A stretch of DNA of 64,000 nt from Selenomonas ruminantium subsp. ruminantium ATCC 12561. Its GTDB lineage: Bacteria > Bacillota > Negativicutes > Selenomonadales > Selenomonadaceae. The notes beneath the pieces were generated by a model that saw nothing but the letters and a program-made list of their open reading frames with translations, had not been told where the DNA came from and did no database searches. A program made the position numbers and the translations under genes. The DNA is taken from NCBI RefSeq assembly GCF_000424065.1, contig NZ_AUJE01000004.1:1-64000 (forward strand), in the 5' to 3' direction. Within the stretch, counting starts at the first letter, position 1, and the number at the start of each line of letters is the position of its first letter. Shown piece after piece: positions 1 through 64,000 of the stretch.

Positions 1-272
1 AAGTTCTTGTACGCTATGCACAAATCCTTGATAGCCTGCTTGGTGACATTGTTGGATATACCTAGAAGCCACGAGTATTCTTCAGAATTACGAAGAACGG
101 TGAACTCCTTGCGAAGGTCATAATCACTTTGCAGTTTTCTGCCTTCCCTGAAATTATCCATCTGCTTATCTAAAGCCCAGTTATAGGCAAATCTTGAAGC
201 ACCTGCGAACTGAAACAACTTAGTCTGCTGTTTGTTGTTCGGCAGGAGTTTTATTCTGACTGCCTTTATCAT
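1..272 (-). CDS. tnpB: IS200/IS605-family TnpB (OrfB), N-terminal part
   Basis: The minus strand encodes 90 codons starting at ATG 272 and running off the window edge. The start MIKAVRIKLLPN followed by FAGASRFAYNWAL is the classic N-terminal helix-turn-helix region of TnpB, the RNA-guided nuclease of IS200/IS605 elements. A strong ribosome site (GGGAGGTGAG, 7 nt upstream) supports the start. The catalytic RuvC part and the 3' end that would encode the guide RNA lie outside the window, so it cannot be said whether the protein is intact. No tnpA is seen on the upstream side, which fits an IS605 derivative carrying only tnpB. The family call is confident; activity is unknown. Confidence 0.85.
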   Translation of the reverse strand, partial: MIKAVRIKLLPNNKQQTKLFQFAGASRFAYNWALDKQMDNFREGRKLQSDYDLRKEFTVLRNSEEYSWLLGISNNVTKQAIKDLCIAYKN

Positions 273-389
273 CGCACTCACCTCCCTTATACGAATAATT
301 ATACCATGCCTTGATGAGCATTGTACTATTTCTGTATCGGAAAGTAAGGTTGCTTAGACTTTTTATCGGTTTTATCAACTTTTTATAAG

Positions 390-557
390 TTATGCTTGAC
401 TGTTAAAAGCCTTCATGCGGTCAAGAATCTGCTGTAGCTGCCGCTTTTGGCGTAAATGGGTTTCATAGTCCAAATCATTGGAATCAATGACCATTCTTTT
501 GTTAATGGCATCAATGCGCGCCTGCAAGCGGGCCATGGCCGCCTGTTTATCATCCAT
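390..557 (-). CDS. Small coiled-coil hypothetical protein
   Basis: A 55-residue protein starts MDDKQAAMARLQARIDA and is rich in Gln, Arg, Leu and Ile with heptad-like spacing, so a short alpha-helical coiled coil is likely. It has no Cys, signal peptide or membrane segment. Support for it being real: an RBS (GAGGTGGAG) about 6 nt before ATG 557, and a good promoter on the minus strand (TTGAGC at 613-608, 17 bp, TATAAT at 590-585). A longer overlapping reading frame on the same strand has no such signals. It is divergent from the MutS-like gene. No function is recognised. Confidence 0.65.
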   Translation of the reverse strand: MDDKQAAMARLQARIDAINKRMVIDSNDLDYETHLRQKRQLQQILDRMKAFNSQA

Positions 558-584
558 TTCTCTTTCTCCACCTCTTTCCTTACA

Positions 585-613
585 ATTATAGCAAAATTAG
601 TGATAACGCTCAA
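585..613 (-). promoter_or_regulatory. Promoter of the 55-residue protein gene
   Basis: Minus-strand -35 TTGAGC (613-608), 17-bp spacer, -10 TATAAT (590-585), placed 28 nt upstream of the ATG at 557. Read directly from sequence; no expression evidence. Confidence 0.55.
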
Positions 614-620
614 TATACTG

Positions 621-626
621 TATAAT
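621..626 (+). promoter_or_regulatory. -10 box upstream of the MutS-like gene
   Basis: A perfect TATAAT lies 36 nt before the ATG at 662. The matching -35 region is weak (TAGTGA at 598-603, 17-bp spacing) and overlaps the divergent minus-strand promoter, so the two promoters share about 30 bp. Confidence 0.4.
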
Positions 627-661
627 GAAGGATAATAACGCATCGATTAGGGAGTGACCAT

Positions 662-2431
662 ATGAAACAGGATTTTTATGTGAATCTGCAAACGGAAAAA
701 CAGCACCAGTTGACAGCTGTGGAAAAACAAGCCACGCATTATACCGTATATCGCACCATTTGTTTTTTCGCCTTTGTCTTTGCCTGTGCAGGTGCCTATG
801 ACGGGCTGACTGGCGCAGATATTTTGGCTGTTTTGCTGCTTTTTCTTTTTAGCTGGCTTGTACGGCAGCACAATAAATCAAAAAGGCAGCTCCAGCTTAC
901 CCAAAACACACTCGCCGTCATTGGCGAATATCATTCCAGATTCAACGGGAAGTGGCAGGAAGCAGCCGACAAAGGCACGGACTTTCTAGCCAAAAATCGC
1001 CCCCAGGATATCGACCTGCACATCTTTGGCCCAGCCTCTCTCTACCAATATCTCTGCTGCTGCCGCACGGCTTTAGGCAGGCATAAGCTGGCCAAGGCAC
1101 TGACGGTAACACCGCCGCAACCCGCAACAATCATCCAGCGGCAAAAAGCGGCAGCTGAACTGATTGAGCGGCAGCGTCTCTGCGTGGAACTTTTAGCCCT
1201 CAGCCATCGCCTGCCTGTAGGGCATGACACCACCACGCTGATTACCGAAATCAACAGTGAACACCACCAGCCTATCAATTACGCCCTGCAGCGGACAACC
1301 TGGATTCTTCCCCTCCTCACTTTTTCTGCCTTCCTATTGGCGCTGATGGAGCTGCTTGACTGGCAAATCCCTGGCTTGTTCGTGCTATTGCAGTTTGCCA
1401 TCGCTATGCTTTTTCATCGGCGCAATCAGACTATACTTGCCCCTCTGATGTCCATCAATCAGGAACTTCACGCCTATCAGGATTTATTTATCCTCATGGG
1501 TGAAACAAACTTTACCAATAAATCCCTGCAAAACATTGCCGATTCGTTATCCCAGGATGCGGCCCCGGCATTACAGAAATTAGCCCGGCTGGCCGACCAC
1601 GTAAATCTTTGCCGCAATCTCTTTTTCTTTGTTTTGGGCAATGCCCTGTTTCTTTGGGACTGTCATTGTGCCGCCCGCTTTGGCCGCTGGCAGGATAACG
1701 CCGCCCAGAACCTAAAAAACTGGCTGGACTGCTGGGCCGAAATGGAACTCTATATATCGCTGGCGATGGCAGGACAAACGAGAGAGAACTATACCTTCCC
1801 CAAACTCCTTGCCGGCCCCCCTGCCCTGAAGACAGAAGGCCTGACCTCTCTGTTGCTTGACGAAAAAAAAGCTATCCCTAATGACAGCACTATGCAGGCA
1901 GAAACCCGCATTATCACCGGTTCCAATATGTCCGGCAAGACCACCTACATGCGCACGTTGGCCAGCTCTCTGGTACTGGCCTATGCCGGCGCCCCGGTCT
2001 GCGCCAAGACATTTGCCTGCACCCCCATGCATATATTCACCTCCATTCAGGTGCACGATGACCAAAGTCAGGGTATTTCCACCTTTTACGCCGAACTTTT
2101 GCGCATCAAGCAGATGGTGGATTTCAGCCAAAAACAACAGCCGATGTTTATCGCGATTGACGAGATTTTCAAGGGCACCAACTCCGCCGATAGGATCATC
2201 GGTGCACAAGAGGCCATAAAACGTCTTACCCGCCCCTATGCCATCACTTTGGTTTCCACCCATGACTTCGAACTATGCGATTTGCAGTCGCCCAATGAAA
2301 TCCCCGTAACCAACTATCATTTTGCGGAATATTACGAGGACAACAAGATAAAATTCGACTATAAAATAAAGAATGGCCGCTGTCAGACGACAAATGCCCA
2401 ATATTTATTGAAAATGGCCGGAATTCTGTAG
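662..2431 (+). CDS. Membrane-anchored MutS-related ATPase
   Basis: 589 residues. The C-terminal third is a MutS-type ABC ATPase (domain V): Walker A GSNMSGKTT near residues 419-427, Walker B FIAIDEIFKGT near 496, and the STHD switch near 532. The mismatch-recognition domain of MutS1 is missing. Instead there are two hydrophobic hairpins, about residues 27-75 and 215-260, predicting four membrane helices. This fits the membrane-associated MutS-like family, whose role is not settled; general mismatch repair is unlikely. The start ATG 662 has RBS GGGAGTG. It appears monocistronic, with a separate promoter for the next gene just after its stop. Confidence 0.8.
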   Translation: MKQDFYVNLQTEKQHQLTAVEKQATHYTVYRTICFFAFVFACAGAYDGLTGADILAVLLLFLFSWLVRQHNKSKRQLQLTQNTLAVIGEYHSRFNGKWQEAADKGTDFLAKNRPQDIDLHIFGPASLYQYLCCCRTALGRHKLAKALTVTPPQPATIIQRQKAAAELIERQRLCVELLALSHRLPVGHDTTTLITEINSEHHQPINYALQRTTWILPLLTFSAFLLALMELLDWQIPGLFVLLQFAIAMLFHRRNQTILAPLMSINQELHAYQDLFILMGETNFTNKSLQNIADSLSQDAAPALQKLARLADHVNLCRNLFFFVLGNALFLWDCHCAARFGRWQDNAAQNLKNWLDCWAEMELYISLAMAGQTRENYTFPKLLAGPPALKTEGLTSLLLDEKKAIPNDSTMQAETRIITGSNMSGKTTYMRTLASSLVLAYAGAPVCAKTFACTPMHIFTSIQVHDDQSQGISTFYAELLRIKQMVDFSQKQQPMFIAIDEIFKGTNSADRIIGAQEAIKRLTRPYAITLVSTHDFELCDLQSPNEIPVTNYHFAEYYEDNKIKFDYKIKNGRCQTTNAQYLLKMAGIL

Positions 2432-2457
2432 ACAAATGTTTTTTTGTATGATATTAT
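2429..2457 (+). promoter_or_regulatory. Promoter of the Na+:alanine-type symporter gene
   Basis: -35 TAGACA (2429-2434), 17-bp spacer, -10 TATTAT (2452-2457). The -35 box overlaps the stop codon region of the upstream gene, leaving a leader of about 75 nt before ATG 2541. Confidence 0.5.
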
Positions 2458-2482
2458 AGGGACTATCTTATCTGGGATGTAT

Positions 2483-2507
2483 CTGTGTTTACTCACAGTA
2501 GACACAG
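2483..2507 (+). promoter_or_regulatory. Inverted repeat in the symporter leader
   Basis: Arms CTGTGTTTACT (2483-2493) and AGTAGACACAG (2497-2507) are complementary at 10 of 11 positions around a 3-nt centre. It lies about 25 nt downstream of the -10 box, suitable for a repressor operator or an RNA hairpin. There is no U-run, so it is not a terminator. No regulator is assigned. Confidence 0.4.
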
Positions 2508-2540
2508 CCTTGTTTATATCATGCGAGGAGGACACAATCT

Positions 2541-3920
2541 ATGGAATCATTTATCCCTATGCTTAATGCCATCGACTCCTTTATGTGGGGGCCGCCGCTC
2601 ATCACCTTGTTGGTGGGCACGGGCATTTATCTGACGCTGCGCTTAAAGCTTTTGCAGGTAGTACGTCTGCCCAAGGCGCTGTCCCTGATTTTCAAAGCCA
2701 AAAACCACGGCGAAGGCGATGTATCGAGCTTCAAAGCCCTCTGCGTGGCGCTGGCCGCTACAGTGGGTACAGGCAATATTGTCGGCGTGGCTACGGCGGT
2801 GAAAATCGGCGGCCCCGGTGCTATCTTCTGGATGTGGATGGCAGCCTTCTTCGGGATGGCCACCAAATATGCCGAAGGCCTGCTGGCGGTAAAATACCGC
2901 AGCACCGACGCCAAGGGCAATATCGCCGGCGGCCCGATGTACTATATCCGTCAGGGCATGGGTGAAAAATATAAGCCTTTGGCCACCTTCTTTGCTGCGG
3001 CAACCATTCTCGTTGCGTACTTCGGTATCGGCACCTTTCCGCAGGTCAACGCCATTGTGGATAGTGCGGAAATTTCCTTTGGCCTGTCCAAGGTGCTCAC
3101 AGGTGCAGTGCTCACGATTCTCATTGCTGCCATCACCATCGGCGGGTTGCAGAGCATTGCCAAGGTCGCTTCCAAAGTCATTCCCTTTATGGCCGTTATG
3201 TACATCGCCATCAGCCTGGGGCTTATCGCCATGAATCTTGATGGGGTTCCTGCCGCTGTGGCTTTGATTTTTGAATCCGCCTTCACGGGTACAGCAGCCG
3301 CTGGCGGTTTTGCTGGTTCCACCATTATGATGGCCATGCAGAATGGTATCGCCCGTGGTGTGTTCTCCAACGAATCCGGCCTTGGCTCTGCGCCGATTGC
3401 GGCAGCCGCAGCCAAGACCAAGGAACCTGCCGAGCAGGGTCTTATCTCCATGACGGGTACCTTTATCGACACACTGATTATCTGCACCATGACGGGTCTG
3501 GCTCTCGTACTCACGGGTGTTTGGCAGGGTGATGCTGCCGGCGCAGCCATGACCAGTGCGGCGTTTGCTTCCGCTTATGGTACTTTGGGCAGCAGCCTCT
3601 TGACCATCGCTTTGGTGCTCTTTGCCTTCACCACCATCTTAGGTTGGAACTACTACGGTGAACGCGCCTGCATCTACCTCTTTGGCACCAAAGGCGTAAT
3701 GCCCTATCGCATCATCTTCATCGCCCTGATTGCCAGCGGCGGGTTCCTGAAGCTCGAAGCCATCTGGATTCTGGCCGATATCGTCAACGGCTTGATGGCT
3801 ATTCCAAACCTCATTGCCCTGATTGCACTCTCTGGTGTAGTTGTGGCAGAAACCGAAAGCTATCTCGCCCGCAAGGGAGAATTAGACGAGGACTCGGATT
3901 CCACCATAGTCGCTGAATAA
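2541..3920 (+). CDS. Alanine/glycine:cation symporter (AGCS) family protein
   Basis: 459 residues with about 11 hydrophobic segments and AGCS signatures: ATVGTGNIVGVATA near residue 75 and the block GGPMYYIRQGMG near residue 130, then SNESGLGSAPIAAAA near 277. The family moves alanine, glycine or glutamine with Na+ or H+ across the cytoplasmic membrane. Start ATG 2541 has RBS GAGGAGG about 9 nt upstream. It is a single-gene unit with its own promoter and a strong terminator directly downstream. Exact substrate cannot be told from sequence. Confidence 0.9.
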   Translation: MESFIPMLNAIDSFMWGPPLITLLVGTGIYLTLRLKLLQVVRLPKALSLIFKAKNHGEGDVSSFKALCVALAATVGTGNIVGVATAVKIGGPGAIFWMWMAAFFGMATKYAEGLLAVKYRSTDAKGNIAGGPMYYIRQGMGEKYKPLATFFAAATILVAYFGIGTFPQVNAIVDSAEISFGLSKVLTGAVLTILIAAITIGGLQSIAKVASKVIPFMAVMYIAISLGLIAMNLDGVPAAVALIFESAFTGTAAAGGFAGSTIMMAMQNGIARGVFSNESGLGSAPIAAAAAKTKEPAEQGLISMTGTFIDTLIICTMTGLALVLTGVWQGDAAGAAMTSAAFASAYGTLGSSLLTIALVLFAFTTILGWNYYGERACIYLFGTKGVMPYRIIFIALIASGGFLKLEAIWILADIVNGLMAIPNLIALIALSGVVVAETESYLARKGELDEDSDSTIVAE

Positions 3921-3928
3921 ACAAGCAC

Positions 3929-3963
3929 AAAAAAATCCGTGCCGCTTGGCACGGATTTTTTTG
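3929..3963. terminator. Bidirectional rho-independent terminator
   Basis: A 13-bp perfect stem (3931-3943 with 3948-3960) with loop GCTT and A/T runs on both sides. It sits between convergent genes and can serve both. Confidence 0.9.
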
Positions 3964-3973
3964 TATGCGTAAA

Positions 3974-5341
3974 TTAAAGGCTGCCGCCCAGATTACCTAG
4001 CGAATCAATAACAACAGCACAATCCGGTTTTACCTGCTGCAAAATGTAGCGCATTTTCGCTTCGGGAATAGCTACGCAGCCACCGGTTTGCGGCTTTTTA
4101 TTGCCCAGGCAATGGAGGAAAATCGCAGAGCCCTTGCCCGGCGTTCCCTGTTCATTGTAGCTGATATTCAGGCAGTAAATATATTCGGGATTATAATCCA
4201 TAATGTGTTCGCTGGCCGCCTTGTTGAGTGACGGATTCTGGCGGACATCCACCATTTCATTGTACTTCATTCCCGGACGGTCATCACCAGACCAGTAAAT
4301 GTTTTCATCCACCTGCTTGTAGGAAATCGCGCAGCCTGGGTCAGGTGCAATGCCAAAAGCATCCGTAAAATGGAACGTTCCCACAGGGGTTTTGCCGTCC
4401 CCTTCTTTGGTCTTGCCCAAGCCATTTTTGCCGATATAGCCCGGCGTGCTCATAAGCTGCTGCCATTGGCCCTGCGCGTCTTTTTCATGCAGGGAAACCC
4501 AGGCTGTAGTCTCACCTACCGCACCAACGACCACCATCTGCTGAGCGGTCTTGGCTGCTGGCAGGTTTTTCACCCACTGCGGCGAAGCCTGCATCGTCAG
4601 ATTGGACTGCGGCAGCTTTTCCACCGGGAAGTTAAAATAGGTATTGGCAAAAGGTTCGTTTCTCAGCGTAAAGTGCCACCATTCCGTATCCAGCGGCTTA
4701 AAGCCATGGCGCAGCATTGCTTCCCGCAGGATTCTGCGGTTCTTTAGCTGCTGTTCCGTCAGATTGCCCTTGTAGTCAGGATGGGAAAGTTCACCAAAAT
4801 AGTCGAAGGTGCCGCCCATATCCACTTCCTTGCCTGTGGACATATCGAAAAGCGTCAGGTCAATCGTGCTGCCCCGACTGTGACCGGATTTGGCATCAAT
4901 ATAGCCGTCAGCAAACAGGCTGTTCTTTTCGACCTGCGGGTAGAAGTAGTCCTTCATGCGCTTGTCGCCTAAGTTCTCAGCCCAACGCACAAAATGGTCA
5001 ACAGCCCTTTGCGGACGATAGGCATCATAGACTTTCAGGCGGTAACCCTTGGCCTTCACCTCATCGGAAACTTCTTTCAGTGCCAACGCCGCTTCCTTCG
5101 TCATCAGCGCACACGGCTCCTGATACCCCGTTATGCGTTCCCCCACAAAATTATAGGTGGAGAAATAACGGATTTCCTGAATGATGTCCGGCACCACATC
5201 CGAAAGCACCACAAAATCCGAAGAATCCAGCGGATTCACATTCCGTTCTTCAGCCTTGACTGTTCCGGTAAGATTCACCAGCAACAAGCCCAAGAACATA
5301 ATCGGCAGGATAAGCCTGCTCCAAAAAGATTTCATCCCCAT
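3974..5341 (-). CDS. Secreted VanX-type D,D-dipeptidase fused to YkuD L,D-transpeptidase-like domain
   Basis: 455 residues with an N-terminal signal peptide (about 1-30). Residues about 40-240 are an M15D D-Ala-D-Ala dipeptidase domain: the zinc motif SGHSRGSTID gives H154 and D161, and EWWH gives E220 and H223. Residues about 265-455 form a YkuD-like domain with H410 and C422 in HCLGNKKPQTGGC, the catalytic motif of L,D-transpeptidases. Both active sites look intact. The protein should act on peptidoglycan stem peptides outside the cytoplasmic membrane. Vancomycin resistance is not implied, because no vanH or vanA is nearby. The gene stands alone between a shared terminator and its own upstream region. 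Confidence 0.85.
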   Translation of the reverse strand: MGMKSFWSRLILPIMFLGLLLVNLTGTVKAEERNVNPLDSSDFVVLSDVVPDIIQEIRYFSTYNFVGERITGYQEPCALMTKEAALALKEVSDEVKAKGYRLKVYDAYRPQRAVDHFVRWAENLGDKRMKDYFYPQVEKNSLFADGYIDAKSGHSRGSTIDLTLFDMSTGKEVDMGGTFDYFGELSHPDYKGNLTEQQLKNRRILREAMLRHGFKPLDTEWWHFTLRNEPFANTYFNFPVEKLPQSNLTMQASPQWVKNLPAAKTAQQMVVVGAVGETTAWVSLHEKDAQGQWQQLMSTPGYIGKNGLGKTKEGDGKTPVGTFHFTDAFGIAPDPGCAISYKQVDENIYWSGDDRPGMKYNEMVDVRQNPSLNKAASEHIMDYNPEYIYCLNISYNEQGTPGKGSAIFLHCLGNKKPQTGGCVAIPEAKMRYILQQVKPDCAVVIDSLGNLGGSL

Positions 5342-5467
5342 AAAAACCTCCTTGAATATCCTATCAAATTTAGCCTAATTCTATTTCGACAAAAACAACT
5401 CAAATCCTTCCTATTGCCAAGATATTTTTGTTTACAATAATTATCGGCTATTTCTTTCCCTTTATTC

Positions 5468-5507
5468 TTTACCTTTCCCTTAAATATCACTATAATATAA
5501 GGGAAAG
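5468..5507 (+). promoter_or_regulatory. fic promoter flanked by a perfect palindromic operator
   Basis: -35 TTTACC (5468-5473), 17 bp, -10 TATAAT (5491-5496). Arms CTTTCCCTTA (5473-5482) and TAAGGGAAAG (5498-5507) are perfectly complementary with a 15-nt centre holding the -10 box. A third half-site CTTTCCCTT occurs at 5454-5462. The layout is typical of a repressor site. Confidence 0.7.
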
Positions 5508-5524
5508 AAGGAGGTGTTAAGGGA

Positions 5525-6571
5525 ATGCGTTCATTTAATTATGCAAAAGTCAGGGACATGACCTGGGATTCCGAAATACTCGGCTACATTGCCGCAATAT
5601 ATAAAGCAGCAGGCAAACAGGAACTTTACTTGAAACAACGACCTGCAGAACTAGCCAAACTGGTAGAAATCGCCAAAATTCAAAGTACAGAAGCATCCAA
5701 TGCCATTGAAGGTATTGTAACCACCAGTACACGCATCCGACAGCTGGTCGAAGAAAAGACCACGCCAAAAAACCGGGACGAGCAGGAAATCGCCGGGTAT
5801 CGCGATGTGCTGAATATCATTCACGAAAATTTCGATGCCATTCCCATCACACAGAATTTTATCCTGCAACTCCATAAAATTCTTTACAGTCATATGAATA
5901 ATCCTATGGGGGGGCGCACGAAGAATGTGCAAAATTACATCAGTGCCACTTACCCTGACGGACATACAGAAATTCTGTTCACGCCGCTTGCGCCCTTCGA
6001 AACACCCGAAGCGCTCGATAAAATCTGTGCCGAGTACAATTATGTGATTGGCAATGCCGAAGCAGAGCCATTGCTTGCTATCCCCATTTTCATTCACGAC
6101 TTTCTCTGCATACATCCTTTTAATGATGGAAACGGACGCATGAGCAGACTCTTAACCACACTGCTGCTCTATCGCTGCGGCTTCTATGTGGGGAAGTACA
6201 TATCCTTGGAAGCCAAAATAGCTAACCATAAAGATGCTTATTATGATGCACTCAGGCAGTCCCAACACGGCTGGCATGAAGGCAATGAAGATGTTGTCCC
6301 CTTCATCAAATACATTCTAAGCACGATTATTGCCGCCTATCGGGATTTTGAAGACCGCTTCTCCATTGTGGAAATGAAAACATCTGCGCTGGAAATGGTT
6401 CGTAAGGCGTCTCTGCAAAAACTGGGGCGTTTTTCCAAACAGGATATCCGCGAACTCTGCCCATCGCTTAGTGTAAGTTCCATAGAAGGAGCTTTGCGGA
6501 AGTTAGTGGCTGAAGGCTATCTAAAACGTGAAGGAAGTGGACGTTCAACCTGCTATATTCATTTAAAATAA
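5525..6571 (+). CDS. Fic family protein with C-terminal winged helix
   Basis: 348 residues. The Fic core motif HPFNDGNGR (about 197-205) contains the catalytic His; family members transfer AMP or related groups from nucleotides to hydroxyl side chains of target proteins. An inhibitory helix motif SNAIEG (about 58-63, S/T-x-x-x-E-G/N) lies N-terminal, marking a class II, self-inhibited enzyme. The last 70 residues (QDIRELCPSLSVSSIEGALRKLV) resemble a winged helix-turn-helix, so the protein may bind DNA and control its own palindromic promoter (inference). RBS GGAGG precedes ATG 5525. No antitoxin gene is adjacent. Confidence 0.9.
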   Translation: MRSFNYAKVRDMTWDSEILGYIAAIYKAAGKQELYLKQRPAELAKLVEIAKIQSTEASNAIEGIVTTSTRIRQLVEEKTTPKNRDEQEIAGYRDVLNIIHENFDAIPITQNFILQLHKILYSHMNNPMGGRTKNVQNYISATYPDGHTEILFTPLAPFETPEALDKICAEYNYVIGNAEAEPLLAIPIFIHDFLCIHPFNDGNGRMSRLLTTLLLYRCGFYVGKYISLEAKIANHKDAYYDALRQSQHGWHEGNEDVVPFIKYILSTIIAAYRDFEDRFSIVEMKTSALEMVRKASLQKLGRFSKQDIRELCPSLSVSSIEGALRKLVAEGYLKREGSGRSTCYIHLK

Positions 6572-6654
6572 TCCGCTATACAAGAATGCAAAGTGCCGCT
6601 AATGGCGTTATAATGATAAGATAAGTTTCAATAACAAGAAAGTTGGTGCCCACC

Positions 6655-8841
6655 ATGCAAATAAATGATATTCCCGTACTTATCGCCAAGGAACTTGGCG
6701 TGACACCGAAGCAGACCTCGGCCGCCATCGAGCTGTTGGACGAAGGCAATACCGTGCCGTTTATTGCCCGCTACCGCAAAGAAGCCACGGGTGCGCTGGA
6801 AGATGAGCAGCTGCGTACGCTCGAAGAACGCCTGACCTATTTGCGCAATCTCGTCAAACGGCAGGAAGAAATCCTCGGCAAAATCGAGGAACAGGGCAAG
6901 CTGACCGATGAACTCAAAGCCGCCATCGAAAAGGCACAAAAATTACAGGAACTCGAAGACCTCTATTTGCCCTATAAGCAGAAAAAGCGCACCCGCGCCC
7001 AGATTGCCCGCGAGCGCGGTTTGGAACCTTTGGCTCAGATGATGCTGGAACAGGCAAAAATCAACGGTACGCCTTTGGAAGAAGCAGGCAATTACATCAA
7101 CGAAGAAAAGGAAGTTGCCACCGCCGAAGATGCCCTGCAGGGCGCTATGGATATTGCCGCCGAAGTTATCATGGAGGACGCCAAACTGCGCGCCAATATG
7201 CGTACCCGCCTTTGGAACAACGGCCATATCGAAACGGAACTCGTGGAGGATGCTGAAGAAGCCGACACCTTTGCCATGTACAAGGATTACAGCGAGCTTA
7301 TTCATACGCTGCCTTCTCACCGCATTCTCGCCATTAACCGCGGCGAAGCCAAGGGCTGTCTCAAAGTCCATGTCACGATTGACGCCGAGGACTGCCAAAG
7401 CCGAATTTTCCGCCGTATCAGCAAGGCGCCCTCAAAATGGGATGAAACCTTGAAAGCCGTTATCGAGGACGGCTGGAAACGCCTACTGTTCCCGGCATTG
7501 GAGCGCGAAGTCCGCAGCCAGCTCACCGAAGATGCCGAAGCACAGGCCATCAAGATTTTTGGCGTGAACTTAAAACAGCTGCTCCTGCAGGCGCCCCTTG
7601 CCGGTCATACCGTACTGGGCCTTGACCCGGGCTATCGCACGGGCTGCAAGATGGCCGTTGTCGATGCCACCGGCCATGTGGTCGACCACGGTGTAATTCA
7701 GGTAACGCAGAGCGAAGGGGCGAAAGCCGCCGCTGCCAAAACGGTACTGGGCCTCATAAAAAAACATCATATCACGCTGATTTCCATAGGCAACGGTACG
7801 GCGTCCTACGAAACGGAGCAGTTCACGGCCCAGCTGATTGCCGACAACCACTTGACGGATGTGCATTACCTGATTACCAACGAAGCCGGCGCCTCCGTCT
7901 ACTCCGCTTCGGCACTGGCCAAGGAAGAACTGCCCGAATACGACGTCACCATCCGCGGCGCGGTATCCATTGCCCGCCGCATTCAGGACCCGCTGGCCGA
8001 ACTGGTCAAAATCGACCCCAAAGCCATCGGCGTAGGGCAGTATCAGCATGACGTCAACCAAAAGGAACTGGGTGCGACCCTCGATGCCACCATCGAAAGC
8101 ACGGTAAACCATGTGGGCGTTGACCTCAACACCGCCAGCGGCGCACTTCTCAAACATATCGCAGGCATCAACGCCACCATTGCCAAAAACATCGTGGCTT
8201 ACCGCAATGAAAACGGCATCTTCACGAGCCGCAAGCAGCTGCTGAAAGTGCCCCGTTTGGGTCCGGCCGCCTTTACCCAGTGTGCCGGCTTCCTGCGCAT
8301 TGCGGGAGGCAAATCGCCCTTGGACAACACCCCGGTTCATCCGGAATCCTACGAACTGGCCGAAAAACTGTTGGCGCGCCTGGGCTTTAGCTTAAATGAC
8401 CTCAACGATAAAGATGCACTGGCCATGCTGGCGGCCAAGGCCAAACTTGCTGACTGCGCTAAGTTAGCCAAGGAGTTGGACGCAGGCGAACTTACGGTCA
8501 AGGATATTCTCGATGCCCTTGTAAAACCGGGCCGCGACCCGCGCGAAGACCTGCCGGCACCGCTTACCCGTCAGGCAGTTGTGAAGCTTTCCGACATCAA
8601 GGAAGGCAGCATTATGCGGGGTACAGTGCGCAATATCACAGACTTTGGTGCCTTTGTCGATATCGGCCTCAAAACTGCCGGTCTCATCCATATTTCCGAA
8701 ATGAGTCAGAAACGCATCAAGCATCCGCTCGATGTGCTGGCTGTCGGAGATATCATCAAAGTCATGGTCATCAGCGTTGACGAGAGCCGCAACCGTATCG
8801 GCCTGTCCTTAAAACAAGTACCGAAGGAGAACATCGGATGA
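6655..8841 (+). CDS. tex: Tex-like S1 RNA-binding transcription accessory protein
   Basis: 728 residues from ATG 6655 (an in-frame TTG at 6643 is possible but has no better RBS). Order: Tex N-terminal helical domain, YqgF/RNase H-like domain with GLDPGYRTG near residue 320, helix-hairpin-helix region around 500-560 (SGALLKHIAGI, VPRLGPAAF), and C-terminal S1 domain near 645-720 (GTVRNITDFGAFVDIGL). Length matches the family. Tex binds nucleic acid and affects transcription and stress survival in other bacteria; its mechanism is not settled. Its stop codon overlaps the start of cobT (ATGA), so the two are translationally coupled. Confidence 0.93.
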   Translation: MQINDIPVLIAKELGVTPKQTSAAIELLDEGNTVPFIARYRKEATGALEDEQLRTLEERLTYLRNLVKRQEEILGKIEEQGKLTDELKAAIEKAQKLQELEDLYLPYKQKKRTRAQIARERGLEPLAQMMLEQAKINGTPLEEAGNYINEEKEVATAEDALQGAMDIAAEVIMEDAKLRANMRTRLWNNGHIETELVEDAEEADTFAMYKDYSELIHTLPSHRILAINRGEAKGCLKVHVTIDAEDCQSRIFRRISKAPSKWDETLKAVIEDGWKRLLFPALEREVRSQLTEDAEAQAIKIFGVNLKQLLLQAPLAGHTVLGLDPGYRTGCKMAVVDATGHVVDHGVIQVTQSEGAKAAAAKTVLGLIKKHHITLISIGNGTASYETEQFTAQLIADNHLTDVHYLITNEAGASVYSASALAKEELPEYDVTIRGAVSIARRIQDPLAELVKIDPKAIGVGQYQHDVNQKELGATLDATIESTVNHVGVDLNTASGALLKHIAGINATIAKNIVAYRNENGIFTSRKQLLKVPRLGPAAFTQCAGFLRIAGGKSPLDNTPVHPESYELAEKLLARLGFSLNDLNDKDALAMLAAKAKLADCAKLAKELDAGELTVKDILDALVKPGRDPREDLPAPLTRQAVVKLSDIKEGSIMRGTVRNITDFGAFVDIGLKTAGLIHISEMSQKRIKHPLDVLAVGDIIKVMVISVDESRNRIGLSLKQVPKENIG

Positions 8842-10757
8842 GTTTGTTAAATAGAACACTTACCGCCATTGAGCCGGCCAATCACGAATTAGCACAGCAG
8901 GCAGCCGCCCAGCTGACCAAGGTTATGGAAGGCGACGAAGATTCACTGGGGCTGCTCAAAGACCTGCTGCTCAAATATCTGGCCATAACCGGCGAAATGC
9001 ACCCTGCCGCCCCCGATAAATGCACGGTTATCTGCTGTGCCAGCCACGGGGTTGCCTCCGAAGCCGTCAGCGCCTATCCGGAGGAAACCACCCTGCAGAT
9101 GACCAAGAGCTACCTGATTGGTCAGGGGGCAGCCGCCAATGCCTTTGCCAATTTTGCCGACAGCGAAATCTTTATCGCCGACTTCGGCATCAAGGCAGAT
9201 AACATCGATATTCCGGGGCTATTGGACTGCCGGATTGGCAACGGCACAGATAATATCGCCCAAGGCCCGGCCATGAGCCGCGAGCAGGCCATCGCCGCCC
9301 TTGAAAAGGGCATTGAACTGGCTGAAAAGCTCATTGCCGAAGGTTTTGACTGCCTGCTGCCCGGCGAAATGGGCATTGCCAACACCACCGTCAGCGCTGC
9401 CATCTGTGCGGCTATCTGCAAAAAAACGGCGGCCGAAGTCACAGGCCGCGGTACGAATATATCCGATGAACGGCTGGCTAAAAAGACTGCCATTGTCGAA
9501 AAAGCATTAAGCCTCAATCAGCCAGATAACACGGATGCTATTGATGTACTGGCCAAAGTCGGCGGCTTTGAATTCGGCGCCATTGCAGGACTCATGCTGG
9601 GCTTTGCCGCGCATCATAAAGCGGTAATCCTGGACGGCTCCAACTGTGCCGCCGCCGCCCTGATTGCGCAGAGGCTGGCACCGGATTGCGTAGATTACTT
9701 CCTGCCTTCGCATCGCGGCGGCGAACCTGCGCAGGGCTTTGCCCTCGAAAAACTCGGCCTTACGCCGATACTGCACCTCGACCTGCGCCTCGGCGAAGCC
9801 TGCGGCAGCTCCATTCTCGCCCGCGAACTCGAAGCCATGCTGAACCTTTGGGATGTCGTTAGCCATCTGCCCCATGACCCGGTGGAAACGCCGTTCCAGC
9901 AAGCCTATATGCCCAATCTCGCCCCTAAAGTCACCAACAAAACCTTTGATTTTTACCTCTCCACCATGCAGGATTTGGATACTCAGGCGATGGAAGCCTG
10001 CAAGGAGCGCCTGGATAATCTGGTCAAGCCCTTGGAAAGTTTGGGCGCATTGGAACAGATTGTTACGGAAATCGCAGGCATCATGGGCGATGAACTGCCC
10101 AACTGCGATTTAGACCGAGCCCTGCTCTGCTTCACCAGCAAGGTGAGCAATCCCCTGCAAATGCAGCTTACTGCCGCCAGCTCGCAAAGCGCGAAAGCCG
10201 ATGTCACCATCGCCCATGTGCGCGAAGGTCTGCCTCTAACGGCTGCCTTTGACTTTGGCCGGGAGCAAGGCGAATTTTTATCCCTGTCCTACCCGCTTTT
10301 AGGCCTCTCCATGACCGAAATAGACGAGCACGCGCCCTTCGGCACAACGGCAGAACTTCTGCGGCAGGAACTCTTAAACGCCGATGGCAGCCTAAAGTAT
10401 CCTGCCGATGAATTCCTCGCCCATGCACCGGAAGCCGTGCAGCCCTTTATTGGGGCGATGATTGGCGCCATCATCGCTGCCGCCCATAACAGTGCCTTTA
10501 TCATCTTAGATGACGAAGCCAGCGAAATCATCGCCCGCTATACAGAGCTGCTCTGTCCTGCAGTACGCCCCTATATCCTCCATGTACAGCCCCTGCTTGT
10601 GAAAGCAGACTGCGCCCTGTCCGGCGGACTTATCGCGGGCCTTGGCATGGATATTGCCGAAGCTTCCCTCTACATGCTGAACTATATGCGCACCTTCGCC
10701 GAAAGCAAGGTCGCTATCGCCAGCGACGGCCCGGGAGCAGAGCGTCAACAGAACTAA
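8838..10757 (+). CDS. cobT: Nicotinate-nucleotide:dimethylbenzimidazole phosphoribosyltransferase with a second CobT-like domain
   Basis: 639 residues, nearly twice the usual 350. Residues 1 to about 345 are a full CobT that makes the lower-ligand nucleotide of cobamides. It has the PGEMGIANTT phosphate loop near 175 and LGEACGSS with the catalytic-base Glu near 319. Residues about 370-639 look like a diverged CobT copy: FIGAMIGAIIAAAHNSAFIIL matches the GxMxG..LDG region and AEASLYMLNYMRTFAES matches the CobT end. In this copy the LGE motif reads LSGG, so the catalytic Glu seems lost. RBS AAGGAGA precedes ATG 8838, which overlaps the tex stop. No other cobamide gene is nearby. Confidence 0.85.
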   Translation: MSLLNRTLTAIEPANHELAQQAAAQLTKVMEGDEDSLGLLKDLLLKYLAITGEMHPAAPDKCTVICCASHGVASEAVSAYPEETTLQMTKSYLIGQGAAANAFANFADSEIFIADFGIKADNIDIPGLLDCRIGNGTDNIAQGPAMSREQAIAALEKGIELAEKLIAEGFDCLLPGEMGIANTTVSAAICAAICKKTAAEVTGRGTNISDERLAKKTAIVEKALSLNQPDNTDAIDVLAKVGGFEFGAIAGLMLGFAAHHKAVILDGSNCAAAALIAQRLAPDCVDYFLPSHRGGEPAQGFALEKLGLTPILHLDLRLGEACGSSILARELEAMLNLWDVVSHLPHDPVETPFQQAYMPNLAPKVTNKTFDFYLSTMQDLDTQAMEACKERLDNLVKPLESLGALEQIVTEIAGIMGDELPNCDLDRALLCFTSKVSNPLQMQLTAASSQSAKADVTIAHVREGLPLTAAFDFGREQGEFLSLSYPLLGLSMTEIDEHAPFGTTAELLRQELLNADGSLKYPADEFLAHAPEAVQPFIGAMIGAIIAAAHNSAFIILDDEASEIIARYTELLCPAVRPYILHVQPLLVKADCALSGGLIAGLGMDIAEASLYMLNYMRTFAESKVAIASDGPGAERQQN

Positions 10758-10770
10758 ACACAAAAGCATG

Positions 10771-12108
10771 TCAGCGGAAATCATAATCATCCTGATGCGA
10801 ATCACGCTCCAACGGATAATCCAGCCCCATCGTGTGGATAACCAGCACGATATCGGGCTGGTTTTTCTTTATATAACTGCGGATACTGCCCTTGAACCAG
10901 CGCGGGTCAAGAATATCCATCTGCTTCACGCAGAGCGCCAGAAACGGCGCCACGCTGTTGGCAAAGGAATCCTTCACCAGAAGAATTTTGACATCCGCAG
11001 CCTCCTTGGCAAAGTTCTCGATATGAATCAGGGAGCAGTCAGCATAATTATAGGCCGCATAGGGATTGGAGCCATAAAAATCCTTCCGTTCCACCTCATG
11101 CCTGTCATAGGTGACGGAAAAATCGCCATAGGTGTCAATGCCCAGCCCCGGAATTTCATAATGCAAGCTCGTAGAAAATTTGGGATAAAGAAGCATAAAA
11201 TCATCAGGCTCTGCCAAAACTCTGGTCCGCCGCTTTCCCTGACTGCCTAGAAAATAGACTGGAAACTGCTCCTGCCAGTAGTTTTCCGGCTGCAAAAGTT
11301 CCTCTCGCAAGGGTACACCCGCTGCCTCTTTCAGCCAGTCCGCAACCTGCCCCGCAGCCCACAAACCTGTGGTCGGCAGCCAATGATGGTCCGTGCGGAA
11401 GAACAGCTGATGATAGGACCTATCCGAAAAAGCCGCCTGCATGCGCGGATAGAGGTCAAGGGTGTCTATGCCGCGGTTCTGCAAGCCCTGCAGCATCGCA
11501 TCTTTTTTCTGCAGGCTAAAATCCACCTTCCCGATGAATTCACCATCGCTCGTTTCGTCCAAGGCCGGCGGATTGGGCACGAACAGGAACTTTGCTCCCT
11601 GCTCCTTGCAAAAATCCGCCAAACCTGCCGTTTCCTCAATGTATTCCTGAATGTCAAAGGGAAGCGTGGGGAAAAACAGCCAGCCATCCGGCAGCACCTG
11701 TACGCTGCCGGTCGTTATGGGCCGGATGTCCCAGCCAATAAGCTGGTCATAGCGCCTGCCTGTTTCGACAATACCCGTATAGCCGGGAAAATACGTTTCG
11801 CTCCAACTGGCAAACCGTGCCTGCTCCTCCCGCAGTTTATTTTCCCGATAGCGCATTTCCGCCAACAGATTCCGCTCCGGTTCCGGCTCTAAAAAGGGAT
11901 AAAGGCCAGCCCAGTCAATATCCTTTTCCCGCGGATGGATGCGCTCCGGCAATCGCCAATTATCCCAAAGGACCAGCTGCGTCAGCGCGTTATCCCACTT
12001 GCAGCCTTCAATCAGCACCACCACGGTAAACCAGCGCAGGAATATCATCAATAAAGCCAGCACCAAAACGCCTGCGCAAAAACGCATCATATAGTCACGC
12101 ATGCTCAT
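10771..12108 (-). CDS. DHHW/AlgJ-like SGNH-fold protein, acyl-transfer partner
   Basis: 445 residues with one N-terminal membrane anchor (about 9-33) and an extracytoplasmic body. FRTDHHWLPTTG near residue 238 is the signature of the DHHW/AlgJ/AlgX group, and LVKDSFANSVAPFL supplies the SGNH-type catalytic Ser region near 380. These proteins pass acyl groups, usually acetyl, to exported glycans together with an MBOAT partner. That partner is encoded 9 bp upstream on the same strand. The acceptor polymer is unknown because no glycan synthesis genes are adjacent. It ends 13 bp from the convergent cobT gene with no clear terminator. Confidence 0.8.
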   Translation of the reverse strand: MSMRDYMMRFCAGVLVLALLMIFLRWFTVVVLIEGCKWDNALTQLVLWDNWRLPERIHPREKDIDWAGLYPFLEPEPERNLLAEMRYRENKLREEQARFASWSETYFPGYTGIVETGRRYDQLIGWDIRPITTGSVQVLPDGWLFFPTLPFDIQEYIEETAGLADFCKEQGAKFLFVPNPPALDETSDGEFIGKVDFSLQKKDAMLQGLQNRGIDTLDLYPRMQAAFSDRSYHQLFFRTDHHWLPTTGLWAAGQVADWLKEAAGVPLREELLQPENYWQEQFPVYFLGSQGKRRTRVLAEPDDFMLLYPKFSTSLHYEIPGLGIDTYGDFSVTYDRHEVERKDFYGSNPYAAYNYADCSLIHIENFAKEAADVKILLVKDSFANSVAPFLALCVKQMDILDPRWFKGSIRSYIKKNQPDIVLVIHTMGLDYPLERDSHQDDYDFR

Positions 12109-12117
12109 AGCTGCACC

Positions 12118-13512
12118 TCAAAAGTTAAAATAGATAAACGGATTGTAATTTCCGGCTACGGTAGCGATAATGGAAAGCAGAAACAACGCTACCGCCAGAC
12201 AAGGCTCGACCACAGGCTGCCAAAGCGCCCAATGTTTTGCCACCCACGGATAGATGGGGAGAGAAAAGATAAGCCCCAGCAGCCAAACTATCCCGCCGTC
12301 AAAGAGAAAATGCCCCGCCAACTCGTCATAGAGGGGGTTGCCAGCCAGCCCCCACATCATGCCCATATAGGCAAGACTCTGCGCTAAATCAGGGGATTGA
12401 AATACCACCCAGGCCATAATGACCGCCAACAGGGTGTAGATATGTCCGAAAACGCCCAGGCGCTCGGCAAAGCCGGTGAACTTCTCCAGAATCAGCAGGC
12501 AAAAATAAATCAGGCCCCAAAGCAGGAACGTCCAATTCGCGCCATGCCAAAAACCGGTCAACGACCAGACAACAAAGAGATTCAGTGCCAAACGGCTTCG
12601 GCTGCAGCGGCTTCCCCCCAGCGGAATATAGACATAATCCCGGAACCAGGAAGACAGCGAGATATGCCAGCGGCGCCAGAATTCCGTCACACTGCGGGAG
12701 ATATAGGGGTAGTTGAAATTCTCCCGGAAGTGGAAGCCGAACATCTGCCCCAAGCCAATGGCCATATCCGAGTAACCCGAGAAGTCAAAATAAATCTGGA
12801 ATGTATACGCCATAGCCCCGAGCCAGGCTGCCGCCACAGAAAGCGGTTCCTGCTCAGCCATAAACCTTGCATCCAGGGCAATGACGGCAAAATAATTGGC
12901 GAGCAGTACTTTCTTGGCAAGACCATAGATAAAACGTATCATGCCGTCCGTGAAATCCTGCCGCGTTTCCTGCCGCTGAAGGATTTCCCGCTCAATATCG
13001 GCATAGCGCACAATCGGCCCCGCAATAAGCTGCGGAAACAATGCAATATAGAGGCCTACATGCAGAACATTGTTCTGGGCCTGCGCCTTGCCATAGTAAA
13101 TATCGAACAGATAGGACAGCAGCTGAAAGGTAAAGAAGGAAATGCCAATGGGCAATGCCAGCTGAATGGCGGAAAAATCCGTCTGCAGCAAAAGCCCTAA
13201 TTGCGCTGCCGCAAAAGTCAGGTACTTAAAGACAAACAGCATGCCCAAATGAAAGGCCGCACCCAAGATAAGCCAGCGCTTGCGCGCTTCTGGCGATTTT
13301 GCCCTGCTCATCCTTAGCCCCACCTGCCAGCCAACGACGATGGAAACAATCATCAGCCAGACAAAGAACGGCTCGCCCCAGGCATAGAACACAAGGCTTA
13401 CCAGCAACAATAAGATATTGCGAAACTTCCTGCTCCGGCAAAAGGGGTTATAGTAGAGCAGGAGAATCAGCGGCAAAAACATAAATAGAAAGATATTTGA
13501 CGAAAAAACCAC
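12118..13512 (-). CDS. MBOAT-family membrane O-acyltransferase (AlgI/DltB-like)
   Basis: 464 residues, about 11-12 hydrophobic segments. The MBOAT core motif FWRRWHISLSSWFRDY lies near residue 275 and the active-site His is in GFWHGANW near 322. The family hands acyl groups from a cytoplasmic donor across the membrane to an extracytoplasmic acceptor. It is the first gene of a two-gene operon with the DHHW protein, the usual pairing in alginate- or cellulose-type acetylation. Substrate polymer not deducible. Confidence 0.88.
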   Translation of the reverse strand: MVFSSNIFLFMFLPLILLLYYNPFCRSRKFRNILLLLVSLVFYAWGEPFFVWLMIVSIVVGWQVGLRMSRAKSPEARKRWLILGAAFHLGMLFVFKYLTFAAAQLGLLLQTDFSAIQLALPIGISFFTFQLLSYLFDIYYGKAQAQNNVLHVGLYIALFPQLIAGPIVRYADIEREILQRQETRQDFTDGMIRFIYGLAKKVLLANYFAVIALDARFMAEQEPLSVAAAWLGAMAYTFQIYFDFSGYSDMAIGLGQMFGFHFRENFNYPYISRSVTEFWRRWHISLSSWFRDYVYIPLGGSRCSRSRLALNLFVVWSLTGFWHGANWTFLLWGLIYFCLLILEKFTGFAERLGVFGHIYTLLAVIMAWVVFQSPDLAQSLAYMGMMWGLAGNPLYDELAGHFLFDGGIVWLLGLIFSLPIYPWVAKHWALWQPVVEPCLAVALFLLSIIATVAGNYNPFIYFNF

Positions 13513-13632
13513 GGCGCCCTCTCCTTTACAATATTTTCGCTAGATTTATCCTTCCCTATTCGACATTTCACCTTCGACTTCCTGCCGCAGAAAAGCTTTG
13601 CCAGACTGCACCGTGATATACAAACGCCGGCA

Positions 13633-13676
13633 AAAAACAGCCCCCAAGAGCTTTTTGCTCTCAGGGGCTGTTTTCC
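13633..13676 (-). terminator. Terminator of perR
   Basis: A GC-rich hairpin (about 13638-13670, loop TTTT region) followed on the minus strand by TTTTTT. It lies 35 nt after the perR stop. Confidence 0.8.
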
Positions 13677-13709
13677 GTAAAGTTTTCCTGCTGATTTTAA
13701 TATTTTCTT

Positions 13710-14159
13710 TTAGGCTTCCCGTGCCAGCATTGCCTGCTGACAATGCGGACATACGCCATAGAAATAGTATTGCTGGCCGGTAAGCTGATAACCGGTCTCG
13801 GCCATTACCTGCTCCGAAAAATCCGCCGTCGGCAGGGTCCTTACATCATCGACCCGCCCGCAGTGCATACAGCGGATATGGGGATGCGGACTGATACGGG
13901 CATCATAGCGGAAAGAATCCTCTCCCACATTCAATTCCTGTACAAGCCCGACTGCGCACAAAATATTCAACGACTTGTAAACCGTAGCCAGACTCATGGT
14001 GGGATAATCAGGCAGCAGTTCCTGATACAAGGCTTCGGCACTGGGATGTTCCGTAGTATGCGCCAGCGCATTATACACCGCCAGCCGCTGCGGTGTGACC
14101 TTGAAACCACGCTCCCGCAAAAGCGCCGTAACTTCCTTCGGTTTCAATCCTACACGCAT
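13710..14159 (-). CDS. perR: Fur-family regulator of PerR type
   Basis: 149 residues, full Fur-family length. N-terminal winged helix, then a metal-binding dimerisation domain with two CxxC zinc pairs (C97/C100 and C137/C140). The regulatory-site residues match PerR: H38, D86, H92, H94 and D104/D105, with Asp rather than Glu at the position that separates PerR from Fur. PerR senses peroxide by metal-catalysed His oxidation and represses antioxidant genes. RBS GAGGAAGGA precedes ATG 14159. The AT-rich upstream region carries AATAATTATT-like sequence that could be an autoregulatory box. Fur remains a possible alternative. Confidence 0.82.
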   Translation of the reverse strand: MRVGLKPKEVTALLRERGFKVTPQRLAVYNALAHTTEHPSAEALYQELLPDYPTMSLATVYKSLNILCAVGLVQELNVGEDSFRYDARISPHPHIRCMHCGRVDDVRTLPTADFSEQVMAETGYQLTGQQYYFYGVCPHCQQAMLAREA

Positions 14160-14213
14160 AGTTTTCCTTCCTCACTAACAAATAATTATTCTTCTTTGCG
14201 ATTTATTCTAAAT

Positions 14214-14247
14214 AAAAATGCACCTCCTGTCAAGAAGGTGCATCTAT
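14214..14247 (-). terminator. Terminator of the 307-residue exported protein gene
   Basis: Hairpin ATGCACC...GGTGCAT followed on the minus strand by TTTTT, just after the stop at 14257. Confidence 0.75.
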
Positions 14248-14256
14248 TTATTTCCT

Positions 14257-15180
14257 TTATTCCGCAGTCGTAACTACGCCATACATCGTCGTATCATTCT
14301 TGGTCTGAATGTAGAACTCCGTACCTGCCGGCAGGTCGATATTCTTGCCGTTGACAAAGGCACCGCCGATGATGCCGATGGGGCCGAGAAGAACCATCCC
14401 CGCTACACTGGCACCAGCCGCCATGGCCAGATTCTTCATTTCCTTTTTGGCTTCCTCTCCGACAAAGGTTGCCACATAAGTACCATCAATGGATTTAGTC
14501 TGCTTGTAGTCAATTTGCAGCTGGGCATTGCGGCCGAAGTTCCGCGCCTGTTTAACCTTCAAAACAGTACCATCCCCCGGCTCACCTTTGGCAAAAACCA
14601 GCTTGCCATTTACGATAACATCAGCAGCAACCTTATAGCGAAGCGTATCGCCCTTTTTCAAATTCTTGGTATTCACGGGGTCAACGAGAGCTACTTTAAT
14701 CAGCGTATTCTTCGGTACATTGACCTGTTCCATGGGCAGATCCACAGTGCCAAAGGAAGCAGATGCCAATGCCTGAATCCGTTTTTTGTATGTTCCCTCA
14801 TTGGTCTGACCGTTAATGGTCATTTCCATATCTGCTACACGCTTTTCGACGGAGTTCATGCTCACTTCATGGTCGATGTTCCATTCAATAGCATTGAGCT
14901 GTGCCAGTATGGAAGGCTTGCCTCCATTCGTATACACTTCATCATAAAGGGCATCCACCCGGGCCATCATACTGCCCGTATTATGACTGCCGTTATAATC
15001 TTTTTCCAATTTGTTTATCCGGTCTAAAAGTGCACCAGTCTGCTCTGTTCCATAAGTATCCTTCTCCACAGCAGAAAGTTTTGCCTGCACCGTTTCCGGG
15101 GTTGCTGCACTAGCCATTCCCACAGATGACACCAAAAGCATCGCGGACAGGAACAGCGCACATACTTTACGGAATTTCAT
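14257..15180 (-). CDS. Exported protein with N-terminal repeats, unknown function
   Basis: 307 residues. A clear signal peptide ends near AMASA-like ASAA at about residue 26. Residues about 30-135 hold four or five degenerate repeats of about 25-30 residues with a pattern like L-x-x-(L/V/I)-E-x-x-x-x-G-x-x-x-x-G-(S/A/T)-(L/M/I)-x-x-R, predicted helical. The second half is beta-rich (NTLIKVALVDPVNTKNLKKGD) and contains a glycine-rich hydrophobic stretch around 255-275 that could be a membrane segment. No enzyme motif is seen. It is transcribed alone, with its own terminator. A cell-envelope role is inferred only from export. Confidence 0.7.
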   Translation of the reverse strand: MKFRKVCALFLSAMLLVSSVGMASAATPETVQAKLSAVEKDTYGTEQTGALLDRINKLEKDYNGSHNTGSMMARVDALYDEVYTNGGKPSILAQLNAIEWNIDHEVSMNSVEKRVADMEMTINGQTNEGTYKKRIQALASASFGTVDLPMEQVNVPKNTLIKVALVDPVNTKNLKKGDTLRYKVAADVIVNGKLVFAKGEPGDGTVLKVKQARNFGRNAQLQIDYKQTKSIDGTYVATFVGEEAKKEMKNLAMAAGASVAGMVLLGPIGIIGGAFVNGKNIDLPAGTEFYIQTKNDTTMYGVVTTAE

Positions 15181-15252
15181 AAATTCGTTCCTCCATTCGT
15201 TTCATCTTCTCCCTGATTATTCTACCATATTTTAGCTGTTATTTCTTAAAAA

Positions 15253-16191
15253 TCAGTTAGAAACATCCTGTTTTTCCTGCATTTTTGCATGCTCATATTG
15301 CTCAGCCTTAGTTTCCGGTTCATGATTGCCTGCCGGCTCCGGGTGAATGAGAATATCGAAAGCACCAAACTCCGCATGAATTTTTTCCTCCAATTCATCG
15401 CAGATAGCATGTACATGGGCCAGATGCATATTGCCATCAAAGAGCACATGTACGTCCAATAACTTATAGGAACCAGATTTGCGGGTGCGCAGGCAGTGAC
15501 AGCCCTTGACTTCTGGTATGCTGTCAATAATGGCCATAATCCGGTTTTCCTGTTCCTCCGGCAGACTCACATCAGTAAGTTCCATAGTGGAATTCACGAC
15601 CATTTTCCAGCCTTCCCGAAAAATAATGAGGGCCACCACAATGGCAATCGCTCCGTCCAGCCAGGCCCAGCCGGTAAATTCCATCAGAATCAGGCCCAGC
15701 ATAACGCCCACGGAAGTCCAGACATCGGCCCGCAAATGCAGACCATCGGCCTCCAACGCCTGCGATTCCGTAAGTTTTCCTACAGAAATCAATTTCTGCG
15801 ATACAAGCAGGTTGATTACAATGGATACCAGCATGATGGCCACACCAAAATGCAGCATTTCCGGCACGTTATCCTGCCCCAGATGCTCAAAGGCCTCATA
15901 GACGATTCCTCCAGCAGCCGCCACAATCAAGAGGGCTTCTACTGCGGCAGACAAGTTCTCAAATTTGCCATGACCATAATCATGTTCCAAATCCGGCGGA
16001 GTTACGGATTTTTTCACCGCCCAGAAGGCAATCAGGGAGGCCAATAAATCCACACTGGAATGGAGCGCCTCCGAAATCAAACTCACTGCCCCTACCCAAA
16101 TTCCCACAACCAGTTTCAACAGCACCAGCACTGTGTTGGAAATAATGGATAGATACGCTGTATCTTTTTTTAGCACATCGATTTCAGTCAT
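15253..16191 (-). CDS. Cation diffusion facilitator (CDF) family exporter
   Basis: 312 residues with about six membrane helices and a C-terminal cytoplasmic domain. Metal-site motifs: HSSVD near residue 45, DYGHGKFE near 72 and HLRADVWTS near 152, the pairs of His and Asp used by CDF proteins to export Zn, Mn, Fe or Co in exchange for protons. The C-terminal part, about 210-290, has the usual ferredoxin-like dimerisation fold and extra histidines (HLAHVHAICDE). Metal specificity cannot be read. Single gene. Confidence 0.9.
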   Translation of the reverse strand: MTEIDVLKKDTAYLSIISNTVLVLLKLVVGIWVGAVSLISEALHSSVDLLASLIAFWAVKKSVTPPDLEHDYGHGKFENLSAAVEALLIVAAAGGIVYEAFEHLGQDNVPEMLHFGVAIMLVSIVINLLVSQKLISVGKLTESQALEADGLHLRADVWTSVGVMLGLILMEFTGWAWLDGAIAIVVALIIFREGWKMVVNSTMELTDVSLPEEQENRIMAIIDSIPEVKGCHCLRTRKSGSYKLLDVHVLFDGNMHLAHVHAICDELEEKIHAEFGAFDILIHPEPAGNHEPETKAEQYEHAKMQEKQDVSN

Positions 16192-16216
16192 AGGAGGCTC
16201 CCTTCTATATACGAAA

Positions 16217-16250
16217 ACAAGTCTCCCCCGATTTGGAGGAGACTTTAAAC
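16217..16250 (-). terminator. Terminator of the 140-residue exported protein gene
   Basis: Stem AAGTCTCC (16219-16226) with GGAGACTT (16238-16245), followed on the minus strand by TGTTTTC. It begins just past the stop codon at 16253. Confidence 0.6.
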
Positions 16251-16252
16251 AT

Positions 16253-16675
16253 TTACTTGTTGCGCGGCTGCTCGTAGATAAAATCCACTACGGTCTGCAT
16301 AGGCGAGGAGGCCACAAAAGGCAATTCCGGCGTCGCTTCTTCCGTTTGCTCGACAAACTGCTTGCTATCGTAGACCTGTACCTTGGACGACAGAATCCGA
16401 TAGACCATTTTTTCCTTGTTAAACTGCATCTGGTAAATATAACGGCGGTTCGTACGAGCCTTAATCACAGCCACCTGTGCCTGCACCAAGTCATACGTCT
16501 TTTTCGCATTATTCGGCTGCATTTCCGTAGTCGTAGAATACGATATGGAATCCACATCTACATAATATCCCGTGGGCCCTACAGCATCTACAAACTGCAT
16601 ATTTTCTGCAAAAACCGTGGTGGCTGCCAATAACCAAACACCTAAAAACAATGGCAAAATCCGCCTTAATCTCAT
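16253..16675 (-). CDS. Small exported protein, unknown function
   Basis: 140 residues with a signal peptide ending near VFAEN (residue 23). The mature part is beta-rich with a tyrosine-rich central section and no Cys. It shows the pattern of Negativicute surface-exposed or periplasmic proteins that report a variable's value over time (VDVDSISY...YDLVQAQVAV), but I do not recognise a named family. It lies between the hydrogenase operon and the CDF gene and is transcribed in the same direction, with its own terminator. Confidence 0.65.
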   Translation of the reverse strand: MRLRRILPLFLGVWLLAATTVFAENMQFVDAVGPTGYYVDVDSISYSTTTEMQPNNAKKTYDLVQAQVAVIKARTNRRYIYQMQFNKEKMVYRILSSKVQVYDSKQFVEQTEEATPELPFVASSPMQTVVDFIYEQPRNK

Positions 16676-16763
16676 CTATTCCGCTTCTTTCTATAATTCA
16701 TATTGAACATCATCTAAACAAAATTCATTATAACGCCTTTATGCAAATTTTGCCATAAAAAAA

Positions 16764-17771
16764 TCAACAAATTCGCGGCACAATATTCCCCAATGGCATA
16801 TCCACAACCCGGATTCCGCCAATACCTGTCCGCAAGCCAACAGTTCCCGGGGCCTCGGCCGTAACCTCACCGATGACTCTGGCCTCCTGGCCATAAGGAC
16901 TTGTCCGCATCGCCTTGAGCACCTTTTCGGCACTCTCTGCGGGCACAAAGGCCACGCACTTACCCTCATTAGCTAAATAAAGCGGATCAAAACCGAGCAT
17001 ATCGCAGACGCCCTGCACTTCAGGATGGATAGGAATTTCATCCTCGTCAATCAAAATACCGCAATGCGAAGCTGCGGCAATCTCATTGAGCACTGCCGCC
17101 ACACCACCGCGAGTCGGGTCACGCATAACCGCAATATCCGGTGCGGCTTCGAGCATGGCTTGGGTCATTTTATTGAGCGGCGCACAGTCTGTCTGCACAC
17201 TGGCGGGCAGATTGATATTGTGGCGCCCTGCCATAATAGCCGCCGCATGGTCGCCGATATAGCCGGAGAGAATCACCTTCATGCCCGGCTTGACGTTTTC
17301 CGGACTGATATGCGTACCGGGAATCTTGTCGCCAATCCCGGCCGTGTTGATGAAAATGCCGTCGGCCTTGCCCTTCTCCACCACTTTGGTATCGCCGGTG
17401 GCAATGACCACGCCGGCTTCATCGGCCATCTTCTTCATCGTACTCACGATGGTCTGCAAATCCTTGATGGGAAAACCTTCCTCGATAATCATGCCTACCG
17501 ACAGATAACGCGGAATGGCCCCCGTCATCGACAGGTCATTGACCGTGCCACAGACGGCCAACTTGCCAATATTGCCGCCCGCAAAAAATAAAGGCTGTAC
17601 CACATAGGAATCCGTGGTGAAGGCCACTTCGCCCTTCATCTCCACCAAAGCCCCGTCATGCAGGGTATTTAAAACCGGATTGCCATAGGCCGGCAGGATA
17701 ACCTGCTCCATCAGTTCCTGACTCACCTTGCCCCCGGCACCATGGGCCAGGGTCACTTTATCATTTGCCAT
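16764..17771 (-). CDS. hypE: Hydrogenase maturation protein HypE
   Basis: 335 residues from ATG 17771, chosen because GGGGAGG lies about 9 nt upstream and the protein then begins MANDKVTLAHGAGGK as HypE proteins do. HypE dehydrates the carbamoyl group on its C-terminal Cys to a cyanide ligand for the hydrogenase iron. The essential PRIC end is present. The AIR-synthase-like ATP-binding fold is complete (DPTRGGVAAVLNEIA near 200). It overlaps the end of hypD by 11 bp and closes the hydrogenase operon. HypF, which would load the carbamoyl group, is not encoded in the window. Confidence 0.95.
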   Translation of the reverse strand: MANDKVTLAHGAGGKVSQELMEQVILPAYGNPVLNTLHDGALVEMKGEVAFTTDSYVVQPLFFAGGNIGKLAVCGTVNDLSMTGAIPRYLSVGMIIEEGFPIKDLQTIVSTMKKMADEAGVVIATGDTKVVEKGKADGIFINTAGIGDKIPGTHISPENVKPGMKVILSGYIGDHAAAIMAGRHNINLPASVQTDCAPLNKMTQAMLEAAPDIAVMRDPTRGGVAAVLNEIAAASHCGILIDEDEIPIHPEVQGVCDMLGFDPLYLANEGKCVAFVPAESAEKVLKAMRTSPYGQEARVIGEVTAEAPGTVGLRTGIGGIRVVDMPLGNIVPRIC

Positions 17772-18885
17772 ATTCAAACCTCCCCTGACCATATTTATAC
17801 CAGGCCGCGCATACACCTTCCACCGACACCATGCAAGGGCCGATAGCGTGCGTAGGCACACAGGCCTTGCCAAACAGCGGACATTCCTTGGGCGTTACAA
17901 TGCCCCGCAAAACCTCGCCACAGCGGCAAGCGGTCTTTTTCACCACTGTCTCTACTTCCAGCGGCAAAACCTGCTCAATATCAAAGGCCGCATAATCAGC
18001 CTTCATCTTGAGCCCGGACAGGGGCACAATCCCCATGCCGCGCCAGCTTGTATCACAGGGCTCATAAACCTTATTGGTAATCGCCATGGATACGGGATTA
18101 CCCTCGGTCTTTACCACATCGGTGTACTCATTTTCCACCCTGGCTTCGCCGTTTGCCACCTGCTGCACCAAACGGTAAAGGCCGCGCAAAATCTGCAACG
18201 GCTCAAAGCCTGTAACCACGCCCGGCACGTGATACTTGCCGATTACCGGCTCATATACACCTGTTCCCGTGACCACCGATACATGCCCCGGCAGGATAAA
18301 ACCGTCCACATGGACTTCTTCATCGTTTAAGAGTGCTTCCATCACCGGTGGCACCAGTTTTTGCGCCGATAGCATGTATAGGTTCGTTATCCCCTGCTGC
18401 TCAGCCGCGAGCACCGTAGCGGCCGCCGTCGGTGCCGTGGTCTCAAAGCCCACCGCCAGAAAGATAACCTTCTTGTCCGGATTGTCCTTGGCAATCTGAA
18501 TGCTGTCCAGCGGCGAATACACAATGCGGATATCCGCACCATTGGTTTTCGCTTCATTGAGACTGGACTTGGAACCGGGAACTTTAAGCATATCGCCAAA
18601 GGTCGCGATAATCACATCATCACGCTGAGCGTAGGCAATGGCCTTATCCATATAATCGTCCGGCGTCACACAGACAGGACAACCGGGGCCGGATACAAGC
18701 TCCACCGAATCCGGTAAAATCTGCCGCAGGCCTGCGCGGAAAATCGCCACCGTATGCGTGCCACAGACTTCCATAAACCGCAATTTGCGACCGGTCGATG
18801 CAGCCAGTTCACCGATTTTTTGCACAAGTTCTTTGGCAAAAGCCCGTTCTTCCGCTTTCGTCAGTTTCTCCTTAACTTCCGTCAC
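17761..18885 (-). CDS. hypD: Hydrogenase maturation protein HypD
   Basis: 374 residues starting at GTG 18885. Motifs MEVCGTHT (about 38-45), GPGCPVC (about 66-72) and the C-terminal cysteine cluster (CRCGEVLRGIVTPKECPLFGKAC) fit the [4Fe-4S] HypD that, with HypC, assembles Fe(CN)2CO. Length is normal. The start codon overlaps the hypC stop (GTGA), so the two are translationally coupled, which suits proteins that form a complex. Confidence 0.96.
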   Translation of the reverse strand: MTEVKEKLTKAEERAFAKELVQKIGELAASTGRKLRFMEVCGTHTVAIFRAGLRQILPDSVELVSGPGCPVCVTPDDYMDKAIAYAQRDDVIIATFGDMLKVPGSKSSLNEAKTNGADIRIVYSPLDSIQIAKDNPDKKVIFLAVGFETTAPTAAATVLAAEQQGITNLYMLSAQKLVPPVMEALLNDEEVHVDGFILPGHVSVVTGTGVYEPVIGKYHVPGVVTGFEPLQILRGLYRLVQQVANGEARVENEYTDVVKTEGNPVSMAITNKVYEPCDTSWRGMGIVPLSGLKMKADYAAFDIEQVLPLEVETVVKKTACRCGEVLRGIVTPKECPLFGKACVPTHAIGPCMVSVEGVCAAWYKYGQGRFEYGK

Positions 18886-19118
18886 AGCTTATCCACCGTC
18901 CTTGGCGCTCCACGCATTTCTGCCATCAGGGCATAGGTTTCCTCTGCGTCCTTCTCCTCCACCTTCTGCATGGCAAAGCCGGCATGCACCAATACATAAT
19001 CCCCCAGCTTCGTCTCCGGCAGCAGCATCAGGCTCACATCACGAGTCACTCCCGCAATATCCACCGTGCCCATGGCATCCTTTATCGCAACTACTTTGGC
19101 AGGAACAGCCAAACACAT
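18882..19118 (-). CDS. hypC: Hydrogenase maturation chaperone HypC
   Basis: 78 residues from ATG 19118, preceded by GGAGG. The protein begins MCLAVPAKV; Cys2 is the residue that carries the iron-ligand intermediate and is essential in the family. A longer in-frame start upstream would bury this Cys and is rejected. An OB-fold chaperone that ferries the Fe(CN)2CO moiety between HypD and the hydrogenase large subunit. Unusually, a family A palindrome separates it from hyaD upstream in the operon. Confidence 0.95.
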   Translation of the reverse strand: MCLAVPAKVVAIKDAMGTVDIAGVTRDVSLMLLPETKLGDYVLVHAGFAMQKVEEKDAEETYALMAEMRGAPRTVDKL

Positions 19119-19203
19119 AGTATTACCTCCTAACACTTCATCCATCCCTCAACGGGAAGGATTTTGCTGACTACTGTCAACGCAAATATATTTCTGCTTG
19201 AAA

Positions 19204-19380
19204 CAGGGCGGCGGGCGTATTGTGCCGAAGCGTTTGCCTCTTAGCGTTAAGAAATTATTTTTGCCGCCTGTGAAAATGCCTACTGTTTGAGCGCAGCGAG
19301 TTTAGGCATTTTCATAGGCATCAGGCAAAAATAATTTTAGCTAAGCGGCAAAGCGCAGGAACAATACGACCGCCGTCCTG
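19204..19380 (+). repeat. Family A palindromic element, copy A1
   Basis: A near-perfect 177-nt palindrome. Helices: 19204-19223 with 19361-19380 (18 of 20), CTTAGC 19240-19245 with 19340-19345, 19254-19265 with 19324-19335 (12 of 12), 19271-19282 with 19303-19314 (12 of 12). Apical loop around 19283-19302 contains TTTGAGCGCAGCGAGTTT. Internal loops GTTAAGAAA and TTTTA are shared with copies A3 and A4. It fills the gap between hyaD and hypC. Confidence 0.85.
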
Positions 19381-19392
19381 TGCCACCACGCA

Positions 19393-19983
19393 TTATCTTA
19401 TTGCTGAGAAATCCTCTGCAACTTTATTGTAATCCATATCGTCAACATGCTCACGTTTGCGCGGCTCAATCCCCCAGTTTTTGAGTTCCTTGAGCGCCTG
19501 CTCCACCATCTGCGGCAGCAGTTTCATCATACCATCCGACAACTCAACGCCGGCCTCCACATCATAGGGCTGCGCGCCAATGACCACCACATCGGGAATC
19601 TTATGCCCCGTAACGGTTAAGAGCCCCAGCACGTCCTGTATGCCGACCTCATGAGCCGATAATTTATCCTGAAAATGCTCCATCACATCATCATTATGAA
19701 AACGGAATGTCGTGCCCGGCTCCGCCCCGCCATTGATGGAATCAATGACCAAGAGTTTCTCTGTACCCGTAACATACTGCGTGAGTTCAATGCCCAGCGT
19801 ACCGCCATCCACAATCTGCACGGAATCAGGAAATTCATAATGCTTGTCGAGGTATTCCGCCACCCGCACGCCAAAACCTTCGTCGCGCAGAATGACATTG
19901 CCGATGCCCAAAATCGTCACTTCGTTTTTGTAAAGCACATTATCCAGACTGGACTTCCCGCCAGCCGCAAATACATCAGCCAT
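19393..19983 (-). CDS. hyaD: [NiFe]-hydrogenase maturation endopeptidase (HyaD/HybD type)
   Basis: 196 residues. ILGIGNVILRDEGFG near residue 25, with the nickel-sensing Glu, VIDSINGG near 80 and SAHEVGIQDVLGL near 108 are the conserved metal-site blocks of this protease family. It removes the C-terminal tail of the large subunit after nickel insertion; the large subunit here has a 24-residue tail beyond the last His. It lies 2 bp after hypB. The C-terminal extension past about residue 165 is charged and not typical. Confidence 0.93.
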   Translation of the reverse strand: MADVFAAGGKSSLDNVLYKNEVTILGIGNVILRDEGFGVRVAEYLDKHYEFPDSVQIVDGGTLGIELTQYVTGTEKLLVIDSINGGAEPGTTFRFHNDDVMEHFQDKLSAHEVGIQDVLGLLTVTGHKIPDVVVIGAQPYDVEAGVELSDGMMKLLPQMVEQALKELKNWGIEPRKREHVDDMDYNKVAEDFSAIR

Positions 19984-19985
19984 GC

Positions 19986-20645
19986 TTACTGTCCTTTCTT
20001 GGCGGCAATCTTTTTCAGCAGCCAGTCACACCATTCTTCAATGCCCTGCCCCTTGGTGCAGGAAACTTCCAGCACCTCAATGCCCGGGTGCAGGCTCGTA
20101 ATATCCTTCTTGGCCGAATCCATATTAAAATTGCAATACGGTGCCAAATCCACCTTGTTCAGCAGGGCGATTTCGCTTTCCTTGAACATCAGCGGATACT
20201 TTAAGGGCTTATCATCGCCCTCAGTCACGGAGAGCACCACTGCTCTGGCATCTTCGCCAAGCGGGAATTCTGCAGGGCAGACGAGATTGCCGACATTTTC
20301 CACCACCAGCAAATCCAGCTCATCCAGATTCATTTCCTTGACGGTCTTCTGCACCATATTGGCATCGAGGTGGCAGCCGCCCGCCGTATTAATCTGAATC
20401 ACCGGCACGCCGTATTTATCAATACGTTCCGCATCCTTGCTCGTAAAGAGGTCTCCCTCGATAACCGCCATCTTGATTTTATCTTTAAGGCGCTCCATGG
20501 TCTTTTCGAGCACAGAGGTCTTTCCTGCCCCCGGCGAGCCCATGAAATTCAGCACAAAGACCTTTTTATCCTGAAACATCGCCTGATTTTCGGCGGCGAT
20601 ACGGTCATTTTCGCCCAAAATATTTTTGATAACCTTAATTTCCAT
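19986..20645 (-). CDS. hypB: Hydrogenase nickel-insertion GTPase HypB
   Basis: 219 residues. SIMIBI GTPase with P-loop GSPGAGKTS near residues 36-44, EGDLFTSKDAERI, VENVGNLVCPAEF and NKVDLAPY (the guanine motif). The N-terminal His-rich nickel store seen in some HypBs is absent; the conserved Cys and His at the metal site (GGCHLDA near 91) are present. It works with HypA to deliver nickel. The hypA stop and hypB start share one base (TGATG), implying coupled translation. Confidence 0.96.
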   Translation of the reverse strand: MEIKVIKNILGENDRIAAENQAMFQDKKVFVLNFMGSPGAGKTSVLEKTMERLKDKIKMAVIEGDLFTSKDAERIDKYGVPVIQINTAGGCHLDANMVQKTVKEMNLDELDLLVVENVGNLVCPAEFPLGEDARAVVLSVTEGDDKPLKYPLMFKESEIALLNKVDLAPYCNFNMDSAKKDITSLHPGIEVLEVSCTKGQGIEEWCDWLLKKIAAKKGQ

Positions 20646-20986
20646 CAGTCTACCTCCAAATATTCCACCTGCATCTCCCGGCCGGAAATAGTCGTAAGCA
20701 CGCCATTTTCACATTCCGGGCACCAGAAATCATAATGTTCGATATGAAACTCCTTGCCACATTTGCTGCATCTGCCGATAAGCGGGACATGTTTTATCTT
20801 CAGCTGCGCCCCTTCAGCAATCGTGCCCTGCACCAGCATATTAAAGGAGAATTCCAAGGAGTCCACCTCTACGCCGGACATTTCTCCTAGCAGCAAGCCA
20901 ACTTCGTTGACCTTCTGCGCATTGTTCCGCTTGGCATAATCCAATGCAATATCCAAAATTCCCTCGGCAATGGCCATCTCATGCAT
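20645..20986 (-). CDS. hypA: Hydrogenase nickel chaperone HypA
   Basis: 113 residues from ATG 20986, supported by GAGGTGG upstream and by the required MHEM N-terminus whose His2 binds nickel. The zinc domain has CSKC and CPEC pairs. Length and layout match HypA. A longer upstream in-frame start is rejected because it would displace His2. Confidence 0.96.
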   Translation of the reverse strand: MHEMAIAEGILDIALDYAKRNNAQKVNEVGLLLGEMSGVEVDSLEFSFNMLVQGTIAEGAQLKIKHVPLIGRCSKCGKEFHIEHYDFWCPECENGVLTTISGREMQVEYLEVD

Positions 20987-21039
20987 AGTTTTCCACCTCG
21001 TTTGCATCTTTCGGGAGCGTTCCCCCAGCCGACACATAA

Positions 21040-21085
21040 TGAAAACGCCTTCCCCGCCAACACTAATAAGGGCAGGGAAGGCGTA
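21040..21085 (-). terminator. Possible terminator before hypA
   Basis: ACGCCTTCCC and GGGAAGGCGT-type arms flank a loop; on the minus strand the stem ends in GTTTTC. It follows the small metal-binding gene at 21101 and may partially end that transcript before hypA. Confidence 0.5.
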
Positions 21086-21100
21086 ATCCTAAGCTGTGAT

Positions 21101-21346
21101 TTACAGGATGGCATCCAATCCACGAGCATGCAAAGCCTTCAGAATATCGCCAAGCTTCGTCTTCTCCGGATTGTAATCCACCGTAGTCTCACCATCATGC
21201 GCATGGATGTGAACATACAGAACCCCGGGCATTCCCAGAAGTTCCTTTTCCACTTCCTGAGCAATCTCCTCAGTATAACCATGCACGATAAACTGCAGAC
21301 GGGTGTTTGCGCCACCCTCATGCCCGCAGCCACACTCTTTACACAT
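21101..21346 (-). CDS. Small HMA-like, Cys-rich N-terminus protein
   Basis: 81 residues, RBS GAGGAGG nine nt before ATG 21346. It begins MCKECGCGHEGG, a CxxCxC cluster with a His, and continues with a ferredoxin-like beta-alpha-beta pattern like heavy-metal-associated domains (LLGMPGVLYVHIHAHDGETTVDYNP). The canonical HMA metal-binding CxxC in the first loop is not where it should be; the cysteines are moved to the very N-terminus. It lies inside the hydrogenase operon between hyaC and hypA, which suggests a metal-delivery role (inference). Confidence 0.7.
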   Translation of the reverse strand: MCKECGCGHEGGANTRLQFIVHGYTEEIAQEVEKELLGMPGVLYVHIHAHDGETTVDYNPEKTKLGDILKALHARGLDAIL

Positions 21347-21389
21347 TGGGCAGATCCTCCTCTATTATAAAAATCATGCGTACCCGTCA

Positions 21390-21500
21390 CCTGGCGCTCA
21401 TGGATGAGCGCCTGCGGACGTAAATCGCGTGATGCGATTTCAGTCCGCTGTTTCTTTTGGTCCTTTTCTTTGCACCAAAGAAAAGGACAGAAATTACGCA
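21390..21500. repeat. Multi-hairpin intergenic repeat, type C
   Basis: Three adjacent perfect hairpins: GGCGCTCA/TGAGCGCC (21393-21412), an AAATCGC/GCGATTT stem closed by CGGAC/GTCCG (about 21415-21455), and a 13-bp stem GTCCTTTTCTTTG (21470-21482) with 21486-21498. It resembles interspersed repeats of this wording that I have seen in many bacterial genomes. It lies between hyaC and the HMA-like gene in the operon. Confidence 0.6.
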
Positions 21501-21552
21501 TTAACAATAACCACTAGCCCTACTTGCCCATTGTGGTCAAGTAACAACTAAA

Positions 21553-22248
21553 TCACTTCAGCGTCCCATCAAGATGACCTGCATCACGCGGTTCATGCGC
21601 CAGGATCTTGCTGCCGGAGAACATGGAGGATACTTCACTTTCACCTTCCATAAATTCTGCACGGATAACCATGTAAACATGGCCGATAGCAAAGAGGATA
21701 ATACCCCAAGCTACATAATGATGTACGAGATGTGCCATCATTTCACCGCCCAACAGCGGGATAATCCAACCAAAAAGTGTACCGCCGATACCAAACGGGT
21801 CCGTCATATAGTAAATGCCGAAACCGGTGATAATCTCGATAAGCACCAACACATACAGGAACGCATAAGAGCAGCGCGCCAGCGGGTTACGCAGATAGGA
21901 CGCATGCTCTGCCTTCAGGAACATATAGTGCATTGCCACATCTACGGTATTACGGTAGAAATATCCCTTCCATACATGGGGGAACAACCGGTCACCACGA
22001 TTGATGATGAAACCATAGATTTTAAAGATAAAGGAAGCACTGAACAGATAGGCTGCGAGAAAATGGATATTGCGGATATTATCCACGGTCATGCCGGAGA
22101 ACGTCGGCTCAGACGAATAGATAATCCACGGGCTGGTAATCATCAAGCCTGTAACAAACAGCACACAGATGGCTACCACCATAATCCAATGAAAGATCCG
22201 CAGCCAAGGACTAAACAGGTAATATTCCCTGCGAACTACTTCTTTCAT
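21553..22248 (-). CDS. hyaC: [NiFe] hydrogenase cytochrome b subunit
   Basis: 231 residues with four to five membrane helices. Conserved haem-ligand histidines are visible in RIFHWIM (helix 1), IRNIHFLAAY (helix 2), and AHLVHHYVAWGIILFAIGHVY (last helices). This is the membrane anchor that takes electrons from the periplasmic hydrogenase small subunit and reduces menaquinone. It follows hyaB by 20 nt. Family length is normal. Confidence 0.93.
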   Translation of the reverse strand: MKEVVRREYYLFSPWLRIFHWIMVVAICVLFVTGLMITSPWIIYSSEPTFSGMTVDNIRNIHFLAAYLFSASFIFKIYGFIINRGDRLFPHVWKGYFYRNTVDVAMHYMFLKAEHASYLRNPLARCSYAFLYVLVLIEIITGFGIYYMTDPFGIGGTLFGWIIPLLGGEMMAHLVHHYVAWGIILFAIGHVYMVIRAEFMEGESEVSSMFSGSKILAHEPRDAGHLDGTLK

Positions 22249-22268
22249 AGCTTTTTCCTTTCTGCAGA

Positions 22269-24176
22269 TTACTTGTCCACCCGGGTACCGGAGTACGGGT
22301 CCGTAGTGATGACGTTAATCTTCTCCCCCTTGGCATTGAACATATGCGTTGCACAGGCCATGCAGGGGTCAAAGGAGCGGATAACCTTCACGATTTCGAG
22401 CGGCTTGTCAGGCACTTTCACCTGCGTGTCCTTCATGGCCATTTCGTATGCGCCATTGCCAGCATCATCATCACGCGGGCAGGCATTCCAAGTCGTCGGT
22501 ACAATGCACTGATAGTTGTCCGTCTTGCCGTCCTTGATGGTGATGTAATGGGACAGAGCGCCACGGGGTGCTTCGTAAAGGCCAACACCTTTGCATTCTT
22601 TCGGCCAGGTGCTGATATCCCATTTATCGGAGTTAGCCACCTTGGTATCGCCACTCTTGATATTGGCAATGAGCTTGTCAAAGAAGAACTTATTGATTTC
22701 AGCAGCCAGCTGGCAGTCGAGTGCACGGGCAGCCGTACGGCCTACCATCGTGGGCAGCCATACTTCCGGAGCCAGGCCCAGAACCTTGGAAACTGCATCG
22801 AGCTGGTCAAGCATCATCTTTTCTGCCCAGGTCATATCCGGCAGCAGGCCCTTCTTCGCCTTAGTGTAGATGATGATATAACGGGCCAGCGGGCCAACTT
22901 CACAGAGTTTGCCTTTCCATTTCGGCGTCTTCAGCCAGGAATATTTGCCGCTTTCATTGAGCGCCTTCCAATCCGTTTCCGTGCCTTCTTTAGGAGCGGT
23001 GAACTTAGGTGCAGTAACACCTTCCCAAGGATGGCGGTCTTTCTTCCCGGCAGGATACTCGTACCAAGCGTGGTCAACGCTTTCCGTAATATTTTCCGTC
23101 GTAACATCTTCTGCGGTTACCTCCGTGAACTTCGCAGCTGCGAGGCCCTTGCCGAAGTCTTCAACTACACCATTGCAGCGGATTAAGAGGTTCTTGAAGA
23201 AACCGCCATCGCTGGTGCCCGTATAGCCTTCAATCGGATATGCACCATAGCCCAGCACACAGGTCTTGGCCATGCCGCCGCCATCTACGCGGCCAGCTTT
23301 CACATAAATTGCGCCAATGGCCAGCAGATCCGGCAGATAGTAGTTGTTCACGAGACTTCTGCCCATATTGATGGCTCTGTCCACGATTTCGAGGCGAGCC
23401 GTGTTCACCGGCGCATTGCCATCGTCAAGCGAGATGGAGCAGGGCATGCCGCCAACCACATAATGCGGATGCGGGTTCTTGCCACCGAATATAACGTGCG
23501 GCGTAACCAGTTCACGCTGCTTGTCCAGCATTTCGAGATAATGCGCTACAGCCAGGAGATGAACTTCTGGCGGCAGCAGCTTGTAATCGGGATGATCCCA
23601 CCAGTTGGCGGAGAAAATCCCCAGCTGACCGCTTTCCACGATAGCTTTTACCTTACCCTTGATCTGTTCAAAATACTGGGGCGTAGCTGCCGGGAAATCA
23701 TGCTCATAAGCTTCCGTTACAGAAGTATCCGGTGCACGGAACGGCAGTTTATAGGTATTGAGGAGCGTGTTCTGCAGATTAGCTGTAGCAATGGCATCTG
23801 CAGCCAATGCCTCTACCGGGCTGACCCAGTCCAGGGCATGGAGGTGATAGAAATGCACGATATGATCCTGCACCGTCAGCGTTGCCGCCATGATGTTACG
23901 GATATAATTGGCATTCTTCGGAATCGCAATGCCCAAAGCATCCTCTACCGCACGGACAGAACCCAAGGCATGTGCCGTGGTGCAAACACCGCAGATACGC
24001 TGGATATACGCCCATGCATCACGGGGGTCACGGTCTTTCATAACCAGTTCCAGACCACGCCAGGCAGTACCGGAGGAAAGAGCGTCAGTGACTTTCCCCG
24101 TTGCTTCATCAACCTGTACCTCAACACGAAGATGACCTTCTATGCGAGTTACCGGATCTACTACTACATGTTTCAT
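22269..24176 (-). CDS. hyaB: [NiFe] hydrogenase large subunit (group 1 uptake type)
   Basis: 635 residues. The active-site cysteines are in RICGVC (C62, C65) near the N-terminus and DPCMACATH (C605, C608) near the C-terminus. After H611 there is a 24-residue tail that HyaD should cleave after nickel insertion. It has no export signal and should be carried out with the Tat-exported small subunit. With HyaA and HyaC it forms a periplasmic H2-oxidising complex linked to quinone. Group 1 assignment is inferred from the partner proteins. Confidence 0.96.
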   Translation of the reverse strand: MKHVVVDPVTRIEGHLRVEVQVDEATGKVTDALSSGTAWRGLELVMKDRDPRDAWAYIQRICGVCTTAHALGSVRAVEDALGIAIPKNANYIRNIMAATLTVQDHIVHFYHLHALDWVSPVEALAADAIATANLQNTLLNTYKLPFRAPDTSVTEAYEHDFPAATPQYFEQIKGKVKAIVESGQLGIFSANWWDHPDYKLLPPEVHLLAVAHYLEMLDKQRELVTPHVIFGGKNPHPHYVVGGMPCSISLDDGNAPVNTARLEIVDRAINMGRSLVNNYYLPDLLAIGAIYVKAGRVDGGGMAKTCVLGYGAYPIEGYTGTSDGGFFKNLLIRCNGVVEDFGKGLAAAKFTEVTAEDVTTENITESVDHAWYEYPAGKKDRHPWEGVTAPKFTAPKEGTETDWKALNESGKYSWLKTPKWKGKLCEVGPLARYIIIYTKAKKGLLPDMTWAEKMMLDQLDAVSKVLGLAPEVWLPTMVGRTAARALDCQLAAEINKFFFDKLIANIKSGDTKVANSDKWDISTWPKECKGVGLYEAPRGALSHYITIKDGKTDNYQCIVPTTWNACPRDDDAGNGAYEMAMKDTQVKVPDKPLEIVKVIRSFDPCMACATHMFNAKGEKINVITTDPYSGTRVDK

Positions 24177-24192
24177 TTATTCACCTGCTCCC

Positions 24193-25263
24193 TTATTCCT
24201 TCTCTGCCGCTTCACGTTTCTGCTTCTGCACAACGCTCATCGCGCCATGGGCAGCTACACCAGCTGCCGTAGCTACGGCCATAGCAGCACCGATTTTATC
24301 CACATTGCCCAACGGGCCATATTCCGGCATGCGCGTGGTCAGCGGATCTTCGTCCCAGAAATGCGCATTGGAACAGCCAATGCAGGGTGCACCGGACTGA
24401 ATCGGATAGCTCATGCCCTGGAACCAGCGCAGATTGCCGCAGGAATTGTACGTCTCGGGGCCGCGGCAGCCCAGCTTGTAGAGACACCAGCCGGCTTTTG
24501 CTCCCGCATCATCAAAGCGTTCTGCAAACATACCGGCATCAAAGAAGGGACGACGATAGCAGGTATCGTGAATACGATTGCCATAGAACTGCTTGGGACG
24601 GCCTTCATTATCCAGCGGCGGCACGGTGCCAAAGAGGGCAACATGCATAACCACGCCCGTCATAACTTCCGGAATCGGCGGGCAGCCCGGCACATTTACA
24701 ACCGGCGTACGGCCAGCAAAAACAGAGATACCCGAAGACCCCGTCGGATTCGGCTTTGCAGCCTGAATACCACCGGATACGGCGCAGGTACCATAAGCGA
24801 TAACAGCAGCAGCATTCTGAGCAGCGTGCTGCAGGGTATGTACAAAAGGCTTGCCGCCGGACATGCAGTAAATGCCATTGTCCTTCGTGCATACAGCACC
24901 TTCTACGCACAAGATGTACTGCCCCTTGTACTTATTGATGGTTTCTTCCAAGTGCGCCTCGAACGGCTCACCGCTGGCAGCACTTAACAGATGATCATAC
25001 TCCAGCGCAATCTGGCTCAATACCAAATCCGATGCAAGCGGTGCACCGGAACGGATAAATGACTCATCACACCCCGTACATTCATGTCCATGAATCCAGA
25101 CTACTACCGGCAACGGCTTCTTTTCGGCAGCTTCCACCACCTTGGACACCTGGTCCGTACTGAGTCCCATCAGGGACGTCAGTGCAACACAGCTTTTCAC
25201 AAAACTGCGGCGGCTCATGCCTTTTCTGAGATATACATCCCACATACTCTCCCGTTTGTCCAC
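24193..25263 (-). CDS. hyaA: [NiFe] hydrogenase small subunit, Tat-exported
   Basis: 356 residues. Twin-arginine signal SRRSFVK at residues 17-23. Proximal cluster begins with HECTGCDES, the standard form with Gly between the cysteines, not the six-cysteine TCC form of oxygen-tolerant enzymes. Distal and medial cluster residues are present: HDTCYRRP, GCRGPETYNSCG, and GAPCIGC followed by FWD. A C-terminal hydrophobic helix (about 325-345) anchors it in the membrane. It is the first gene of the hyaABC-hyp operon. Confidence 0.96.
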   Translation of the reverse strand: MDKRESMWDVYLRKGMSRRSFVKSCVALTSLMGLSTDQVSKVVEAAEKKPLPVVVWIHGHECTGCDESFIRSGAPLASDLVLSQIALEYDHLLSAASGEPFEAHLEETINKYKGQYILCVEGAVCTKDNGIYCMSGGKPFVHTLQHAAQNAAAVIAYGTCAVSGGIQAAKPNPTGSSGISVFAGRTPVVNVPGCPPIPEVMTGVVMHVALFGTVPPLDNEGRPKQFYGNRIHDTCYRRPFFDAGMFAERFDDAGAKAGWCLYKLGCRGPETYNSCGNLRWFQGMSYPIQSGAPCIGCSNAHFWDEDPLTTRMPEYGPLGNVDKIGAAMAVATAAGVAAHGAMSVVQKQKREAAEKE

Positions 25264-25585
25264 GTTTTTACCTCCTCTTGATTATCCTTGCATAATTACC
25301 ATAGATTTAACCGCTGGCTCGAATACGGCACAATAAAAAAAATCTATTGGCGAATACTCTTATTATACGCTGAAAAAATACAAAATGCTATATATCATTA
25401 CAATAATTCGCAATAAATCAAATTTATTTTATCATGGCAATGTATCAAGGATATTCTTTGATAAACAGGACTTATAATGCCCATATTCCATAGGTCTACT
25501 ATATTTTCCATTTCGCCATAACCTCTCCTTTTTCCTGCTGTAAAAAAAGTTTTGTGATAAATATATAAAAATTCGACGGCCTATC
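25264..25585 (-). promoter_or_regulatory. Upstream region of the hydrogenase operon
   Basis: About 320 AT-rich bases without a gene. A minus-strand TATAAT lies at 25367-25362 with a poor -35, suggesting a regulated promoter. A perfect inverted repeat TATCAA-N9-TTGATA occupies 25443-25463, about 80 bp upstream of that -10 box, and could be an activator or anaerobic-regulator site. No known FNR or Rex consensus in the right orientation was found. Confidence 0.4.
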
Positions 25586-25614
25586 TTGCAAAACAATAAC
25601 AACCGCGGTATACT
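25586..25614 (+). promoter_or_regulatory. Promoter of tRNA-Ala
   Basis: -35 TTGCAA (25586-25591), 17-bp spacer, -10 TATACT (25609-25614), 27 nt before the mature tRNA 5' end. Confidence 0.65.
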
Positions 25615-25641
25615 GAAAAAGGTTTTTGAAAATCACCATAC

Positions 25642-25717
25642 GGGGACGTAGCTCAGCTGGGAGAGCACCAGGTTCGCAATCTGGGGGTCGAGGGTTCAAT
25701 CCCCTTCGTCTCCACCA
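25642..25717 (+). tRNA. tRNA-Ala (anticodon CGC)
   Basis: A 76-nt cloverleaf with encoded CCA. Acceptor GGGGACG pairs with CGTCTCC including the G3:U70 pair that marks alanine tRNAs. D arm GCTC...GAGC, anticodon arm CCAGG-TTCGCAA-TCTGG with anticodon CGC, T arm containing TTCAATC. It reads the GCG alanine codon, which is frequent in this DNA. Confidence 0.95.
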
Positions 25718-25731
25718 AAATTGAAGTTTAA

Positions 25732-25760
25732 GCCTTCCTTATATTGGGAAGGTTTTTTCT
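25732..25760 (+). terminator. Terminator of the tRNA-Ala transcript
   Basis: Stem CCTTCC/GGAAGG (25734-25739 and about 25747-25752) followed by TTTTTT. It lies between the tRNA and the MFS gene start. Confidence 0.8.
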
Positions 25761-25780
25761 ATATTCAGGAGCACTTTCTT

Positions 25781-27118
25781 ATGGCACATCGAATTCTTTT
25801 CACCATCATGCTTACCTCCTTCCTCACGCCCTTTACCGGCAGTGCACTGAATCTGGCGCTGCCCTCTTTAGGCGCAGAATACGGTGCCAGTCCGGCGCAG
25901 TTAGGTTGGGTGTTGGGTAGTTTCCTGTTGGCCGCCATTGTAGTTCTGCTGCCTTTTGGCAAGCTGGCCGACCGCTATGGCAAGCGGCATTTTTTTATCA
26001 TGGGCAACGGTATCTTTGCTGCCACTTCCCTTGCCGCCTGTTTTGCCCCGAACCTGCCCCTGCTCATTGCCGCCCGCGCGGCGCAGGGCATTGGTTCTGC
26101 CATGACCTTTGCCACCTCCATGTCCATTCTCACATTGGTTATCCCCAAGGAGCGCCGTGGCTGGGCGATGGGCTGGAATGTGGCTGTAGTCTACACCGGC
26201 CTTACACTGGGGCCGGCAGTTGGCGGTTTCCTCAACTATTATTACGGTTGGCAAAGTATCTTCATCGTACTGGCCGTTTTAGGCACCATCGCCTTTCTCA
26301 CCGCCCGTCATACCATGCAGGAGGAATGGGTTGAGGACAGCCGCCCCGAATGGGACAAAAAAGGCGCCGTCCTTTACGGCGGCGCCATTCTCCTCATTAT
26401 CTATGGTCTTTCCCAATTGCTCGCTGAACCACTTGCCCCCGCACTTTTATTGACCGGACTGCTCGTGTTCGCTATATTTATCCGCTATGAACTGCACACG
26501 GAAAATCCCTTGCTGCCGATAAACCTGCTGTTTACCAACCGTCCCTTTTCTCTGTCCTGTCTGGCGGCACTGCTCAACTACTGTGCCACCTTTGCCACCA
26601 GTTTATTGCTGTCGCTCTACCTGCAGTCCATTCTGGGCCTGACTTCGCGCAGTGCGGGGCTTATCCTGCTTGCCCAACCCATCATCATGGCCAGCCTTTC
26701 CCCGCTGATGGGCAAGCTGTCGGATAAATACGCCCCGACCAAGCTTGCCGCATGGGGCATGGCCGTCATCACCATCGGCTTGGGCGGTTTTGCCCTGACG
26801 GTTCACAACCTCTCCCTCTATCTGCTCATTCCCATGCTCATCATCACTGGTACTGGCTTCGCCCTGTTCGCCGCTCCGAACAACAACGCCATCATGAGTT
26901 CTGTGGAGAAAAAACACTACAGCCTCGCCGCCAGCCTGCTGAGCACCACCCGACTATTCGGTCAGGTACTCAGCGTAGCCATCATGAATTTAATCCTGTC
27001 ACTCCAATGGGCAGATTGGGCCTCACGCGAAGCCCTCTTGCAAAACCTGCAAATCGCCCTGCTCTGCTTCGCCATCTTTTCCGCGGCAGGCGTAATACCC
27101 GCAAAAGCTCGAAACTAG
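25781..27118 (+). CDS. MFS drug/proton antiporter-like exporter (DHA2 type)
   Basis: 445 residues from ATG 25781, which has CAGGAG upstream; a longer frame would run through the tRNA terminator and is rejected. About 13-14 hydrophobic helices. The motif GKLADRYGKRHFF near residue 65 is MFS motif A, and LNLALPSLGAEY near helix 1 is typical of EmrB/QacA-type exporters. Substrate is unknown. Transcribed alone; downstream lie the family A composite element and a bidirectional terminator. Confidence 0.85.
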   Translation: MAHRILFTIMLTSFLTPFTGSALNLALPSLGAEYGASPAQLGWVLGSFLLAAIVVLLPFGKLADRYGKRHFFIMGNGIFAATSLAACFAPNLPLLIAARAAQGIGSAMTFATSMSILTLVIPKERRGWAMGWNVAVVYTGLTLGPAVGGFLNYYYGWQSIFIVLAVLGTIAFLTARHTMQEEWVEDSRPEWDKKGAVLYGGAILLIIYGLSQLLAEPLAPALLLTGLLVFAIFIRYELHTENPLLPINLLFTNRPFSLSCLAALLNYCATFATSLLLSLYLQSILGLTSRSAGLILLAQPIIMASLSPLMGKLSDKYAPTKLAAWGMAVITIGLGGFALTVHNLSLYLLIPMLIITGTGFALFAAPNNNAIMSSVEKKHYSLAASLLSTTRLFGQVLSVAIMNLILSLQWADWASREALLQNLQIALLCFAIFSAAGVIPAKARN

Positions 27119-27124
27119 AGAGCG

Positions 27125-27474
27125 AAATTGCAGTTTGCCAGTACGTGCTGAATTTTTTTGTTACAGCTCAGTTTAGGCGTAGGTGGTAATACTTTTCGCC
27201 GATCGCATACTCCGTAGCGTGGGGCGAACGGGGAGTGCTTTTTCTGTTAGGAGCGACTGCCTGAACGCAGTGAAGGCCGGCCCCTGTAGGAAGCAGCTAA
27301 GCAAATACGCTGAAAGAAGCGCCGTTGGCCTGCCCGGCGCAGGTAACTGGACAGCTATTTTTTCCGAAGGGGTCGTTTAGCGGGAAACAGAAAAAGTACT
27401 CCCCGTTCACCCCCTAACTACGTATGAACAAGATACCTTTAGCACGAACTCAACTCCCCAACAAACTGCAATTT
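27125..27474 (+). repeat. Family A-related long palindrome, divergent copy A2
   Basis: About 350 nt. Outer arms 27125-27137 with 27462-27474 (13 of 13), CGTGCT 27144-27149 with AGCACG 27441-27446, and 27221-27248 with 27386-27413 (26 of 28). Inside, CTGTTAGGAG faces CGTTTAGCGG as in the other copies, and the apex motif CTGAACGCAGTGA appears off-centre at about 27262-27274. It fills the gap after the MFS gene. Confidence 0.6.
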
Positions 27475-27497
27475 AAGACGAACTTATTCCATGCACA

Positions 27498-27558
27498 AAA
27501 GCCCGCCGGCTGGCGATAGTTTATAAAAAAACTATTGCCAGCCGGCGGGCGTCTTTTT
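27498..27558. terminator. Bidirectional terminator between MFS and NUDIX genes
   Basis: A very long stem (27501-27521 region with 27530-27550) with one bulge, followed by TCTTTTT on plus and CTTTTG on minus. Serves convergent transcripts. Confidence 0.85.
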
Positions 27559-27578
27559 ACTATGATGTAAACCAAAAG

Positions 27579-28055
27579 TTAAAGCAGCGATTGTCCATCC
27601 AGTACCGCTTCCACCAATTCTTCCCCCACATACCGAAGCTTCAGCGAAAAATGGGGCCGATTCTCCTCCATCAGCCGGAAGAAAATTTTATCTCCTTCCC
27701 AGAGCGGCAAATCATAGACCTTCTCCTTCGCAATCCACTCCAGCACGCCTTCATTGCACGCACCGATTTTCCCCTCATAGCCCGTAGCGGTGTAGAGGAA
27801 CATATATTCCGTCTGCCATTTGTCGGACATGAAGGTGATAATGCCCCGCTGTTTGTACTCGGTAAGGGTCAGGCCGGTTTCTTCCTTAGCTTCCCGCAGC
27901 AGACATTCCTCCGGGGATTCGTCGGCTTCAAAGTGGCCGCCAATCCCCACCCATTTATCCTTGTTGATATCGTGTTCCTTTTTCACCCGATGCATCATCA
28001 GATATTTGCCATCACGCTCAATATAGCACAAGGTGGTCAGATTACTCTTTGGCAT
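27579..28055 (-). CDS. NUDIX hydrolase, MutT/8-oxo-dGTP-like
   Basis: 158 residues. The Nudix box GGHFEADESPEECLLREAKE-ETG near residue 40 matches G-x5-E-x7-REUxEExGU in full. Members hydrolyse nucleoside diphosphates linked to other groups; those of this size and order in anaerobes are usually annotated as 8-oxo-dGTP diphosphatases, but substrate is not provable here. Its start lies 14 bp inside the end of larE, so it is the last gene of the DAACS-apbE-larE operon. Confidence 0.88.
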   Translation of the reverse strand: MPKSNLTTLCYIERDGKYLMMHRVKKEHDINKDKWVGIGGHFEADESPEECLLREAKEETGLTLTEYKQRGIITFMSDKWQTEYMFLYTATGYEGKIGACNEGVLEWIAKEKVYDLPLWEGDKIFFRLMEENRPHFSLKLRYVGEELVEAVLDGQSLL

Positions 28056-28878
28056 ATTCCGTTTCCCTCAATACTTCATTCATACTGCCCATACGATACC
28101 CTTCTAAATCCATCGTCACATAGGCAAAACCTAATTCCTTTAATTTAGCAACGGCTTTTTGATATGTTCCATCGGCTATAAAGCGTTCAATATCCTCAGG
28201 CAACAGTTCCAGACGAGCCATATCCGCATGACTGCGCACCCGTAACTGGGAAAATCCTTTCGCATGAAGGAAATTTTCCGCCTGCTCTATCCGCTGCAGT
28301 TTTTCTATGGACAATACCTCGCCATAAGGGAGACGGGAGGCCAGACACGCCGCAGAAGGTTTCTGCGCAACGCTTAGCCCCAATTCCTTGGCATACGCCC
28401 GAATATCCGCTTTGGTAAGCCCTGCCTCCAACAACGGACTCAGAACCCCTAGCTCCCGCAGCGCCTGTCTGCCGGGGCGATAATCCTGGCCATCATCAAC
28501 ATTGGAACCGTCCAATAAATGAACAATATTTTTTTGACCGATAATTTCCCGCATCCTGCCAAAAATCAGCCGTTTGCAAAAATAGCAACGCTGTGGCGGA
28601 TTGGTGCGCACATCGTAGTAAATCAGTGGGTCGATCGGAATCACCTCATGCCGGATTCCCTCCTCACGGCAAAACGTTACCGCTTCTTCTACATCAGCTG
28701 CTGACACCAACGAACTTTGTACGGTCAGTGCCATTACCTGTTCGGTTCCCAAAGTTTCCTTAGCCGCTTTCAACAGCACCGTCGAATCCACACCTGCCGA
28801 AAAAGCTACGGCCACACAGCCATAGCTTTTTAACAGGAAATGCAATTTTTCTACTTTACTTTGTAATTCTCTGTCCAT
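28042..28878 (-). CDS. larE: ATP-dependent sacrificial sulfur transferase LarE
   Basis: 278 residues from ATG 28878, whose first base is the last base of the apbE stop (TGATG); RBS GGGGAG. PP-loop FSAGVDST (about 26-33) binds ATP. C178 in AACLASR sits at the position of the sacrificial Cys of the lactate-racemase protein LarE; C98 and C101 (RCYFC) are additional. LarE donates sulfur to pyridinium bisthiocarboxylate mononucleotide in nickel-pincer cofactor synthesis. No larA, larB or larC occurs in the window, so it may serve elsewhere or do another sulfur transfer. Confidence 0.88.
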   Translation of the reverse strand: MDRELQSKVEKLHFLLKSYGCVAVAFSAGVDSTVLLKAAKETLGTEQVMALTVQSSLVSAADVEEAVTFCREEGIRHEVIPIDPLIYYDVRTNPPQRCYFCKRLIFGRMREIIGQKNIVHLLDGSNVDDGQDYRPGRQALRELGVLSPLLEAGLTKADIRAYAKELGLSVAQKPSAACLASRLPYGEVLSIEKLQRIEQAENFLHAKGFSQLRVRSHADMARLELLPEDIERFIADGTYQKAVAKLKELGFAYVTMDLEGYRMGSMNEVLRETEYAKE

Positions 28879-29945
28879 CACTGCAACTCCCCACTGCCCT
28901 GCCAAAATTGGAAATCCCTGGACACCTCTTCCATCTCTTTTGCCATATCGCCGGTTGTCCAAAGCTGTAAGCGGCCATCAATAATAGCTCCCTTTATGCC
29001 GTGGTGCATGGTCTGCAAAAAGTGAATCCCCTGTTCCGGCCCCAGTACAAAGACCGCTGTGGTCAGTAAATCCGACAACATTCCGCCATCCGGCACGCTG
29101 CTATCCGCCACAATCGTAACGCTAATGGCGCCACTCTGTGCCGGACGTCCGGTGCGCGGGTCAAAGATATGATGATAGCGCACGTCACCGGCCTCAAAAA
29201 AGCGCTCATAATCACCAGAGGTGGACAATGCCGCATCTTTTAAAGGCAGCACCGCCATTTTTTCCTGCGCATCTTCCTTGCGCGGGTGGCGGATACCAAT
29301 GCGCCAGGCGGTCTGTTCCTTGTTCACGCCCAAGGCATACAAAGAGCTGCCGCCGAGATTAATCAGGCCATTTTCAATGCCGTATTTGGCATAGATTTTT
29401 CGGACTTCATCTACGGCAAAGCCTTTGGCGATACCGCCTAAATCCACGCCCATGCCCTTGTCCTGCAGGCGGGCCGCCTGCTTTTCCTCATTGAGTTCCA
29501 GTTTTTGCCAGCCGACCAGTTTCTGTGCCGCTGCCAATTCCACAGGCGACGGCACTTTGGCATGGTCGGTGCCAATTCCCCAAAGGTCAACCAACGGTTT
29601 GGTGGTAACATCAAAGGCTCCATTGGTTTTGACCGCATAATCCTGCGCTGTCGCCAGCATTTTATAAACTTCCGGCTGCAGGCTGACCCACTTGCCTGTG
29701 CCAGCCAATTGGGCCAGCTTATTTACATCACTGTCCGGCAGGTTCGGATTGACCATGCTGTCAATCGTTTTCAACCGGGCCATACTTTCATCAATGGCGG
29801 CCTGCGCATCTGCGCCCTCTGCGGTAAGCGTTACCGCTGTATCCAAAATGAGTTCACTCTTTTTCACCTGCTGCTCGCCGCAGCCAGCACACAGGCAGAC
29901 GATAAGGATTAGCAAAAAGGCCGCCATTTTTTGCCTTTTTCCCAT
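28878..29945 (-). CDS. apbE: FAD:protein FMN transferase (ApbE), lipoprotein
   Basis: 355 residues with a lipoprotein signal; C22 in LCAGC is the lipidation site, placing it outside the cytoplasmic membrane. ApbE motifs GVDLGGIAKGFAVD near 167 and HHIFDPRTGRPA near 258 are intact, as are the metal-binding Asp and Thr near the C-terminus (SDLLTTAVFVLG). ApbE attaches FMN to Thr in target proteins, for instance in Rnf, Nqr or extracellular electron-transfer flavoproteins. No target gene is nearby. It lies 9 bp after a DAACS symporter. Confidence 0.92.
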   Translation of the reverse strand: MGKRQKMAAFLLILIVCLCAGCGEQQVKKSELILDTAVTLTAEGADAQAAIDESMARLKTIDSMVNPNLPDSDVNKLAQLAGTGKWVSLQPEVYKMLATAQDYAVKTNGAFDVTTKPLVDLWGIGTDHAKVPSPVELAAAQKLVGWQKLELNEEKQAARLQDKGMGVDLGGIAKGFAVDEVRKIYAKYGIENGLINLGGSSLYALGVNKEQTAWRIGIRHPRKEDAQEKMAVLPLKDAALSTSGDYERFFEAGDVRYHHIFDPRTGRPAQSGAISVTIVADSSVPDGGMLSDLLTTAVFVLGPEQGIHFLQTMHHGIKGAIIDGRLQLWTTGDMAKEMEEVSRDFQFWQGSGELQ

Positions 29946-29955
29946 ATTTCACACC

Positions 29956-31257
29956 TTAATTCTGTACAGCCGGGCTGGGTTCCAGCTCACCGGCCAAATC
30001 GTGATTGGTCATTGCGCAAACGCTGGCATCTGACCAGACATTTTCCGCTGTCTCTATCATATCAATAATGGTGTAAATAGGCAAGATTACCCCCATCAAA
30101 CCAATGGGTGCGCCCAAAGAACTCATCAACGACAGCGTGAGGAAATAGCAGCCCATCGGCACACCGGCATTGCCGATAGCCGCCAGCACCGCGATAAATA
30201 CCCAGGCAATCATGGTGCCCAGCGTCAGTTCAAAACCGGCATTCTGCATGACAAACAGTGACGTAACCAAAATAAAGGCAGCACAGCCATTCATATTAAT
30301 CGTCGTGCAAATCGGCAATACGAAACGGGATACCCGCGGATTGACCTTCAGATTCTGCTCGGCCGTAGCCAACGTGACCGGCAACGTACCAGCAGAACTT
30401 TTGGTAAAGAGCGCCACGGCAATGGCCGGAGACATCTTGCGGAACACCTCCACTGGATTAAGGCCACGCACCAACAAAAAGAGCGGCAGAACGACGAACA
30501 TCTGCAAGAGATTGCCGCCCATGACCACAGCCACATACTGGCTCAGGGCGCCGACAATCACACCGGCTTCAATCTGCGCCGAGAGCTGACCGGCAAACGC
30601 CAGAATGCCCAACGGCAGCGCCCACAAAATCGCCCGAATCAACGTGAACAGAAGTTCCTGCAAGCCATGCAGCCCCTTTAACAACACTTCACGGTTTTCC
30701 GTCTTGGGCATGAACGCCAGCCCCAAACCAACGGATGCGGCAATCAGCATAACCGAGAGTACATTGCCTGCCAAAAACGGCTGCAACACGTTATTCGGAA
30801 TGACCGACAGAATATGGTCATAATAAGTCAGCTTGCCCACCTTATCCATCGGTACAGCGCTTACGCCTGCGCCAACGATGTCAGCAGGCAGATTGCCCGG
30901 TGCAATCCAAAGATACAGCCCCAACCCCACGAAAGCTGCCGCCAAAGTGGTCAGGAAGGTGTAGCTTACCGCCCGGGCAAAAATCCGTCCCGTTTCCTTC
31001 TGACCGCCCAACGCCGCCAAGGTGGTAATCACCGCCAAGGCGATAGTCGGTACCGCGATAAACTGGAACAGACGGGTAAATACCGTCGCGATAAAATTAA
31101 GCAGCTCATTTAACGGCGCAATGCCCAAAAAGCCCAAAAAGCCGCCGACAATCAGCGCACCAAACCACAGGACAAGCTGTTTGCGGCTGGCTTTGGGATT
31201 ATGCGCGCGCAGGGCTTCTTCCCGCGCCGCCTCCACGGTCTTGTTTTTTTCTGCCAT
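29956..31257 (-). CDS. Dicarboxylate/amino acid:cation symporter (DAACS)
   Basis: 433 residues with eight helices plus hairpins. Family signatures: FTKSSAGTLPVTL near 275 (the serine-rich hairpin), NMNGCAAFILVT near 317 (NMDGT-like substrate and cation site), and IGNAGVPMGCYFLTL near 353. The usual NMDGT reads NMNGC and the usual Asp/Arg substrate residues near the end (D-x2-R-T-x2-N) read DMIETAENV, lacking the Arg. So glutamate or dicarboxylate as substrate is uncertain; neutral amino acids such as serine or threonine are plausible (inference). First gene of a four-gene operon. Confidence 0.85.
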   Translation of the reverse strand: MAEKNKTVEAAREEALRAHNPKASRKQLVLWFGALIVGGFLGFLGIAPLNELLNFIATVFTRLFQFIAVPTIALAVITTLAALGGQKETGRIFARAVSYTFLTTLAAAFVGLGLYLWIAPGNLPADIVGAGVSAVPMDKVGKLTYYDHILSVIPNNVLQPFLAGNVLSVMLIAASVGLGLAFMPKTENREVLLKGLHGLQELLFTLIRAILWALPLGILAFAGQLSAQIEAGVIVGALSQYVAVVMGGNLLQMFVVLPLFLLVRGLNPVEVFRKMSPAIAVALFTKSSAGTLPVTLATAEQNLKVNPRVSRFVLPICTTINMNGCAAFILVTSLFVMQNAGFELTLGTMIAWVFIAVLAAIGNAGVPMGCYFLTLSLMSSLGAPIGLMGVILPIYTIIDMIETAENVWSDASVCAMTNHDLAGELEPSPAVQN

Positions 31258-31496
31258 AATGATTCCTTCTTTCTGTGTATAGATAATATATAAAACCTAG
31301 TAAAATAGTATGTTTACACTTTAGCATATATTATAAATAAGTCAAGCTAAAAATGTATCCTTTTCTACATTATATATCATTCTCGCAACAAAATAAAATT
31401 TGCAAATTATCTGCTAATTGCAGGAAAAACTTCTCCTCATCGCGAAGTAGTACCTATAATTACCCTGATTACCTGCTATAACAAGGAAGTGATGAT

Positions 31497-31772
31497 ATGA
31501 ACATGAAATTACACGGAGACAAAATTGCCTACTTTTTCATTGCCTTTGCGGTATATCTTTTAATCCGGGCATTCTCTGCCCATCTGACCCTGCCCATTGT
31601 CAACGTGCTTCTTTATGTGTCCATAGCTGCATCGCTATTGGCCAGCAATGTCCCCAGGGTAATGGATATTCCCCTGCACTATGCCTATCCGGTAAAATGC
31701 GTGGAATACTTTACCTTCGGTGTGTCCGTGGTCTGCTTTATCGCCATGTGTCTGCGGCATATGTGGATTTGA
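31497..31772 (+). CDS. Small three-helix membrane protein, unknown
   Basis: 91 residues, RBS AAGGAAG before ATG 31497 and a -10 TATAAT at 31455-31460. Three hydrophobic stretches (about 10-28, 32-50, 68-88) predict a membrane protein. No motif is recognised. It lies just upstream of the TPP-riboswitch operon but is transcribed separately: the riboswitch promoter starts within two bases of its stop. Confidence 0.65.
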   Translation: MNMKLHGDKIAYFFIAFAVYLLIRAFSAHLTLPIVNVLLYVSIAASLLASNVPRVMDIPLHYAYPVKCVEYFTFGVSVVCFIAMCLRHMWI

Positions 31773-31773
31773 C

Positions 31774-31802
31774 TTGAATTTCCGCCCAAAATTGTATATA
31801 AT
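31774..31802 (+). promoter_or_regulatory. Promoter of the TPP riboswitch operon
   Basis: -35 TTGAAT (31774-31779), 17-bp spacer, -10 TATAAT (31797-31802), about 12 nt before helix P1. Confidence 0.75.
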
Positions 31803-31814
31803 AACGGTGAAAAT

Positions 31815-31918
31815 CAAACAGGGGAGCTTGTATCAGCAGGCTGAGAGGAAGTAATCGAACTTCGACCCTTTAACCTGATGCGGGTAATGCCGCCGTAGGA
31901 AGTCATACTGAGAGTTTG
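31815..31918 (+). ncRNA. TPP riboswitch (THI element)
   Basis: P1 is CAAAC (31815-31819) with GTTTG (31914-31918). The conserved core GGGGAGC, GGCTGAGAGG, ACCCTTTAACCTGAT and CGCCGTAGGAAG is complete and in order. It binds thiamin diphosphate and, with the terminator directly after it, should stop transcription of cytX-thiW when thiamin is plentiful. Confidence 0.97.
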
Positions 31919-31920
31919 TT

Positions 31921-31953
31921 GCAGGAGATGCTTACGGCGTCTCCTGCTTTTTG
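31921..31953 (+). terminator. Riboswitch-controlled terminator
   Basis: Stem GCAGGAGA (31921-31928) with TCTCCTGC (31940-31947), then TTTTT. It starts 3 nt after the riboswitch P1, so ligand-dependent folding can decide readthrough. Confidence 0.85.
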
Positions 31954-31974
31954 TTGTAGAAAGGTGGAATTCAT

Positions 31975-33171
31975 TTGACAGCTTCGACAAAAGGAACCTC
32001 ACTATGGGAAAATGGTCTGATTTGGTTTGGGGCGGCGCTCTCCATCGCCGAGATGCAGACCGGCACGTACTTTGCACCGCTGGGATTTCAGCAGGGCCTT
32101 ATCGCCATCCTGCTGGGCCATGTCATTGGCTGTGCCCTGCTCGTTGGCGCCGGAATCATCGGCGGCAAAACCGGCAAAAGCGCTATGGAAACCGTCAAGA
32201 TGAGCTTTGGCGAGCAGGGAGGGCGGCTATTCGCCCTGCTGAATATCGTGCAGCTTTTAGGCTGGACGGGCATTATGATTTACGAGGGCGGACTTGCCGC
32301 CAGTACCCTGTTCGGTACCGGACAAACGCTTTGGTGTCTGCTTTTAGGCCTTTTCATCATGCTCTGGATTGCCCTGGGCCGCAAAAATTTAGGCAGGCTA
32401 AATGTTTTCGCCATGGGTGCTTTGCTGCTGTTGACCATTCTCCTGAGCACGGGATTATATAGTGGCAGCACTGCAGCAATTCTGCCAGGAGAACCGCTCA
32501 GCTTTGCACTGGCGCTGGAATTATCCATTGCCATGCCCCTTTCCTGGTTGCCCTTAATCAGCGACTACACCCGCAAAGCCGCCGAGCCCATAAAAGCTAC
32601 AGCCGTAAGCACCGTCATCTACGGTCTCGTCAGCTGTTGGATGTACATCATCGGCCTGGGCGCTGCCCTGACCTTTGGCGAAAGTGATATTGCGCAGGTA
32701 ATGGCAAAATCCGGGCTGGGGATAGCCGGACTTGTGATTATCCTGCTGTCCACCGTGACCACGACCTTTTTGGATGCCTATTCAGCAGGCGTCTCCAGCA
32801 AATCCGCAGCCAGCCGCTTGAACGAAAAAAGCGTTGCCCTGCTCGTCACCATCCTCGGCACAGCAGGCGCCATCTCCCTGCCCCTGCTGGATTTTACCGA
32901 GTTTCTATACTTTATCGGCTCGGTCTTTGCCCCGATGATTGCCATTCAGCTGGCAGACTATTTCATCACAGGCAGACATTACGAGCAGACCTCCTTTTCC
33001 CGGCATAATCTCTTTCTGTGGTTAGTTGGCTTCCTGCTCTACCGCCTGCTCATGCAGGCCGACCTGGCCATCGGCAGTACCCTGCCCGCCATGCTGATGA
33101 CTATGACCCTGTGCGTAGCAGTCAACGCCCTGCGCCCCCAACATAAGCCCATCGAAGCGGAGGTACACTGA
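31975..33171 (+). CDS. cytX: Hydroxymethylpyrimidine/cytosine permease-family transporter CytX
   Basis: 398 residues, start TTG 31975 with RBS AAAGGTGG. About 12 hydrophobic helices of the nucleobase:cation symporter-1 family; WENGLIWFGAALSIAEMQTGTYFAP is the typical opening, and PLISDYTRKA near 200 is a family block. Control by a TPP riboswitch and the neighbour thiW point to uptake of the thiamin pyrimidine moiety (HMP) or a related precursor. Precise substrate is inferred from context. Confidence 0.88.
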   Translation: MTASTKGTSLWENGLIWFGAALSIAEMQTGTYFAPLGFQQGLIAILLGHVIGCALLVGAGIIGGKTGKSAMETVKMSFGEQGGRLFALLNIVQLLGWTGIMIYEGGLAASTLFGTGQTLWCLLLGLFIMLWIALGRKNLGRLNVFAMGALLLLTILLSTGLYSGSTAAILPGEPLSFALALELSIAMPLSWLPLISDYTRKAAEPIKATAVSTVIYGLVSCWMYIIGLGAALTFGESDIAQVMAKSGLGIAGLVIILLSTVTTTFLDAYSAGVSSKSAASRLNEKSVALLVTILGTAGAISLPLLDFTEFLYFIGSVFAPMIAIQLADYFITGRHYEQTSFSRHNLFLWLVGFLLYRLLMQADLAIGSTLPAMLMTMTLCVAVNALRPQHKPIEAEVH

Positions 33172-33172
33172 T

Positions 33173-33679
33173 ATGGATACACATACAAAAAAATTGGTTA
33201 TGGCCAGTGTCTTTTGTGCTGTAGCGGTAGTCGGCAGTCTGTTCTCCTTCCCTGTGCTAGGCAGTAAATGCGCGCCCATCCAGCACATGGTCAACATTCT
33301 CTGCGGCGTCCTACTTGGGCCGTGGTACGCTGTAGGCACAGCCTTTTGCGCTTCTTTGCTGCGCAATATTTTCGGACTTGGCAGTATTTTGGCCTTTCCG
33401 GGCAGTATGTGCGGAGCACTGCTCTGCGGACTGGCCTATAAATATTCCCACAGCATCATCGCTGCCCTTTGCGGCGAAGTCCTGGGAACAGGCATTTTCG
33501 GTGGTTTATGTGCCTATCCGTTAGCGATTTTGTTCTTGGGACAAAATGCCGGCAATATTGCCTTCTATGCCTATATTGTTCCCTTCCTGATTTCTACCGT
33601 TGCCGGCGCCGTTATCTCTGCGGTTCTGCTCTACAATCTGCAGAAGGTAAAAAAATATTATTTGGCACATACTTCATAA
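33173..33679 (+). CDS. thiW: Energy-coupling factor S-component ThiW
   Basis: 168 residues, RBS GGAGG before ATG 33173, one base after the cytX stop. Five to six helices. The pattern FSFPVLGSKCAPIQHMVNILCGVLLGPWY near residue 22 and LRNIFGLGSILAFPGSMCGALL are typical of ThiW. It captures a thiazole precursor and uses the ECF ATPase module, which is encoded elsewhere. Together with cytX it forms a TPP-controlled salvage operon with pyrimidine and thiazole uptake. Confidence 0.92.
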   Translation: MDTHTKKLVMASVFCAVAVVGSLFSFPVLGSKCAPIQHMVNILCGVLLGPWYAVGTAFCASLLRNIFGLGSILAFPGSMCGALLCGLAYKYSHSIIAALCGEVLGTGIFGGLCAYPLAILFLGQNAGNIAFYAYIVPFLISTVAGAVISAVLLYNLQKVKKYYLAHTS

Positions 33680-33689
33680 ATACAATCAC

Positions 33690-33733
33690 AATAAGGCGCA
33701 CCAACTCATCTTGAGCTGGTGCGCCTTATTTCA
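33690..33733. terminator. Bidirectional terminator after thiW
   Basis: A 16-bp stem with one mismatch (33693-33708 with 33712-33727) flanked by A/T-rich ends, between convergent genes. Confidence 0.85.
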
Positions 33734-33741
33734 CCTGACAT

Positions 33742-33984
33742 TTACTGCACGCTGACGATATGTCCATCGCTGGCAAGCGTAACTTTGCCCTGCTGCAGGT
33801 CATTGGTCACATAGGCCACCCGGAACTCGCTGCCCTGGTGTTCCACCTCACAGAACTGCGTGTCTGGATGAGCGGCGACCACCGCTTCTTCCGCAATCTC
33901 CTCCGTGATTGCAGGTGTTCCCTGCAAGTAGAGCAAACCGCCCCAAGCCATAAGCCCAACAAACATTCCCAAATACTTTTTCAT
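33742..33984 (-). CDS. Small exported or membrane-anchored protein
   Basis: 80 residues. N-terminal hydrophobic segment (about 4-22) with a positively charged start, likely an uncleaved anchor or signal peptide. The rest, TEEIAEEAVVAAHPDTQFCEVEHQG..., resembles the small beta-rich PepSY-like proteins but is too short to assign. Single Cys. RBS GGAGGAG before ATG 33984. Function unknown. Confidence 0.65.
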   Translation of the reverse strand: MKKYLGMFVGLMAWGGLLYLQGTPAITEEIAEEAVVAAHPDTQFCEVEHQGSEFRVAYVTNDLQQGKVTLASDGHIVSVQ

Positions 33985-34087
33985 GCAGAATCACTCCTCC
34001 TTATTCAATCCACCATAAGTATACAACTTTACACTTATGATGTGGATGCCTTTGACAGAAGTATTCTGTATTCATACTACATTTGCA

Positions 34088-34125
34088 AAAACTCCAGTGA
34101 CAAACGGCCACTGGAGTTCATTTTT
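34088..34125 (-). terminator. Terminator of the charged exported protein gene
   Basis: Stem AACTCCAGTG/CACTGGAGTT around 34090-34118 with TTTTT on the minus strand after the stop at 34135; a T-run on plus also exists. Confidence 0.75.
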
Positions 34126-34134
34126 TCTTCTCTA

Positions 34135-34608
34135 TCAGGTATTTTTTGCAATTACTGCACCAACGATAGCACCAATAGCCGCAGCCGCGATTTTTTGATT
34201 GCGTTGCACTTTTTCATCATGCTTGCGCTGTTCTTCTGCAGCTTTCTCACGCTCTCTGGCCTCGCGGTAACGGTCATAGGAAGAACGTTTGCGATGTTCC
34301 CGCTCCCATCTTTCCCGGCGTTCTCTATCATACCGTTCGCGCTCATGCTGTTCTTTTTCATGCTTCAACTGACGCACTTTTTCCTGATGGCGGGCATCTT
34401 CTCTGCGACGCTCCTCATTGATTTTATCCTGTTTCTCCTGATGGCGGCGCATTTCCTTATGCACGTCCTGACGATGTTCCCGCTCACTCCAGGATGAATC
34501 ATAGCTTGCTGCATAAGCCGGCACGGCCAACGTGGTGCCCATAATGCTGAAGGTCATCACCCCAGCCATCACGCCGCCCACGAACTTCTGCCACTTCAAA
34601 CCTTTCAT
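34135..34608 (-). CDS. Exported, extremely charged coiled-coil protein with glycine zipper
   Basis: 157 residues from ATG 34608 (RBS GGGAGCGG), which gives a clean signal peptide ending near AYAAS at about residue 35. Residues 40-135 are almost all Arg, Glu, His, Lys and Gln and predict one long helix. The last 20 residues (IAAAAIGAIVGAVIAKNT) form a small-residue membrane-like zipper. It could span the periplasm, but function is unknown. It has a palindrome in its promoter and its own terminator. Confidence 0.7.
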   Translation of the reverse strand: MKGLKWQKFVGGVMAGVMTFSIMGTTLAVPAYAASYDSSWSEREHRQDVHKEMRRHQEKQDKINEERRREDARHQEKVRQLKHEKEQHERERYDRERRERWEREHRKRSSYDRYREAREREKAAEEQRKHDEKVQRNQKIAAAAIGAIVGAVIAKNT

Positions 34609-34650
34609 CTCGATCCGCTCCCATCCTAAAAACTTCTTCCCTAAACGAAA

Positions 34651-34691
34651 CAAAGGTTGACTATGCTCATAGTATACATAATCAACCTTTG
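34651..34691 (-). promoter_or_regulatory. Palindromic operator over the promoter of the charged protein gene
   Basis: Arms 34651-34665 and 34677-34691 are complementary at 14 of 15 positions with an 11-nt centre. On the minus strand a -10 TATACT (34676-34671) lies in the centre; AAGACA 18 bp upstream is a fair -35. The placement suits a repressor or a MerR-like activator. Confidence 0.55.
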
Positions 34692-34776
34692 AATGTCTTT
34701 AGAATCGGATTAACTTTCGATTAAAAATTGCCAATCCCGCGGGCGCCTGAGCAAACCGCTATAAAATACAAACTAA

Positions 34777-34856
34777 GCGCGGTGACTGGTGATGCCTTTC
34801 CGCAGCTTTTGACAAGCTTGTCTATGGCGGAGGAAAGACATTACCTGTCGCCGCGC
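34777..34856 (+). repeat. Family B palindrome, copy B1
   Basis: Outer stem GCGCGGTGAC (34777-34786) with 34847-34856 (one G-U), inner stem CTTTCC/GGAAAG, apex GCAGCTTTTGACAAGCTTGTCT with self-complementary GACAAGCTTGTC. It shares the apex with B2 and B3 while the outer stem differs. Confidence 0.8.
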
Positions 34857-34906
34857 GCCTTTGCAATATGAGACATAATTCCGCCATCCTATTGCGAGAT
34901 AACTCA

Positions 34907-34985
34907 GCCCGGCTGTCGGTGATGTTTTTCTGCAGCGTTTGACAAGCCTGTCTAAGCGAAAGAAAAATATTACCGACAGCCGGGC
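34907..34985 (+). repeat. Family B palindrome, copy B2
   Basis: Perfect 14-bp outer stem 34907-34920 with 34972-34985, inner TTTTTCT/AGAAAAA, apex GTTTGACAAGCCTGTCT. It lies 50 nt from B1 in the same orientation, between the charged-protein gene and the AEC transporter. Confidence 0.85.
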
Positions 34986-35002
34986 GCCTTTCCGCCACGA
35001 TG

Positions 35003-35950
35003 TTAGAACAAACCTAGCGTCTTCAACACAAACACCCAGCAGAATATCGTAAAGCATGAAAGCCCCGTCGTATAAACCACGCAATTCCCGGCCAAATCCG
35101 CATCACTGCCCATCTGCTGTGCCATGGCAAAGCTGGCTACCGCACAGGGCGAGGCAAAAATCGCCAGCAGCGTAACCAACTCAATATCCCGGAAGCCCAA
35201 ATAAATGGCCAGGCTCAATGCCACCGCCGGCACAATAACGAGTCTGGCCGTTACGCAGCTGATTAGCTGTGGCAGGTGGTTATGGAAGCTCCCCGCTTTG
35301 AAGGAAGCCCCCAAAATAATCAAAGCCACGGGCGTAGTCGCCGCCGCCACCTGACCAATCCCCTTCAACACCGATTGGGGCATGGGGAAGTCAATCAGCC
35401 GCAAAATCACCGCCACAATCGCCCCCATAATCATGGGATTTTTCAACACGCCCCGGAGAATTGGCCATAGAGCAAACCGGCCCCCCCGAAAAGTTTCCAG
35501 CACAAATACCGCCAGCACATTATAGATGGGCACAATCACAGCAATCATCATCGTGGGAATCGCCAGCGCCGAATCGCCAAAGATATTGCCGACAATCGGA
35601 ATGCCGAACAGCACGAAATTACTGCGGAAAATCGCCTGTATCATAGCCCCCCGATGGCGGTTGTCCTTGTCAAAAAAGCAAACCAAACCTGCACTCAGCA
35701 AACAGACCAGCAAAACGCCCAAACCGCCAAACAACATCAGATAGGGACGTACCGTATGGGCCAAATCCGTAGTATAGATGTTATAAAACATCATACAGAA
35801 AAAGAACAGCGTAAAGACCATCCGATTGGTATGGGCAAGCTCCGAATCGGTCATCAGTTTGAGCCGTTTGATAATCAGCCCCATAACCAGCAGGGTAAAC
35901 AACGGCACAACTGCCCCCACTGCCACCCAAAAATTATTCATCATATCCAT
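35003..35950 (-). CDS. AEC family transporter (auxin efflux carrier-like)
   Basis: 315 residues, ten hydrophobic helices in two halves. Features include FRSNFVLFGIPIVGN near 108 and SPCAVASFAMAQQMG near 267, both typical of bacterial AEC permeases for organic acids such as malate or malonate. It is the last gene after the two trkH genes, six bases from trkH1, so it is co-transcribed with K+ transport genes. No reason for that pairing is evident. Confidence 0.88.
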   Translation of the reverse strand: MDMMNNFWVAVGAVVPLFTLLVMGLIIKRLKLMTDSELAHTNRMVFTLFFFCMMFYNIYTTDLAHTVRPYLMLFGGLGVLLVCLLSAGLVCFFDKDNRHRGAMIQAIFRSNFVLFGIPIVGNIFGDSALAIPTMMIAVIVPIYNVLAVFVLETFRGGRFALWPILRGVLKNPMIMGAIVAVILRLIDFPMPQSVLKGIGQVAAATTPVALIILGASFKAGSFHNHLPQLISCVTARLVIVPAVALSLAIYLGFRDIELVTLLAIFASPCAVASFAMAQQMGSDADLAGNCVVYTTGLSCFTIFCWVFVLKTLGLF

Positions 35951-35956
35951 CTGAAC

Positions 35957-37408
35957 TTACCACCGATTTCCTTTCTGCCAAAAATCCGGCGTCAGCATGA
36001 CGAGCAGGGTAAACATCTCCAAACGGCCGAGCAGCATGGAAATGCACAAAATACTCTTGCTGAACACCGATAAACCTGCATAGGTGCAGGTTGCCCCGGC
36101 AATGCCGAAGGCCGGGCCGATATTGCCCATAGTCGAAACACTGAGTCCCAGCGCATCAAAAACCGTTATCCCGTCCAAAGTCAACAGGAATGCCCACAGG
36201 GCAATGAAAAAGATGAACAGGAAGAAGAACTGACCAACCCGCAAAAGGGTTTCCTCGCTGACTGGCGAGCCATTCAGCCGCACTTCGACCACCCGCCGTG
36301 GCGAAAGTTTCTGATGTACCACTGCCCAGGCATTTTTGAGCAGCAGCAGCACGCGCACGACTTTCAAGCCGCTGGCCGTTGAGCCGGCACATCCGCCACA
36401 TAACATGAGCAGGAGGATTATCCCCTTGCTGAACGGCGGCCACTGTTCAAAGTCCGCCGACACAAAGCCAGTCGTCGACAGCGAGCCCACCTGAAATGCG
36501 GCATAACGCAGGGCGTCGCCTGCCGCAAAGGGCATGCTCGCCATAAGGTTGAGGAAAATCAGCAAAATCGCCAGCCCCAAAATCCACAGATAGGCCTTGA
36601 ACTCCGAATTGCGCTTGATTACGCCCGGCCCCTTCTGCCAAATGCGGTAATAGAGCCCAAAGTTTCCGCCCGCCAAAATCATAAAAAAGGTCATGCTCCA
36701 CTCGAATGCCGGACTGTCAAAATGCATGGCACTTTCATCATAGGTGGAGAACCCGCCGGCGCCAATGGTGCTCATAGCATGGGTCAACGCCTCGTAAAAC
36801 GTCAGCCCGCAAAGCATATAGACAGCCGTGGCAATAAAGGTAAACAACAGATAGATTTTAAACAACACCTTGGTCATATCCCGCAAGCGGGGCAGCACCC
36901 GTTCCTCTGTGGGGCCGGTGGTTTCCGCATTGTACATCAGAACGGTACTCTGTCCTGTCTGCGGCAGCAGGGCAATAAAAATCACGATAATGCCCAAGCC
37001 ACCGAACCAATGCGTCATCATACGCCAAAAGAGAATGCTTGCGGGCAGCCCCGTAAGGCTGTTGAATACCGTAGCGCCAGTACCGGTAAAGCCCGAAATG
37101 CTCTCAAACACGGCATCCAGAGCATTCAAATAGCCGCCACAAACATAGGGCAGCATGCCCAAGCTCGTGGCAATAGCCCAGCCAAAGCCGGTAATGGCAA
37201 TGCCCTCCCGCATGGATAAATCCTTTTCGCGCTTGCGGCCATTGGCTTGCAGAACCAGCCCCACCGATGCACTGAGCCCCAAAGCTACAGCAAAGCCCGG
37301 CACGCTGGACTCCCAATTGCCAAGGGCGATGGCAAAGGGAATAAACATGGTGATGGTTTCCGCCATCACCAGCCGCCCCAATACATAATAAACGATGCGT
37401 ACGTCCAT
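35957..37408 (-). CDS. trkH: TrkH-type potassium uptake subunit, canonical copy
   Basis: 483 residues, four M1-P-M2 repeats. Filter-loop glycines are in FTGTGATV, STIGAGGFST, LSTTGFVS and STMGNIGPAFG, matching canonical TrkH/KtrB. It forms the membrane pore of a K+ (or Na+-coupled) uptake system gated by cytoplasmic TrkA. It follows a second, divergent trkH by six bases. Start ATG 37408. Confidence 0.93.
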   Translation of the reverse strand: MDVRIVYYVLGRLVMAETITMFIPFAIALGNWESSVPGFAVALGLSASVGLVLQANGRKREKDLSMREGIAITGFGWAIATSLGMLPYVCGGYLNALDAVFESISGFTGTGATVFNSLTGLPASILFWRMMTHWFGGLGIIVIFIALLPQTGQSTVLMYNAETTGPTEERVLPRLRDMTKVLFKIYLLFTFIATAVYMLCGLTFYEALTHAMSTIGAGGFSTYDESAMHFDSPAFEWSMTFFMILAGGNFGLYYRIWQKGPGVIKRNSEFKAYLWILGLAILLIFLNLMASMPFAAGDALRYAAFQVGSLSTTGFVSADFEQWPPFSKGIILLLMLCGGCAGSTASGLKVVRVLLLLKNAWAVVHQKLSPRRVVEVRLNGSPVSEETLLRVGQFFFLFIFFIALWAFLLTLDGITVFDALGLSVSTMGNIGPAFGIAGATCTYAGLSVFSKSILCISMLLGRLEMFTLLVMLTPDFWQKGNRW

Positions 37409-37414
37409 CCCTTT

Positions 37415-38887
37415 TTACCACCTCTTTTGCATACTGCGCCGTCCCATGTCCAGAAGCACCAGGAAGGAAAAAATCTCCACCCGCCCCAAAATCATCAACA
37501 TGGTACAAACTACTTTTGCCCAGTCCGGTAAAATATGCAGATTGGACAAGCCGAAAAGGGCGCTGGAGGCTCCGGTACTCGTAAGGCAGCCTGCTGCCAG
37601 GCCCAATGCCTGTATAATGCTGATGCCCGACAGGGAAAGGATGAGCGCAAAGACAATAAACACCAGCATATAAAGGAAGAAAAAGGCCATAATCCGCCCA
37701 ACGATTTTATCGGGTACAGGCAGACCATCAATTTTTACCGCTATCACCATCCGCGGGTGCAAGGTGCGGCGCAGTTCAGCCCAGGAAAGGCGAAACAATA
37801 CCAGCAGGCGCATGATTTTCAAGCCGCCAGTTGCCGAACCGATACAGCCCCCCACAAAAACCAACAGAAACAGCACATAGCGGTCAAATGATGACCACAG
37901 CCAAAACGGTGCCGCGACAAACCCATTGGTCGAGATAAACGACATCGTATGAAAATAGCCATAACGCAGGCTGGCCAGCCAATCATATTCCCCTGTCCAG
38001 TAAAGATGCCCGCTGAGCAGTGCCCCCACGCCCAGTATGACCGCCAAAAAAATCTGTATCTCTGTATCACGCAAAAGCATAAGCAGCCGTTGCCTGTTCC
38101 AGGCCTTCCAGACCAGCAACAGACTGAAACTCGAAAGCAGCATCACCACAAAGGCCGCCAGTTCCAAAGCAGGATTATCGTAATAAATAAAGGCATAGGA
38201 TGACGTACCGCCGCTTGAGGATATCGTCACCATCGCCCGCAACATGGCCTCAAACGGATTGAGTCCGGCCAGATAATAGACCACCGCCGCCAATACCGTT
38301 ATACAACCGTATACCGTTGTCCCCTGCCGGGCAGACTGCGCCATTTTATTCCATACGGGACTGAAGAAAATCGACTGGCGTGCCGACAAGGTTATGCCAA
38401 AACAGCCGCTGACCTGCGGCAATACCGTCACCATTGTCACCACAAACGTCAAACCGCCCAGCCAGCTCATGATGCTATGCCACAAAAGAAGGGTACGCGG
38501 CAGTTCCAGCCGGTCATACGGCAGACAGGATAGCCCCGTTGTCGTCAGCGAGGACATGGCCTCAAAATAAGCGGCCGCAAAACTGGGAAAAATGCCGGAA
38601 ATCGCATAAGGCATTAATCCAATAGCCCCCATCAACAGCCACACAAAGGCCATAAAAAACACGCCCTCTTTAATGGTCAGCTGCCGTCCCCGGCCCTCCC
38701 GCGAACCAAAATCCACCATCTTGCGTCCCAAACCATAGGCAAAGACCGCAGGCAGAACAAAAAGCCACGCCTCTGCCTCCTGCCAGATAAGCGCGGCCAA
38801 AAAGGGCACCATAAGTGCCCCTGCCATCAGTATTGACATCTGCCCCATCAGGAGCCAAAAGAGTTCCAGCCCTTTTTCCTTTTCCAT
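37415..38887 (-). CDS. trkH: TrkH-type potassium uptake subunit, divergent paralogue
   Basis: 490 residues with the same four-repeat fold. Filter loops read LTTTGLS, SSSGGTSS, ISTNGFVA and TSTGASS: all keep one central Gly, but loops 2 and 4 differ from the canonical copy next door. LMLLRDTEIQ around 240-250 is the inter-domain linker. The usual length and loops suggest a working transporter with changed selectivity or a heteromeric partner (inference). First gene of trkH2-trkH1-AEC; flavodiiron gene lies 46 nt upstream. Confidence 0.9.
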   Translation of the reverse strand: MEKEKGLELFWLLMGQMSILMAGALMVPFLAALIWQEAEAWLFVLPAVFAYGLGRKMVDFGSREGRGRQLTIKEGVFFMAFVWLLMGAIGLMPYAISGIFPSFAAAYFEAMSSLTTTGLSCLPYDRLELPRTLLLWHSIMSWLGGLTFVVTMVTVLPQVSGCFGITLSARQSIFFSPVWNKMAQSARQGTTVYGCITVLAAVVYYLAGLNPFEAMLRAMVTISSSGGTSSYAFIYYDNPALELAAFVVMLLSSFSLLLVWKAWNRQRLLMLLRDTEIQIFLAVILGVGALLSGHLYWTGEYDWLASLRYGYFHTMSFISTNGFVAAPFWLWSSFDRYVLFLLVFVGGCIGSATGGLKIMRLLVLFRLSWAELRRTLHPRMVIAVKIDGLPVPDKIVGRIMAFFFLYMLVFIVFALILSLSGISIIQALGLAAGCLTSTGASSALFGLSNLHILPDWAKVVCTMLMILGRVEIFSFLVLLDMGRRSMQKRW

Positions 38888-38933
38888 GCTGTTTTACCAT
38901 TGACTCCCTTCAGCAAATAGATAAACCTTGCCT

Positions 38934-40094
38934 TTACAATGCTTTGATTTTTGCCGTAATCGCCTGCAAATCCTCTTCCCCTGGCACATTAGCCAGACGG
39001 ATTTTATCGAGAACAATTTCACAGCCACAGGCTTTTAATTCTTCTTCTACCAGCCCAATGCTCTGACCACCCCAGCCATAGGAACCAAAGGCAAACGCCT
39101 TTTTCCCCTTGGGTGCCAGTCCCTTCAAATAACACAGGAAAGCGGCAATCGTCGGCATCATCTGATTATTGATGGTCGGCGAACCCACTGCCAGATATTT
39201 TGCCGTCAGAATGTCCGTGACGATATCCGACAGATGATTCTCCTTGATATCGTAGAAGCTTACCGGTATTCCCTTCTGCGCAAAGCCTTCGGCTACGGCC
39301 CTGGCCATGCTTTCCGTGGAATGCCACATGCTGTCAAAGACGACTACCGCCCGTTCCTCAGCGCAGCTTGCGGCCCACTTCTCGTAGCGAGCCATAATCT
39401 CCTGAATATGCTTGCGCCAGATTACGCCGTGGCCCGTGGCAATCATATCAATGTCCAAGCCGCTTAAGGCCTTGAGCGCTGTCTGTGCCTGCCGCCCGTA
39501 GAGCATCAGGATATTGGCATAGTATTTCTGACATTCAAACATCAGCGTGCCAAAATCCACTTCATCATCAAAGCGGCTGCTTGAAGCTAAGTGCTCACCA
39601 AAGGCATCATTGGAGAACAGGATTTTTTCTTCCGGGCAATACGTCACCATGCTGTCTGGCCAATGCAGCATAGGCGTAGGCACAAACTGCAGCGTCCGCT
39701 GGCCAATGCTCAGACTGCTGCCTGCCTTTACTCCCTGCAATGGCAGGTCACCATAATGGCCTTTAAGACCTTTTTCACCATTGGGCAGACTCGTAATGAC
39801 CTGCGCCTGCGGAGCATGTTCGAGCATAAAGGGAATGGCACCCGAATGGTCAGGCTCCACATGGCTGGAAATAATATAGTCAATTTTGGCCGGGTCGATG
39901 ACCGACTTAATCCGCGCCAGCAGTTCCGGCGCAAAAGCAGCCTTGACCGTGTCGATAAGCGTGATTTTCTCATCAATAATCAAGTAAGCATTATAGGTCG
40001 TTCCCCGGCCGGTCTGATAACCATGAAAACTGCGCATTGACCAGTCAATCGCACCTACCCAGTAAATTCCTCTTCTGATTTCCACTGCCTGCAT
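38934..40094 (-). CDS. fprA: Flavodiiron protein (FprA-type oxygen/NO reductase)
   Basis: 386 residues from ATG 40094 with RBS AGGAGCG, giving MQAVEIRRGIYWVG. Residues 1 to about 250 are a metallo-beta-lactamase diiron domain with ligands in SHVEPDHSG, MLHWPDSM, SNDAFGEH and TGHGVIW. Residues about 255-386 are a flavodoxin domain with FMN-binding DSMWHSTESMA. No rubredoxin extension. It reduces O2 to water, or NO to N2O, protecting anaerobes. It sits between trkA and trkH2 in the same direction. Confidence 0.94.
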   Translation of the reverse strand: MQAVEIRRGIYWVGAIDWSMRSFHGYQTGRGTTYNAYLIIDEKITLIDTVKAAFAPELLARIKSVIDPAKIDYIISSHVEPDHSGAIPFMLEHAPQAQVITSLPNGEKGLKGHYGDLPLQGVKAGSSLSIGQRTLQFVPTPMLHWPDSMVTYCPEEKILFSNDAFGEHLASSSRFDDEVDFGTLMFECQKYYANILMLYGRQAQTALKALSGLDIDMIATGHGVIWRKHIQEIMARYEKWAASCAEERAVVVFDSMWHSTESMARAVAEGFAQKGIPVSFYDIKENHLSDIVTDILTAKYLAVGSPTINNQMMPTIAAFLCYLKGLAPKGKKAFAFGSYGWGGQSIGLVEEELKACGCEIVLDKIRLANVPGEEDLQAITAKIKAL

Positions 40095-40177
40095 AACTCT
40101 CGCTCCTTTTCTCACGGATTGTCTCAACTCTTATTTCGGCACAAGCCGGTTTTATTCCTTCCCTTTAAAATACCGGA

Positions 40178-41503
40178 TTACCTGCTGGGAATACTTTGTT
40201 TGAATGAACAGGATTGTGCTGTCACCGGGCATAAGCACCGTATGACCATTCGGAATGCCCGCTTCACCATTGCGCACATAGGCACAGACCAGACATTCCC
40301 TGGGAGCTTGACATCCATGAGTTTTTTCCCGGCCACAGGCGCCCCTTCCTGTACGATAACCTCCACGGCTTCGGCCTTGGCGCCTTCTAAAAGGGACACC
40401 GATACCACACCGCCGCGGCGGGCAAAGGCGAGCACTTCACTAGCGGACAGCAGCCTTGCCGACAGAACGATATCCACGCCCACCTTTTCCATCAGTTCCA
40501 CATATTCGTTGCGCGACACGCGGACAACGGTCTTGGTCTTATTGCCGGAAAGATGGCGTGCCAACAATGCCAACATGAGGTTTAGCTTATCATCTTCCGT
40601 CAGGCATACCACCACATCGGCATGGGCCACATCTTCCTCTACCAGCAGGTCAATATCCGTACCATCACCACATACTGCAATACCGTGATTCAACATACCC
40701 GCCATAAGCTGGCAGCGTTCCCGGTCAAGGTCAATGACCTTCACCCGGACATTCTGCGCATCCAGTTGCTGTGCCAAAGCGCGTCCGGCCCGCCCGGCAC
40801 CGATAATCAGCACGCGATGCAATTTGCGCGCATCACGACGCACGAGTTTTTGGCTGAACTTCTCGATTTCCTCCGGAATACCAATAAAATACGCATTATC
40901 CTGCGATTGAAAGCTGTCATCACCATGCGGGATAATCATGCGATGATCCCGGAAAATCATGCCGGCCAGCACCCCCTTAGGCAGTTGGATATCCTTCAAC
41001 GGAATCCCCACCAGCGGCGATTTGCGGTGAATCTTGGTTTCAAACAGGCGAATCTTTCCATGGGCAAAATCTTCGACATCGAGAGCCGCCGGTGTCATGA
41101 GAATACGGTTGATTTCATTGGCCGTAATCAGTTCCGGATTCAGCATCACATCAATATCAAAATTCTGTTTGAGATAATCTTTAGCCTCCGACATAAATTT
41201 CATATCTCTTATACGGGCAATGGTATGCTTGATGCCATGCTTTTTGGCGAGAACACAAGCCACCATATTTACTTCATCGCTGGCCGTCACCGCAATGAGG
41301 ATATCCGCATCCCGCACATCCGGGTCGTCCATGGTAATGGGGCTGGCACCATTAGCCGCAATCGTGAGTACGTCCAGCGTATTCTTGGCCGCCTCCAACT
41401 GACTCTCGTCCCGGTCAATAACCACCACATCAAACTGTTCCTTGGACAAAAGCTCGGCAATACTGTAGCCCAGCTTTCCTGCGCCAACCACAATAATACG
41501 CAA
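40178..41503 (-). CDS. trkA: Trk K+ uptake regulator TrkA, C-terminus frameshifted
   Basis: As read, 441 residues; two RCK/KTN modules with NAD-binding GAGKLG (residues 7-12) and IIGAGRAG near 230. TrkA binds NAD(H)/ATP and gates TrkH. From about residue 400 the frame becomes nonsense-like (NVWSVPMCAMVK). One base later in another frame the expected end appears: ECLVCAYVRNG...GHTVLMPGDSTILFI...YFKGKE, stopping at 40152. The break maps to the CCC run in CTCCCAGGG (40298-40306, minus strand), where one C looks missing. A sequencing error, a recent mutation or phase variation at the run could explain it. Confidence 0.9.
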   Translation of the reverse strand: MRIIVVGAGKLGYSIAELLSKEQFDVVVIDRDESQLEAAKNTLDVLTIAANGASPITMDDPDVRDADILIAVTASDEVNMVACVLAKKHGIKHTIARIRDMKFMSEAKDYLKQNFDIDVMLNPELITANEINRILMTPAALDVEDFAHGKIRLFETKIHRKSPLVGIPLKDIQLPKGVLAGMIFRDHRMIIPHGDDSFQSQDNAYFIGIPEEIEKFSQKLVRRDARKLHRVLIIGAGRAGRALAQQLDAQNVRVKVIDLDRERCQLMAGMLNHGIAVCGDGTDIDLLVEEDVAHADVVVCLTEDDKLNLMLALLARHLSGNKTKTVVRVSRNEYVELMEKVGVDIVLSARLLSASEVLAFARRGGVVSVSLLEGAKAEAVEVIVQEGAPVAGKKLMDVKLPGNVWSVPMCAMVKRAFRMVIRCLCPVTAQSCSFKQSIPSR

Positions 41504-41812
41504 AATGCACCCTCCCCTGTTGGCAGATAAATGTTCATACTTTTTTCAGTCTATTATAACGCTATTGTAAGCATTTGACCATAGGCTCTATTTTATCGGA
41601 TAATCATGCATAAAAAACAATCTTTGCTCATAAGTGTGATAAATATTATCGATTATGCACAATTACTATATCTTATATGAACAACTAACAAAAAACCTTC
41701 ATAAATCGCCAAAAACAGCCCAAAACTGGCGAGATTCTCATGTAAAGGTTTACCACTGGGAATAATTCCATAGATTTTAGGACTTTTGGGCAATAATGGT
41801 GTCTTTTGCTAC
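41504..41812. other. AT-rich intergenic stretch without a gene
   Basis: About 310 bases upstream of trkA and of the next plus-strand promoter. I see no convincing open frame. It contains scattered A/T-rich runs suitable for the trkA promoter (TATAAC-like on the minus strand near 41555), and one weak hairpin GCCAAAAAC...TTTTGGGC region near 41707-41790 that is not strong enough to call. Confidence 0.4.
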
Positions 41813-41841
41813 TTCACAAGGTCTTTATCTTAGTGTATACT
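41813..41841 (+). promoter_or_regulatory. Promoter of the 78-residue protein gene
   Basis: -35 TTCACA (41813-41818), 17-bp spacer, -10 TATACT (41836-41841). Leaves a leader of about 120 nt before ATG 41968. Confidence 0.7.
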
Positions 41842-41850
41842 GTATTACGA

Positions 41851-41945
41851 GTTGTTAAGGATACTCTATTTCCTTTGCTTCGCTAACAACAAGAGAGCTT
41901 CGGCGCCGTCCCTGATAATCCCCATTGGCTGCTGAAGCGGTGTTT
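41851..41945 (+). promoter_or_regulatory. Structured leader with two hairpins
   Basis: Hairpin 1: GTTGTTA (41851-41857) with TAACAAC (41884-41890). Hairpin 2: GCTTCGGC (41897-41904) with GCTGAAGC (41931-41938), extended by GCC/GGC, followed by GTGTTTTATTT directly before the RBS. The second resembles an attenuator terminator. No known riboswitch core is recognised. Confidence 0.5.
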
Positions 41946-41967
41946 TATTTGTTGGAGGTGTTTCCCC

Positions 41968-42204
41968 ATGATAGTCGATGACGTCCGCGTGATCATCGAG
42001 AACGGAACATTTTCAGCGGAGGATGCGCAGTATTACATCAATCGCATTAAGAAGACCTCTAAACATTCCCTGAAAAAGGTCATCTTCAATCGCACTGATA
42101 CGTATCTTGACATTCGTTATTCGTTTGAGTCAATCCCCTTCGACCGAATTAGACGAATTCCTCTGAAAAAAGAAACGTTCGCAGATCGTGCAGTAAACAA
42201 CTGA
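41968..42204 (+). CDS. Small conserved-looking cytosolic protein, unknown
   Basis: 78 residues, RBS TTGGAGGTG before ATG 41968. No Cys and no membrane segment. Sequence is compact and charged (FSAEDAQYYINRIKKTSKHSLKKVIFNRTDTYLDIRY) and predicts alpha then beta structure. It has a strong promoter, a long structured leader and a strong terminator, which suggests regulated expression. I do not recognise the family. Confidence 0.7.
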   Translation: MIVDDVRVIIENGTFSAEDAQYYINRIKKTSKHSLKKVIFNRTDTYLDIRYSFESIPFDRIRRIPLKKETFADRAVNN

Positions 42205-42233
42205 CGTGCGGCTTCCCCAGCCGTTTTCTGACA

Positions 42234-42278
42234 GGAATAAGCCCCTGAAACCAATGGTTTCAGGGGCTTATTCCTTTG
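42234..42278. terminator. Bidirectional terminator, 17-bp perfect stem
   Basis: Arms AATAAGCCCCTGAAACC and GGTTTCAGGGGCTTATT around loop AAT; serves the 78-residue gene and scrB, which converge here. Confidence 0.9.
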
Positions 42279-42283
42279 TATTT

Positions 42284-43729
42284 CTACATATTAAATTTAA
42301 AGCTGTCCAACTGCCAGATTTTGCCGCTCAGGGATTTTATTTCCCCATCTGCAGCCACCATGAGTTCCGGCTGAATATTTTTCTCCGGGAACACCAGAAT
42401 ACTGGCCGCTTCTTCCCCATGCTGGAAGAACACCTCCACAGCCGTCTTATCGACGAATAACTGCATAGACAGACTCTCATCGGAAAAGAGCTTAAAGCGG
42501 CGCACACCACGGCCGCCTTTTTTCATTTCATTGCGGTCAATGGACATAACCTGCTCCTTGCGGTCATAAATAAAGCGCAGTTTCTCTGTACCAAAGGCTA
42601 CGGTTATGACAATCTCCCGGCTCTCACCCAGTTCCATATCCAGGAGGATTTCAGAGCCATCAAAGAGTGGCCGGCTGATTTCTTTAGTATTTTCTACATC
42701 TAATTCTACAGCCGTTTCGGCAATGCGCAGATCCTTCATCTCACGTGCAGGCCGGGAATAGATATGCCCCTGACGCAGGCGCAGTTCACGGGGCATAGTC
42801 AGACTGTACTGCCAGCCCAGTTCGGCTGTCGGATATTCATTATCCTTATCCGGCATGCCCATCCAGCCAATCATAATCTGACGGCCTTCATGCGTGAGTA
42901 TCTGCGGTGCATAGAAATCAAAGCCCTTGTCCAGTTCCTGGAATTTCGTATGCTGCATCATATCCATGCTGTTCAGTGACAAGCGGCCTGCAATATAACC
43001 CGCCTGATAGATGTTCTGCCGGTCAAATTCACGGGCCTCCAAGCCCTGCGGGCAGAAAATCAATACATCATAGCTGCCGAACTGTACGAGGTTCGGACAT
43101 TCCCACATATAGCCGAAATCGCCCAGACGCGTTTTTACTTCACCCAAATTCTTCCAGCCCTCAGCAGTTTCCTCATAAATGAGCACTGTGCCCTTTTCGT
43201 CTTCTTCCCGCTGAGCACCGATAACAAAATAGCGCTTGCCACGGCGGGTAAAGATGTACGGGTCACGGAAATGGCCGGTAATGCCTTCGGGATGGTCGGG
43301 AACAATGATTTCTTCCTTCTTGATTTTACCACCCTTCAGGCTGCCAAAACGCTGGGCAGGAATGCGGACACCGTCTTCCTTGCGATTGCAGGTATAGAGC
43401 ACCCGCAATTGGCCGTCTTCTACTGTACCGCAGCCAGAATAACAGCCGTCCTTATCATGCTCGTCATCCGGCCACAAAGCTAGTTCCGGTGTGCTGTAAT
43501 GCACAAAATCACGCGTTTCCGTATGCGCCCAGCACTTGTTTTTATGCTCACAGCCCAACGGATTCCACTGATAAAAGAGATGGAACTTACCATCGCAAAA
43601 AGCCAGACCATTGGGGTCATTAATCAGACCGAAGGGCATTTCCAGATGGAATCGGTTATGCCAGCGGTGTTCCATGGGAAAACCGGCCTTTAATTTTTCA
43701 TCAATTTCCTGTTTGTTAAATTTTTCCAT
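42284..43729 (-). CDS. scrB: Sucrose-6-phosphate hydrolase (GH32)
   Basis: 481 residues from ATG 43729 (RBS GGAAGG about 9 nt upstream; an in-frame GTG nine bases earlier is less likely). GH32 motifs: NDPNG near residue 38 with the nucleophile Asp, FRDP near 155, and WECPNL near 210 with the acid/base Glu. A C-terminal beta-sandwich follows. It splits sucrose-6-phosphate to glucose-6-phosphate and fructose. It is 53 nt downstream of the PTS permease and co-transcribed. Confidence 0.93.
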   Translation of the reverse strand: MEKFNKQEIDEKLKAGFPMEHRWHNRFHLEMPFGLINDPNGLAFCDGKFHLFYQWNPLGCEHKNKCWAHTETRDFVHYSTPELALWPDDEHDKDGCYSGCGTVEDGQLRVLYTCNRKEDGVRIPAQRFGSLKGGKIKKEEIIVPDHPEGITGHFRDPYIFTRRGKRYFVIGAQREEDEKGTVLIYEETAEGWKNLGEVKTRLGDFGYMWECPNLVQFGSYDVLIFCPQGLEAREFDRQNIYQAGYIAGRLSLNSMDMMQHTKFQELDKGFDFYAPQILTHEGRQIMIGWMGMPDKDNEYPTAELGWQYSLTMPRELRLRQGHIYSRPAREMKDLRIAETAVELDVENTKEISRPLFDGSEILLDMELGESREIVITVAFGTEKLRFIYDRKEQVMSIDRNEMKKGGRGVRRFKLFSDESLSMQLFVDKTAVEVFFQHGEEAASILVFPEKNIQPELMVAADGEIKSLSGKIWQLDSFKFNM

Positions 43730-43782
43730 AAGAGTCACCTTCCTTTACAAAAAGGGGAGGCTAAGCCTCCCCTCACAGTTCT

Positions 43783-45624
43783 TTATTCTTCCGGCTTAAA
43801 CAGCGTAAAGGTAAGTCCAAAAGCTATACCGAAGCCGATTAAGTTTACAAGCACATATTCGAGCAGATGATCGAGGTAGAGAAGCGTACCCGGCAGAACC
43901 GTGATACCCATGCCCGTACCAGCCAAATGCAGGAAGCTGGCCACGCCGCCAGCGCAGGCACCACCAACGAGTGCATAGAGGAACGGTTTCATGAAGCGCA
44001 GGTTAATACCGAAGATAGCCGGTTCCGTGATCCCTAAGAATGCAGGCACAGCGGAGGAAATGTAGAGAGCGCGTTTCTTCGGGTCCTGAGTCTTCAGCGC
44101 TACAGCCACAGCTGCACCGCCCTGTGCTACGATAGCACCGGTGATGATGGCATTGAAGGGGTCAACGCCCGTAGTAGCCAGAAGCTGTACTTCCAGAGCG
44201 TTAAACACATGATGTACACCAAATACTACGATAACCTGCTGCAGACCACCGACGATGAAACCACCGATACCCATAGGCATCTGCAGGAATGCGGAAACCG
44301 CACCGAAAATCGTCGTTTCCAGAGAATGCATGATGGGGCCAATGATGAGGATACCCAGAATCATGGAGATGAACAAGGTAACAAACGGCGTAACAATCAG
44401 GTCAATGATATCGGGAACTACCGTCTTGAGGGCTTTCTGCAGTTTAGCAGCAAAGATACCGAGAACGAGTGCCGGCAAAACAGAACCCTGATAACCGACG
44501 ATACCAATGGTCATACCAAAGATTTCCATTGGAATGGGCTTCACATCGCCACCAGCAACAGCCCAGGCATTCGGCAGCTGCGGGCCAACGAGCATCAGAC
44601 CGAGAACCAAACCGATAACCGGCGTGCCGCCGAAGCGTTTCATCGTCGACCAGCAAACGAGTGCCGGCAGGAAGATGAAGGCCGTATCCGTGAGAATCTG
44701 GCTCAGCAGCAGCACATTATCGCTGAACTGCACGCCCAGGCTCTGAGCCGCACCGCGCAGGCCCATGAACAAACCTGTTGCCACCAGTACGGGGATAATG
44801 GGTACGAATACGTCACCCAGCGTACGGGAAATCTTCTGCAGCGGCGTCATCTGTGCATAAGCTTCTTCCTTATTGCTGACACCGGAGAAATTCGTGCCCT
44901 TGACGAATTCATCAAAGACCTTATCTACAAAGCCCGTGCCCAGGATAATCTGATACTGGGCAGCCGCAAAGAACTGGCCTTTTACGCCGTCAATGTTTTC
45001 AATGGCTTTTTCGTCGATTTTGGACTTATCGTTAATGATGAGGCGCAGGCGCGTAGCGCAGTGTTCTGCATTGCGCACATTGTCCATGCCGCCAACATAT
45101 TTTTCAATGAGCTTGGCTACGCGAACTTCCTTCGGAAGGTCAGCGTATTCGTCATCAGCCGTTGCCTTTTCTGCTTTTGCTTCAGCAGCAGCGGAAACAA
45201 CTTCCTTATCGCCCAGAGCGATAGTGATTTTGTCAAACTCTGTGGAATTGGTTACAACCATAGGCGTAGTAATGTCATAACCAGCAGCCTTGATTGCCTC
45301 GCCATCGAATTCCAAAAGCAGCTGACCTTTCTTTACCTTAGCGCCCTGTTCCACATGAGCCTTGAAATGCTCACCGTTCAGTTTCACAGTATCCAGGCCA
45401 ACATGAATCAGCAGGTCTTCACCATTCTCGCCATGAATGCCGATCGCGTGTTTCGTTTCAAAAAACACCGTCACTTCACCGTCAACGGGGGAATAAACCT
45501 TACCGTCCGGATTCTTCACTGCTGCACCAAAGCCCATTGCCCCGCTGGCAAAAGCCTGGTCATTCACCTGGGACAGTTCCACCAGTTCGCCGTTAAGCGG
45601 GCTGTCCAAACGAATTTCCTTCAT
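43783..45624 (-). CDS. scrA: Sucrose-type PTS permease, EIIA-EIIB-EIIC in one chain
   Basis: 613 residues. Residues 1-145 are a glucose-type EIIA with H59 and H74 (LLIHVGLDTV); a linker rich in Ala/Lys/Glu follows; residues 162-245 are EIIB with phospho-Cys C189 in NAEHCATRLR; 260-613 are EIIC with about ten helices. Placing EIIA first is unusual because most fused proteins read B-C-A. Pairing with ScrB supports sucrose as substrate; trehalose or another beta-fructoside PTS is a lesser option. RBS GGAGG before ATG 45624; palindromic operator upstream. Confidence 0.9.
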   Translation of the reverse strand: MKEIRLDSPLNGELVELSQVNDQAFASGAMGFGAAVKNPDGKVYSPVDGEVTVFFETKHAIGIHGENGEDLLIHVGLDTVKLNGEHFKAHVEQGAKVKKGQLLLEFDGEAIKAAGYDITTPMVVTNSTEFDKITIALGDKEVVSAAAEAKAEKATADDEYADLPKEVRVAKLIEKYVGGMDNVRNAEHCATRLRLIINDKSKIDEKAIENIDGVKGQFFAAAQYQIILGTGFVDKVFDEFVKGTNFSGVSNKEEAYAQMTPLQKISRTLGDVFVPIIPVLVATGLFMGLRGAAQSLGVQFSDNVLLLSQILTDTAFIFLPALVCWSTMKRFGGTPVIGLVLGLMLVGPQLPNAWAVAGGDVKPIPMEIFGMTIGIVGYQGSVLPALVLGIFAAKLQKALKTVVPDIIDLIVTPFVTLFISMILGILIIGPIMHSLETTIFGAVSAFLQMPMGIGGFIVGGLQQVIVVFGVHHVFNALEVQLLATTGVDPFNAIITGAIVAQGGAAVAVALKTQDPKKRALYISSAVPAFLGITEPAIFGINLRFMKPFLYALVGGACAGGVASFLHLAGTGMGITVLPGTLLYLDHLLEYVLVNLIGFGIAFGLTFTLFKPEE

Positions 45625-45679
45625 CGGAAATGCCTCCTTTTAATATTCGCGTCTTCAAAATATAATTCCTGCATGAGTA

Positions 45680-45703
45680 AAATATGAAACCAATTTCATA
45701 TTT
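45680..45703 (-). promoter_or_regulatory. Palindromic operator upstream of scrA
   Basis: Perfect 10-bp arms AAATATGAAA (45680-45689) and TTTCATATTT (45694-45703) around CCAA. It lies about 55 nt upstream of the scrA start. It lacks the central CG of LacI-type sites. No regulator gene is adjacent. Confidence 0.6.
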
Positions 45704-45805
45704 ACAGTTTACAAGTTCCATATCGCTTTGTCAAGATTAAGATTGAAAAAAATCGTCAAAATTGGTCAAAAGTCCCCTCACCTTACTGAAAAAGGTAATG
45801 CGTAC

Positions 45806-46005
45806 AGCCGGAACGGGGGCAAAAGGCACGACTGCGCTAAGCCGCCGGGCTAAAACGGATTTTTATCTCTTATGTCACTGGAAAAGTCAAAACTCGCTGC
45901 GCTCAAACAGTAGACTTTTCCAACGACATTCAGCGGTAGATAAAAATCCGTTTCCTAACGCCCGGCGGCATACGCTTCGCTGTGCCTTTTGCCCCCGTTC
46001 CGGCT
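45806..46005 (-). repeat. Family A palindrome, copy A3
   Basis: 200 nt, apex on the minus strand. Helices: 45806-45829 with 45982-46005 (24 of 24), 45841-45850 with 45960-45969 (10 of 10), 45856-45868 with 45938-45950 (13 of 13), 45880-45888 with 45913-45921 (9 of 9). Minus-strand loops GCGAAGCGTAT, GTTAGGAAA/TTTTA and apical TTTGAGCGCAGCGAGTTT match A1 and A4. Confidence 0.9.
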
Positions 46006-46074
46006 ATGTTATGTTCTTTCTATGCCTCGATGTAAGCCAACACCAAAAACAGACAGCTTGCATATCCGCAACTT

Positions 46075-46279
46075 CTGGCGAGGCGGCTGGGGTGGTATTC
46101 AGGCGACGCGTTTGACTGCTGGCGTTAAGAAAAGCATTTTTGCCCACATACGAAAAAACTCAAAGCATCTTTGTCTGAACGCAGTGAGTTTAGATGCTTT
46201 GAGTTTTATAAAAGGCAAAAATGATTTTTAGCCAGCAGTCTAAGCAGAGCATGAATACCGCCCCAGCCGCCCCGCCAGT
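46075..46279 (+). repeat. Family A palindrome, copy A4
   Basis: About 205 nt, apex on the plus strand, 69 nt from A3 in opposite orientation. Helices: 46076-46101 with 46252-46277 (24 of 26), 46115-46123 with 46231-46239 (9 of 9), AGCATTTTTGCC region with GGCAAAAATGAT, 46155-46170 with 46192-46207 (16 of 16). Loops GACGCGTTTG, GTTAAGAAA/TTTTTA, apex TCTGAACGCAGTGAGTTT. Confidence 0.88.
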
Positions 46280-46309
46280 TTCGAACAATCCTCGAACCAG
46301 CAGCAATAA

Positions 46310-47638
46310 TCACTGCATAAGCAAATCGCGGAATTTGGTGTATTCTTTCTGGAAGAACAGCTGCACGCTGTCCACAGGGCCATTACGGTGCTTGGCCACG
46401 ATGATTTCGGTGATATTCTTGTTCTCCGTGTCCTTATCGTAATAATCCTCACGATAAAGGAACATAACGATATCTGCATCCTGCTCCAGTGACCCGGATT
46501 CGCGCAGGTCGGAGAGCATCGGCTTTTTGATCTGACGGCTTTCCACGGAGCGGGAGAGCTGTGAGAGCGCAATAACCGGCACATCAAGTTCACGCGCCAA
46601 GGCTTTGAGTGAGCGGGAAATCTCGGAGATTTCCTGCTGACGGTTGTCGCTGTTCTTGCTGGCCCGTCCCTGCATGAGCTGCAGATAGTCGATGATAATG
46701 AGGTCAAGACCATGTTCGGCCTTCAAGCGCCGCGCTTTAGAGCGCAGTTCCATAACCGTGATACCGGCCGTATCGTCAATGTAGATGGGAGCCCGGCTCA
46801 TGCGGTCCGCCACGCCCACCAGCTTGTTCCATTCCATTTCGTCCAGCTGGCCTGTACGCAGCCGTGAGGCATCAATACCGCCTTCGGAGCAGAGCATACG
46901 CTGCATCAGCTGTTCCTTGCTCATTTCCAGCGAGAAGAATGCCACATTACCGCCATGCAGGCCGACATAACTGGCGATATTCAGCGTGAACGCCGTTTTA
47001 CCCATGGACGGACGCGCCGCCACGAGGATAAGGTCAGATTTCTGCAAGCCTGCCGTGAGTTTGTCCAAATCCTTGAACCCCGAACTGATGCCCGTAAGGC
47101 CGCCCTTGGACTCATAGAGCACATTGATGCGTTCAAAGGTACGCATGACGATATTCTTCATGGGTTCAAAGGCACCGCCGCCCTGACGGCTGGCCACGGC
47201 CAGAATCTTCTTCTCTGCCTCGTCCATGATGTCTTCTACTTCGTCGCTATCCTCATAAGCCTTGCCTGCAATTTCCGTGGCTACATTGATAAGATTGCGC
47301 AGTTCTGCCTTTTCCTTGACGATTTTCGCATGATAGCTGACATTGGCAGCCGTGCCCACGATATTAGCCAGCTGGGTGATAAAGCCTAGCCCGCCCACCT
47401 TGTCGAGCATATCGGTTTTCCGCAATTCCTCAGTCAAGGTTACGAGGTCCACGGCTTCATCATTATTCTGCAGGCGCACCATAGCCTCATAGATAATACG
47501 GTGCGTTTCCCGATAGAAATCCTCCGGCTGCAGGATTTCCTGCACCTCTATGATGGCCTCTTTTTTGATGAGCATAGCCCCTAAAACAGCCTGTTCAGCT
47601 TCAATATTCTGCGGGGGCACCCGTTCTGGTAATGCCAT
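46310..47638 (-). CDS. dnaB: Replicative DNA helicase DnaB
   Basis: 442 residues. N-terminal helical domain (PPQNIEAEQAVLGAML) and C-terminal RecA-like hexameric helicase with Walker A AARPSMGKTAF near 207, Walker B LDLIIIDYLQLM near 312 and the arginine-finger region SDLRESGSLEQDADIV. Normal length with no intein. It unwinds the replication fork. Last gene of yybS-gdpP-rplI-lonC-dnaB, 5 bp after lonC. Confidence 0.97.
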   Translation of the reverse strand: MALPERVPPQNIEAEQAVLGAMLIKKEAIIEVQEILQPEDFYRETHRIIYEAMVRLQNNDEAVDLVTLTEELRKTDMLDKVGGLGFITQLANIVGTAANVSYHAKIVKEKAELRNLINVATEIAGKAYEDSDEVEDIMDEAEKKILAVASRQGGGAFEPMKNIVMRTFERINVLYESKGGLTGISSGFKDLDKLTAGLQKSDLILVAARPSMGKTAFTLNIASYVGLHGGNVAFFSLEMSKEQLMQRMLCSEGGIDASRLRTGQLDEMEWNKLVGVADRMSRAPIYIDDTAGITVMELRSKARRLKAEHGLDLIIIDYLQLMQGRASKNSDNRQQEISEISRSLKALARELDVPVIALSQLSRSVESRQIKKPMLSDLRESGSLEQDADIVMFLYREDYYDKDTENKNITEIIVAKHRNGPVDSVQLFFQKEYTKFRDLLMQ

Positions 47639-47643
47639 TTTCC

Positions 47644-49626
47644 TTACTCCTCTTTACTTTCCGGCTCGAAGATATAGGCAAACGCCTCCTCTGCCGTAGA
47701 TACGGGGTGAATATCCAACCCCAAATGCTCCTTAGGGATATCCTTGCTGTTTTCCTTGGGAATGACCAGCGTTTTTATGCCCGTCTGTTTGGCGCCATAA
47801 GCTTTTTCAAAGACGCCGCCCACAGGGCGAACCCGGCCTGCCAGCGAAATTTCACCGGTTACGGCCACATCCTGCCGGATTTTCCGGCCGGTTACGGCAC
47901 TGGTAATAACCGCCAATATCGCTGTCCCCGCACTGGGACCGTCAATATTGCCGCCGCCAATGACATTGATATGCACATCATAGTCGTGCAAATCCTTGCC
48001 CGTCAGCTGCCGCATAACGGAAGCAGCATTGAACACGGAGTCCTTGGCCATAGAACCGGCCGTTTCGTTGAAACGCACTGTTCCCTTGCCTTTTTCCTTA
48101 GCGGGGAACGCCACAGCCTCAATCTCAATTGCCGAGCCTAAGAAACCGGCCACGCCCAGTCCAAAGATATGCCCCTGCAGGGCTGTATCCGAAGCCTTTT
48201 TCGTCACATAGGGCGTCAGACGGCTGACCTGCGTGACTTCGTAGATATCTGCCTTGCTGATTTCCACCTGTGGGCCATTTTCGGTGCCCAAATCTTCAAG
48301 TTTGAACTGTTCACCGACACCACAACGCTCCAAAGCAAGGCTGTAGGCATCGGCCAAAATATTGATGGCCTTGCGCCCTTCAATAGTGTATTCACTGATA
48401 AGGCCAGCCACCTCATCGCTGACTTCCACATGTAGTTTTTCCGCCGCATTGCGCACAATCTGCTGAATGTGCTTCGGGGTCAAGGGTTCAAAGTAAATTT
48501 CTGCACAGCGGGAGCGCAGGGCAGGATTGATATGCCCTGCATCACGCGTTGTCGCGCCAATCAATACGAAATCTGCCGGTGCACCTTCCTCAAAGAGCTT
48601 TTTGATATAAGGCGGCACCTTGGGATCCGTGGGGTCATAATAAGCCGACTCAAAGTAGGCCCGCTTGTCCTCCAGCACCTTTAACAGCTTATTCTGCAAC
48701 ATTTCGTCCATTTCGCCGATTTCGTCAATGAACAGAATACCACCATGGGCATCGGTGACCAGGCCCGGCTTTGGTTCCGGGATGCCGCTGTCCGCGAGCG
48801 TTTTCTGTGCGCCCTGATAGATGGGGTCATGAACAGAGCCCAACAAAGGATTGGTAATATCCCGCGGGTCCCAGCGCAGCGTCGTACCGTCGGTTTCCAC
48901 AAAAGGTGCTTCATCGCCAAAAGGCGATACCGCTTTTTTCTTCGCCGCCTCGAGCACAAGGCGCGCTGCCGTGGTCTTGCCAACTCCCGGCGGCCCATAG
49001 AGCAATAAATGCTGCGGATAAGGTGAGCTTAATTTCGCCATAAGGGACTTAACCGCCCGTTCCTGCCCCACGATTTCACTGAAATCCTGCGGGCGCAAAA
49101 GTTCCATAATGGACTGGGTCAGCTTGATGCCTTCGAGCTTTTCGAGTTTCTCCCGCTTTTCCTTATCCTGCGGACTTTCATTGCCGCCCTTTTCGTCCTT
49201 GATGACCTGCTGACGAATATCGTTGACATAATCCGCATGGTCTTTTTCGAGCTTTTCGTTGACTTTTTTCTCGATACTGTCCTCGACATTGCGGCGGGCC
49301 ACCAGATCGGCCACGCGCTCAGAGAGTGCCTCCATAATCGGCGGCACCTGTTCCGGCTTAGGAGCAGGCGCAATCAGGGGGTCTTCGCCCAAGATGCGCT
49401 GCAGGGCCAGCACCCTGTCGCAGGGGTCAGCAGAGCGCATTAAGTCCAGCGCCTTCATTTTCCCGGCCTGAATCACCAATTTCTCCGTGCCCATAACATC
49501 TACCAAAATGGCATAGAGCGCTTCAATCTGCCGGTCCAAAGGCGTTGCACTGCGTGAAGCAGGAGCAGGCAAAGCCTGCTCCTGTTTTTTCGTAAATAAA
49601 TTGCGAATAAAATCCAGTAATTTCAT
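47644..49626 (-). CDS. lonC: Lon-family ATP-dependent protease LonC
   Basis: 660 residues. A charged helical N-terminal region (about 95-165), AAA+ domain with Walker A GPPGVGKTT (211-219) and Walker B GILFIDEIGEMD, then a Lon protease domain with the Ser/Lys dyad in NIDGPSAGT (Ser about 563) and VFEKAYGAK (Lys about 608). It lacks the usual LonA N-terminal substrate domain. Length, a Gly/Asn-rich insert and gene position fit LonC of Firmicutes. It is encoded between rplI and dnaB, 1 bp after rplI. Confidence 0.9.
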   Translation of the reverse strand: MKLLDFIRNLFTKKQEQALPAPASRSATPLDRQIEALYAILVDVMGTEKLVIQAGKMKALDLMRSADPCDRVLALQRILGEDPLIAPAPKPEQVPPIMEALSERVADLVARRNVEDSIEKKVNEKLEKDHADYVNDIRQQVIKDEKGGNESPQDKEKREKLEKLEGIKLTQSIMELLRPQDFSEIVGQERAVKSLMAKLSSPYPQHLLLYGPPGVGKTTAARLVLEAAKKKAVSPFGDEAPFVETDGTTLRWDPRDITNPLLGSVHDPIYQGAQKTLADSGIPEPKPGLVTDAHGGILFIDEIGEMDEMLQNKLLKVLEDKRAYFESAYYDPTDPKVPPYIKKLFEEGAPADFVLIGATTRDAGHINPALRSRCAEIYFEPLTPKHIQQIVRNAAEKLHVEVSDEVAGLISEYTIEGRKAINILADAYSLALERCGVGEQFKLEDLGTENGPQVEISKADIYEVTQVSRLTPYVTKKASDTALQGHIFGLGVAGFLGSAIEIEAVAFPAKEKGKGTVRFNETAGSMAKDSVFNAASVMRQLTGKDLHDYDVHINVIGGGNIDGPSAGTAILAVITSAVTGRKIRQDVAVTGEISLAGRVRPVGGVFEKAYGAKQTGIKTLVIPKENSKDIPKEHLGLDIHPVSTAEEAFAYIFEPESKEE

Positions 49627-49627
49627 A

Positions 49628-50071
49628 TTAGCCTGCCACTACATTGACCTTGATGGTGCTGGTAACCGAAGGATGCACCTTGATTACAGCTTCATATTCA
49701 CCCGTGCCGGTCACATCGCCCTTAATGGTGATTTTCCGGCGGTCGATATCAATATTTTCCTTTTTCAGAGCTTCTGCCACATCCTTGCCCGTAACAGAAC
49801 CAAAGAGTTTGCCGTTTTCGCCGATTTTTACAGGAATCGTTACGGACACTTTTTCGAGCTGCGCTGCCATCAGTTTGGCTTCATCTGTAGCCATAGCCTC
49901 TTTGCGGGCCTTGGAACCAGCCTGAGCCTTGGCCACATTCATATTCTCGGCATTGGCCAGCACAGCTGCCTTGCGGGGCAGAAGGAAGTTACGGCCGTAA
50001 CCTTCCGAAACCTCTACAATATCACCTTTTTTACCTAATTTTTTAACGTCCTGCTGCAGAATCACTTTCAT
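49628..50071 (-). CDS. rplI: 50S ribosomal protein L9
   Basis: 147 residues from ATG 50071 (MKVILQQDVKKLGKKGD), with GAGGAG 10 nt upstream; another ATG at 50080 would be too close to that site. The N-terminal domain, long connecting helix and C-terminal domain are all present (NFLLPRKAA, GSVTGKDVAEAL). The start lies 29 bp inside the end of gdpP, so its RBS is within gdpP. Confidence 0.97.
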   Translation of the reverse strand: MKVILQQDVKKLGKKGDIVEVSEGYGRNFLLPRKAAVLANAENMNVAKAQAGSKARKEAMATDEAKLMAAQLEKVSVTIPVKIGENGKLFGSVTGKDVAEALKKENIDIDRRKITIKGDVTGTGEYEAVIKVHPSVTSTIKVNVVAG

Positions 50072-52052
50072 CTTTATCATTCTCCTCTATATATTTTTCA
50101 CTAAGTTCTATAACCTTGGCTTTAATATCCGCCAAGGACGCACCCTTTACCTGTGCACCGGCCACATTCTGATGGCCGCCGCCGCCCAGAGCCTCCATGA
50201 TAACCTGCACATTGAGGTCTCCCGTAGAACGGGCACTCAGCCCGATGGTATCCTCAGTAAGCTGGAAAATCAGGATACTCATGCGCACATTCTCAATGCG
50301 CAGCAGCCCATCTGCGGCCTGCGCCGCGATAACCTGAATGTTGGGCATCTTTTCCGGAATGGTGGAAATGATAAGCCCACCGGGGAAAAGTTCCGCCCGA
50401 GCCTTGGTTTTCGCCAGCGCTACAGTCGTTTCGTAGTCGGAACGGAACAGATGGCGTACCATCACGGGGTCAGCCCCGCTGCGCCGCAGGAATGCCGCGG
50501 CATCAAAGGTGCGCACCCCGGTCTGTATCGCAAAATTCTTCGTATCGACCACAATGCCGGAATAGAGCGCCGTCGCATCCAACCGTCCCAAGCGGATATC
50601 CTCACCAAAATACATCAACAGTTCCGTGATCAGCTCACTCGTGGAGCTGGCCCCCGGTTCAATGTACACCAGCAGCGGATTCTTGATGAAATTCTCGCTG
50701 CGGCGGTGATGGTCAATAACGACCACCTGATGTACACGCTCTAAGAGCGTGGGGTCTGCGACCAAATGCGGAATATGGGTATCGACTATAATGAGCACCG
50801 GGCTTAAGGCCGTAGAATTTTTGATATCCATTGCATGGACAAATACACCTTCATATTCTTCTTTATCCTTAAGCAAATCATGGAATTTGTCAATACCATC
50901 ATTCATATCGGACAGGACAATATGAAAACTCTTTTCCAGCTGGCGGGCCATCTTGGCTACGCCCATAGCCGCACCAAAGCAGTCAAAGTCTTCATTATGG
51001 TGCCCCATGATGTAAATTTCATCGGCACCTTCCATGATTTCCCGCAGGGCATGGGCTACTACTCTGGCCTTTACACGCGTGTGTTTTTCCACCGCCTTGG
51101 CCTTGCCGCCAAAGAACTGCGTCTTGCCATTCATCTGCACAGCCACCTGATCGCCGCCGCGGCCCAAGGCCAAATCCAAACCGGCCTGCGCCTGAGCGCC
51201 AAGCTCGGCCATCGTCTGATTTTCCGCTACCGCAATCCCCATCGAAAGGGTTACCGGCAGACGGTTGGTACTCTGCAGCTGCCGTGCCTTATCCAGCACA
51301 TCGAATTTGTCGTTCAAAGCCTGATCCAGTCCGGCCCGGGTCAAAATGACCACATAGAGGTCCTCGTTGACCCTGCGCATAAAACCGCCCAGATTTTTCA
51401 TCCACTTGTCTATGGTCTGATTAACCGCCAAGAGCAATGAAGTACGCTCTGCTTCCGTCTGCCCCTGCATGACTTCGTCATAGTTGTCAATCTGAATATA
51501 CACCAGCACGGTACGGCTCTGTTGAAAGGTATTCTTGAGCTGTTCATGGCTGGTCACATCTTGTATATAAAGTGTCATCAAAGGTTCCTGACGGGGAGCC
51601 ATCTGCACAGGGTGATAGTATACATGATAATACTTATCCGCATTGGCAAAGACGTACTCGCCCTCCTGTCCCCAAATCGGTGCAACGATTATTCCAGGCA
51701 GCAAATCCTTTACATCGGTATCCTGCTCCGGCTTCTGGCCAAAATAGACCGCCATGCGGTCATTGCACCACTGAATGCGCCCATCTTCATTGACAATCAT
51801 AATGGCCTGCGGCAGTTCGTCCACAGCGTAATTGAGCATTTCATTGATATTGCGCACCACATTGCGGCAATAGCGTTCAAACCGACGCGAGCGGTCTGCA
51901 CAGCGTTCCCGGGCAAAGGAGGCCAGCGCCAGCCATACCAGACCGGCAATGGCGGCAATGTAAAGATTATAATAAGACAGCACACCGATAAGGATCAGCA
52001 TGATCAGCAAATGTATAGTTAAATCTATCCACGCCGAAAGATTTCGTGGCAT
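50043..52052 (-). CDS. gdpP: Cyclic-di-AMP phosphodiesterase GdpP (YybT type)
   Basis: 669 residues. Two N-terminal membrane helices (about 9-48), a PAS domain (about 85-160), a degenerate GGDEF domain (about 175-300, lacking the GGDEF motif) and DHH/DHHA1 phosphodiesterase domains. Metal-site motifs: GHHNEDFDCFGAAMG near 350, DTHIPHLV near 430, VIDHHRRSE near 447 and the GGGHQNVAG end near 628. It breaks down c-di-AMP, which controls K+ and cell-wall balance; two trkH genes are elsewhere in the window. Start 52052, 10 bp after yybS. Confidence 0.95.
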   Translation of the reverse strand: MPRNLSAWIDLTIHLLIMLILIGVLSYYNLYIAAIAGLVWLALASFARERCADRSRRFERYCRNVVRNINEMLNYAVDELPQAIMIVNEDGRIQWCNDRMAVYFGQKPEQDTDVKDLLPGIIVAPIWGQEGEYVFANADKYYHVYYHPVQMAPRQEPLMTLYIQDVTSHEQLKNTFQQSRTVLVYIQIDNYDEVMQGQTEAERTSLLLAVNQTIDKWMKNLGGFMRRVNEDLYVVILTRAGLDQALNDKFDVLDKARQLQSTNRLPVTLSMGIAVAENQTMAELGAQAQAGLDLALGRGGDQVAVQMNGKTQFFGGKAKAVEKHTRVKARVVAHALREIMEGADEIYIMGHHNEDFDCFGAAMGVAKMARQLEKSFHIVLSDMNDGIDKFHDLLKDKEEYEGVFVHAMDIKNSTALSPVLIIVDTHIPHLVADPTLLERVHQVVVIDHHRRSENFIKNPLLVYIEPGASSTSELITELLMYFGEDIRLGRLDATALYSGIVVDTKNFAIQTGVRTFDAAAFLRRSGADPVMVRHLFRSDYETTVALAKTKARAELFPGGLIISTIPEKMPNIQVIAAQAADGLLRIENVRMSILIFQLTEDTIGLSARSTGDLNVQVIMEALGGGGHQNVAGAQVKGASLADIKAKVIELSEKYIEENDKDESDSAAGR

Positions 52053-52062
52053 TTAGCGCACC

Positions 52063-53025
52063 TCATTTCTGCTTACGGGCTGCAAACCGCTGCCGATAAT
52101 CAAAGATCATATCGATAAGTCCCGTCATGGCCACCACCTGTGCCAAAAAAGGATTCATCAGAAAGAACACATAAAATACGATCCGCAGGAACAGCTTTAC
52201 CTTAAAGTGCCGGAACAGACAATGAACCAAAACCAGCCCCTGCACCAGTCCTGCAATAATCGCCAGAGCATTGGCATTTAAAGAAATCTGATAGAGCCAC
52301 ATGATTTGCCGGGTTCCGCCCCAGTAAAGTCCCACCAGGGCAAAGCCGAAAAGATACAAAAAACCTTGCGGCAAACGCCATTCGTGAACAGCAGGAAACT
52401 GCGGCACACGATGTCCCAGCCGTCGCAGCACCTTGCTGCCGGAAATATATGCGGCAGCAGCATATAGAAGTCCCATCAGGATAAAAACCAGCGGGAACAG
52501 ATAGTTGAGCATCTTCATGCCCTCTTCAATGTCCGTGCGGGCCTGCGTCAAATCTGCCTCGTTCATGCCCAAACCTTCATAAGCCTGCAGCGTTGAGTCA
52601 AAGGACGATTGCAGCAGATCCACCTGCATCGTAAGCGGATTCACATCCGTCACCAACAGCAAAAGTCCAACCGCCGCCAACTGTCCGGCAATAGCGGCCA
52701 GCAGCGTCAGCATAAACGACCGTACGCCCGGCCAGCCCCGAGCAAAGGCCCAGCCTAACAGAAGCCCTGCCGGTGCAAAGGCAATGACCAGCCGCAGTGA
52801 CAGCAGCGGTTCCACCAAAAGGCCCACCAGTACACCGGCGGCTGCCGTTGCCATAGCGCCCCAGCGCAAGCCGTGGCGTACCACCAAAACAATCAGCGGC
52901 AAAGGCCAGAACAAGACCAGTAAAAAACCGATAAAGGGCAGGTAAACCGCCATCAATGCCAGCACCACACTCAGCGCCGTCAAGAGTCCGCTCTCCGTCA
53001 AGGGAGTGATTCTATGTTGATTCAT
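52063..53025 (-). CDS. yybS: YybS-like (DUF2232) membrane protein
   Basis: 320 residues with eight or so helices. Family and gene order (yybS-yybT-rplI) match the conserved Firmicutes arrangement. It begins MNQHRITPLTESGLLTALSVVLALM and has a variable central segment (VDLLQSSFDSTLQAYEGLG). It resembles S-components of ECF transporters but no substrate is known. First gene of the dnaB operon, with a promoter at about 53056-53084. Confidence 0.88.
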   Translation of the reverse strand: MNQHRITPLTESGLLTALSVVLALMAVYLPFIGFLLVLFWPLPLIVLVVRHGLRWGAMATAAAGVLVGLLVEPLLSLRLVIAFAPAGLLLGWAFARGWPGVRSFMLTLLAAIAGQLAAVGLLLLVTDVNPLTMQVDLLQSSFDSTLQAYEGLGMNEADLTQARTDIEEGMKMLNYLFPLVFILMGLLYAAAAYISGSKVLRRLGHRVPQFPAVHEWRLPQGFLYLFGFALVGLYWGGTRQIMWLYQISLNANALAIIAGLVQGLVLVHCLFRHFKVKLFLRIVFYVFFLMNPFLAQVVAMTGLIDMIFDYRQRFAARKQK

Positions 53026-53055
53026 ATTGTCATCCTTTCATAAAAACCACATTCC

Positions 53056-53084
53056 ATTATAGCAGATACACATTATTATGTCTT
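53056..53084 (-). promoter_or_regulatory. Promoter of the yybS-dnaB operon
   Basis: Minus-strand -35 AAGACA (53084-53079), 17-bp spacer, -10 TATAAT (53061-53056). Confidence 0.55.
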
Positions 53085-53103
53085 GAAAGCAGGTACTAAT
53101 TGT

Positions 53104-53133
53104 TTGACAGCGGTTTGCCGCGGCCATTATACT
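53104..53133 (+). promoter_or_regulatory. Promoter of ubiX
   Basis: -35 TTGACA (53104-53109), 18-bp spacer, -10 TATACT (53128-53133). It is a near-consensus promoter and is back-to-back with the yybS promoter. Confidence 0.75.
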
Positions 53134-53170
53134 TAAAGAAAGAATCATTACTGCAGAAAGGGTAACGTAT

Positions 53171-53725
53171 ATGAAAATCGTAGTTGGAATAACCGGAGCC
53201 AGCGGCAGCATCTACGCCCTGCGGCTGATTGATGTTTTGCAAAAACTCGGCCACGAAGTACACGGCGTCGTGACGGACAGCGGCTGGCAGGTACTGGCCT
53301 ATGAATGCAATATCTCCCGTGAAGAACTTGAAAGGCGGGTCGATGTACTCTACGACAACGCCAACATTGGCGCCGCCATCGCCAGCGGCTCCTTCAAGGC
53401 CGATGCCATGGTCGTGCTGCCCTGTTCCATGAAGACAACTGCCTGCATCGCCCACAGTCTTTCCGATAACCTGCTGACCAGGGCCGCCGACGTCATGTTG
53501 AAGGAAGGACGCCCGCTTGTCCTCGTTCCCCGCGAAGCGCCCATGCACGCCATTCATTTGGAAAATCTGCTGACACTCGCCAAACTGGGCGTAAAAATCG
53601 TCCCGGCCTCCCCGGGCTTTTATCACCGCCCCCAGACCATCGACGACCTCGTCAATATGCTGGTGGGCAAAATCTGCGACCAACTTGGCCTGGAGGCCAA
53701 TCTATTCCCACGCTGGGAAGGTTAA
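53171..53725 (+). CDS. ubiX: UbiX-family flavin prenyltransferase
   Basis: 184 residues. VGITGASGSIYALRL near the start is the FMN-binding opening; LPCSMKTTACIAHSLSDNLLTRAADVMLKE near 90 and VPREAPMHAIHLENL near 119 are conserved active-site blocks. UbiX makes prenylated FMN for UbiD decarboxylases. No ubiD is nearby. Ends in TAA that overlaps the stop of the convergent TSUP gene. Confidence 0.94.
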   Translation: MKIVVGITGASGSIYALRLIDVLQKLGHEVHGVVTDSGWQVLAYECNISREELERRVDVLYDNANIGAAIASGSFKADAMVVLPCSMKTTACIAHSLSDNLLTRAADVMLKEGRPLVLVPREAPMHAIHLENLLTLAKLGVKIVPASPGFYHRPQTIDDLVNMLVGKICDQLGLEANLFPRWEG

Positions 53726-54483
53726 AACAAACTCCACACCAATTTGCCGATAAGCACGGTAGTCATAATGATAAACAAAGGGCGTACATAACCGACGCCC
53801 TTTTTGAGTGCCATATTGGCGCCGCAGTAAGCACCGGCAATCATAGCAAGCCCCATGGGAATCGCATGGGCAAAATCAATCTGCCCTAAATAACCGAAAA
53901 AAATCACCGCCGAAATATTGCTGGCAAAATTGAGCGTACGGGCATTGGCCGCAGCACCTAAAAAATCAAAACCAGCCATCAAAAGGCCAAAGAGCATAAA
54001 CGAGCCCGCACCGGGTCCGAAAAAGCCATCATAAAAGCCCAGCAAAAAAGCCACCAATCCTGCCAATAGCAGCATTTTCGTGGACAGGCCTGCGTATTTA
54101 TTTTCCCTGCCCCAATCCTTTTTGAAAATGCTGTAGAGCAGTACAGCAATCAGCATGATGACTACCAACGGCCGCAAGATTTCCGGCGGCAGAAGCTGTA
54201 CGGTAAGCACGCCCAAAGCCGAGCCGATAAAGGACAACGGGAACAAGCGCCGCATCAGATAGCCGTCCACTTTCCCCGAGCGCACAAAGGTGATGAAACT
54301 GGTAAAGCTGCCCATGACCGCCGCGCACTTATTGGTCCCCAAAGCCAGGACCGGCGGCAAGCCGGTCCAAAGCAAAGCCGGCACGGAAATAAGGCCGCCG
54401 CCGCCCACCACAGAATCAATAAAGGACGCCATAAAACCAAAAAAGAGCAAAAAGGCCAGCGTCCCCGCATCCAAAAATTCCAT
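53722..54483 (-). CDS. TSUP/TauE-SafE family sulfite or sulfur-compound exporter
   Basis: 253 residues, eight helices in two repeats. Each repeat has the SVVGGGGLISVPALL-type segment (about 23-40) and GFYDGFFGPGAGSFMLFGLL (about 153-172). The family exports sulfite, sulfoacetate or related anions; substrate unknown here. It converges on ubiX with a 4-bp overlap (TTAA serves as stop on both strands), and no terminator is visible between them. Confidence 0.88.
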   Translation of the reverse strand: MEFLDAGTLAFLLFFGFMASFIDSVVGGGGLISVPALLWTGLPPVLALGTNKCAAVMGSFTSFITFVRSGKVDGYLMRRLFPLSFIGSALGVLTVQLLPPEILRPLVVIMLIAVLLYSIFKKDWGRENKYAGLSTKMLLLAGLVAFLLGFYDGFFGPGAGSFMLFGLLMAGFDFLGAAANARTLNFASNISAVIFFGYLGQIDFAHAIPMGLAMIAGAYCGANMALKKGVGYVRPLFIIMTTVLIGKLVWSLF

Positions 54484-54556
54484 AAACGTCTCCTTCAGAT
54501 TAATATTTCAACCATAATCGTATTCATTTTATCACAATTTTTCCCGCCTCAAAACC

Positions 54557-54585
54557 TTTACATCTATCCAGCACTGTCCTACAAT
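54557..54585 (+). promoter_or_regulatory. Promoter of the ThrE-type exporter gene
   Basis: -35 TTTACA (54557-54562), 17-bp spacer, -10 TACAAT (54580-54585); about 50 nt before the start codon. Confidence 0.65.
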
Positions 54586-54637
54586 AGTTTACATACATTT
54601 ACAATCGTGTTTACATTTTTGAGAGGGAAGGGATACT

Positions 54638-55966
54638 TTGAGTGACGACAAGGATGAGATACTAAACAAGCCCTTTGCAGAAATCGGCGAAAAACTGCAC
54701 CTGCTCCTGCAGACGGGCGCACTGTTAATGGAAAACGGTGCGGACAGCGACCGCACTGTACGGGATATGCGGCGGGCTGCCGCCTTCATGGGCATTGACA
54801 GCGAGCATATGCATCAGCATGTACTCTACACGACCTTGATGTTAAATGTCAGTGACAGCCGTCACTCCTATACGGAATTTTGCAAGTATCAAAAACACGG
54901 GATTAATATGACCACCCTGTCGGCTGTCAGCAAGCTGACCTGGCGGGCACTGGCTCAAAATTACAGTCTGGAAGCCTTTCGGCGGCAGCTGAACAATATC
55001 CGCAATCTGCCGCGGGCTTATCCGGTATGGCTGACCGCCTTGGGGGCCGGCGCTGCCTGCGGTGGCTTTTGCAAACTTTTTGGCGGCAGCTGGCTGGATT
55101 TTCTCCTGACCACCATATGTTCCCTGCTGGGCTTTTATGTACGGCGGCTCTGCACGGCTTATGCCTTCAACACCTACGCCACTATCGCCATCACCTCCTT
55201 TGTGACGACCATACTGGCCTGGAGCACCCAGTTTTTGACCGGCGGACTCAATTGGTATCCCCTGATTGCCTGTACTTTATTCCTCGTACCGGGAATCCCA
55301 CTGATCAACGCTGTGGATGACCTGCTCAACAACTTCATCGTAGCGGGTATGACCAGAGCCATGCATACCGTACTGGTGGTCAGCAGTATGACCTTTGGCA
55401 TCGTCATCGCCATCCGACTCTGTGGCGTAACCGATTTTACCAGTGTACAGCTGACGCCTGACACCGTTTATTTTTCACAGGCAATAGCCGCGGCTATCGG
55501 CGCTGTGGGCTTTTCCATCATCTTTAATGTCCCGCCCCGGATTCTCCCCGTAGTGGCTGTAGGCGGAATCATCACCGTACTGATTCGCAATATCGTGGTA
55601 CTGGAATTTGGTTTTTCACAAACGGCTGGTTCATTTTTGGGCGCTGCCGTGGTTGGGATTATCGCCTTAAAGGCCATTCACTGGTTCCATACCCCCAATA
55701 TCGTCATCACCATTCCCTCGGCCATTCCCATGATTCCTGGGGTACTGCTCTACCGCCTGCTCTTCGCCCTGCTGAACCTTGATTTTATCACGACCGAGGA
55801 ATTTTTCATCAGCCTGCGAAGCGGCATCAATGCCGTCACCATCATCATCGGCATTGCCGTAGGTGTGGCGATTCCCAATATCTTTATCCATCGCCAGATT
55901 GAACGGCGCAAACAGGATAATGTAACCAGACTGCTGGCCAAAAGATATGCCGAAAGCGAAGATTAG
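54638..55966 (+). CDS. ThrE-type threonine/serine exporter (DUF1212-DUF3815 fusion)
   Basis: 442 residues starting at TTG 54638 with purine-rich RBS GAGAGGGAAGGGA. The N-terminal half has LLQTGALLMENGADSDRTVRDM near 30, the DUF1212 signature, followed by about five helices. The C-terminal half has five more, including AIPMIPGVLLYRLLFALLNLD near 362, the DUF3815 part. The family exports threonine and serine. Both halves are in one chain as in ThrE. It is followed closely by azlC, so amino-acid export genes cluster here. Confidence 0.88.
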   Translation: MSDDKDEILNKPFAEIGEKLHLLLQTGALLMENGADSDRTVRDMRRAAAFMGIDSEHMHQHVLYTTLMLNVSDSRHSYTEFCKYQKHGINMTTLSAVSKLTWRALAQNYSLEAFRRQLNNIRNLPRAYPVWLTALGAGAACGGFCKLFGGSWLDFLLTTICSLLGFYVRRLCTAYAFNTYATIAITSFVTTILAWSTQFLTGGLNWYPLIACTLFLVPGIPLINAVDDLLNNFIVAGMTRAMHTVLVVSSMTFGIVIAIRLCGVTDFTSVQLTPDTVYFSQAIAAAIGAVGFSIIFNVPPRILPVVAVGGIITVLIRNIVVLEFGFSQTAGSFLGAAVVGIIALKAIHWFHTPNIVITIPSAIPMIPGVLLYRLLFALLNLDFITTEEFFISLRSGINAVTIIIGIAVGVAIPNIFIHRQIERRKQDNVTRLLAKRYAESED

Positions 55967-55999
55967 ACGCATTAGGAACTAGAGGAAAGAAGGTTATCT

Positions 56000-56725
56000 A
56001 TGACTCTGACAACAACCTCCGCCCCCAAAAGAGCCCCCTTTATGGAAGGCATACGCGACGGTACTCCCATCGCCCTGGGCTATCTGGTAGTAGCCTTTAC
56101 GCTGGGCATTGCCGCCCGCAACGCCGGACTCACGGCTTTTGAAGGATTTTTAGCCAGCTTTTTCAATAACGCTTCAGCCGGAGAATACGCCGCCTTTACC
56201 ATCATTGCCGCCGATGCTCCCTATCTGGAACTGGCGATTATGACGCTGGTGGCCAACGCCCGCTACCTGCTCATGAGCTGCGTGGTCAGCCAAAAATTCG
56301 CCCCGGATACTAACATTCTCCACCGCGTGCTGGTCGGCTTTGATATCACCGATGAAATCTTCGGTATCACCATCGCGAGAAAAGGCCCCTTGAATCCCTA
56401 TTACAATTACGGCGCCATGAGCCTGGCACTGCCGGGCTGGTCTGTCGGCACCGCCTTGGGCGTAATGGCCGGGAACCTCCTGCCCGAAGCTGCGGTGAGC
56501 GCCCTGAGCGTGGCACTGTTCGGCATGTTTATCTGGGTCATCATCCCCCCCGCCCGTGACAACCGCATTATCGGCGCCCTCGTCGCCATCAGCTTTATCG
56601 CCAGCTTCGCCTGCGCTCATCTGCCTGTAATCAGCGACCTTTCCGGCGGCACACGGACGATTATCCTGACCGTAGCCATCGCCGCCATAGGAGCTATCCT
56701 GCATCCCATAAAAGACCACGCTTAA
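56000..56725 (+). CDS. azlC: AzlC, branched-chain amino acid exporter large subunit
   Basis: 241 residues, about seven helices. Family features: PIALGYLVVAFTLGIAARNAGLT near 23, NNASAGEYAAFTIIA near 55 and NARYLLMSCVVSQKF near 85. Works with AzlD to export branched-chain amino acids or analogues. RBS AGGAAAGAAGG before ATG 56000. A palindrome of family B separates it from azlD. Confidence 0.92.
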   Translation: MTLTTTSAPKRAPFMEGIRDGTPIALGYLVVAFTLGIAARNAGLTAFEGFLASFFNNASAGEYAAFTIIAADAPYLELAIMTLVANARYLLMSCVVSQKFAPDTNILHRVLVGFDITDEIFGITIARKGPLNPYYNYGAMSLALPGWSVGTALGVMAGNLLPEAAVSALSVALFGMFIWVIIPPARDNRIIGALVAISFIASFACAHLPVISDLSGGTRTIILTVAIAAIGAILHPIKDHA

Positions 56726-56745
56726 TCCTAAGCAACTATAGCGAA

Positions 56746-56838
56746 ATAAGCCCGCGTGAACTGGCCGTGTTTTTTCGCAGCGTTTGACAAGCCTGTCTCA
56801 GCGAAGAAAAAATACTGCCAGTTCACGCGGACGCCTTA
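56746..56838 (+). repeat. Family B palindrome, copy B3
   Basis: Perfect 14-bp stem 56752-56765 with 56817-56830, inner TTTTTTCGC/GCGAAGAAAAAA, apex GTTTGACAAGCCTGTCT. Its outermost ATAAG/CTTAT arms extend it. It lies within the azlC-azlD unit, 20 nt after azlC and 36 nt before azlD. Confidence 0.85.
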
Positions 56839-56874
56839 TCACCTCTAAAGCCTCCAATAGAAAGGAAGTTATCC

Positions 56875-57183
56875 ATGAACCACGACATCTATATCTATTT
56901 GCTCGTTATGAGTGCCGTAACGCTGGCCATCCGCATACTGCCCGTCACCCTTATCCGCCGTCCCATCAAGAATCGATTTTTGCGGTCATTTCTGTTCTAC
57001 GTCCCCTATGTGACGCTGGCGGTCATGACTTTTCCCGCCATTATGGATGCCACGCGCAGCCCCTATGCAGGACTTTTGGCCCTCATTGTCGGCATTGGCC
57101 TTGCCTGGAAGGGCCTCAGCCTGTTCAAAGTAGCAGCCGCCTGCTGTATGGTGGTCTTTGGCGTAGAACTGCTTATCTTATAA
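56875..57183 (+). CDS. azlD: AzlD, branched-chain amino acid exporter small subunit
   Basis: 102 residues with three or four helices; opens with YIYLLVMSAVTLAIRILPVTLIRR, and FYVPYVTLAVMTFPAI is the typical central block. Partner of AzlC. RBS GAAAGGAAG before ATG 56875. Terminator follows directly. Confidence 0.93.
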   Translation: MNHDIYIYLLVMSAVTLAIRILPVTLIRRPIKNRFLRSFLFYVPYVTLAVMTFPAIMDATRSPYAGLLALIVGIGLAWKGLSLFKVAAACCMVVFGVELLIL

Positions 57184-57230
57184 TCAAAAAACAGCCCATG
57201 AAGCATCACCCTTGCTTCATGGGCTGTTCG
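57184..57230. terminator. Terminator after azlD
   Basis: Stem AACAGCCCATGAAGCA with TGCTTCATGGGCTGTT around about 7 nt, followed by TCG-T-rich sequence; also can end the convergent 94-residue gene. Confidence 0.8.
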
Positions 57231-57239
57231 TCTATTTAT

Positions 57240-57524
57240 TTAGGCAATCTGATACACACGGGCATCAAAACTCTTCCAATAGCTCACGGCATCATCATAG
57301 GACAGAAGGTAGCGGTCCTCGACTTCACTTCTCCCCAGCTCGATACCATAGCAGCACTTGGCAAACACAGATGCCTCTTTGTTGGCCGCTTCACGGATAA
57401 TCTCCCGCAGGGTATCTTCCACAAATGCCGTACGGGACTTCCAAGCCGCCTGCTCCTTCAAATTATACTTGCCTGTCTTGAACTTAAACAATTTGTTGGT
57501 GGCACTATTCACCGCAACAATCAT
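57240..57524 (-). CDS. Small hypothetical protein
   Basis: 94 residues, strong RBS GGAGAGGAG before ATG 57524. No signal peptide. Mixed helix and strand, YDDAVSYWKSFDARVYQIA at the end, two adjacent Cys (KCCYG) in the middle. No recognised family. Monocistronic, convergent with azlD. Confidence 0.65.
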   Translation of the reverse strand: MIVAVNSATNKLFKFKTGKYNLKEQAAWKSRTAFVEDTLREIIREAANKEASVFAKCCYGIELGRSEVEDRYLLSYDDAVSYWKSFDARVYQIA

Positions 57525-57694
57525 GGTTAATTTTACTCCTCTCCAAACATCTATTCCACAACATTATCCCATTAGATTTCTATAATAATATACATTTTTA
57601 TAAAAATTACGTTGTAATTTTACCCCAAAAGTCCCAATTACGCAAGGTATTTTCAGCAATTTAGTTTGCAATTGAAAAATTTTTTCCTATATGC

Positions 57695-59197
57695 TTATTC
57701 ATTTTTCCTATGAGGGAAAAACTCGTTCAACACCCGCTCGTCCTGCGGCTTGCCCAAATAAGTGCCCAGCAGGAAGAACAGCAAGGAAGCCGTAATGCCA
57801 ATGGTAATCTGATGCAGGCCCATGACCTTGAAGCCCATCCCCTGCGTCAGGCAGTAGACCACTGTACCGCCGCCCATGGAGAGGATTGCCCCGAGCTTAT
57901 TGGCCCGCCGCCAGAAAAGACCGAGCAGCAACATCCAGAAGAACGCCGTTTCCAAACCGCCAAAGGCGAACATATTGATAATCCAGATAAGGCTTGGCGG
58001 GGTCAGCGCAATGATGAAGACCACCACACCGATAACGGCAGTTGCCAGCATGGAAAGCAGGCGCAGCTGTTTCGTGCCCGGTTCCCTGCCTTTTTTATGC
58101 TGCTGATGTAAATATACGTCCTTGATAATGGCCGAAGACGCCACAATGAGCAGGCCCGAAATCGTAGAGATAGATGCCGCCAAAGGGCCGATAATGGCCA
58201 AACCAACCAAAGCCGGCGGCATAACTGTAACGATGGTCTTCGGAATGATATTGTCCACGCCGCCATAGGAGGCCAAATCCCCCGTAAGCACGCCATGGGC
58301 CAAAATGCCGGTAAAATTGATGCCGATATTCATAAAGCCTACGACCACCGTACCGATAAGCATGGCCTTATGCAGGCTGGCCGTATCCTTGTAGCTGATA
58401 CCGCGTACCACCGACTGCGGCAAAGCAATTGTACAGATACCCACCAGAATCCACTGGGTCAGGTAAAGACCGGCCGGCATATGACCGCCAGAGAATGGCT
58501 CAAACATTTCTGGATGATTCAGGTGAAGATTGGCCATCAAATTGCTGTAGCCACCGCCAGCCAGCAGCACATGATAAAGAAGCAGGACAATGCCCACCAT
58601 CATAATCAGCGCACAGCAGGTATCGGTGAGTGCTACAGCCCGGAAGCCGCCCACAGTGGTATAGACCACAACGGCCAGCCCAAAAAGCAGCAACCCCATT
58701 TCATAGCTGTAGCCGGTCACAGCCGCAAACAGCTTGGCGCCGCCCACGAACTGCGCCGTCATCGTCGCACAGAAGAACAAGACAATAATAAACGCCGCCA
58801 TACTTGCCAGCCCATCGGACTGGAAGCGCTCACGAATGATATCCACCACCGTCACGGCATCGAACTTGCGGGACAGCAGCGCCACGCGCTTGCCGAAAAT
58901 GCCGAGCACGAGGAAGATGGCCGTAACCTGCACCACGGCCATATAAATCCAGCCGAAACCAATCTGCCAGGCCATCCCCGGCCCGCCGACAAAGGAGCTC
59001 ACCGAGCTATAAGTTGCTACCGTGGTCATGGCCAGCACAAAGCCGCCCAAATCATGGTTGCCGATAAAATACTGCTGCACAAAATTCTTGCCAAAGCCCC
59101 GCGCCTGTACCTGCCGCACATAAAAACCAATGCCAATCATCACGGCCATAAAGATAAGCAGGGGCAACAGTGCTGCCAGATTACCGCCATTACTCAT
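57695..59197 (-). CDS. panF: Sodium/pantothenate symporter PanF
   Basis: 500 residues, about 13 helices, SSS family. Conserved blocks: VATYSSVSSFVGGPGMAW near 60, TVGGFRAVALTDTCCALIMM near 180 and GPLAASISTISGLLIVASSAI near 310. The best match in this family is PanF, which brings in pantothenate with Na+; it is paired with a YhdT homologue as in E. coli, which supports the call. It overlaps the yhdT stop by 8 bp. Confidence 0.9.
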   Translation of the reverse strand: MSNGGNLAALLPLLIFMAVMIGIGFYVRQVQARGFGKNFVQQYFIGNHDLGGFVLAMTTVATYSSVSSFVGGPGMAWQIGFGWIYMAVVQVTAIFLVLGIFGKRVALLSRKFDAVTVVDIIRERFQSDGLASMAAFIIVLFFCATMTAQFVGGAKLFAAVTGYSYEMGLLLFGLAVVVYTTVGGFRAVALTDTCCALIMMVGIVLLLYHVLLAGGGYSNLMANLHLNHPEMFEPFSGGHMPAGLYLTQWILVGICTIALPQSVVRGISYKDTASLHKAMLIGTVVVGFMNIGINFTGILAHGVLTGDLASYGGVDNIIPKTIVTVMPPALVGLAIIGPLAASISTISGLLIVASSAIIKDVYLHQQHKKGREPGTKQLRLLSMLATAVIGVVVFIIALTPPSLIWIINMFAFGGLETAFFWMLLLGLFWRRANKLGAILSMGGGTVVYCLTQGMGFKVMGLHQITIGITASLLFFLLGTYLGKPQDERVLNEFFPHRKNE

Positions 59198-59453
59198 GTT
59201 CCTCTGCCCCCTTTTCTTCGTCCAGGGGCATATCCCGGAACACGAATTTCAACAAAAGTTTCACCAGCACAATGGCAAACAGCCATACCCCAATACTGGA
59301 CGTAACCGCCCATAATGGCAGACCAAAAATCTCCATCTCCACATCGGCCAGGCCAAAACCTGCCCAACACCAAAACAAAATAAGTACCAGCAGTGCCAGC
59401 CCCGTATACGCGGCTTCGCGGCGAATCTGCTGATACTTTTCCCAATCGGTCAT
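59190..59453 (-). CDS. yhdT: YhdT-like small membrane protein
   Basis: 87 residues from ATG 59453 (MTDWEKYQQI), RBS AAAGGAG. Two helices (about 16-33 and 48-70). YhdT genes usually precede panF, as here. Function unknown; probably assists the symporter. A much longer in-frame extension upstream lacks an RBS and runs antisense to the exported gene next door, so it is rejected. Confidence 0.85.
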   Translation of the reverse strand: MTDWEKYQQIRREAAYTGLALLVLILFWCWAGFGLADVEMEIFGLPLWAVTSSIGVWLFAIVLVKLLLKFVFRDMPLDEEKGAEEHE

Positions 59454-59618
59454 AAATGAATTCTCCTTTCGTACAGTTGCGCCCTGAATTTTTTGCAGCG
59501 CATACCGTCGCTCTCTAGTGTACCGCAAAATGACCTTACTGGCAAATCTGGCAGGATTTTTTCCTTTAGAAGCGAAAATAATAAACAGGTATAAACAAAT
59601 CGAGAAAGGTTGATGACT

Positions 59619-60179
59619 ATGAAACGTATGATAAGCATGTTGGCTCTTTGCCTGCTGCTGTCCTGCAGCACCATTGCCGCCGCTGCCGGCTCCATTAGTG
59701 GGATTGTAAATCAGCCCAACAGTGCCCGCGGAATGCAGATGGCCAAAGGGGAAGCAGGCGGCGGCATGATGTGGGATATGTCCGCGCCCAAGAAGAAAAA
59801 AGCTTCCAATAATGTAGATGTCTGGCTGATTGAGCGGGGAATCAATTTCACGGCACTTCCCTACGATACGGTACAAAAATGGTATGTAGACGGCACCATT
59901 CCCCAAGGACAGCCCATTTACCACACCAGCACCAATGAAGAGGGGCAGTTTGAATTCAAGGACATCCCTGCCGCCGACTACTATCTGATGATTCTTGACT
60001 CTAACGGTCAGGAACAGAACCAGAATCTGACGGAAAAAATGAGCCGTGACGAACTCATGAAAAAACTTCCCCATGTGGATGAATTTGAACTGTTTATGGT
60101 CGGTATGCGTACCTGCCTGGTACAGAAAATCAACCTGAAAAACGGCCAGCACATCAAAATTCGTCCCGGTTTTCTCTAA
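59619..60179 (+). CDS. Exported protein with carboxypeptidase-regulatory/transthyretin-like domain
   Basis: 186 residues from ATG 59619; AAAGG nine nt upstream favours it over nearby starts. Signal peptide ends near AAAAG at about residue 23. The mature part has a prealbumin-like beta-sandwich pattern, GSISGIVNQP...VDVWLIERG...TNEEGQFEFKDIPAADYYLMI. Such domains often bind surface partners. It is 19 nt upstream of the carbonic anhydrase gene in the same direction. Confidence 0.7.
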   Translation: MKRMISMLALCLLLSCSTIAAAAGSISGIVNQPNSARGMQMAKGEAGGGMMWDMSAPKKKKASNNVDVWLIERGINFTALPYDTVQKWYVDGTIPQGQPIYHTSTNEEGQFEFKDIPAADYYLMILDSNGQEQNQNLTEKMSRDELMKKLPHVDEFELFMVGMRTCLVQKINLKNGQHIKIRPGFL

Positions 60180-60198
60180 GCCTTAAAGGAGGGGTATT

Positions 60199-60765
60199 AT
60201 GTCCATTCTTGATAATATGTTAGCCGCCAACGCTGAATTTTGCGCACATCCTCCGACAGATTACACGCAGGAGGACCAGAAAAAAAGCAAGCTGCCGCAA
60301 AAACAGGTAGCCATCATTACCTGCATGGATACCCGTTTGGTTAATTTTCTAGAACCCGCTTTGGGCATTGGCCGCGGCGAAGCCAAGGTAATAAAAACCG
60401 CCGGTAACGGCGTTACCGGCGTATTCGATGGCACCATCAGGAGCCTTTTGGTCTGTATTTATGAACTTGGGGTCAAGGAAATCATCGTTATCGGCCACCA
60501 TGAATGCGGCATGGCGCATACCACCTCCGAAGGACTGATAAAATCCATGCTGGAACGGGGCATCTCCAAAGAAGCCATTCATATGGTCAAAAAAGAATTA
60601 CAGGAATGGGCCGATGAATTCCATCACCCGGAACAGAATGTCCGCGATACCGTGGAATACATCCGCCTGAATCCCCTTATTCCCGCAGATGTCCCCATCC
60701 ACGGCTTGATTTTCCACCCCCGCACAGGCAAGATTGATGTGGTGGAAAACGGCTACGACAAATAA
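60199..60765 (+). CDS. Beta-class carbonic anhydrase
   Basis: 188 residues. Zinc ligands C42 (TCMDTR), H100 and C103 (GHHECGM); D44 and R46 form the catalytic dyad. It interconverts CO2 and bicarbonate, which anaerobes of this kind need for carboxylation in succinate or propionate formation. RBS AAAGGAGG before ATG 60199. Co-directional with the exported gene upstream, convergent with fbp two bases away. Confidence 0.94.
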   Translation: MSILDNMLAANAEFCAHPPTDYTQEDQKKSKLPQKQVAIITCMDTRLVNFLEPALGIGRGEAKVIKTAGNGVTGVFDGTIRSLLVCIYELGVKEIIVIGHHECGMAHTTSEGLIKSMLERGISKEAIHMVKKELQEWADEFHHPEQNVRDTVEYIRLNPLIPADVPIHGLIFHPRTGKIDVVENGYDK

Positions 60766-60767
60766 AG

Positions 60768-62690
60768 TCAATCCTGCGGCTTAATCAGCCCGTTCTGATA
60801 AGCCAGCAGCAGATTATACAAATCGGTGATTTCGTCCTGTATGATCTTTCCCTCGTCCGTATCCCCCAGTGTCGTCCTGCAGGCTTGCAGTTCGACGGTT
60901 TCCGATACGGACTCAATATCCTGATTCTCGCGCAAAGCCTCGCGGACATCGGCAATCTTCTGATGCTGCAGCAGACGCAGGCCGCGAGAATTGGAAATCA
61001 GCGTATAACCGGATATGCCGGTCTTGCTATGATAGGCTTTACAGAAACCTCCGTCAATGATAATGGCTTTGCCGCCAGCTTTGACGGGGGTTTCGCCTTT
61101 TTTTACCTTCACGGGCACATGGCCGTTGATGATATGCCCGCGCTCCGGGTCAAGGCCAAATTCCTGCAGCACCATTGCACAGGTTTCTTCCTGATTAATG
61201 TACTTGAAATACGGGTCAGAAGGCTCTTTCCAGGTAGATTCATCGGCGATAAAGGCGCGCTCAAAGGTCTTGAACTCCCGCCCCGAAACCGGCGAGATCC
61301 GACCACACCACAAAAAGTACATAAAGTCCACCGTCTCTGGCTTGCGATAGAGATACGCCTCCCGGGCAATTCTATCGCAATGGTCAAACCACGACCGTCC
61401 TTTGAGCTCCTGTCCGTCATAGGACACGGAACGCATACTGCCATCTTCATTTAAGAGCACACAGCCGTGGAACAGCAAATTGCCATTATAGCGTGTATAG
61501 AGACTGCCCTTTTGATAAAGATAATCCACATGACACTGCAGCACAGCACTTTCCACAAAATACGATTTGAGGTCGGCAATAATCGCCGCTTCCTTCTCCG
61601 TAAGCTGGTAGATATCTTCGCTCTCTTCGTCAATTGTGGGGAAATAAGCACTCTCCAATTCATAGCGTTTTCCATCGCCCAGCACTGCATGAGAGGAACG
61701 GAAGTCAATCTTATCGAGCAGCAGACGGCTCGCCATCTGATATTCCGGGTGACGGCGGATAAGCTGGCCTTCCAGTTTGAACATCATCATGGTAATGGCC
61801 TTTTCCGCGGCCTTGACCGGATTGGCGTCCGGATAACTGCGGGAGGCAAAGGTGGTCAACGGGCGCAGGTTGATGCCGTAACCGCGCTCCAATACGTCCG
61901 TATTGTTATAGCGCAGACAGTTGCGCACCACGGCCGCAATGCAGGTTTCATTCCCCAAGGCCGCCCCCATCCAGAGTACATCATGATTGCCCCATTGGAT
62001 ATCCACCGAAGGGTGTTTCATCAGGAGATTCAAAATCGCGTCCGGGCGATTGCCCCGGTCAAAAAAATCTCCTACAATATGCAGCCTGTCCACTGCCAGC
62101 CGCTTAATCAGCACCGTAAACGCCTCGATAAAATCCGCGCCGCTGTCAATCTGCACGATGGTATTGAGTAATCTCTGGTGATAAACGAACTGGGCATTAT
62201 CGGCCTCCGGCCGGGTATTCATAAGCTCCACAATCACGGCTTCATAACGCCTGGGAACAAACCCGCGCACCTTGGACGCCGGATATTTGTAGCTCATAAG
62301 CTTGGATAGTTCCAAAAGCTGGGAAAGATTTTTCCGATACCAGGCCGGCGTGTTCTTGTGGTCTTTTGTCACCTGCTCGATTTTTTCCTTGGGATAGTAA
62401 ATCAGGGTACAGAATTCTGCCTTCTCTTCCGCAGACAACCGCTCCCCAAAGACATAATCGACCTTCTCCCGGATAACCCCGGAACAATTGTTAAGGATAT
62501 GGAAAAACGATGCATACTCTCCATGCAAATCACTCATGAAGTGCTCAATCCCCTTGGGCAGTGACAGCCTCGATTGCAAATAAATCAGCTGTTCATAAAC
62601 TGCTTCCTTGGTGGGATATTTTTCTGCCAGCAGACGTATAATCTTATTGGGTCTGCCCTTTACCGCTATACCGCGTGCCACTCTGACCAC
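60768..62690 (-). CDS. fbp: Fructose-1,6-bisphosphatase class III
   Basis: 640 residues, the large Firmicutes-type enzyme. Metallophosphatase motifs SDLHGEY near 54, GDFFDRGNRPD near 207 and WGNHDVLWMG near 230, and NGHVPVKVKKGE near 505. It performs the gluconeogenic hydrolysis of fructose-1,6-bisphosphate. The start is given as GTG 62690; an in-frame GTG nine bases later has a better-spaced GGGGGTGG and may be the real start. Confidence 0.93.
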   Translation of the reverse strand: MVRVARGIAVKGRPNKIIRLLAEKYPTKEAVYEQLIYLQSRLSLPKGIEHFMSDLHGEYASFFHILNNCSGVIREKVDYVFGERLSAEEKAEFCTLIYYPKEKIEQVTKDHKNTPAWYRKNLSQLLELSKLMSYKYPASKVRGFVPRRYEAVIVELMNTRPEADNAQFVYHQRLLNTIVQIDSGADFIEAFTVLIKRLAVDRLHIVGDFFDRGNRPDAILNLLMKHPSVDIQWGNHDVLWMGAALGNETCIAAVVRNCLRYNNTDVLERGYGINLRPLTTFASRSYPDANPVKAAEKAITMMMFKLEGQLIRRHPEYQMASRLLLDKIDFRSSHAVLGDGKRYELESAYFPTIDEESEDIYQLTEKEAAIIADLKSYFVESAVLQCHVDYLYQKGSLYTRYNGNLLFHGCVLLNEDGSMRSVSYDGQELKGRSWFDHCDRIAREAYLYRKPETVDFMYFLWCGRISPVSGREFKTFERAFIADESTWKEPSDPYFKYINQEETCAMVLQEFGLDPERGHIINGHVPVKVKKGETPVKAGGKAIIIDGGFCKAYHSKTGISGYTLISNSRGLRLLQHQKIADVREALRENQDIESVSETVELQACRTTLGDTDEGKIIQDEITDLYNLLLAYQNGLIKPQD

Positions 62691-62720
62691 CCCCGCACTA
62701 TTATTTTTATTGATTTGTTA

Positions 62721-63161
62721 TCATTTTATCATAACCTGTGCGTGAATGATATAGGTAAGGATTACAACAGCCATAGAAAACAAATATTCCATAACCGAAC
62801 CTACAGTAAACAGCTTAATCCCCACTTTCTGCCAGGGAAGCAGCAGGGGAACCTTGCCGCAGAACGCATCTTCGGCAATATGCAGCAGTGCACCGATACA
62901 GATGAAGCTTGCGCCACGTTCCACATCAGCCCCCTGCGGCAAAATCCCCTGCTGCATAATCGCCAAAATAGCAATATAAATAACCGGCCAATGCGACCAG
63001 CCGCGATGCCGCGCCCGCCAGCTCCAATAATTTGCCCCAGGCCTGCCCTCTACCTTGTCAGGAAGAATCGCTCCCGCCATGGAAAATGCCGTCGAGAGCA
63101 AATCTCCCGTAGCGCCGTATACGATAACGCCGGTGACTATTTCGTGATTAACCCATTTCAT
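62721..63161 (-). CDS. YdjM-like/DUF457 membrane-bound metal-dependent hydrolase
   Basis: 146 residues, four helices. Conserved His and Asp positions of the family are present: VNHEIVTG near 4, ILPDKVEG, RHRGWSHWPV near 53 and HIAEDAF near 94. These proteins are related to YdjM, proposed membrane metal-dependent hydrolases with no proven substrate. It precedes fbp on the same strand with 31 nt between; divergent from the partial gene on the right. Confidence 0.8.
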   Translation of the reverse strand: MKWVNHEIVTGVIVYGATGDLLSTAFSMAGAILPDKVEGRPGANYWSWRARHRGWSHWPVIYIAILAIMQQGILPQGADVERGASFICIGALLHIAEDAFCGKVPLLLPWQKVGIKLFTVGSVMEYLFSMAVVILTYIIHAQVMIK

Positions 63162-63197
63162 TGCGTTGCTTTAACTCCTTAAACTCACTTTGTTTCC

Positions 63198-63226
63198 TAG
63201 ACTTATTTTAGCATATCGAGTATAAT
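63198..63226 (+). promoter_or_regulatory. Promoter of the right-edge gene
   Basis: -35 TAGACT (63198-63203), 17-bp spacer, -10 TATAAT (63221-63226), 30 nt before ATG 63256. Confidence 0.55.
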
Positions 63227-63255
63227 TAGGGTACTTAGATGAACGGAGCGATATA

Positions 63256-64000
63256 ATGGACGATTATACCTGGCAACGGCGGCTTCGGGCCCGTCGCACG
63301 CAGGAACGGCGGCGGCTGTCATTGGTCTTTTTGCTTTTGGCAGCATTTATCGGTGCGGTGGTATGGTATTTCTTTTTCTTTATCCGCACCCCTGAATATG
63401 CCCTAGATCAGCTTCAGACCGCCATTACAGAACGGAATAGCGAAAAGTTCAACCGCTATGTGAACACAGAACTTCTTACCTCACGCGCGTATGACGATTT
63501 AACCGTGGATTTGTTCGCCTATGACTCGGAACTGACCCCCAAAACCCGTGCCATGTTTGAAAAATTCTATATCATGATCAAACCTCAGCTGACCGAAGGC
63601 CTGGAAACAGCTGCGCTCACCCGGATAACGGCTGGCAGCTGGAATCTGCCGGAAGGCACGGACATTTTAAAAGGACGCCAGCTGGGTATTGACTTTGAGC
63701 GCTTTTTGGAGCGCAGTCAGGTGCGCAATACGATACTGATCAAAGCCGGTAAAGTCGAACACGCCGGTCATAGCGCCACCGCTGAAATCGAAATACTAGA
63801 AGAATATACCCAGACCCCCTTCACTCTCCAGCTGGCCATGGAACAGGCAGAAGACGGCCATTGGCAAGTAGCCTATATCAAGAATTACAAGGAATATCTC
63901 GATAAGGTTTCCCCCCTGCAAAACAAGGATATTGCCGATTATATCGCAGCGACCAAAAGCATCGTCACCGAAAGCAATGAACATTTCGAGGTATTTCAGG
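63256..64000 (+). CDS. Membrane-anchored protein, partial, unknown
   Basis: At least 248 residues, open to the window edge with no stop. It starts MDDYTWQRRLRARRTQERRR, a very basic cytoplasmic tail, then one hydrophobic anchor (about 22-42, with a run of aromatic residues), then an extracytoplasmic domain. EYALDQLQTAITERNSEKFNRYVN after the anchor resembles the membrane-anchored proteins with NTF2-like or DUF2939-like domains. Function not assigned. RBS GGAG before ATG 63256. Confidence 0.75.
   Translation, partial: MDDYTWQRRLRARRTQERRRLSLVFLLLAAFIGAVVWYFFFFIRTPEYALDQLQTAITERNSEKFNRYVNTELLTSRAYDDLTVDLFAYDSELTPKTRAMFEKFYIMIKPQLTEGLETAALTRITAGSWNLPEGTDILKGRQLGIDFERFLERSQVRNTILIKAGKVEHAGHSATAEIEILEEYTQTPFTLQLAMEQAEDGHWQVAYIKNYKEYLDKVSPLQNKDIADYIAATKSIVTESNEHFEVFQ

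Follow-up and report, generated by a model that had tools for sequence, protein, structure and literature searches.

Positions 45806 to 46005 of a 64,000-nt stretch of the Selenomonas ruminantium subsp. ruminantium ATCC 12561 genome (the window) hold a palindromic element, A3, situated between a second element, A4, and the promoter side of a PTS gene (43783–45624). A4 and a third element, A1, adjoin genes by the stop ends of the latter; A3 is the sole window copy with no gene end on its expected side. Throughout, 'folded strand' denotes the plus strand for A1 and A4 and the minus strand for A3, i.e. the orientation of our covariance model R1, and 'gene sense' denotes its opposite; for most copies, the neighbouring gene runs in gene sense and its stop lies immediately ahead of the element.

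45806–46005, minus strand: A3, full element (200 nt), read on its better-folding strand
45806–45829, either strand: A3 outer arm, left on the plus strand, 24 nt; 24 of 24 pairs with 45982–46005
45982–46005, either strand: A3 outer arm, right on the plus strand, 24 nt; partner of 45806–45829
45890–45910, minus strand: A3 apical loop CTGTTTGAGCGCAGCGAGTTT, a sequence recurring across phyla
46075–46279, plus strand: A4, full element; 3′ end 31 nt from the dnaB stop end
46155–46170, either strand: A4 apical stem, 5′ arm AAAACTCAAAGCATCT; 16 of 16 pairs with 46192–46207
46171–46191, plus strand: A4 apical loop TTGTCTGAACGCAGTGAGTTT; A...T variant of the G...C closing pair of A3
46192–46207, either strand: A4 apical stem, 3′ arm AGATGCTTTGAGTTTT; 16 of 16 pairs with 46155–46170
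46280–46312, minus strand: dnaB stop codon and variable leader before A4, in dnaB sense TGATTATTGCTGCTGGTTCGAGGATTGTTCGAA; GTTCG(T/A)GG-like motifs
46310–47638, minus strand: dnaB, adjoining A4 by its stop end
19204–19380, plus strand: A1, full element; 3′ end 13 nt from the stop end of the HycI gene
19283–19303, plus strand: A1 apical loop CTGTTTGAGCGCAGCGAGTTT, identical to that of A3
19393–19983, minus strand: hydrogenase maturation protease gene (HycI), adjoining A1

Direct reading and folding of the sequence identified A1, A3 and A4 as real copies with the architecture that a first-pass annotation had claimed for them, including the full self-complementarity of the A3 outer arms and the A4 apical arms. 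Folded as single-stranded DNA, they reached z-scores of –14.7 (A3), –13.7 (A4) and –12.1 (A1), and for each of them none of 200 dinucleotide shuffles folded as well. On the folded strand, an outer helix of free sequence is followed by a first internal loop with AGCGAAGCGT-like facing TTAGCGNAG-like sequence, a middle helix (~10 pairs), a second internal loop with GCGTTAAGAAA facing TTTTAGC, an inner helix rich in A/T, an apical helix and a tip close to CTACTGTTTGAGCGCAGCGAGTTTTG. The median element length is 204 nt. Across the 22 full copies of this genome, the helices vary. Invariant columns are found at GCGT and the later AGC, which frame the first internal loop, as well as over most of GTTAAGAAA and a large part of the tip. 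This comparison shows that conserved unpaired motifs (GCGT against AGC, GCGTTAAGAAA against TTTTAGC, and the tip CTGTYTGAGCGNAGCGAGTTT) separate helices of free sequence. Within the tip, G..C in GAGCGNAGCGAG gives way to A..T in GAACGNAGTGAG as a pair, which a cGNAg mini-hairpin would demand. As DNA, d(GCGNAGC) forms a mini-hairpin of exceptional stability, and GCGAAGC is used in that sense in the literature. By eye, the helix foot carried no fixed tetranucleotide among the flanks listed. The window also contains a second repeat family (34793–34844, 34923–34974 and 56768–56819; 52 nt, 67–87% identity), with a long self-overlapping palindrome at 34777–34856 and no match to R1.

Family size, placement at gene ends and the shared tip

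Combining the covariance model with DNA similarity, we found 22 full and three partial copies in the 3.39-Mb genome. The first-pass annotation had allowed that a genome-wide search might return its three copies only; it returned 25. The 22 full copies were first found by DNA similarity and served to build R1, so that their match to it is by construction; of all 25, only C1:169198 was new with the model, the others being known beforehand from DNA similarity or its flanks. The partial copies (C32, C33 and C1:169198), as well as a fusion at GGCGGCT in genome G006, look like hairpin deletions; by eye, C32 and C33 are truncated at the 5′ side and retain the tip hairpin with its T-run. R1 matched 31 of 60 relatives and 21 of the 22 genomes of the genus (own included), with match numbers per genome exceeding copy numbers as they include weak reverse-strand matches on the same palindromes. 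Genome G010 has 34 distinct copies if the equal-scoring matches at 2181 and 2817247 are taken as one (assumed contig-end overlap). In G018, G019 and G009, a sister subfamily (L125, L126 and L128, respectively) has a tip near CTACCGTCCAAGCGAAGCGCGTTTT rather than CTACTGTTTGAGCGCAGCGAGTTTT and is placed after a separate terminator-like hairpin.

No Rfam family reached its gathering score at the elements, be it in the window, where the first-pass annotation had recognised no known repeat, riboswitch or terminator in them, or in 16 loop-bearing loci (14 outside Selenomonas), where other matches lay elsewhere. As judged by titles and abstracts, the literature searched held no recognisable description of the family, which is no proof of absence, and matches to the loop sequence in the records returned were confined to human or rat studies. 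Stem-loop families of 40 genomes are catalogued in PMC2267715. The family is real, large and, within the scope of these searches, seemingly undescribed; its genus-wide extent, gene-end placement and cross-phylum tip had been missed by the first-pass annotation.

Placement was assessed on 133 copies, i.e. 136 model matches in 95 sources from eight genomes minus a reverse-strand duplicate, one match without a recognisable loop and one without the apical part. Considering ORFs of ≥100 aa and a window from –40 to 80 nt, a stop lay on the expected side only in 85 cases, on both sides in 21, on the wrong side only in two and on neither in 25, A3 being one of the copies without a nearby gene end. A sense open frame of ≥100 codons ended within 200 nt of 114 of the 133 copies, at a median distance of 22 nt. 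That the copies sit at gene 3′ ends in a fixed orientation is well supported by these counts. The frequent minus–plus pairs mostly represent two convergent genes with a copy each, which led us to reject a composite (paired) unit. A facing pair ~2.63 kb apart recurs in six genomes (G000:C17:16479+/19263–; G010:C1:888327+/891110–; also G005:C37, G011:C13, G008:C6 and G016:C113), both members being flank-linked in five of them.

The leader between stop and element is hypervariable among species whose DnaB is 97–99% identical to that of our strain, and contains the motif GTTCG(T/A/C)GG on the gene side of 35 of the 133 copies, as opposed to one on the other side. Leaders (e.g. L110–L119) contain repeated TTCG-type units, like footprints. 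Seven further genomes of the genus carry an A4 orthologue after dnaB, and inspection by eye revealed no terminator-like hairpin between the dnaB stop and the element in any of these eight genomes. In genomes that lack this element at dnaB, a terminator-like hairpin mostly follows the stop directly (G013, G003, G015, G001, G002, G012, G018, G019, G009, G014 and G007, by eye); G004 has neither the element nor an evident terminator. In G003 and G013, dnaB has a plain terminator whose stem matches 13 of the 14 bases of the A4 sequence AACTCAAAGCATCT. For this reason, we considered that a dnaB terminator may have been captured as the A4 tip, but the reverse, an element remnant, explains the G003 loop better. 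Other long-hairpin-like sequences lie after the dnaB terminator at L115 (G013), L120 (G003), L123 (G001) and L124 (G002), e.g. ..GGGGTTCACGGGGGAGTGCTTTTTCTGTTTCCGCTAAACG.. in G013, with TTGCAGTTTGTCGTTTAGTTCG-like sequence ahead of them.

A search with the tip pattern CTGTYTGARCGNAGYGAGTTT matched at least 119 stretches, and those listed include Bacteroides, Flavobacterium, Elizabethkingia, Ralstonia, Variovorax, Lachnospiraceae, Peptococcaceae and Nitrospirales. The pattern is patchy, occurring in nine of 398 sampled genomes of the own phylum (two of this genus) with up to 36 matches per genome; a reversed-pattern control hit none of the 398. Among 103 distinct sites outside Selenomonas, 87 had a flanking stem of at least five pairs (4.0% with shuffled partners), and the adjoining 7-mers at these stem-bearing sites were 87 different ones. 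The second motif is less frequent at these sites: GTTAARA-like sequence was present on the 5′ side of 28 of the 103 sites (five on the wrong side) and TTAG-like sequence on the 3′ side of 35 (six on the wrong side). R1 matched 17 of 18 tested loci at E ≤ 0.01, the best one outside Selenomonas reaching 59 bits in a Marinilabiliaceae record; as the 18 were picked for likeness from the at least 119 and all bear the loop, these E values are conditional. The gene-end bias is weaker outside, with a sense stop within 250 nt of 46 of 104 non-ORF sites compared with 27 for a stop on the other side, and 31 of 135 sites lie inside ORFs. Many short-form copies occur in a set of Peptococcaceae records (L273, L283, L297) and in G262 (36 matches; L409, L415, L418), several of them only a few tens of bases short of a contig end, as though the assembly had broken at repeats.

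Arm complementarity, strand preference and mobility

The first-pass annotation had taken changed yet complementary helices as a mark of selection on a folded strand or of arm-to-arm copying. Covariation is indeed present, as 40 of 52 consensus pairs showed double changes in the 22 copies (RNAalifold counts, not R-scape), and its meaning in this family is not the one that R-scape would assign to it. We aligned the arms of each copy to one another, scoring all mismatches equally and calling a mismatch isolated when three matches flanked it on either side. Of 11,741 aligned arm cells, 10,075 were Watson–Crick and most others fell into internal loops. Isolated mismatches on the folded strand comprised 93 G–T, 55 A–C and 67 other (74, 41 and 55 unique contexts, respectively), so that G–T amounted to ~0.9% of Watson–Crick cells, near the other mismatch types. 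Counted by unique contexts, G–T was 1.8-fold in excess on the antisense (folded) strand (74 vs. 41, p = 0.003). A control with 39 tRNAs, other phyla included, yielded 421 Watson–Crick, 46 G–U, no A–C and one other pair; the two counts are not strictly alike, since the tRNA filter (≥6/7 and ≥4/5 pairs, G–U allowed) favours few mismatches and all stem pairs were counted for tRNAs, as opposed to isolated mismatches for the elements. In RNA selected for pairing, G–U would be expected well above A–C, and the element arms do not display this.

Sorting copies by flank similarity gave 34 groups, two of which also hold neighbouring copies of one genome. The closest pair per group had 2,073 unchanged base pairs, 120 single changes (43 G–T, 31 A–C, 46 other) and 85 double changes (44 of transversion and 41 of transition type), the latter number being inflated by the swapping of whole tip hairpins between copies, a process distinct from arm copying. 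Such a swap is seen at dnaB, where G016 and G020 have AACTGGAAGTGTCT on both sides and G000 has AACTCAAAGCATCT. Unpaired positions of the same 34 pairs showed 89 transitions and 69 transversions. Changes in both arms numbered 116 in register, compared with 30–48 when the partner was slid by one to three positions. Restricting the count to the 23 pairs of >90% identity left 15 of the 85 doubles (eight transversion, seven transition type) and singles of 21 G–T, 20 A–C and 20 other (sums made by hand). Near-blindness to G–U together with transversion-type doubles points to arm-to-arm copying at the DNA level rather than classical RNA selection; judging by the mismatch, double-change and register counts, DNA-level arm copying appears well supported, and of the two first-pass options it is the one favoured by the data. 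Unrestricted arm copying would erase asymmetric internal loops, whose persistence argues for selection on the loops. PMC8794818 describes a model in which template switching maintains hairpins.

The folded, i.e. antisense, strand was the more stable one in 108 of the 133 copies with DNA parameters and in 104 with RNA parameters, and had 2.03 cGNAg pentamers per element as against 0.33 in gene sense. The G–T excess falls on the strand that also folds better, and part of the energy difference may be owed to it. These biases lend indirect support to a strand-specific DNA structure, i.e. folded single-stranded DNA or a cruciform. Of the three natures proposed in the first pass, a structured RNA thus fares poorly, given rare wobble and an antisense G–T excess, and folded single-stranded DNA or a cruciform gains from the strand preference; movement as single-stranded DNA is less well borne out, the copies being old and mostly common to close species.

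In gene sense, at least five T within the eight nucleotides after the tip hairpin were found in 63 of 133 copies (16 on the other strand) and at least six in 38 (five on the other strand), leaving 70 copies with this T-run missing. A TTYTTAACG-like tract is present in gene sense in 124 copies and a weaker one, TTTTAG/TTTCAG, in the opposite direction in 114; both belong to the conserved internal-loop motif and do not constitute independent evidence. A terminator scan (loops of ≤8 nt) called one small stem in A3 (45963–45982) and none at A1 or A4, and the two sites in the A3 stretch equal chance level (2.2 in shuffles). A terminator role is plausible from gene-sense anatomy.

PF01797 (Y1 transposase) had no match in G005, G009, G010 (a single contig), G011, G017 and G018, which carry 16 to 47 R1 matches each; G007 has no elements and one Y1 match, and other genomes of the genus have Y1, with 10 matches in the own genome. 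Absence from several element-rich genomes speaks against Y1 as the partner. An integron integrase was likewise rejected, with none of 60 genomes over the curated TIGR02249 cut-off (weak cross-matches in 57 of 60 and in 14 of 14 controls). PF04986 (Y2) was matched in none of 41 genomes and likewise none of 14 controls, a search lacking a positive control. All-against-all BLASTP over 119 loci (two from Selenomonas) revealed only common families as shared neighbours, the largest in eight loci. An insertion sequence bounded by hairpins was considered for two loci with copies 1.6 kb apart and dismissed, as housekeeping-type genes and no transposase lie between them. A plasmid or phage origin was rejected on searches in which the 495-nt A3+A4 stretch had no plasmid match and a 50-nt hairpin query had no phage match and partial, weak plasmid matches (E 0.3 to 3; 14 records, none covering 80%), with the loop pattern in two stretches of the viral collection.

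Recent transposition was not seen, either. Across ~180 kb common to G010 and G011 (five of nine sites aligned), eight of nine copies occupy the same place and orientation, and at the ninth site each species retains a different member of an apparent ancestral convergent pair. Nearest paralogues had median identities of 0.74–0.79 (highest 0.90), compared with a median of 0.90 (range 0.59–0.99) for 29 G010–G011 orthologue pairs. A3 is absent from G016 and G008, where its flanks are joined at GGCA/GTACGCATT; at this gap, the sole site examined, a target duplication measures at most 2 nt (AC). In G010, 33 of the 34 copies fall outside 1.20–2.53 Mb, i.e. in the origin-side 53% of the chromosome (GC skew of sampled stretches: origin at 0.50–0.62 Mb, terminus at 1.82–1.92 Mb). 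A simulation that asked for the largest arc holding no more than one of 27 loci, close pairs being merged, gives p = 5e-5 for this clustering, in this genome only and for an arc chosen after seeing the data. Any replication-strand bias of the G010 copies follows the strand of the genes. The best explanation of these observations is a mostly vertically inherited, chromosomal family, of which A3 is one copy.

Interpretation and relation to known elements

With belief and doubt about evenly balanced, we propose a family of gene-end hairpins whose arms are homogenised by template switching, which close transcription units and whose antisense strand is read by a protein. Template switching at replication (quasi-palindrome correction) would homogenise the arms, near-perfect pairing being a self-maintaining by-product, and selection would act on no more than the unpaired motifs, the orientation and the existence of a hairpin as such. 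At gene ends, the hairpin would close the transcription unit as a terminator or insulator, using the gene-sense succession of A-tract, stem and U-tract-like TTYTTAACG. The antisense strand would fold into a DNA structure with cGNAg mini-hairpins as caps, to be read by some protein now or in the past, at the time of the family's dispersal; the family may once have spread, perhaps as folded single-stranded DNA. Besides the copies with no T-run, the chance-level scan, the lack of both element and evident terminator in G004 and the 25 copies with no gene end close by, two further points count against the terminator job: the RNA of a terminator would need the strand opposite to that with the G–T excess, and a conserved 21-nt loop is unnecessary for termination.

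A less likely possibility is a non-autonomous element whose mobile form is, or was, a folded single strand of DNA, with a recombinase or transposase reading the unpaired antisense motifs; in its working it would resemble a REP or the bottom strand of an integron attC site, though it is neither of the two. Copies dispersed behind unrelated genes, stable loops on the antisense strand, the leader motif confined almost entirely to the gene side, the absence of A3 from the same place in two relatives and a tip common to several phyla would all fit. Against it speak the divergence of even the nearest paralogues, the agreement of G010 and G011 at eight sites and a ninth that fits loss from an ancestral pair, the lack of Y1 in several element-rich genomes and of IntI over cut-off in 60, a silent Y2 search (itself without a positive control), neighbour families that do not go beyond housekeeping ones across 119 loci, and a target duplication of 2 nt at most at the A3 gap. 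Wider in scope, and unlikely in our estimation, is an undescribed kind of gene-end DNA element that spans phyla and is read as a folded single strand, attC-like and without an integron. In this reading, a candidate enzyme of wide yet patchy distribution would recognise the fixed tip CTGTYTGAGCGNAGCGAGTTT, a cGNAg mini-hairpin, and the fixed internal loops, and the sites would lie behind ordinary housekeeping genes. The stems of such elements would be free owing to the re-copying of either arm from its partner.

It seems distinctly improbable that the elements are DNA cruciforms or sites of protein binding that serve, at the ends of genes, in managing supercoils or replication, the role ascribed to BIMEs; the frequent location between convergent genes (pairs in –,+ order) and the origin-side clustering of 33 of 34 copies in G010 would suit this, but the clustering comes from one genome and could reflect the age of the genes there. 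Least probable of all is a structured RNA, be it an sRNA or a 3′ UTR, in which selection preserves the stems by way of G–U intermediates. Double changes at 40 of 52 consensus pairs, strong RNA folding energies and a one-strand G–T excess would suit such an RNA, but G–T lies near A–C and the other mismatches, compared with 46 G–U and no A–C in 468 tRNA pairs, more than half of the double changes (44 of 85) are of transversion type, and Rfam has no match at the elements.

Returning to the gene-end hairpins with homogenised arms, several known systems invite comparison. Like REPs, BIMEs and REPINs, they are extragenic palindromic repeats in many copies, often beside genes; the Selenomonas element differs in its ~200 nt, several conserved asymmetric internal loops and free stems. 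REPs measure 20–40 bp with a GTAG or CGTC tag, the former going with Y1 transposases and the latter said to lack a dedicated one (PMC3733652); neither this length and tag nor, in several element-rich genomes, a Y1 of the RAYT/TnpA type was found here. The bcr1–bcr18 elements of the Bacillus cereus group measure 100–400 bp, lie for the most part on the chromosome and, in the case of bcr1, number tens of copies; they are associated with TTTAT motifs, and the first of them is said to be restricted to one species group (PMC6542083). They resemble our family in size, chromosomal location and copy number, whereas the Selenomonas tip is common to several phyla. The integron attC sites lie behind genes as well. 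In attC, it is the folded bottom strand that works, and structure is kept with little sequence conservation (PMC2727003). In our family, too, the strand antisense to the gene folds better in most copies and the helices are free in sequence, but it has a conserved 21-nt tip, no cassette arrays around its copies and no IntI over cut-off. Intrinsic terminators likewise sit just behind stops with an A-tract, stem and U-tract-like tail in gene sense, but the Selenomonas element has ~200 nt, a conserved large loop and a T-run in 63 of 133 copies only. A further comparison is with quasi-palindromes, whose arms are complementary by copying one from the other (PMC8794818, PMC7202029) and which, in these sources, were inferred for short RNA-gene stems or studied in E. 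coli; here we deal with a genome-wide repeat family with long stems and conserved asymmetric loops that escape correction. Since defining features of REP, attC and RNA families were tested and not found, we file the family among chromosomal palindromic repeats.

If this interpretation is right, the family would constitute a natural many-copy system in which compensatory changes originate in the copying of DNA and not in selection on RNA. R-scape and similar covariation tests would probably call it a structured RNA, making it both a warning and a control set, and it would render the template-switch model testable in a bacterium at defined sites. It also raises the question of what reads a 21-nt tip that Selenomonas shares unchanged with some Bacteroidota, Clostridia and Betaproteobacteria despite different stems.
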